A DNA stretch of 64,000 bases from Cololabis saira (taxonomy: Eukaryota; Chordata; Actinopteri; Beloniformes; Belonidae). The stretch covers positions 32,996,879 to 33,060,878 of the forward strand of contig NC_084596.1 of the NCBI RefSeq assembly GCF_033807715.1, given 5' to 3'. The notes beneath the pieces are model-generated. The model was not told the origin of the DNA. It was given only the letters and a program-made list of their open reading frames with translations, and made no database searches. This document shows positions 1-64,000 of this stretch, piece after piece. Every line of letters begins with the position of its first letter. Positions within the stretch are counted from its first letter, which is position 1. The translations under genes and the position numbers were made by a program.

Positions 1-149
1 TGATGTCAATTAACATCTAACATCTTATGTATATTTATAATTGCTCTTTAACTAAACAAAATGTTTTATCTGATTAATCGATGGAATTTTCAGTAGAATA
101 CTCGATTACTAAAATATTCAATAGCTGCAGCCCTAGTTGTTTGTTAGTG

Positions 150-650
150 AGAAATGGAGCAGGAGATTGATGGGTAGATCGGCTCAGTATTGCAGAGTGC
201 ATCAGTCTATTGTGAAGAGGGAGTTGAGGCAAAAAGGCAAGGCTCTCAGTTTACTGCTCAATCGATGTTGCTACCTTCGCCTATGGTCACAAGCTGTTAT
301 CTGTGGAAAGTGGCCAAAAGAACAAGACCCCGGATACAAGCAGCTGAAGTTAGCTTCTTGGGACTCTCCCTTCTTGGGACTCTTCCTTTGGGGGGGGTTC
401 AGTCATCAGGGAGAGGAACCAGTTGAGTCGGTGTGGCCATCTCTTGCCTTTCTTGGGACGTGTCTCTGGTAATCCAACCAAGAGGAGGCCTGAGACAGAT
501 CCAGGGCACGCTGGAGAGATATCTCTCAGCTAGCAGGGAAAGTCCTCAGTATTACCCCTGAAGAGCAGGAAGGGGAGGCTGGAGAAGAAAGAGAAGTCAG
601 GCAGCTTTGCTATGAATTCAGATAAATGGAGGTTAACGATTGGATGGATC
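150..650 (+). mobile_element. Decayed 3' end of a non-LTR retrotransposon (LINE) in a cdc7 intron
   Basis: Translated pieces such as VKRELRQKGKALS, RTRPRIQAAE and a stretch around TRRP/RARWRDISQLAG resemble the C-terminal tail of reverse transcriptases in the common fish LINE family that ends in GGATG-type repeats. The reading frame is broken by a stop near 470 and by frame changes, and the copy ends near GGATGGATC at about 645. It is non-coding filler in the cdc7 intron before the exon at 828. A related fragment, covering the RT core rather than the tail, lies at 34162-34680. The family name is not assigned from sequence alone. Confidence 0.6.
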
Positions 651-827
651 GTTCTGATGGCTCTCTACTCTGGTACAGTGTTGATGGCGTGATGAGAACA
701 GCTGATTTAACATACTCTATTACTACCTTTAAGTATTTATTCAGCCATGTTACTGCAGAAAGAAGTCAAGTCTGCTGCTTTTATTTTATGGTCCTTCTCA
801 CAAATGTCAATGTACTTGTTTCCACAG

Positions 828-5956
<5,129 letters not shown>

Positions 5957-6943
5957 GGTTCACATCCATTAATGGACCATGTGATAGTTTAAAAATAGTT
6001 TGAACCCCTGAGTGGAAAAATGAGCAAGATGTGATGCACTTTCTCCTCTTCCCTTTAAATCTTAATAGAACTAAAGATGCAAGTTCTTGCAGAGCAGACT
6101 TTTGAAACACCGACATTCGATGTCGGAATCTGTCGTTTCCAGGTTATGGAATACACGGCGTCAAACCGAAGACGTGTGTGGAAGAGCAACAGCACAGACT
6201 TAAAGCATCACATTAGACGCCGGTAAACAGTCTGCTGCCGTCATATTTTATTACTATTGTGTGGATCGACCCTGAAAGGCTTTTATTTTTTTTAAAGTGC
6301 ATTCAAACTTCACCAGTGTCCTCCACCTGTAAGAGTATCTCTGAAATCGCCGTATTTATGAACACTTTAACTTTTACAGCCTGTCTGATTGTTGATAATT
6401 GGAGTAATGTTTCCAATAAAACATTTTTAATTCTTTATTGTATGTATATTTTTTATAAGATGCTGGGGCAAACATTTATTTTCTATTTAAAAAAAGAAAA
6501 AAGCCTTATGCTTTTTAAACAGTTTGCTGAGCTATGTAAAGAAAAAAAATGGTTAGTCAAAATCAGTAATGGTTTTGACTTACTAAATTAAAAATGTATA
6601 AAGATTATTTATTTTGGAAACTAATAACCCGTTTTAAGTACTTCAAATACAAAATAGTTTGTTTTTTAAGTACATTTTTAGAACCGTTTGGCAACAATGT
6701 TTTGTGTCACAAAACATCACACTTGTTGGAATGAAGAAACGAGAATGAACCATTTAATTTGTGTAAAAATGTTCATTACATCACAGAAGCGATAAACTTC
6801 CAACATTTGGGCGATATTTAACATTTAAACCTGAAAACAGTGCATAGCTGGAAACAATGCGGCTCCATGCAAAAGAAAGTGGACAGCTGTTGAAGGTGAA
6901 CTCTTCTTGTTTTGGCCCTGAGACGGCGGAGGACTCCTGCAGG
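5957..6943 (+). other. cdc7 3' UTR and convergent cdc7/glmn intergenic space
   Basis: Non-coding sequence after the cdc7 stop. A poly(A) signal AATAAA lies at 6415-6420, about 460 bases past the stop. From there to the glmn stop at 6944 the sequence is AT-rich. The complement of TTTATT at 6608-6613 is a possible poly(A) signal for glmn on the other strand, which would leave under 200 bases between the two transcripts. No other gene is visible. Confidence 0.5.
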
Positions 6944-9900
6944 TTATGGATCGTCTTTCACCTCGGTGAGCTCCTCTATCCGCACCAAGACGCTCTCAAT
7001 CATGTCGAAAGTGTGCAGCGCCGAGTGCAGAGCCTGAAAGGAAGCCATTAAGATTCAGCCAGCTCATCACGGCGCTCCCGTCTGACACAATCGTGCCATT
7101 TGTTTCTCATTTAAATACGAAGCGGTAACTGACCTGAATCTGGGACTCTGATGTCATGTTTGGCAGCTTCTCGTCACCGACGGTTACAGACAGCACTGAC
7201 TCGTCTGGAGGACAGAACATGCACGCACGCTGTCAGGAAAATCACTTACTAGCACGGCATCTTCTGCCTACAGCCATCGAGAGAAACAGATAAAGAATGA
7301 AGTGTTGATCTGACCTTGACCTTTGACCTTGCTCCTCTTGCTCTGCAGGGTGTTCTGCAGCTCTCTCTCATAGTGAGCTCTCGACATGTTCAGCCCAACA
7401 CGCAGCGGCTTCATGAATGTATCCTCTATCTTGTACAGCTCGGTCCAGATGCCCGTCTGGAAGGTGATCGTCAGAAGAAAAACATCAGCAGGTCTGTTAG
7501 TGTAGCCGAGTCCCAGCTGGAGCGAGTGAACGGAAACGCCAGTCCCCTCCTGTGTTTTCAGCAGGAGTTGCCGTTGGACTGGAGCCCGGACTCACCTGGT
7601 TGTCTGTGTCTTTGTCTCTGATCACCAGGTAACGCAGCAGGTTCAGAGCCTCCATCACTCTGTTTTTTTAAAACACGAAACAAAACCCTGAGTTAACTCT
7701 CGACACGATTGAAGGAGCACTTCAAATCTAAAGGCAGGTGGTTTTAATGACGCGGCCGATCACTTTTGAGCCAAACCTGACGACTAACATGTAACAGGAA
7801 ATGTTTAATTAAGTACTTTTATCATTCTGTTCACAACATCTGACATAATAACTCTCATCCTTACTAAATAAAGTGGATCGATATTAAGGTTATTTCTTCC
7901 CTTCCTGATATCTTTTTTTTTTTGCATGTTTGTCACACTTAAATGTTTCAGATTATCAAACAAATTAAATATTAGACAAAGATAACACAAGTAAACACAA
8001 AATGCAAACACTTTTCACACAGGGCCATGTAGGTTTGGATTTTTCTTTCCCCTTAATAATAAAAACCTTCATTTAAAAACTGTATTTTGTGTTTACTTGT
8101 GTTATCTTTGTCTTATATTTAAATTTGTTTGATGATCTGAAACATTTAAGTGCGACAAACATGCAAAAAAATAAGAAATCAGGAAGGGGGCAAACACTTT
8201 TTCACACAACTGTATAGCCTACAAGTACTAGAGTTTTCTATTAATAACAGCATCAAATATCCCCTCTGCTTTAAACTTTGACATTTGTGTAGATGTGCCA
8301 ACAAAAAGAACTACGTGAATAAGTTAATTAAAATTAGAAATGTAAATACTTCTATCTGCATTTTTCTACTCAAAGTTAAAGTAAAAACATGAATCTTGGT
8401 ATGTGGCAGCGAGCAGACTGAAGCTCAGACTTGACGCATCGTTCTCACATCACTAGTCTTTAAAGGCAGTGATTCCTGGACTGGTGAAGTGTGGGTTTAC
8501 CTGTCCAGGTACTGCAGGAGATCGGTCTCCGGGCCGTCCGGCAGGCTGAAGACGTGGCGCAGCAGAGGCAGCAGGTGGACGCCCTCGAACCAGGGGTTCC
8601 CGTTACCTGGCTGCAGATCGACACACATTTAGTTCCTCGTGAAACACCGATGTGACGGGACTGAAAGGGCCACCTCACCTGGAGGGCGACGTCGATCTGA
8701 TTTCGGATGTTTTTAATGACGTAGCCTTCCACGCCCGAGTGCTTGCTTATCCTGAGCATGAACCTGAGACGAGACGACAAGTTCCACTGAGAAGAAGAAG
8801 AAGAAGAAGAAGAAGAAGAAGAAGAAACCCACCGCTGACGACTTCAGAGGAAGAAAAGCGGCGCTTACTGGAGGAACCTGTACTTGGCTTCAGTGCTGAA
8901 CTTATCGATGCTCAGCTGGAACACCTTCAGCCCCCTAGTCCTCTGGAGACCAAAATACAAACCGTTAACAGAGTTTTGTTTCTGAGAATGAAGACTGTGA
9001 GTATTTAGGTATAAAAGCAACAGTAAATAAAGAAGGTACCAGGACTCACCAGATCATGATTGGGACATATCGTCATGACCTTCACCAAGTTCTGAAAACA
9101 GACGCTGAAATGAACAACAGTGTGTAGTTGAGAAAAACCTAACAAAGGACAGCAGATCCTGAGGTTTGCACCACTATGTGAATAACTTCACCTGAGGAAC
9201 GGTGAGGAAGGTTTTTATCTCCAGCAGACCTGCCGGCAGACTGTTGTCCTCCACCCGCACCAGGCTCTTCTCATACAGCTCCTGCAAGGTCAGACAAGCA
9301 CATCCATCAAACTCTGACCACCCATGAACCCATGCACCTTTAACACACTCCACAGAGGACTTTGTAGCCTCCTGCTCGCTCTAAAGTTTCTACTGGATCT
9401 TCTTCTGAGACGTTACTCAGCATCACGTCTTGGCAAACCTTCAACCCGCTGATCAGTCTCATGCGTCATTGTATAAATCACCATTCAGCTTTTGTAATCA
9501 TGATAGAAAGAAAACAAATCATGCAGTACGGTGGCATCAGACCATCAAAAACTATTTCCACCTGCAGGAAACTTGACGCATCCAGCAGGTGGTTACGGAG
9601 ATGAGGTTCACTCGTGGAGCTTCCTTTAGTTCACTTTGAGGTTTAAAAACACATAAAAAAACAGAATTGTTGCTTGTGATCCGGAATCAGAACCTGGCCA
9701 GAGCACAGACAGCCAACCCAGGCTTTAACCCCCCCTCCCGTTCACATGAGACTCATTACTATGCATGCCCTCAGGTGTGCAGACAAAAGATATTTCACTC
9801 AATCATTCATGCATCCCAGGCAGAGTTTGCCCCCTAAAGGCTCAGTAATCCACATTAACTCCACTATCTCTGTGTGCAAGTCCCTAGAGTTCTGGATAAC

Positions 9901-12900
9901 AATGATATAAGGAGTGTTTTCATTCAGCCTCCTGCAGAAGGAGTTTCCACTGGTCGCTCCACGATGTTGCATTTGATCTGGATTTTACCAGACCATAATA
10001 ATCCTTTACCAACAACCAGGATCCACAAGGAGCTATAGTGTTTGCTGCTTGTCATCGGTTCTCCACCAACAGAGACAAGTAGCCTTGAATCCACTAAACT
10101 ACACTGGTCTCCATCTCTGTTTCAGAGTCCAGGCAGCAACACAGGAAGGTTTATAGTCCAGCATCAAATCTTTGCTGGTTAAAAAACAAAAGTTAAAAAC
10201 CTTTCAAACATGGAAATAATGATTTCTCCAAACTTGCAGAAGAGGCATTGAAGGTCCATTCACCTCATGATTTAAGAAGATAGAGCTTCTCCTAACTCAC
10301 ACAGTTGGTGGTCTGATGTCTCTTCAGCCACATTTGTCCTTTTTTTCTCCTTTGCTTTTTGACTCAAATTTTCCCACAATATCTGTAAATAAACCAGCAG
10401 GAAGTTCCTCCTGGCGGCAGCGCTCCCACTCGTAATCCAATACTGCTGAAGTTTGGAGATCAGGTGATGTCCTCCACAATGTCCTGGTTGTTCATGACCG
10501 GGACATAAAATGAGGATGGAGTTTAGATGAAGGAGATTTGATGTTTTATGCTGATGCGTTTTACTGCTTTGAGACTTCCTCTCAGTCTCAACAGCACTTT
10601 CTTCAGTACTGGATCAAGGCCCAATCCCAATTCTCCTTCACTCGCCCTTCTTTTCTCCACTCGCACTTCTTTTCTTCCCTAAGCCCTAAAAAAGAAGGGG
10701 GAGATTTTAGGGCACTTGAGATCTAGGGCACTTGGCCCAGGTGCCTGTCCCAATTCTCCCCCTACCCCTCGTTTTCATCCCTTCCCTGATCAGGAAGCTG
10801 AGAGCCAAAAGCTGTTTTAATTTCAGCTGTAGCGCTGTTAATATGGCACTTTATTAAGTTTTAATATTTTTTCAGGTATAATGGTAACCTTAAGATCCCC
10901 AACCGGGGCTCAGTTTATCCAAATAACGCCTGTTAAGAAATTTGACCCGATGTTTTCGAAGATGAGAAGAGCCGCCGGCCCCGGGGAGCAGCCTCAGCTC
11001 ACAGCCCGAGAAGAGACGTGTCCGCCGGGCAGGCTGCTCCGTCAGCCCCGGGAGAGACACTCTCTCCCGGGACGCAGCTCTGTTGAGAATCACGCCGGCT
11101 GAAATAAATCATTTAGGAATATGTTGGTTTAATAGATTAAATCTAACAGTTGTAGCTACGCCTGTTAAGAAATTTGCTCAGAAATTTAGAGATTTCTGTC
11201 TGCCGGGTCCGGAGCTTGGGTCCGCGTTAAATCGACGCCCCCTCCCCCTAGGTGAAAAGAGGAATTGGGACACCACTACCTTCACGGGAACGCGCAAAAG
11301 TTAGGGTTAGGGAAGAAAAGGAGGGCGAGGGGGAGTATTGGGACGCACCCCAAGACTGCTTTGCTGCACTCCATGATCCCTTTTTAAAGCATCTATTTCA
11401 TCACCAGGCGTTTCCAGTGGACGGGAGGGAACGACAGCATTTTCATCTGCAGCAACATCTGTCCTTCCAACTGCAGCTCAACCTACAGAGGGGAGATGCT
11501 TCATAACTGTATAAAAGTAAAAATAACTAAATAGCTGAACTGTTTTGGTTAAAGATGCCTCGTTTAAGTTAAGCCAAGTCAAATTTTGTTTATAAAGCAG
11601 TTTTAGAAACAATAAATGCAGACCCAAGTGCTCTATAAAAAGGCAATATCAATATAGACATAAAGCTAAGAAGAAGAATAAAACGGTCATAAAAAGGATA
11701 AAAACACTTAGTAGGTACTAAAAGCTAAAGAAACAATAGTTTTAAACTGATCGAGGGTGTTATCAGTTCTGATGTTAAGTCTGGAGGGTCTGGTCCCTGA
11801 AAAAGCTGTCACCTCTGTTCTTCAGTCTGGATCCAGGAACTTCCAGGATGAACTGATCTGCAGACCTCAGGTCTCCAGAGTGAGGGTTCACAAGCTCACA
11901 GATACGGGGGTGCTGTGTCTCTGACGCACTTAAAAACGGGCAGGAAGCCGGTGTAAACTAGCCGATACAGGAGTGGTGTGTTTCTTTCCTGTCAGGAGGT
12001 GAGCTGCTGCATATGGAGCAGCCTGTAGACGGCAAAGTGACGACTGATCGAGACACGAAGAGTTGCAATAATCTAAGAGATGTATTGAAGGCATGAATAA
12101 CTAACGTCCTGTGAAGGGATCAGGCCTTTAGTTTACTGAGGAGTCTTAAGTGAAAGAAACTGGTCTTCACTCTTGAACTAACCTGTTAAGTTTAAATTTA
12201 AATGCACCATTAAACATTAACCCGAGGTTTCTTGCAGCCAAGTGGCAGTAAAGATCCAACGCCAATAATACCATCAATAACACCGTCATACCCATCTGGA
12301 AGGCTTGGCTTCCAGATAATATTGTTCGGTTTTATTTTTCCGAGACTTCAGAAACTTGATTTAGCAGGACCTGAATGTTGATGACTATTTACTTTTATTG
12401 GCAGATACATCTGGAGTCATCTGCAAAACAATTAAATAAGATATTGTGTAGGAAAAATATTTAATAAAAAGAGAACAGGCCCCAATATGGAGCCTTGGGG
12501 AGCCCCGTCACTGAGTGGTGACACAGCTGAAGAATACTGGCTTTAATATTTATATACTGATACATCAATTATTTTCACATGAATAACATGAAATACTTGG
12601 CTTTACTGGTCCTACAGTGGCGTTGCTCCATCTTTCCCTCAGTTTCCATGGTAACGTTAAGGTTATAGTAACTGTGGTTGGGTGTCATGTTCATCTCTGA
12701 CATGTAATAGATGCTTTTCCAGATTTAAACAAATAATATAATAATAAATGAGATAGTAAAGCAAAGCCTTTACATGATCTGATTTTACTGGTGACCCAGA
12801 GAGTGCTCTCCATAGATAAAGTATTAATTACTTGCTTGTTTCAAACTATTCTTGTGAAGCTGCTTTTCCTCTTGGATATCCCGTGTAATGTTCTCATGCT

Positions 12901-15900
12901 TCTTCAGCAGCCCTGCAGGTGATCTTTTAGTAAAACTACTGCAAACATAAACAGTCCCCACCACAAGCAGCTTCTCATGCTGTGATGGATGCGTCACCAT
13001 CACCAGGGCTTCTGCTGAAGATCGGGATCTCCTGGAGGGTAAAGAAGGAATGTTGCTGCACAAGCAGAGCGTTGTGTCACATTCATGCTGCGTAATAAGG
13101 GCGACCAGCTCAGATCCCTAAACCAGCACGTCCAATACACTCCTGTATGAAAGGTTCCTGTTGTTGATGAGAGGTGAGGTAGTCTTAACGAGATCTTTGA
13201 GGTTTGAATGTTTGAGCGTTAAAAGCGTGCAGCTCTGAGTCCGTCTGTGGAGGCATTCCTGTGGCCCGTACCACCAGGACCATGGCCCGGCTGGCTCCAG
13301 CAGGACTTAGCGACTGTGTTGAACCCTCAGGCTGGGTTTCCACTGATGCTGCAGCTTTGCTGCCTCCTCTTGGCGGATGTTTTAGACACACTGAACTTTG
13401 TGGAACCAACTCTGTTGCAGACAGATTTCTGCTTTCAAGTTGCAGATACGAGCTCATACCGTCCTCCGGAGAGCTGCAACTCTGCACCTCTAAACTAGCG
13501 TGCTTAAAGAACAGCAGGTTCTGCAGTTTGAGCAGCTACTGAACTCTCTAACGTTTTTCCATCATGTTTGCTTCTCCTGAGCTTCCAGCTCAGCTTCCTC
13601 CTGTGAGGGGTGTGAGGGTTCCCACCTACGCAAACTCTCTCCACCTTGGCTTTTAAAACACACAAAGAGGTTCGTGATTATGACCCGAGGCTGGAAAGGC
13701 CAGCAGATGAGCATGACTGACCATTAACATTAGTAACTCTATCATTAAGACCACCATTGCCAATAAACACAGATTATTTCATTGTTAATTTTTTTTATGT
13801 CCAGGCGAGGGTGGGTGCTGCCGGACTCCACAGATTGATCCACCTTCTTTTTCGTCTGTTGCGTTCATTGAAGCCAAGCATTTTAACATATCCCAGTGGC
13901 ATTAGGACAATCAAATCTGCCCATTGGTTTTCTGCAAATTTGTCTTTAAAATACCCTAAAACTATTAATGAATTTTGCATCAACACACTGACAGGAAGGA
14001 AGCAGATGGTTGCCGACGTGGATAATGACTGAACTGTTATTCAAGAAGAAATGATGAAGACTCTGGAGAAGGTTGGGGTGGTCCAAATACAACCCGGCCA
14101 AGTAAATGCGGTTAACTTTGACATAACAGTTGCTAGTAACAGTTCTGCAACAAGAAGCTCCAGACGGTTCAAACAAAGATTATTATACTCCAAGATATTG
14201 TTAAACATGATGAAGGAAGTGTTACTCCTTGTGTGGGCTCGTGTGTCACCAATGGTAGTGGGTCATTGGATTTTGCAGAAGCAGCAGAAGAAGAAATACC
14301 AATGGGTCAGATATGTTCACTAATGTGAAACATTGCTTCACAAATGTAAATTGAAATCAACATGTAAAACATGCTGACAAAACAGAAAGCAGAAACTCCC
14401 AAAAACCATTAACAACTGCAGCTAAAAGAACCAAGACTGCGTGCTGCTGCAGCATCGACAACTAAACATGTATTATTACTTCGTCTAACCACGTTTGATC
14501 TCAAGCCTCCTCACACCCAACAGGGTGGGGCTTCCCGCCCTGTTGAGTCACGTTATTCCAGCAGTGTGAAGCCCAGGACTGCTGCATGTTTTTGTGAGGG
14601 AACATGCAAACTTCACACAGAAGTTCGCCATCCCCATACAGGAATTGAACCCAGGACCTTCTAGCTGTGAGGCAGCTGCACTACCAGCTAACTCACCACC
14701 ACCGCGCCCTCTCCCTACGAGATGTTATTTTGCTGCAGTCATGGAGAAGGTAAACAACAAAAAACAATCATTAAATCTGCATTTCAGTCTGACTCACCAA
14801 TCCTTTCTGAAGTTTAGACTCCTCAGTTCTGACAAAAAACAAAACAACAAAGATTAAACGGGGGATTAGACTCCAAATCCAAACACACATCAAATGTTTT
14901 GTGCTTTATTTTTAAGCTTAAAACATTTTCTGGGGTCTCTGGGGGACAAATAACCACAGACATACAATTTCAAAGCTCTTTTTTCAACCAGGTCTTTCCA
15001 GCTCAGGTCCGAGCAGCTGGTTTCAGTCGTCCAGTCAGACTCTCCTCCACCTGCCTCCTCTGTGGGGTGCACCTATTTGTGTTAAAGCTTTGTGCGCCCC
15101 CACTCCTGCGCTGCAGCAACATTTTAAAATGGCTGGAGTTAAAGAGTTTACTCTGATCTGATCTGTGGTTTTAAGGGAACCTGTAAATCTGAGCAGTTTT
15201 TGAGTTTATAGTCTCTTCAAACCTAACTGTCTGATCTTGTCTGATCATTTCAAGTGATGTTTTAGAGTTTAATTTTTTATGTAAAAGCTGGTGGAGATCT
15301 TTACTGTCAATAGTGAGAAAAGCAGAGAGCAGACGGAGCATTTACCTGGACAGCAGGACGAAAACATGCTCCATGTTGCTGCGCAGACAGAACACAGAAC
15401 TGCAGAGGGGAAAGAGTTCGGAGGGTTAAATGTGCTTTTCGTTCCAGTAATTCACAAGCAGAGACGAGCCTTTGCACGTACCTGAAAACACTGGGGAATC
15501 TGTCAGCGGCCAGGTGATGGACAAACACCAGGTGAGCCAAGCCGGCCAGAGACGTTTTAGGGCATCGCACCTCCTCCTCCAGAAAGCCTGGAAGCTGCTT
15601 CCTCTTCAGCAGAGGCTGGAACACGAGAGCGGGCAGGGACTCTCCGATATCCATAAGCGTGTTCTGGACAACACACACACACACAGCAACAAACATCACC
15701 TCTCTGCACGGTCACCTCCGGCTCAGGTTTATCCAGTGCCGCCCCTCCCTAAACGCAGAACACGCGCTGTATGTAGGGCCTCATCTTCCAACGGGGGCCA
15801 CGTTTTGCGCGATGGGCCGCATTTGCTCGGCAAAGGATAGGCGTAATGGATACACGTATGCACTACCGTGAGGAGGAGGATAGAAAAGAGATCTGAATGG

Positions 15901-18900
15901 TATGAGTAATTTGGCCGTGCAATGAATTTCAGGGTGCGCGTACAGGCAGGCTCTTGCAGAGATTTCAACTTTTCGTCCAAAAGACATCACAAATCAGGAG
16001 CGCGCAAGAAAAGAAAAAAAGGCAAAACACAAGGAAACTCGTGCTTCACTGAAGGTGGGTATGTTGTTGAAATAAAACTTTGTAGTACAAACACTTGAGC
16101 TGCTGCTCATTAGACAGGAATCTGTCTCCAGTCTCTGTCTAGACTGGAGATTTGTTTTTCCAGTAGTCCTGATGAACATTTATTGAACACCTTGTTAACT
16201 CCCTATGCATTCACCTCTGTTAAAAAAGAGGTAAAATGACCATGTGGTTGTATATAAGCTTCAAACTTTAGCCAATATATAATAAATTGGCTATAGTTTT
16301 ATATCAATTTATATTCTTAAGAAGTTTGACTATTTTAATGAGATAAATATGCATCTGTAAAAGGCACGAGTGCGTGTTTAGCTCTGATTTCAGACCTGCA
16401 AGACCTGCTTTCAGTTTTTTGTGGGGGATTGAGGTGGTGGAGGTAAGTTTCTTTTGATGAGTAATTTATCGCTATTTGTGACTTGTTTATTTCAGTTTTA
16501 AGTTTTTTATTTAATATTTATTTAGTATTTCAGGTTGATTTTTTTTTTTTATTTCATTTGACTCATACAGTCAAACTACTTTATCTACCGTACATTTGTT
16601 ATTATTGATGGGTTGTCAAGTTAAATAGCATGTTGTTATAGGGTCATTTTGTAGCAATGATACATTTGGGATGGGGAGAGGTTTGAGGGCGGGGGGGGCC
16701 CCAAATAACATTTCGCTTAGGGCCCCATTTAGGTCAGGGGCAGCCCCGGGTTTATCCTACGTTCATTTCTAATCCCAAACTTCATCGTTGTGTTTTCATG
16801 TACATTGATGGTCACACACCACGGATGACTCTTCTATGAATCGTCTCGTGGTTGGTAAGACTGAGTACTCCAGCTCACACTCACTTTTTAAAATTACATG
16901 AATTACTTGTACCTGGTTGGATCCCCCTTTACAGCTGACTAAAGTGTTTGTGGCTGGCATGAAGGGCAGGGTGTGATCGGCATTCTGAGATTAGTTGAGG
17001 TGTTAAAAAAGATGCTCCATGACTATGAAAGGGCCAAACATTTGCAAAGAAATGAGCACACAAGTCAGGATGGATTAATACTGTCATCGTGCATCAAACT
17101 TTGGCCCACCCATCCAAATTATGCAGCAGAAGTTTTTTTTCCAGCCCTCTGCTGGAGCGCTTTGTCGCGTCATTGTCCGGCTGGCGGCTTACACGAGTGG
17201 CTGCAACAAGTCTTTTTCCGGCATTCTCTGTAAACCCTTGAGATTGTTGTGTGTTTAGGTCCAATCAGATCATCAGCTTCCAAAACACTCGGATTAACCG
17301 GGCTGCACCTGCAGCCGTGCCACATTTAAAATTAACTTCAGCAGGCGTACATGCATTGAGCTGCTGCCCTGTGATTGGCTGATGAGATATGTGCGACAAT
17401 GAGCTGTTGAACAGGATTAACTAGTTATTGGCTGGTTAGTTATAGTTTATATTGTTCTTTATTTACTGTATTTATTACGTTTCCGTTTGACTGCAGGGTC
17501 CTAGTTTGTTGCTGCTCATCAGGACCTCAGTACTTGGTTTTGTTCTCTTTTATGCACCTTGTGTTCTGCAAAGGCAATGAGACATGGTGATGAAAGATCT
17601 TGCAGTACCATAATCTCCGTGGCAAAAGTCCTGAGGGGAGACACAGGCAGCGTGTCCGGATCCCTGAGTTGTACCTCCAACAAGGGGTTGCTCAGAGCCT
17701 TCATACAACTGCAAAAAAAAAGAATACACACAGTTACAGGGGTCCAAACGAGGACGTAGCATAAGGAAAACATTGGACGAGCTATTTGACACATGTTTAA
17801 CTCACAACTTCAGAAGTTCTGAGTGCAGTTCGTCTTCTTTATCCTGGTCCTGTTCGCTCGGTGTCTTGTTGGAGTTTTCCCTCGGGGTCTCTCGCCTCAG
17901 GACGTTCTGGCTGGCCTCCTCAACAAAGGGTCTGATAAAGTCTATCAGCTCGGTGCAGCAGCGACAAAGGGAAAACACATCATCCTCCTCTTGCTCCTTG
18001 GTGTGAGGGATGGGCAGTTTGGACACCTGGTCGAGCACGGAGGACAGGGTCATGCCCAGGGACGATGCTTTACGGCTGCCGAGGCAGAGCAGCACTGGGA
18101 GGACAGAGGACAAAAGAATCTGATGAGACCGCGCTACTTCAGAGGATCACAGGTCAATAAAAATACTATTCACCTTTCTGTAGAGGGTTCAGCAGCAGAT
18201 GGAGGCTCTCCGCTATAGTATCGGGGTCGTCATGCTCTAACTGCTCCAACAGACCAATCAGCAGCTCTTTGGGTCTGCAGGTCTGGAAGAGCAGAGATCC
18301 AGCTTAGAAAGCTTGTGTCTGGTGTCAGTGGATCATGTTTCATTGCGAAAAATGTCATATTTAATATCCAATCTCATAATGTGGGTATGTGCTGAACTAC
18401 TGCTGGAGCAGTAATCAGAGAGGTGTATCAGATTTTACAAACCTCTAACAAGTGGTTAAAAATGGCAAGGCACTGAGGAAGGTTTCTGTCTTCTTTCTTC
18501 AACAGAACCTGAATCAGTGGAGTCAGCAAGTTCCAGCCCATACATCTCACTATGTCCTGCGAGAAGACAGGGAAACAAATGATAGACATATTGAGAAGTG
18601 TTATCAGTCACGAGACTGCTGAAGCAAGTTTTCTCTGAAAAATGTACCTGATTCTTGTCATCCAGGACGATACTGAGGACCTGCGCGCTGTCCCCCTCCT
18701 CGATGCAGGTCTGCCCCGCAACGGTGAAAACATTGTGATCCTCAGCGGTGTAGCTGTCGTCCCCGAGGGCTTGCTGTGTGGAAAAATAACAGAGATTTCA
18801 CCACACTCAAGAGGCTTATAAAAAAAAGGGAAAGAAGAGCAGTGTTTCAGCAGTGTTTCTTTTCAAAACCTAATACCATAAATGTTCTAGTTACAGCTTC

Positions 18901-20140
18901 CCAGCTAATAAAATAGATGTTAATTAAATAACTTACAAATGCAACACAGATAAGTAACATTGCACTAAAATTCAATGTCAAGTAATCAGGAGAACCAATC
19001 CCCATATGTTATTATTAAAAACACTGACTGTTGATATTTTGCCCCTGAAGTATAACATTAAGTTTTATTTATATCGTCAACAGTCCCATCAAAAAGCAGT
19101 TTCATAGCACTTTACATTAAGTTTAATAAAGAGTGACTTTGTTAAACTACTCACTAAGAGATGAACCACTGCCCAAACTGCACTGACATACAGTTGATAA
19201 GGAAAAGGCAGTTGTGTTTAAATAAGCCATCTTTGGCTTCCGCTTTGATTATTATTATTTTTTTTTATACTTAATATGTATTATTATCAGTACTCGAGTT
19301 GAGGGGGGATGAGGGGGGATGGCATCCCCCCTGAAATAAAAACAGTCCAAATCCTCCCCCCTGTTAAACTGCCATCCCCCCTTTCCATCCCTTATATCCT
19401 TTCATCAATGAATGTGGTATTACTGCTATTTCAACATTTAGAGTCATCACCAGAAAAATAACTTATTTGACCATTTTCACCTGTTTCAAGTAGATTTTCA
19501 CTTGAAATAAGTAGGAAAATCTGCCAGTGGGACAAGATTTATCTTCTTATTACAAGCAAAAAAATCTTGTTCCACTGGCAGATTTTTCTAATTATTTCAA
19601 GTGAAAATCTACTTGAAACAGGTGAAAATTGTTGTTTTTTCCAGTGATGAAACTTGTTTTAAGTGTAATGAGATTTTTTTACTAAAATGAGACATTTTAA
19701 CTAGAAATAAGACAAATATTCTTGTTAAGATTTTGAGTTTTTGCAGTGATCCATTTTAATTATCCTGTGAAGGACAGAGGCATATTGATAAGTTCAGAAA
19801 ACTGTTTTTTATTTTTGTGTTTTGATGTAAGCCCAGTGGATATATTACATTATTTGTATTCAGCACAAATTATCAGTCCCCATATGATAAAATCCACCAT
19901 CCCCCTTGATTTTTTTTTACAACTCGAGTACTGATTAATATCAATAAATAACCAGGGAAACGTGTAATCTTGGGCAGCAACACTGATGTTGAAGCTTTGA
20001 ATAAAGCACATGGTGTTTTCTAAGCAGGAGTGAAGTTTGTGACACTGACACTGAAGTAAAATAAAATATAAAGACATGTTATGAGTTTTGGTTGTACTCA
20101 CGCATCTCTGCACCACATCACTGAGCTGCTCCAGAGCCAT
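6944..20140 (-). CDS. glmn: Glomulin (FKBP-associated protein, cullin-RING ligase regulator)
   Basis: Glomulin binds the RING protein RBX1 and restrains SCF-type cullin ubiquitin ligases. It is needed in vascular smooth muscle. Exons on the complement: 20102-20140, 18648-18773, 18443-18556, 18174-18282, 17806-18094, 17609-17708, 15482-15663, 15346-15399, 13004-13031 (28-nt microexon, inferred), 9192-9281, 9050-9091, 8869-8942, 8679-8763, 8501-8610, 7596-7659, 7315-7456, 7134-7204, 6944-7033. They sum to 1809 bases, about 602 aa; the human protein has 594. Recognisable segments: start MALEQLSDVVQRC, GQTCIEEGD, MGWNLLTPLIQVLL, CCTELIDFIRPFVEEA, LAHLVFVHHLA, RVEDNSLPAGLLEIKTFLT, KHSGVEGYVIKNIRNQIDV, GLNMSRAHYE and the end ALHSALHTFDMIESVLVRIE. 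The exon at 7315 has an alternative donor at 7321 that keeps frame. A non-coding first exon with donor GTATGT ends at 20350. The long introns hold many repeats. Confidence 0.93.
7880..8225. repeat. Inverted duplication of a fish DNA-transposon end
   Basis: The arm at about 7905-8018 (GCATGTTTGTCACACTTAAA, then the AGACAAAGATAACACAAG region) reappears in reverse complement at about 8080-8200 (ACTTGTGTTATCTTTGTCTT and the TTTAAGTGCGACAAACATGC region). The outer end reads CACTTTTTCACACAACTG near 8210. This is a fold-back element in the glmn intron between the exons at 7596 and 8501. No transposase is present. Confidence 0.65.
8791..8826. repeat. (GAA)12 microsatellite
   Basis: Uninterrupted GAA triplets lie in a glmn intron, about 30 bases upstream on the minus strand of the exon ending at 8763. 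On the glmn strand this is a TTC tract and may act as an extended polypyrimidine tract. Confidence 0.9.
10605..11355. mobile_element. Nested non-autonomous DNA transposons with CCCAATTCTCC-type inverted ends
   Basis: The left end GCCCAATCCCAATTCTCC at about 10618 has an inverted partner near 11330 (GGGGGAGTATTGGGACG). A second copy of the same end motif, TGTCCCAATTCTCCCC, occurs at about 10746, and GGAATTGGGACACCACT near 11260 looks like its inverted partner. This suggests one copy inserted in another. Internal sequence holds no transposase frame. It lies in the glmn intron between 9281 and 13004. The superfamily is not assigned. Confidence 0.55.
11562..12530 (-). mobile_element. Old, heavily mutated LINE fragment
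   Basis: Read on the minus strand, the sequence around 12480-12515 resembles the RT motif GxPQGSxLGP, and TTTTGCAGATGACTCCAG near 12425 resembles the xADD catalytic block. All frames are broken. The 3' end near 11562 has a terminal motif like that of other fish LINEs. Intronic in glmn. Confidence 0.5.
13004..13031 (-). CDS. glmn: Predicted 28-nt microexon of glmn
   Basis: Without this piece the neighbouring exons do not join in frame: the exon ending at 15346 leaves two bases of a codon, while the exon starting at 9281 begins in phase 0. The 28 bases here are preceded on the minus strand by CCTTCTTTACCCTCCAG, a strong acceptor, and followed by GTGATG. They contribute one base plus nine codons (R then RSRSSAEAL), giving ALELYEKSL where human glomulin has GLELLENSL. 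Phase fit and acceptor quality support it; residue similarity is only moderate. Confidence 0.55.
14505..14715 (-). mobile_element. tRNA-like SINE / short interspersed repeat
   Basis: On the minus strand: GGCGCGGTGGTGGTGAGTTA, then GCCTCACAGCTAGAAGGTCC, then a box-B-like GGTTCAATTCC, then TGAAGTTTGCATGTTC. This layout is the common fish SINE-type sequence with internal RNA polymerase III promoter boxes. It lies in the glmn intron between 13031 and 15346. Confidence 0.6.
15734..16748. mobile_element. Non-autonomous hAT-like element with 8-bp target duplication
   Basis: The octamer GGTTTATC occurs at 15726-15733 and again at 16749-16756. The enclosed 1015 bases begin CAGTGCCGCCCC and end GGGGCAGCCCCG, imperfect inverted ends of hAT type. 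No transposase frame is visible. It sits in the glmn intron between 15663 and 17609. Confidence 0.7.
19288..19933. mobile_element. hAT-like element, copy 1, carrying a nested palindromic element
   Basis: The ends are perfect inverted repeats (CAGTACTCGAGTTG at the left, its complement at the right). The flanks ATTATTAT and ATTAATAT are an 8-bp target duplication with one mismatch. The interior from about 19440 to 19750 is a large imperfect palindrome related to the free-standing element at 45415-45792. A second copy with the same nested arrangement lies at 60686-61446. It is in the first coding intron of glmn. Confidence 0.8.
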
Positions 20141-20349
20141 CCCCGTCCTCCGAGTCTGGATAAAGGCTAAATCATTTACTGAAGTCGAAGGTGTCTGTTT
20201 TAAATCTGTTAAAGCTTTAGTGATTAGTGAAACCAGCAGAGTGGGTGCAGCTTTTTCTATGGGTCAAATCTTTCACCCAGTCACAGTTATTAAGCACTGC
20301 TGCTGCGTACGAGAAACACAAACATAGCAGCGCAAAAGCACTTACATAC

Positions 20350-20651
20350 CTTGATTGATGCCCCAAACAGCAGCCCAGCTGGTTAAAACGTTCAAACTAG
20401 CACTCCATGCTACCCGACTGAAACGCGGGCGACTGTTTTGTCCTCCCGGGCTCCCGTATAAAGGCTTATTTATGGTTCCACGTTACACCGACGCAGAGCC
20501 TACGGTGTAGGGTACGCGACGACGCGCACCATATGTTGCGCGTCGCCGCGTAGCTTACGCCGTCGGCTACGCCGTCGATTTAACGCGGAACCATAATTCA
20601 GGCTTAGCCTACGTCATGGGTCAAAGGTGAACCGGAGGAAACAGAGCCAGC
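20350..20651. promoter_or_regulatory. Shared divergent promoter region of glmn and rpap2
   Basis: The glmn non-coding exon (donor GTATGT, ending at 20350) and the rpap2 start codon (20652) face away from each other with about 300 bases between them. The sequence is GC-rich and has no recognisable TATA box. A palindromic MITE fills 20463-20603. Transcription starts cannot be placed from sequence. Confidence 0.55.
20463..20603. mobile_element. Palindromic MITE, copy 1 (in the glmn/rpap2 promoter)
   Basis: The 141-base element has inverted ends, GGCTTATTTATGGTTCCACG at the left matching the complement of CGCGGAACCATAATTCAGGC at the right. The CpG-rich centre is itself nearly palindromic (GACGCAGAGCCTACGG; TTGCGCGTCGCCGCG). 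A second member of the family lies at 43371-43488. It has no coding capacity. Confidence 0.85.
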
Positions 20652-38877
<18,226 letters not shown>

Positions 38878-39769
38878 TACCCCAAGATGTCTGTATGCTT
38901 TTGCAAATAGAACAATTAAATAAAGCATGTGTGTTTTATTTATTGTTGGTTTGTTCTTTTTCAAACAAAAACTAAGTGATCCAACTTGTAAGAGTGTAGA
39001 GAGAGGTGGTACTGTGGAGCAGTATTATGTACACAATCTGTGGTGAGATATGTGCAAATCAGATCCTTGAAGTTTCAGAGCTGTGGGCGTTTATTAACCT
39101 GGGCAGGGCCAAACAAATCACACCCAGCTTTTCTCCACGGAAAACGCCATATGCGCCCGCTGCTCATTGCCGGGCCTCTGCTGTAATAAAAGCAGTGCCA
39201 TTTCTCCACACTTCCTTTACATGGAGGTTTATAGCCCCACGTTGCCATTTGTTATATGGGTATGTGAACTCTGTTTATCTGGGAATATTTGGCTTTGGCC
39301 AGGTGGCGCATGCAGCTAAACGTTCCTCTGTTGAATATTAGAGATATCACTTTGACCTGTCATGTAGATTGGGGACGTGATTGATGGTCTGCATGACTTC
39401 ACACAGCTTCTCTTTTTCCACAATGCGCAGTTAAAATCACTGGACCGAGAAAGATTTAACAAATAAATTCAGTTCTGTTTTAAATCCTGTATGAAATAAT
39501 TGAAACTGACAACAGCTCTTTGAGTCAGTATGTATTCCACCACTATTTTACAAATAAACACAATATTAAAAGCAATTTCAAGTATTCACCTTTTAAAATA
39601 AACGATAAACTTCATTTTCATAAACATATATGTAAAAACACAAATGGTCAACAAAAACATAACATACTAGTTAAATAAGAGGTAAGGCAAGCCAATACAT
39701 CACACCAAATGATCTGCGCAGCCGCAGTACACAGCGCGCAGGATTCAATGTTAAACCATTGAAATGTGC
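38878..39769. other. Convergent rpap2/gfi1 intergenic space
   Basis: About 0.9 kb between the two stop codons. It contains the rpap2 poly(A) signal at 38919 and AT-rich sequence that probably holds the gfi1 3' UTR on the minus strand. No gene is visible. Confidence 0.5.
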
Positions 39770-41979
<2,210 letters not shown>

Positions 41980-43370
41980 GTTTATTTTCCTTTTTTTTTT
42001 TTTCTTGTTAACTCTCCTCCAAGCTGTTGCTCTGTGCTCTTCTGCTCTGGAATCGTCCTCTTGGTTCCTGTCCTCTCCACGCAGCTCGAACTTTATCTCT
42101 AGACAGATTGGAAGACCATTGGTTGTCAGGCGAGACGGCGTTGGGATTTTTGGCGGGTCATTACGCATGCGCAAAGAGGCAGTATCGTTTACCAGGTGTC
42201 GCCGGGCAGGTGGCCAGGAGCCGGACATCAGTAAAAGCCCCCCGGCGGGGTCTCCAGAGATACGGGGTTTAAAAGGAGATATAGCCCCTGTGTTTATAGG
42301 TATATTGCCAATGATCTCCGAATATCAAAAAGGGAAGGTTGTAAACTGTAGATATACTGGTTCCTTAGACAAACCTGTATAATCTTAAGATTTTGAAAAT
42401 ATATAGGTTGAATCGTGTAATTTTGTAGAGATTCTGTTTTTTTAAATAGATTTTACTTTATTTCACAGGGAAAAACAACAACATACAAGAGTGTAGGGCT
42501 ATAAAACATCGATTAGTTCCCAATTACTGACCATTGTCAGAAATGTTATTAAGTAATGCAAGACATTAAATAACTTAAATTAAAACCGAGATTGGATTTG
42601 AGGCCAAGCCCACTCCGAGAGTGTCGCACTTTAATCTAAATCGGCTTCATAATGAGCGGACTGTGACGATATGGCACACTTATTAGCTGTTTAATTAAGT
42701 TATAATAAGGCATAAAAAAGTCTGTGCTTCTGGCATGGTGAATGTAGGAAAAGCTGGATAATGACTTGTTTGTTTGGTTGGCTGAAAAGTGATCCTGTTA
42801 ATGAGAAGCGCACGGCCAGTGCGCACAACAGCCTGCCGGTGGGGAGCTGCGGTATCTCTTACAGTTCCACTCACTTCAACCTTACTGCTTTACATCATTA
42901 AAGCTCCCTCCAGGCCCAGGCGCACACCCAATTAAGATGCCCATTGACGAAGAGTGCGAAAAACGAGAATATAAGTGCAATTTGGAAAGGAAAATAACAT
43001 CTTAAAAATGATAGGCTACATTAAATCAAATATAGCCTAAAGCCAAAAAAAAAAAAAAGAAGTTGTGAGCAGAAATCTGTTAGGCTCTGAGTGCAAATCA
43101 TGGCGAAGATTTGGGCTGTGTTTAAGGTCAAAAGCAAAGCAGTATCGATTTAAGCCCGATGTGGGAGCAGAGTTTGTTTGATGCAGCTGCTGCGTGTTGG
43201 AGCTGCGAGCACGAGATAGCCAGGCATGAAGCTCAAACACGTGTTTCCATACTCACACAGCTGTGACACTGTCCCAACCCGAGGACACGCACTGGCCCGG
43301 TGTCCACATAAATGCTCTGAATGGTAAAACAGTGTCAATACAGGGCCACTGCAAACTATCTGCCTCTTAA

Positions 43371-43488
43371 GCCTGAATTATGGTTCCGCGTTAAATCGAC
43401 GCAGAGCCTACGGCGTAGGGTACGTGCGTCGCCGCGTACTTTACGCCGTAGGCTCTGCGTTTGTGTAACGTGGAACCATAAATCAGCC
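43371..43488. mobile_element. Palindromic MITE, copy 2
   Basis: The left end GCCTGAATTATGGTTCCGCG and the right end ACGTGGAACCATAAATCAGC's complement match the MITE at 20463-20603. The centre carries GACGCAGAGCCTACGGCG and its inverted counterpart. TTAA directly flanks both sides (43367-43370 and 43489-43492), consistent with a 4-bp target duplication. Confidence 0.85.
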
Positions 43489-44284
43489 TTAAATACAAAC
43501 ACACTCTCTCCCTCTCTCTCTCTCCTGTTCTTCCCCTCCCTCATAAATTAATTTTCATGTTCGTCAGCCATGACAGACCCACAAAAACACTGATTCATTT
43601 TCTTGATAAAAGAGCTCAGCACTGCTAAAATCGTCCAGCATTTGCATTTCTACTAATAAATCATGTTGCCTTGTTAGAACTGACTTCCTTCTGTTATTTT
43701 AGGGGTTGTTTTCCCATTTACAGCTTACACTCGGAGCCAGATTTACTGTGGAGGTATGAAAAAGAAAAACTAAATGAAAGAAGAAGAAAGTAAGAAAACT
43801 CTTTCAAATGACTTGTGCTGTCATCTTATACTCTTCACCTCTTCTACTTCAAATAAATGATAATCGTGTCACTCGTATAGGTTAACAGTTTGGACATCAG
43901 CCGAGATTAAAATGGCAAATTTCACATTCCTCACTGAAGGATGTTCAGTTGCGCGTTTAGTGAATGCTGTATTATTTATTCCGACTCTGGAGGGAAGAAA
44001 CGCGGCGAGAGGCGCGGCCTCGGCGTGACTGCGCGTGCAGCTCAACACTTTACACATTGAGTCAGAACAGGAAACCAAACGCAGTCAGAGTGCTATCAGT
44101 GCTCCGACAGCCTTTCTCCTGCCCCCCACCCCGCACCTCCACCACATCTTCCCCACAGGCCTTGATTCTCGCTCTTGTACAATTACAGCAAGTATGTGAT
44201 TGAAATAGAGGCCCACTTGTAGCCATTGGGACAAAACACATAACTATCCTTGGTGTCAGGGAATACATGCTATCTGTAGTGAAA

Positions 44285-44980
44285 CTGATCTACAACATAT
44301 TTTTATAAATGGTCAGCGGTGTAATATTCAGTATGTGAAGCGTATGTTATTCTTTGAGTATAAAGAAAAATGGGCCAATGACATCTGGCATAAACCGAAA
44401 CTTAGAACTTACCGGTTGATGAAGAATATTTATTGTCCTGAACCTTATGTGACTTTACCCCTGGATAGATCAAAAATATCATTATGTGCTCAATTGCAAA
44501 CTGGGATTCTCCCTCTGGCCATAGAAACAGGTATAACTCTGTTCCTGAAGAGGAAAGATTATGTAGTGTTTGTGATCTAAATGTTGTTGAGGATGAACTT
44601 CATTTTTTGTTTTATTGTCCATTATATGATGAAGCCAGGAAGTTTTTATTTCAGAAAATGCAAGATTGTAAACCTGAGTTGTTTTGGACTGAGGATGATG
44701 CTAAATTGGAATGTTTTTTTAAAGAGGAGGTTTTCTCTATAGCTACCTTTTATAAAGAGAGCCTGGAAACAGAGAAAGGACAAATTATATGAAAATTGAG
44801 AAAGGATCTGATCTGTAATGTATAAGTGGAATTTATAATTTTGTGTTTGTGTTTTTGTTCGTATGCAGCTGATGTTTGTTTGCTGGCGTAGTTTATTTGT
44901 GTCTTGTAAGCCCTTATAGGCTGGGCACCTTAGAGGTATATGACACATAAATAAACAATTCATTCATTCATTCATTCATG
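44285..44980 (+). mobile_element. LINE 3' end with one frameshift and an (ATTC)n tail
   Basis: Two overlapping frames (44335-44580 and 44484-44792) together look like the C-terminal zinc-knuckle region of a fish non-LTR reverse transcriptase: KLRTYRLMKNIYCPEPYV, SLCAQLQTGILPLAIETG, then CSVCDLNVVEDELHFLFYC. A single frameshift near 44530 separates them. The element ends in ATTCATTCATTCATTCATT at about 44965. Confidence 0.75.
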
Positions 44981-45414
44981 TAGCCATCAGCCTGGGAGGA
45001 GGAGGAAGAGGAGGAGTAGGAGGAAGGGTCCTGCTGGTGCGGGTCTTGTGGGGGAAGATGTATTTTTTACATTTCTGTCAATAAAGCTGCTCACAGTCTC
45101 TTGTTTTATCAACCCTGAATCTTTTGTGGCACTAGCCAGTTTTGGGAGACCCCAGTGGGGTCTTCTCCTGGTTTTTAATAATAACTGAGGTTGCAGCTCC
45201 TCCACATGTGAATGTTGAATGCACAGCAGCTCTTTTGAATATATTCTTTATTATGACTGTATATTAGCAACAATAACAATCTCACTGACAATAATACGAA
45301 ATGAAGACACACGGAAACGGCAACCCAAGTAAAGAACATTCACAACTCAGTGAAGAAGTTCAGAACCACAATAGATACCTCTGTTTTGTTTTATTTTAGC
45401 AGAAATAGACACTA

Positions 45415-45792
45415 CACTGCAAAAACTCAAAATCTTAACAAGAATATTTCTTATTTCTAGTTAAAATGTCTCATTTTTAGTCAAAAAAAAATCTCATTAC
45501 ACTTAATCACTGGAAAAAAACAATTTTCACCTGTTTCAAGTAGATTTTCACTTAAAATAAGTAGAAAAATCTGCCAATGGAACAAGATTTTTTTTGCTTG
45601 TAATGGGAAGATAAATCTTGTCCCACTGGCAGATTTTTCTACTTATTTCAAGTGAAAATTGTCAAATAACAAGTTATTTTTCTGGTAATGACTCTTGTTT
45701 TAAGTGTAATTAAATTTTTTTGGACTAAAAATGAGACATTTTAACTAGAAATAAGACAAATATTCCTGGTAAGATTTAGAGTTTTTGCGGTG
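45415..45792. mobile_element. Free-standing palindromic MITE with CACTGCAAAAACTC ends
   Basis: The element starts CACTGCAAAAACTC and ends GAGTTTTTGCGGTG, flanked by TA on both sides. Its interior folds back on itself (CAGATTTTTCTACTTATTTC against GAAATAAGT-type complement). A truncated relative forms the core of the hAT elements at 19288 and 60686. Confidence 0.8.
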
Positions 45793-48767
45793 TAGAATCA
45801 GTTAGTCTGCAGAACCAGCATCCTTGAGTCTACTGGTTGAAGAACATCACTTCACTGTTACAGTTAACAAACATCTGTCGAGGGAAACCTTGTTTTTACT
45901 TATTTTTTAATTTTTACTTCCAGCAAAAGTGAGTAGTCAACATGTTTTTGCACCAAAGCTGTATTTTCCTGCCACATACACATGATTTTACTGTGCCGTG
46001 ATGGATTCCTGCCATTATAGACTATTGTGGCTAAACTGACTTTCCCTGTTTTACGTCCCTGTTTAGTCCCAGCCTCTCTGAACGCTCACCGCAGCACCCC
46101 CACCTCAATGTGGCATCTCAATGAAAACCACATCATGCTATCTTATCCTCTCACACGTTCCTTTGGCTCCAAGCAGTAACCGCATTTTAACACCCCCTTT
46201 TCTCACTTTTAAACTCTCTCCTCTCCCCCTACGTCTCAACCGACTCCCCACCTCCCTGGCCGGGAGTGGCCCGCCGGCTCTCATCAGCTCTCTGCTGGCA
46301 CCACCTGCAGCCACCAGATAGGGACAGAGTGTGAACACAATGAATGATTTACTGGACGCCGCTGACCGCAAGACAGTTCTTCTTTCACACACGAGGTCCA
46401 CAAAGGTGTTGTTTTTCTCGCCCACTCTCACTTCTTGCCATCCTGTAATTTGAGGGGGGCTTTGTTTTACCGTAAACCGACTGAAATTTGTAATCTAACA
46501 GTCTTGAGTCTTGCTGCGTGACCCCCCCCAACCCCCCAAAACCTTGTTCCAGGGTCAACAGGGCTGCAGTTTTTCTAAAAGAGAGACACAGAGGGAGAGA
46601 GAAAGAGAAAAGACACCGTGAAAAAAGAAGTAGGGAAAAGAAACTCTTGCGTTACCCAACAAATCCCTGGATTTATGCTGTAAACAGCCCACAAATCACC
46701 CCCCTCATCCATCACTGTGATCATGTTTGCAAGCGCTGCAGCCATTTCTGGTTGTAAATTTCCCCTCAAATACCGAGAGTCTCACTGGGGAGAGAGAGAA
46801 GAGTGTTTCCTGGTCATTGTGTGTCTGAGGAGGTGAGGCAACCATTCACAGGGTCAGAGTTCAGCAGCCAGTTCATTTTGAATACATTTTCACTTCATTT
46901 TGTGTCTGTGTATAAATTTATCGCCCATCATCGATGTTTTCCACCAACGCTTGTGTTTTTACGTTGCTCTCTGCATTCTCCTCGCGTGTCGTCATCGCAG
47001 CAGGATTTTTCTTCTCTCCTGTTTCTTTTCGGGGTTGTTTGGACCGAGTGCCCCCTGATTTGTAAAGTTTGTGATCTGACAACGTTTCACAAGACTGGGA
47101 TTGTAAAACACCGTCTGCATAAAGGAGAGAAATGAAGGCTGGAGTTTCCCAGAAACCTCAGCACGTTCCTGATATATTCTCTCTGCTGCTAAACGCAGAA
47201 CTTCTCAGCAGAGCTGATGTGATTTGCTGACGACTCTGTACGAGTCAAATGTGAGGCCTCGTGCGTCCGTATGTCACTCAGCACAAAACACTTGAATCGT
47301 ACGCCCCATCCAGATGATTTTATCCCCCCAAAACTGCGCTGGACAGCTGCGGTCAGGTTGAGAACGTGTCTGCACGATGCATATTTCACTACAGCGGCTT
47401 ATCTTTATGAACTCTGCGTAGAAACCTGCAGCAGTTTGCTCCTTTCTTTACATGAATTAAGACGAATTTAATCAGCAGCGAGAGAAACCGGCAGGAAAGG
47501 CTGGAGAGTGCACTTCTTATCTGTGGTGTGGCTGTGAACACATGTGTCGACGTGTAATTTTTCTGCTAGTCATTTCTAGTCTACTGCAGCCGCCGAGACA
47601 TCTTCTTTTAATTTGAGGTAGCAACCTCTTCAGATGAAAGTGTAGGTCGGTAACCCGGACAACGTCTTCGTGCTGGGATCACAACCCTGCAGGAAGCAGA
47701 AATCAAAATGTTAACTTGAACGTTCGGATGATGAAAGCAGCTTTTGAGAGGACGACCTAAAGAAATGCAGCGTGTTATCCCTCCATCTGCCCCTCCACAT
47801 CCTCCCCCCACCCAGTGTGAACCTTCAACCACCAGTGACCACTCCTGGCCAAGCGGTGACTCAACAAATGTTTCTCTCAAATTGCAAAATCAGTTATGCA
47901 GAAAGAGCTTGAGCAGCGGCGAGAGGATGTCCACAACAGTGACTTTGGCTTTTCTTATCTCACACAGCGAGCAGATGCGCTAAGAGTGACAGCGGGAGAT
48001 ATTATCTATTTTGTTCAAGCAGAAAAAGCAGAAGATTTTGGTTCCTTTTTTTTTCAGCATTTCTTGATAGACGATGTCTCTTATAGAATCATCTTCGACT
48101 GATTTTTCAGACAGGTTTTGCACGACGCCCTGATGGAGGCCTCGGCAGTGAACCTTGACTGAACCCTGGCCCCGTTTAAGGCCTGTTACTGTGTGCACTG
48201 TTCATTGGTGTTTAACTTGACGTCCAGGGTTGATGTACAGTAGTCTGCTGGGGACACAAATCAGACCAACGGGGGCCGGATGGTCAGGTGTCGCTGCGTT
48301 CTGGACGCGGCCTGGAGGGAGGTGTGTTTGGGTCCGGGACGCTGCAGTTGTACCGCACGGTTAGAAACTTATAAACAACAAAGAATGGAGGACATGAAAC
48401 AAACTAAGAATTAAACCAGTATGAAGAGGAACTAAAAGCAATGACAGGTCAGAGATTGCATCTCCAAATGCTGTAAAGAAAGGTTGAGGTTTTAAGATGT
48501 TAAAACTGTTCCAGTGTGAAGGAGCTTTGCCCCTCACACTCCTCACCAAGGTCTGCACAAGTCTGTTACTGTTGCAGCAGGGAAACGTTTAAAACCTGCA
48601 GGACGGCAGCCCTTGAGGACCGGGGTCCCCCCCTTCCTTAGAGCACAACCATCAGACTCACGCAGAGGTGTTCCAGCTGCCTCCAGGTGGAAGAGGTCGA
48701 GGGTTCACCCTGGAAAGGTCCGGGATGAACTCTTCCCTCTCAGTTTGGGTGGATATATATATATCCA

Positions 48768-48772
<5 letters not shown>

Positions 48773-48825
<53 letters not shown>
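48773..48825. repeat. (TA)n microsatellite
   Basis: About 26 TA units, flanked by degenerate ATATAT/GTATAT. Confidence 0.95.
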
Positions 48826-48827
<2 letters not shown>

Positions 48828-49129
48828 TGTATATATGTATATAGTTGTGTGTGTGATTGGGTGACTGAGAAGCCCCTTTTCAAGCACTTCATCGAAACTT
48901 TGAAAAGCTCAAAAGGGGCTTCTGTTAAACTAAGCTAAATATTTGCAGCTGAGAAGAGAGAAAAATGGCCACATGTATAAAACGAATGTTGTCTAATTTC
49001 TGTGGAAATTAAACACATTATTATTGTTGTTTTTTTTTTTTTAAATGAACAGGGAACATTTTCTTTGTGCAGAGCCAGTCTTGATGCTCTCCTTCCAGCG
49101 TTCCTGCGTTCCAGGCAGCTGTGATGAGC

Positions 49130-49132
<3 letters not shown>

Positions 49133-49173
<41 letters not shown>
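49133..49173. repeat. (AT)n microsatellite
   Basis: About 20 AT units, grading into ACATACATGTATAT. Confidence 0.95.
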
Positions 49174-49177
<4 letters not shown>

Positions 49178-49341
49178 CATGTATATATAATTACAAATAA
49201 AGATTATTGTTACATTTGGGGGGTCAGACTCTCCCGCGTCCCCCAGCTTTGAAACAGACACATTTCCTGTTTCTTTAAGATTATTCAAACTCTTGAAGTA
49301 TCTGAAGATAACATTAATATTCAGCAGACTTCATTCTAGAC

Positions 49342-49558
49342 AGCGTGGTGGTTTGGTGGTCAGAGCCGACGTCTCACAGTCAGAAGGGTCCTGGTCTGAA
49401 CCCCAGCACGGGTCTCCCTAAGCTTGTGGGGGTTTTCTCTCCGGAGCCAGTCTAAAGTATGTCAGGTGAGCTGGTGGATCTAAACGGGCCTTCCTGACCC
49501 CGTCTGAGGAGAACCGGGGATGGGCTCCAGCAGGAACAGGTAGATGAAGGATGGATAT
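49342..49558 (+). mobile_element. tRNA-like SINE / short interspersed repeat
   Basis: The order GACAGCGTGGTGGTTTGGTG, CGTCTCACAGTCAGAAGGGT, box-B-like GGTCTGAACCCC and the end GGGATGGGCTCCAGCAGGAA then GGATGGA matches the usual fish SINE-type repeat. It lies in the gfi1-rpl5 interval. Confidence 0.6.
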
Positions 49559-50467
49559 TCAGCATTGTTTAAGCTAAAATAACTGTTTCCTCTTTTCGTT
49601 ACAGTTTACGGTGAAAATGAGAAACAAAGTTAAGCCAGAACAATGAGACAACAAGAATAGGAACACACTTACTTTTCATCAAGAAGTGGGGTCAACCATC
49701 AGTTCATGACGGGGAAATTATCCACTCAACGCTTGCTCTTCTTCTTTTCTATTATTCAATAAACATTCTACTATTCTGTGACATCTTATAATAGAAAGAT
49801 TATAAAAGAAACTAATTGTCATATAAGTTGATAACAGCAATTATTTGTGTTGCATTTCAGTTTCCTGAACGTTTGCAGTCACTAATTACTTGACAACTTT
49901 ACAACTTTGAGTTGCTGTGATGGAAATTTAGCAAATAATCAAATGAATCTCTGAAAATGCTTTGGACCTAAATCCCTTTCAGGTTACACTTGCAGAGCAG
50001 ATGTCACCGCTGCTCTGCTCTGATTTCTAAACACGCTGCATGTTGTCGTTGGTTTCAGGTGGATTTTTCTTTCTGGTAATTCCTTTGACTGCAATCTCTG
50101 GACTGTTAGCTGTGACCGTATTATGAATCGAATACGTGGTTGGGGTTGTGTTGTCACTGTGAGGGGTATGAATAAAGTTGTTTTAATCCCAGGAATGATT
50201 CACGGGTGTGTCAGTAGCACCAGCCTACATGAAAAGGTGGATCCACAATTTAAGAGGAATTCAGCCTTTACCATTATTGTGCGTGTCCTCTCACTGACCT
50301 CTGATGAATTTTTAGTCACTTGGGACGTACGTTGAGGGTCTGAGTCACTCTGTTACATCATTGTGCTTTATGGGACATTTTATCGGCTTGCTAAAATGAA
50401 TATACACTATCATATAATATATATTTATAGTATTAAAAAAATCTAGATTTTCAGTTTTGTCTTATTC

Positions 50468-50470
<3 letters not shown>

Positions 50471-50544
<74 letters not shown>
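50471..50544. repeat. (AC)n microsatellite, about 37 units
   Basis: Uninterrupted AC dinucleotides. Confidence 0.97.
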
Positions 50545-50545
<1 letters not shown>

Positions 50546-51539
50546 AGTTGCAGAGTTGCTCAAGAGAGCTGCTTGTTTCCTTTTTTTTAGGTACAATAAC
50601 GTTGCGTTTCCACAGTATTCAAATAACTGTTGACAACCGAGCACTGATCAGAGGAACTTGACTCTTTCTTAAGCTCTGAGGTGAAAGATGTCGTGCTGAC
50701 ACACAGACAAGGTTTTTGCAGAAGATACCAAAGCAAGAAGTTTGAACAATGTTCCCTGTACGAGTGAATGTGGAGCCGCCTCAGTGAAATGTGAAGCCTG
50801 AATCAGATAGTGATTTATATCAAATTTTCTGACTGACCTCTGGATTTAAAATTGACCTAATCTTCAGAGATTTCATCATTGATCTTTGTGACGCAAGTCA
50901 TGTTCATCTAATGGCAAGGCATGATTTCATAAGCTGATGCATCAGCAGCCCTGGATTTCGCAGGCCGACATACAGTATCAAGGTTCAGCATCACTGTGCA
51001 TGTCAGATGACATGTTTGTACCTCAAACGGCTTAATCGAAGCCATTATTCTACACTGACTGCTGCAATGGAAAAAAATGACTTTTTTAAAAAAAACTGCT
51101 CACACTTTTTAATATAAAATGTAAAGGTTTTTGTGTGTACTGTGTTTATGAACCAGCTCCTGAATAACCCTTGTCATGAGATGGAAGAGAATTACTCAAA
51201 TGAAACCATTAATTCTGCTGCTTAAGATATCTATATATAAGAAGAAGATTGTTTTCGGCAGTTTTCGACACAAATTTTAGTTTTAAATTTAATTAGAGCT
51301 TCATTTTATTGATTCAACCAGTTTCAACCAGTTTTTCTTTTTTTTCTTTAACCTGGAACAATAACGTGAACGTATCCCCTTTATAATTTATTGGACTTTA
51401 AAATGGGATGTATCAAGTGTACATAAATTAACATTAAATAAAGACACCCATACAAAGTCACAAAAATGCAAGTCCTTTTCGTGATGGCAGGGCGGTTGCA
51501 GAGGGAGACTGCTGCCCCCTGGCGGCGTGTGTAGGTACT

Positions 51540-51701
51540 TGTGTTGTGTGTTCCAGGCATGGATGTATTATAAAACGGTTCCAGGCGGCAGGGGGCGCTG
51601 TTGCTACGGAAACCATATATTCTGCCGGAAATAGGACGCTACATCCGGGTTACAGGAGTTCCTCCACGGTGGAAGAGGAAGGAGAGCGATAACACGCGAA
51701 A
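51540..51701 (+). promoter_or_regulatory. rpl5 promoter and 5' UTR
   Basis: Just upstream of the rpl5 ATG is a GC-rich segment with an Ets/GABP-type core CCGGAAATAG near 51625 and a pyrimidine run TTCCTCC near 51660. The latter could be the 5'-TOP start expected for a ribosomal-protein mRNA. No TATA box in the usual place. Confidence 0.45.
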
Positions 51702-54700
51702 ATGGTGAGTATTTATCAATCTATGCACGGCCATCGCGCGCTGTCCGGGTGTATAGAGATGTGTTTTGTACCAGACGAGTGAATGCGGCTGGTGGAGGGT
51801 CGGGTGGGGCCGGATGGGTGCAGATGTTTGAAGAAGTTCTGGTCTGCAGAAGCCGCTCAGCTTCCAGCGTGGCGAGTCATGGCGGACGAAGCCGCGCTCA
51901 GCCCGAGCAGTTGCAGGCTGCTAAAGTCCCTGCGTGGCTTGCTGATTAACTGTTACCCTGCTTCGTTAGGACTTGTATAATGTGTGCTGACTCCTCTCTT
52001 TCAGGGGTTCGTGAAAGTGGTGAAAAGCAAGGCCTACTTCAAAAGATATGAAGTGAAGTTCAGGAGGAGGAGAGGTAAAGACCCGCAGCGCTGCCACGCC
52101 GAGCATCCGCTTCATGTCTGCTTATAAACCACTGACTGTTGAATGTTGTTGCATTAACAGAGGGGAAGACGGACTTCTTCGCCCGGAAGCGGCTGGTGGT
52201 GCAGGACAAGAACAAGTACAACACCCCCAAATACCGCATGATCGTCCGGTTCAGCAACAGGGACATCTGCTGTCAGGTGGGAGACTAGCAGACTGAGACA
52301 CGTGGTGTGTAACGAGCAGTGTGGGGGTAGTTACTCAAAAAAGTAATCCATTACATATTACTAGTTACTTTAAAAAAAGTAACTAGTAATATATAATCCC
52401 TTACACTACTTGGTTGCTGAAAGTAACTAGTTACATTACTTTTGGATTAGTCCGCATTATCACCTGAGCTGCACCATAACTCGATTGCCAATGAACAACA
52501 TATACAGGACAGTCTCAGAAAATTAGAATGTTTGATTTTCTGTAATGCAATTACAAAAACAAAAATGTCATACATTCTGGATTCATTACAAATCAACTGA
52601 AATATTGCAAGCCTTTTTATTATTTTAATATTGCTGATCATGGCTTACAGTTTAAGATTCCCAGAATATTCACATTTTTTGAGATAGGTTATTTGAGTTC
52701 AACTGAATGTGGGCCAGTTTTCCTGCCATTCCTTGAGGCATTGAAGTCCATAAACGATGGCACGTAGCTCAGACCTGTAGCTGCTCTGGTCCTGGGTTAT
52801 CCCAACTCTGACAATCCCAAAGTTTGACAATCCCAAAGTTTGACAGAAGTGTAACTTGGAGTCTGTGTACAGACATCACCATTAACTCTTGACACTAAAT
52901 CACAATTGTCCAGGGTGTTGAACAGTTACAAAAAAACTGAAGTAATTTCCCCCCATTTCTTCTTTAAATATGCCAGTTTCACCAGAGTTACATCCTTATA
53001 CATGTGTAGGGCGTACATCTGACATGTCATGTTTGTAAAGACATGTCATGATCCAAGTATAACACAACAGCCAGGCTACAAATTTCACATGAGTGTTCGT
53101 TGGTCATTTTCTGCTTCTTGGTGATGATACAAAAGATGCTGAGCAAAATGTAGTTGGTCCTTCATTTGCACCAGCTGATGTTTATTGTTCTTTTCAAGAC
53201 GGGGCTGAGAGAAGCAAAATGCACCAAAGCAGATGTGTCGCGTCGTTCCAGATTACGAAAACTCAAATAACCTATCTCAAAAAATTAAAAACATTCTGGG
53301 AATCTTAAACTGTAAACCATAATCAGCAATATTAAAATAATAAAAGAGTTGCAATATTTCAGTTGATTTGTAATGAATCCAGAATGTATGACATTTTTGT
53401 TTTTTTAATTGCATTACAGAATATAAAGAACTTTATCACAATATTCTAATTTTCTGAGACAGTCCTGTAGTTGGAACCTTATTACTGCAGTGCCCAGATC
53501 AGCACAAATGTGTATTCGTAAAATCCCGTAGGATCACGTAAAATCACGTTAAGTCAGACAAGTATTACGCAACGCATGAAAGGCAAGTTTGATTTTTCTT
53601 TTCTGTTCTCCTGTACATGTAGCTGAAAAGCTTAACGTAACGTAATGTTTTTTAGTCTTAGAGTAACTATAATGTGATTACCCACATTACAACTGTAACG
53701 TGGTACATTACTGCGTTACTGGTGAATGTAATCTCGTTACAGTAACACGTTGCTTTGTACCGCGTTACACCCAACACTGGTAACGAGGATCTAACCCCCG
53801 TCTCTCTCCTGCTACCCAGATCGCCTATGCCAGGATCGAGGGGGACCAGATCGTGTGTGCGTCCTACTCCCACGAGCTGCCCAAGTACGGCATCAGCGTG
53901 GGCCTCACCAACTATGCGGCCGCCTACTGCACCGGGCTGCTGCTGGCCCGCAGGGTGAGTGAGGGCCCGTGACGTCACAGACTCGCTCAAGTTTCCCCCT
54001 AGGCCCACGCGATCCTCACGTGAACCCCTTGTCTTTTGCAGCTGCTGCACAAGTTTGGCATGGACCAGGTGTACGAGGGCCAGGTGGAGGTGACGGGGGA
54101 CGAGTTCAACGTGGAGAGCGTGGACGGGCAGCCGGGCGCGTTCACCTGCTACCTGGACGCAGGTCTCGCCAGGACCACCACGGGGAACAAGGTGTTTGGA
54201 GCCTTGAAAGGGGCAGTCGACGGCGGGCTGGCCATCCCTCACAGGTCAGTGTGATGCTCTCGCTTGTGTGGGATTTTCGTACTTTTCCGTTGGGTTCTGT
54301 CCACATTAAATGGCTGTTTTAAGACGAGCTGTGGAGGAATGAGGTGAGGTATCAGGAACTTCTACAGACAGATCCCTGTTCGATTAAATACTAACAGAGG
54401 TTTTTAGAGTCTTGATTTATTTGTAGCTGTCCAAATGTTTATCCTCCCCCTGGTCATGGTGCAGTCACTATAGTGTATAAAAAAAAAATCAACAGAGTAT
54501 TGATTTTTTTCAGTTCACTGCCCTCCAGCTCAACTGAATGTGGGCCAGTTTTCCTGCCATTCCTTGAGGCATTGAAGTCCATAAACGATGTCACATAGCT
54601 CAGACCGGCAGCTGCTATGGTCCCAGGTTATCCCAACTCTGACAATCCCAAAATTTGACAGAAGTGTAACTTGGAGTCGGTGTACAGACATCACCATTAA

Positions 54701-56074
54701 CTCTTGACACTAAATCACAATTGTTCAGGGTGTTGAAACAGTTACAAAAAAACTGAAGTAATTTCCCCCCATTTCTCTTTAAATATGCCAGTTTCACCAG
54801 AGTTACATCCTTATACATGTGTAGGGTGTACATCTGACCTGGTATGATCCAAGTATAACACAACAGCCAGGCTACAAATTTCACATTACATGAGTGTTCA
54901 TTGGTCATTTTCTGCTTCTTGGTGATGATACAAAAGATGCTGAGCAAAATGTAGTTGGTCCTTCATTTGCACCAGCTGATGTTTATTGTCCTTTCAAGAC
55001 GGGGCTGAGAGAAGCAAAATGCACCAAAGCAGATGTGTCGCGTCGTTCCAGATGCTGCGTTATCTGACTCAACTTGTCCCGCCTTTTCTTTTCCCTCTCT
55101 CTCTCTGTTCTAGTCTGAAACGCTTCCCCGGTTACGACCCAGAGAGCAAAGAGTTCAACGCAGAGGTGCATCGGAAACACATCATGGGCATGAACGTGGC
55201 CGACTACATGTCCTACCTGATGGAGGAGGATGAGGACGCCTACAAGAAGCAGTTCTCTCGGTTCATCAAGAACGGAGTCGCACCAGACGCGGTACGATGT
55301 TTCACCCTCAAAAACTTGATTGATCAGGTCTCACAGCGTGTAGCTGTGTTTTCATGTATATGTGATACACGTGTATTTGTCTGTGGACCAAAAGCATCCG
55401 TTTGTGTTGGGAAACCAGAATCCATACTCTTGATCGGCTGATCAGGAGTCCTGGTTGTTGTAGACAAATCACATTAGTGATCATTTAAATGCTTCTTATG
55501 ATGATAAAACTGTGCTGAGCAAAATGTAGTTGGTCCTTCATTTGCACCAGCTGATGTTTACTGTTTTTCAAGACGGGACTGAAAGAAGCAAAACAAGCAT
55601 TCTTGTCTTAAGTGAAATCCTCAACATTGGCGCTTTTAACATGTCATTTCTGTTTCCAGGTAGAAGAAATGTACAAAAAAGCACACGCCTCCATCAGAGC
55701 GAACCCTGTTCACGAGAAGAAGCCAAAGAAAGACGTCAAGAAGAAGAGGTGGGCGTCTAATTTATATATACAATATAGGCTTTTTATTTTAAGTGCTGGG
55801 GCCACATCGGTTCCTTTTTCTGCAGTGGGAGGGGGCTAAACTGCTCAGTTGATGGGAAATTCCTGCTGACATGTTTAATAGCTTCCAGTAAAACTCCTGT
55901 CCTCAGCGGACCAGCGTTTTTCTCGTCTGATGTGCTGAATGTTAATGGATTTGCCGTTTTTCTCCCGACAGGTGGAACCGCGCCAAGTTATCTTTGCAAC
56001 AGAGGAAGGACCGCGTCGCCCAGAAGAAGGCCAGCTACTTACGAGCACAAGAACAAGAGGCAGACGAGGGTTAG
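51702..56074 (+). CDS. rpl5: Ribosomal protein L5 (uL18, large subunit, 5S rRNA binding)
   Basis: RPL5 binds 5S rRNA with RPL11, joins the 60S subunit, and in stress binds MDM2 to activate p53. Exons: 51702-51704 (ATG only), 52005-52074, 52161-52276, 53820-53954, 54042-54244, 55114-55291, 55660-55748, 55972-56074. They sum to 897 bases, 298 aa; the human protein has 297. Conserved blocks run throughout: [119 protein letters not shown] and the basic tail. A start codon alone in the first exon is typical of this gene. Introns 3, 5 and 6 contain SNORD21-type genes. Poly(A) signal AATAAA at 56127-56132. Confidence 0.98.
52703..52840 (+). ncRNA. Possible H/ACA snoRNA (SNORA66-like), transposon-borne copy
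   Basis: A 5' hairpin can be drawn with lower stem TGGGC/GTCCA and upper stem TGCC/GGCA around an internal loop, followed by an H-box-like AAACGA. A second stem (CAGACC with GGTCCTG) and ACA triplets follow. The 3' boundary is blurred by a 17-base tandem duplication around CAATCCCAAAGTTTGA. Human RPL5 hosts SNORA66, which makes the idea plausible, but the 3' hairpin lower stem is weak. Confidence 0.3.
53113..53215 (+). ncRNA. snord21: Box C/D snoRNA, SNORD21-type, transposon-borne copy in rpl5 intron 3
   Basis: Terminal stem GCTTCT (53113-53118) with AGAAGC (53210-53215), box C GTGATGA, box D' CTGA, C'-like CTGATGT and box D CTGA at 53205-53208. The guide before box D, TTTTCAAGACGGG, is complementary to the 28S rRNA segment CCCGUCUUGAAA. 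Box features are intact, but the distance to the 3' splice site at 53819 is about 600 nt, far longer than usual for intronic C/D snoRNAs, so processing may be poor. Confidence 0.75.
54527..54665 (+). ncRNA. Possible H/ACA snoRNA (SNORA66-like) in rpl5 intron 5
   Basis: This is the intron 5 counterpart of 52703-52840. The 5' hairpin (TGGGC/GTCCA and TGCC/GGCA) and the H-box-like AAACGA are conserved, and CAGACC/GGTCC form a second stem. GTCA and TGAC could close the 3' hairpin, with ACA following in TTTGACAGAA. An H/ACA gene sharing an intron with a C/D gene would be unusual, so this stays tentative. Confidence 0.4.
54914..55015 (+). ncRNA. snord21: Box C/D snoRNA, SNORD21-type, rpl5 intron 5
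   Basis: Terminal stem GCTTCT (54914-54919) with AGAAGC (55010-55015). Box C GTGATGA at 54922-54928, D' CTGA, C'-like CTGATGT and box D CTGA at 55005-55008. The guide TTTCAAGACGGG pairs with 28S rRNA CCCGUCUUGAAA. Counting five bases up from box D places the 2'-O-methyl mark on the G of CCCG, in agreement with the known U21 (SNORD21) target region. The 3' end is 98 nt from the end of the intron, normal for exonucleolytic processing of a spliced intron. Confidence 0.88.
55491..55589 (+). ncRNA. snord21: Box C/D snoRNA, SNORD21-type, rpl5 intron 6
   Basis: Terminal stem GCTTCT (55491-55496) with AGAAGC (55584-55589). Box C ATGATGA at 55498-55504, D' CTGA at 55515-55518, C'-like CTGATGT from 55551 and box D CTGA at 55579-55582. 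The guide TTTTTCAAGACGGG is the same as in the other copies. The 3' end lies 70 nt before the splice acceptor, the classic spacing. Similarity to the other copies is limited to the snoRNA itself, so this is an older duplicate. Confidence 0.9.
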
Positions 56075-58245
56075 GAGTGTGGTGCAGCGGCGTCGCGCTG
56101 CAAGCATGCAACACACATCACAGACTAATAAATTTATTACAAATGCAAACTTGTGCCTCTCTCTTATTGAGTTGAATGACTGAGAAATAAATTGGGATTT
56201 TTGTCTGCTTGTGTTTTGAATTACAGCCACAACTATAATTCTTATGTAGTCTTTAATCCTTCATTTACATTTTAAATCTGACAGTTCATAAAAGATAACC
56301 AGTTAAAAGTAAGTGGTATGTCATTTGATTGTGCAAAATCATGCTGGTTTCTTCAATTAAGTAAACATTTCAATCATTTTCAAAACAGCAGCACTGATCA
56401 CAAGCGTGATAGATCTGTCTACACGTACGGTTTTGTTTACAGCATGTCAAGTTGTCAACTTCATTTCAGCAGCTGGAAGGAATCATGGGGGAAAAAATAA
56501 AACATAAGTCATGAGTTATTACATCCTAACAGTTGTTTGAAAAATAACCAGCATCATTTGTGGCACTGTGATCAAAGTAAAAAAAGAGTTACAGACACCA
56601 ACGGTTGAAACATTCACGAAACACGTAACAGTTTGTTTTTGTCAACGATAAGTGCCCAGCGTGGTGATGAACATGGATTCACAGTACGACTTCAGCGGAA
56701 TATGGATTCACCTCCGAGCAATTACCTGCTCCAGTTAATTTTACAGACTGATGAAGAGCTGTTGTCCATAAGACTTGAAAGGTGTCTAGATATTTGATGA
56801 GGAACGATGGCAGGCGTGTGACCAAACTGTTACGCTACATTCCTGTTTCACATCACCAAACTTGTTGGAGTAAGAGTCTATGAAAGCACAATCAGGCAGC
56901 ATTAGTTCAAGTATCTCCTGAACGTTGTGTAGATTTTGTCTGACTTCTGCAAACTCCTGGACCGCAGTTACATTTTCCTCCTTTCCAAAACTGCACATCT
57001 TTCCTTCACCTCATGAATATTGATTTAAGATAATTATCTTGTTTTTGACGGTATGTTGATTCGCTTCATGGTTTGAATGTTTTGTTAAACTCTTTCTTGG
57101 CAAAGTTTTTATTGAATGTTTCATTATTCTGAACTAGTCTCATCTATTTGTCCTGTTGATCAATACTACAGCACTACTACTGACAAGCATAGCTGTTATG
57201 GGAAGCAAATGTCCTTTTTTGCACCAGCGTCTGTGCCCACTGTCGTTTAAAGAAAGAAAAAAAATAGAGACAATAGTGCAGTTGGTTTTGGTCCACTCAA
57301 TGGATTTGTTAGAACGATACCTGTTAAGGTGCAGCTCAACATGTTTGTTTTTTCCCCATTCTTCATAGGAGCCTGAACATAATTAGACATGGCGTATTCA
57401 TTTACACTTAAAGTTGGAACTTGGTCACATTTGATACCTGATTTGTCTGATTGGAATAAAGTAAATGATAACCTTCTGCAGCGCATGTCAACATGACAGC
57501 AGCAGAAGCAGCCGCGTCTGCAGAGTCCACACTAGTGCATTTTCATTTCAAACACCTGGCAGTCACGCTACTCTGGGCACTTTGACCCTGAACGCGGAAA
57601 AATGTTTGATCTGCGGATCCCGGTGCGGTTTGTAAACTGGGCCTTCACAAATCCTGACCCGGTCACATCACGAGCCGATTCACATCATGATTGTTCTGGC
57701 TCACTGGACATCCTTCCCAGACTTACTGAACTTATACCATGTGACCACCATCAGATGATAACACAGACATGCCTCAATGACGGCATAAACCGAGCAGGAA
57801 CTGCTGCTGTAATGTGGTCAGAGTCTGCACTCGGCTGTGTAATGTGCATTACTGATGGTGTAATGTGGATGAAGGTCAGTTTTGTTTCTAAAAAAGGTGT
57901 TCTTGAAGGATTACGGACTAGCGTGGAGTTATTTAGACGGACAGCAAAACGTTGTGTGTGGTTTCCTGATGTCTGGTGAACGATGTAATACAGCACAATG
58001 TGTTTGAGTGATTAGTTTAACATCTGCCCGCTTGGCAACATGCAATCATTAGGTTAGTCTTATGAAAGTAGTCACATCTTCTAAAATTGTTAAAGAGGAG
58101 GTAGGTCCACCACTCTGACCTTTCGTAAATGTTAGAAGTTGATAAAAATGACTTCATTGAATATACTTCTCATAAATCACAGCATCTTTCCCACTCAGCT
58201 CTGCTTGAACTGACTGGCGACCCCAGAAAGGAAACCCTCTGCTTG
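56075..58245. other. rpl5 / dipk1a convergent intergenic region
   Basis: After the rpl5 poly(A) signal at 56127 there is about 2.1 kb without a recognised exon or clear repeat. The part close to 58245 is expected to be the dipk1a 3' UTR on the minus strand. Short ORFs here have no recognisable similarity. Confidence 0.5.

Positions 58246-64000
<5,755 letters not shown>

Follow-up and report, generated by a model that had tools for sequence, protein, structure and literature searches.

The window, by which we mean the whole 64,000-nucleotide stretch of Cololabis saira DNA that was analysed, contains rpl5 on the forward strand. The product of this gene matched the Pfam family Ribosomal_L5e (E 4.7e-86) and the L5 chains in the PDB (best E 1.6e-178), and the last base of its stop codon was read at 56074. 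The gene, its third intron and three snoRNA matches were placed as follows:

51702..56074 (+): rpl5 (uL18), 8 coding exons, from a 298-aa translation and GT-AG introns
51702-51704, 52005-52074, 52161-52276, 53820-53954 (+): rpl5 exons 1-4, on the same basis
54042-54244, 55114-55291, 55660-55748, 55972-56074 (+): rpl5 exons 5-8, on the same basis
52277..53819 (+): rpl5 intron 3, 1543 nt
53116..53215 (+): SNORD21-type box C/D snoRNA in intron 3, the copied copy; RF00068 53.2 bits, E 3.2e-8
54917..55015 (+): SNORD21-type snoRNA in intron 5; RF00068 54.4 bits; 98 nt to the 3′ splice site
55494..55589, in region 55490-55593 (+): SNORD21-type snoRNA in intron 6; RF00068 57.8 bits, E 2.4e-9

A FAM69/PIP49 kinase-domain exon (58249-58950, reverse strand) lies directly downstream of rpl5, a neighbourhood that we take to be known from other vertebrates too. 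Elsewhere in the 64-kb window, an RVT_1 (reverse transcriptase) open frame (2554-3864) and a UnaL2-type LINE tail (29449-29502) were present, both on the reverse strand.

All three snoRNA matches scored below the RF00068 gathering score of 63, and at the gathering threshold none was listed. The label 'SNORD21-type' therefore rests on these sub-threshold scores together with the host gene, which is the same as that of chicken U21; the available part of PMC2653536 assigns the chicken U21 gene in RPL5 to 28S G1253. Earlier inspection of the letters had described the intron 3 copy as an intact-looking box C/D guide, and this description proved accurate: the C, D′ and D boxes were retained (TGATGA at 53122, CTGA at 53139 and CTGA at 53205), as were the guide TTTTCAAGACGGGG upstream of D and, as judged by reading, the terminal stem GCTTCT/AGAAGC. 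Compared with the intron 5 snoRNA, it carries one substitution and one extra base near position 53191. In vertebrates, the optimum for processing of an intronic C/D snoRNA lies ∼70–80 nt from the 3′ splice site. As the intron 3 copy is located 604 nt from its 3′ splice site, versus 98 and 70 nt for the copies in introns 5 and 6, its position leads us to expect that, if the terminal stem is not enough by itself, the snoRNA is processed poorly or not at all. The intron 6 copy diverged by 9–10% from the other two, so that two or more duplications of SNORD21 inside rpl5 are probable.

Intron 3 is largely occupied by nested repeats, and its parts and the source of the innermost one were assigned as follows:

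52309..52316: 8-bp target-site duplication GTAACGAG, left copy, from the sequence
52317..52502 (+): left part of a hAT-like non-autonomous element, with the CAGTGTGGGG end
52503..52656 (+): TA and short arm A of a palindromic MITE, with a 13-nt gap shared by the short arm of many family copies
52657..52699 (−): extra inverted MITE loop, rc(L), forming the last 43 bp of the left arm
52700..53253 (+): cargo, a ∼554-bp copy of the rpl5 intron 5 segment, by alignment
53254..53303 (+): MITE loop L with the last A/L junction bases, normal orientation, ATAACC variant
53304..53469 (+): MITE arm A′ and TA
53470..53779 (+): right part of the hAT-like element, with the CCCAACACTG end; genome search, 40 of 417 candidates scored
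53780..53787: 8-bp target-site duplication GTAACGAG, right copy, from the sequence
54530..55053 (+): source segment in rpl5 intron 5, ∼524 nt, by alignment

The whole hAT-like element spans 52317-53779 and has termini CAGTGTGGGG and CAGTGTTGGG of the CAG type. On the basis of the 8-bp duplication and these ends we take it to be a putative member of the hAT superfamily. Without this element and one 8-bp duplication, intron 3 measures 72 nt. Nested inside the element is the MITE (52503-53469), which belongs to a family of TA-flanked palindromes that are normally ∼365 bp long and consist of a short arm A, a single loop L of ∼46–50 nt and an arm A′. A TA duplication, inverted repeats and a high copy number mark the family as putatively Tc1/mariner-like. 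Its loop motif was found at 7,376 exact places genome-wide (3,758 + 3,618), with no place for the reversed control. Copies were compared in two alignments. The first held 26 rows, 25 of them distinct (L005 equals L019), with L004 and some others having degraded arms or ends; the second held 33 full-length rows, 32 of them distinct, and omitted the partial rows L004, L030 and L035 and the half elements L031 and L039. The 33 rows diverged on average by 3.5% from their consensus, from which the rpl5 MITE differed at 3 of 154 sites in A and 7 of 213 sites in L-A′. Exact arm patterns had no match in viral contigs or prokaryote genomes, and neither of the terminal 17-mers was found in the literature.

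The same nest of MITE in hAT-like element recurs throughout the genome. With up to three mismatches allowed, a 23-base pattern that spans the boundary between the left hAT part and the MITE matched 297 places, rpl5 included (147 + 150), while the reversed control matched 1 + 0. Since the junction is common to 297 places, it was the nested pair and not the MITE alone that landed in rpl5; this indicates that the nest predates the rpl5 insertion and moves as a hAT element. Composites were then delimited by pairing the 39 other scored copies from the right-part search with 100 of these junction places. In 10 other paired composites the MITE spanned 297, 318, 371, 371, 372, 372, 372, 373, 374 and 376 bp, and two further composites (C5:6454 and C6:3789), paired with places of the left-part query described next, gave ∼350–370 bp by hand; these figures cover 10 + 2 of the 39 other scored composites, with the other 27 outside. 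The MITE in rpl5 spans 967 bp, as compared with 297–376 bp in the 10 paired composites. When the hAT left part plus the left arm was used as query (40 places scored of 2,729 candidates), the match stopped at the end of A in 37 of 39 other scored composites (query position 341 in 35 and 337 in 2). The remaining two (C3:50943822 and C6:37893778) carried an inverted loop followed directly by A′, in the order A-rc(L)-A′. These two are natural spacer inversions, and loop flipping thus occurs in the MITE family.

Two copies of a CAGTACTCGAGTT...AACTCGAGTACTG element, at 19287-19933 and 60685-61446, have the same palindromic sequence nested in them, which stands alone at 45514-45792; the pair is perhaps another composite moved as a unit.

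The central part of the rpl5 MITE is host DNA. As the sequence-only reading had proposed, a segment of about 550 bases of intron 5 with a SNORD21-type gene recurs in intron 3: the two segments were 96.7% identical, with 17 substitutions over 521 aligned sites and six gap events, and the gene was recovered by RF00068. The inverted repeats of about 200 bases described around it were likewise recovered, as the arms 52503-52699 and 53260-53469 aligned with 13 substitutions over 196 sites and three gaps. The proposed layout was thereby confirmed. On the left, the homology starts right after ...TTATTTGAGTT (52699); on the right, the last homologous base is 53253, after GTTCCAGAT, and six bases (TACGAA) precede the arm pairing from 53260. 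About 1–3 bases, imperfectly matched, are shared between cargo and junction. A possible H/ACA gene that had also been suggested for this segment was rejected: an Rfam search of 51600-56200 gave no H/ACA family match at E 1 or better, and folding z-scores for three stretches of the 5′ part of cargo and source (two from the copy, one from the source) were near zero (−0.02, −0.10 and −0.26).

The donor was likely intron 5, because the copy there resides in an ordinary intron while the copy in intron 3 interrupts a repeat. The donor segment is still present, 1.8 kb away in the same gene and in identical orientation. A nearby template that was copied, a donor that was kept and little homology at the junctions are the features of a templated insertion. 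Retroposition of the snoRNA was rejected: neither an A-rich tail nor a target duplication was read at 52699/52700 or 53253/53254, and, unlike a retroposed snoRNA, the cargo includes >400 nt of flanking intron sequence. Divergence was uneven along the cargo, with 8 of the first 113 aligned sites changed versus 9 of the remaining 408 (p 0.016); the difference between the snoRNA (1/99) and the rest of the cargo (16/422) was not significant (p 0.22). Dating by arm divergence (13/196 versus 17/521 for the cargo, p 0.058) was dropped because normal arms differ already, and no reliable dating of arms and cargo is possible. Small repeats were seen in the cargo at 52814-52845 and 53020-53055, ATCCCAAAGTTTGACA and ACATGTCATG each occurring twice, while the intron 5 counterpart has one unit or none; slippage in or after copying, or loss from intron 5, may perhaps account for them.

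Host DNA that is enclosed by intact terminal repeats, themselves bordered by target duplications, is what would be expected if the element had acquired the rpl5 segment by transduplication and had moved, or could move, with it. To what extent this applies was judged from the distribution of the cargo. As a query against the assembly of its own species (1.146 Gb), the cargo matched introns 3, 5 and 6 of rpl5, three places in total, and this genome-wide query, with two first-look candidates that were both scored, gave no match outside the gene. The exact snoRNA pattern had no match in viral contigs, and the MITE with cargo had none among phages or plasmids. The genome search for arm copies enclosing the snoRNA segment that had been recommended thus revealed an abundant family in which, among the matches, the only cargo-bearing copy was that in rpl5. 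Moreover, donor and recipient belong to the same gene, share their orientation and are separated by 1.8 kb, and the 10 paired composites are without cargo. Transduplication is therefore improbable. Of the earlier idea of transposon capture, the host segment inside a fold-back element stands, but capture by the element is not supported, as the 10 paired composites elsewhere are without the cargo; the suggestion that such an element could spread snoRNA genes finds no support in the same distribution. Host DNA between inverted repeats should not be equated with transposon capture until cargo-bearing copies are shown to move.

The arrangement of the MITE parts around the cargo was more informative. 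The rpl5 MITE reads A, rc(L), cargo, L, A′, versus A-L-A′ in normal copies, and none of the other copies inspected showed a doubled loop. The 13-nt gap of the rpl5 left arm marks the short arm of 17 of the 26 rows in the first alignment, as judged by reading, the others being gapped differently or degraded, and it was present in none of the 26 aligned A′ arms. A genome-wide pattern for exact inverted loop pairs with an apex of up to 30 nt, built from the common loop variant with no mismatch allowed and thus bound to miss diverged pairs, matched 0 places. A diagnostic A-rc(L) pattern (23 places) was discarded as non-specific: the 7 of 23 that were fetched were reverse-orientation MITEs, six full length and one truncated.

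These data bear on the idea that the extra loop is ancestral, the rpl5 copy being derived from a longer Tc1-like parent with ∼210-bp repeats, A-rc(L)...L-A′, in which gap repair exchanged the interior. Terminal repeats of ∼200 bp do occur in Tc1-like elements, and C3:50943822 and C6:37893778 carry A-rc(L) on the left. Both of these composites, however, run straight into A′, so that their loop is inverted and not doubled; the rpl5 left arm has the short-arm gap that is absent from the 26 A′ rows; and the search for exact loop pairs was negative. Furthermore, 112 loop occurrences, from loci that in part overlap, included a single case, L056, in which a minus loop is followed by a plus loop at a distance of up to 2.5 kb; the minus loop there is part of a complete separate element. 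Although the search for MITE relatives with a long interior was non-exhaustive, we consider such a parent quite improbable.

Both loop copies in rpl5 read ATAACC in place of the ATATCC of the family. With the 25-base loop motif, ATAACC was found at 16 exact places versus 7,376 for ATATCC genome-wide; one of the 16 is the rpl5 right loop, and the left loop deviates in the last bases of the motif. The variant occurred in 0 of the 33 full-length rows and 0 of 37 rows with a readable loop. Since this rare variant is shared, one rpl5 loop was most likely copied from the other. It may belong to the parent lineage and need not have arisen at the rpl5 copy, as another of the 16 places (C17:39392422) is in a composite, 164 bp from the junction. 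The two loop copies differed at 4 of 42 sites, clustered, plus a gap, versus 17 of 521 for the cargo (Fisher p 0.063). This loop divergence fits one simultaneous event poorly; hypothetically, a change of several bases that affected the right loop afterwards would account for it.

Two other explanations were weighed. One is ordinary intragenic duplication of the snoRNA, with a landing at the apex by chance. Intragenic snoRNA duplication is common in chicken according to the available part of PMC2653536, and intron 6 of rpl5 does contain another SNORD21. Chance, however, does not explain why both insertion edges are at the stem-loop junction or why the loop is duplicated, which makes this explanation very improbable. 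An assembly error is extremely unlikely: inverted repeats and near-identical segments are difficult to assemble, but the copies differ by 17 substitutions and six gap events, and the locus lies within a 48.5-Mb contig.

Because the loop is doubled and inverted around the cargo, we favour breakage or template switching at the apex after insertion, with error-prone repair or replication acting in place at the tip of the palindrome, and not transposon-mediated spreading. We assign this reading a probability of roughly 80%. The composite of hAT-like element and nested MITE inserted into intron 3, as documented by the duplications and the shared nest. Later, the MITE hairpin would have been opened, or a nascent strand would have switched template, where stem and loop meet. 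Short arm A, paired with A′, would then have been extended from its 3′ end across the loop to give A-rc(L). A nick at the A/L junction would leave precisely this 3′ end, with the loop as template, and fill-in would give exactly A-rc(L); alternatively, a nascent strand may have crossed the palindrome by a template switch. The strand would next have shifted to intron 5, which lies 1.8 kb downstream in the same orientation and offered hardly any homology, if any; there ∼524 nt including SNORD21 would have been copied, and would finally have been rejoined to L-A′ at the same stem-loop junction. The product is A-rc(L)-cargo-L-A′, with no cargo match outside rpl5 and with the variant in both loops. 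We infer from it the order of the steps, the enzymes and the donor in intron 5; either a nick with fill-in or a replicative template switch may have been at work.

Predicted DNA folds were compatible with a junction at this position. Without the cargo and the extra loop, the rpl5 MITE folded into a stem that ended at the cargo site and bore a 46-nt loop; when the cargo alone was taken out, the fold kept a loop of 4 nt. Seven other MITE copies folded with terminal loops of 3, 19, 9, 9, 9, 3 and 3 nt. In these models the stem end of the seven copies is less sharp than in the rpl5 copy, as the loop region pairs further. According to the available part of PMC3855049, closely spaced inverted repeats give hairpin-capped breaks, attributed to cleavage at the cruciform base, which are opened by the Mre11 complex with Sae2. 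Mre11 handles loops of up to about 8 nt (PMC11724301, as far as available), so that nicking of a ∼46-nt loop by Mre11 is doubtful and template switching would be at least as likely.

A close likeness was found in the accessible part of a study of yeast break repair (PMC11724301), where foldback synthesis makes an inverted copy around a 41-nt loop before the other end is joined, and where distant segments are also inserted by templated synthesis with little homology. The local inversions in yeast differ in that they measure 2 to about 150 bp, mostly <14 bp, and arise at HO-induced breaks, whereas the rpl5 case involves the fold-back of a 365-bp MITE and would combine local and distant copying in one fossil event. 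Template switching across an imperfect inverted repeat, as described in the available part of PMC8604942, inverts the spacer and homogenises the arms; this resembles the 2 of 39 composites with a flipped loop. In rpl5, by contrast, the loop is doubled and inverted, with a 524-nt excursion to a distant template in between. The breakage of closely spaced inverted repeats (PMC3855049, same part) is also alike, but there the break is attributed to cruciform-base cleavage, while in rpl5 it would be read from the footprint. The snoRNA duplications in cis covered by the available part of PMC2653536 likewise leave related snoRNAs in different introns of one host gene, yet in rpl5 the physical mechanism is legible in the junctions.

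Pack-MULEs carry host sequence within terminal inverted repeats. So does Turmoil-1 of C. elegans, according to the available part of PMC2572040. The rpl5 case is unlike either of them in that it concerns a single gene, shows no sign of cargo mobilisation and involves a non-coding RNA instead of protein-coding sequence. Searches combining snoRNA with transduplication, MITE or inverted repeat, DNA-transposon capture or templated insertion gave no such report among the papers listed, judging by titles and the opening lines of abstracts, and the available parts of PMC3511168 and PMC3412847 contain no DNA-transposon mechanism for snoRNA mobility. As far as these searches show, the ingredients are each known, and their combination at one locus with a snoRNA cargo is new. 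The junctions give a readable path by which an intronic palindromic element would have become the break or switch point that received a nearby snoRNA. If this is true, a MITE apex next to an intronic snoRNA could give rise to a new paralogue, and fold-back MITEs number in the thousands per genome; with more than 7,000 exact loop-motif copies, insertion at the apex is a testable idea.

A sample of other MITE copies was inspected for breaks. It comprised 74 loop-motif copies in listing order from the chromosome-size contig C1 only, each with the intact loop motif that was required, and of these 44 were full length and 30 were not. With the A/L junction at position 154 and the L/A′ junction near 198, left breaks were located at 48, 56, 59, 81, 82, 88, 90, 90, 133, 142, 143, 144, 146, 150, 152, 152 and 154, and right breaks at 196, 198, 207 (three times), 213 (three times), 223, 261, 287, 325, 339 and 339; L069 had both. 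After look-alike pairs had been collapsed to one copy (L082/L091, L069/L070 and L085/L094), 7 of 15 left breaks fell at 141–154, where an even distribution would put 1.5 (binomial 3e-4), and the window 198–213 took 6 of 13 right breaks, versus 1.3 expected (9e-4); as both windows were picked after inspection of the data, these values are not tests. Several of the breaks go back to deletions in an arm or to nested insertions (L053, L059 and L067), and deletions shared within subfamilies may remain. The 0.65-kb insert of L053 was set aside as an apex case, since by reading it looks like an ordinary nested insertion. We regard the clustering near the stem-loop junctions as a lead. The broader idea, that the apex of a fold-back MITE is a recurrent fragile site that copies in neighbouring DNA and an engine of intragenic snoRNA duplication, is tentative and at present rather doubtful. 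Two half elements, L041 (C15:4084119) and L042 (C3:6376329), start near the apex, at 144 and 146, and L041 has a TA at either end, which would fit transposition of the half element on an internal end.
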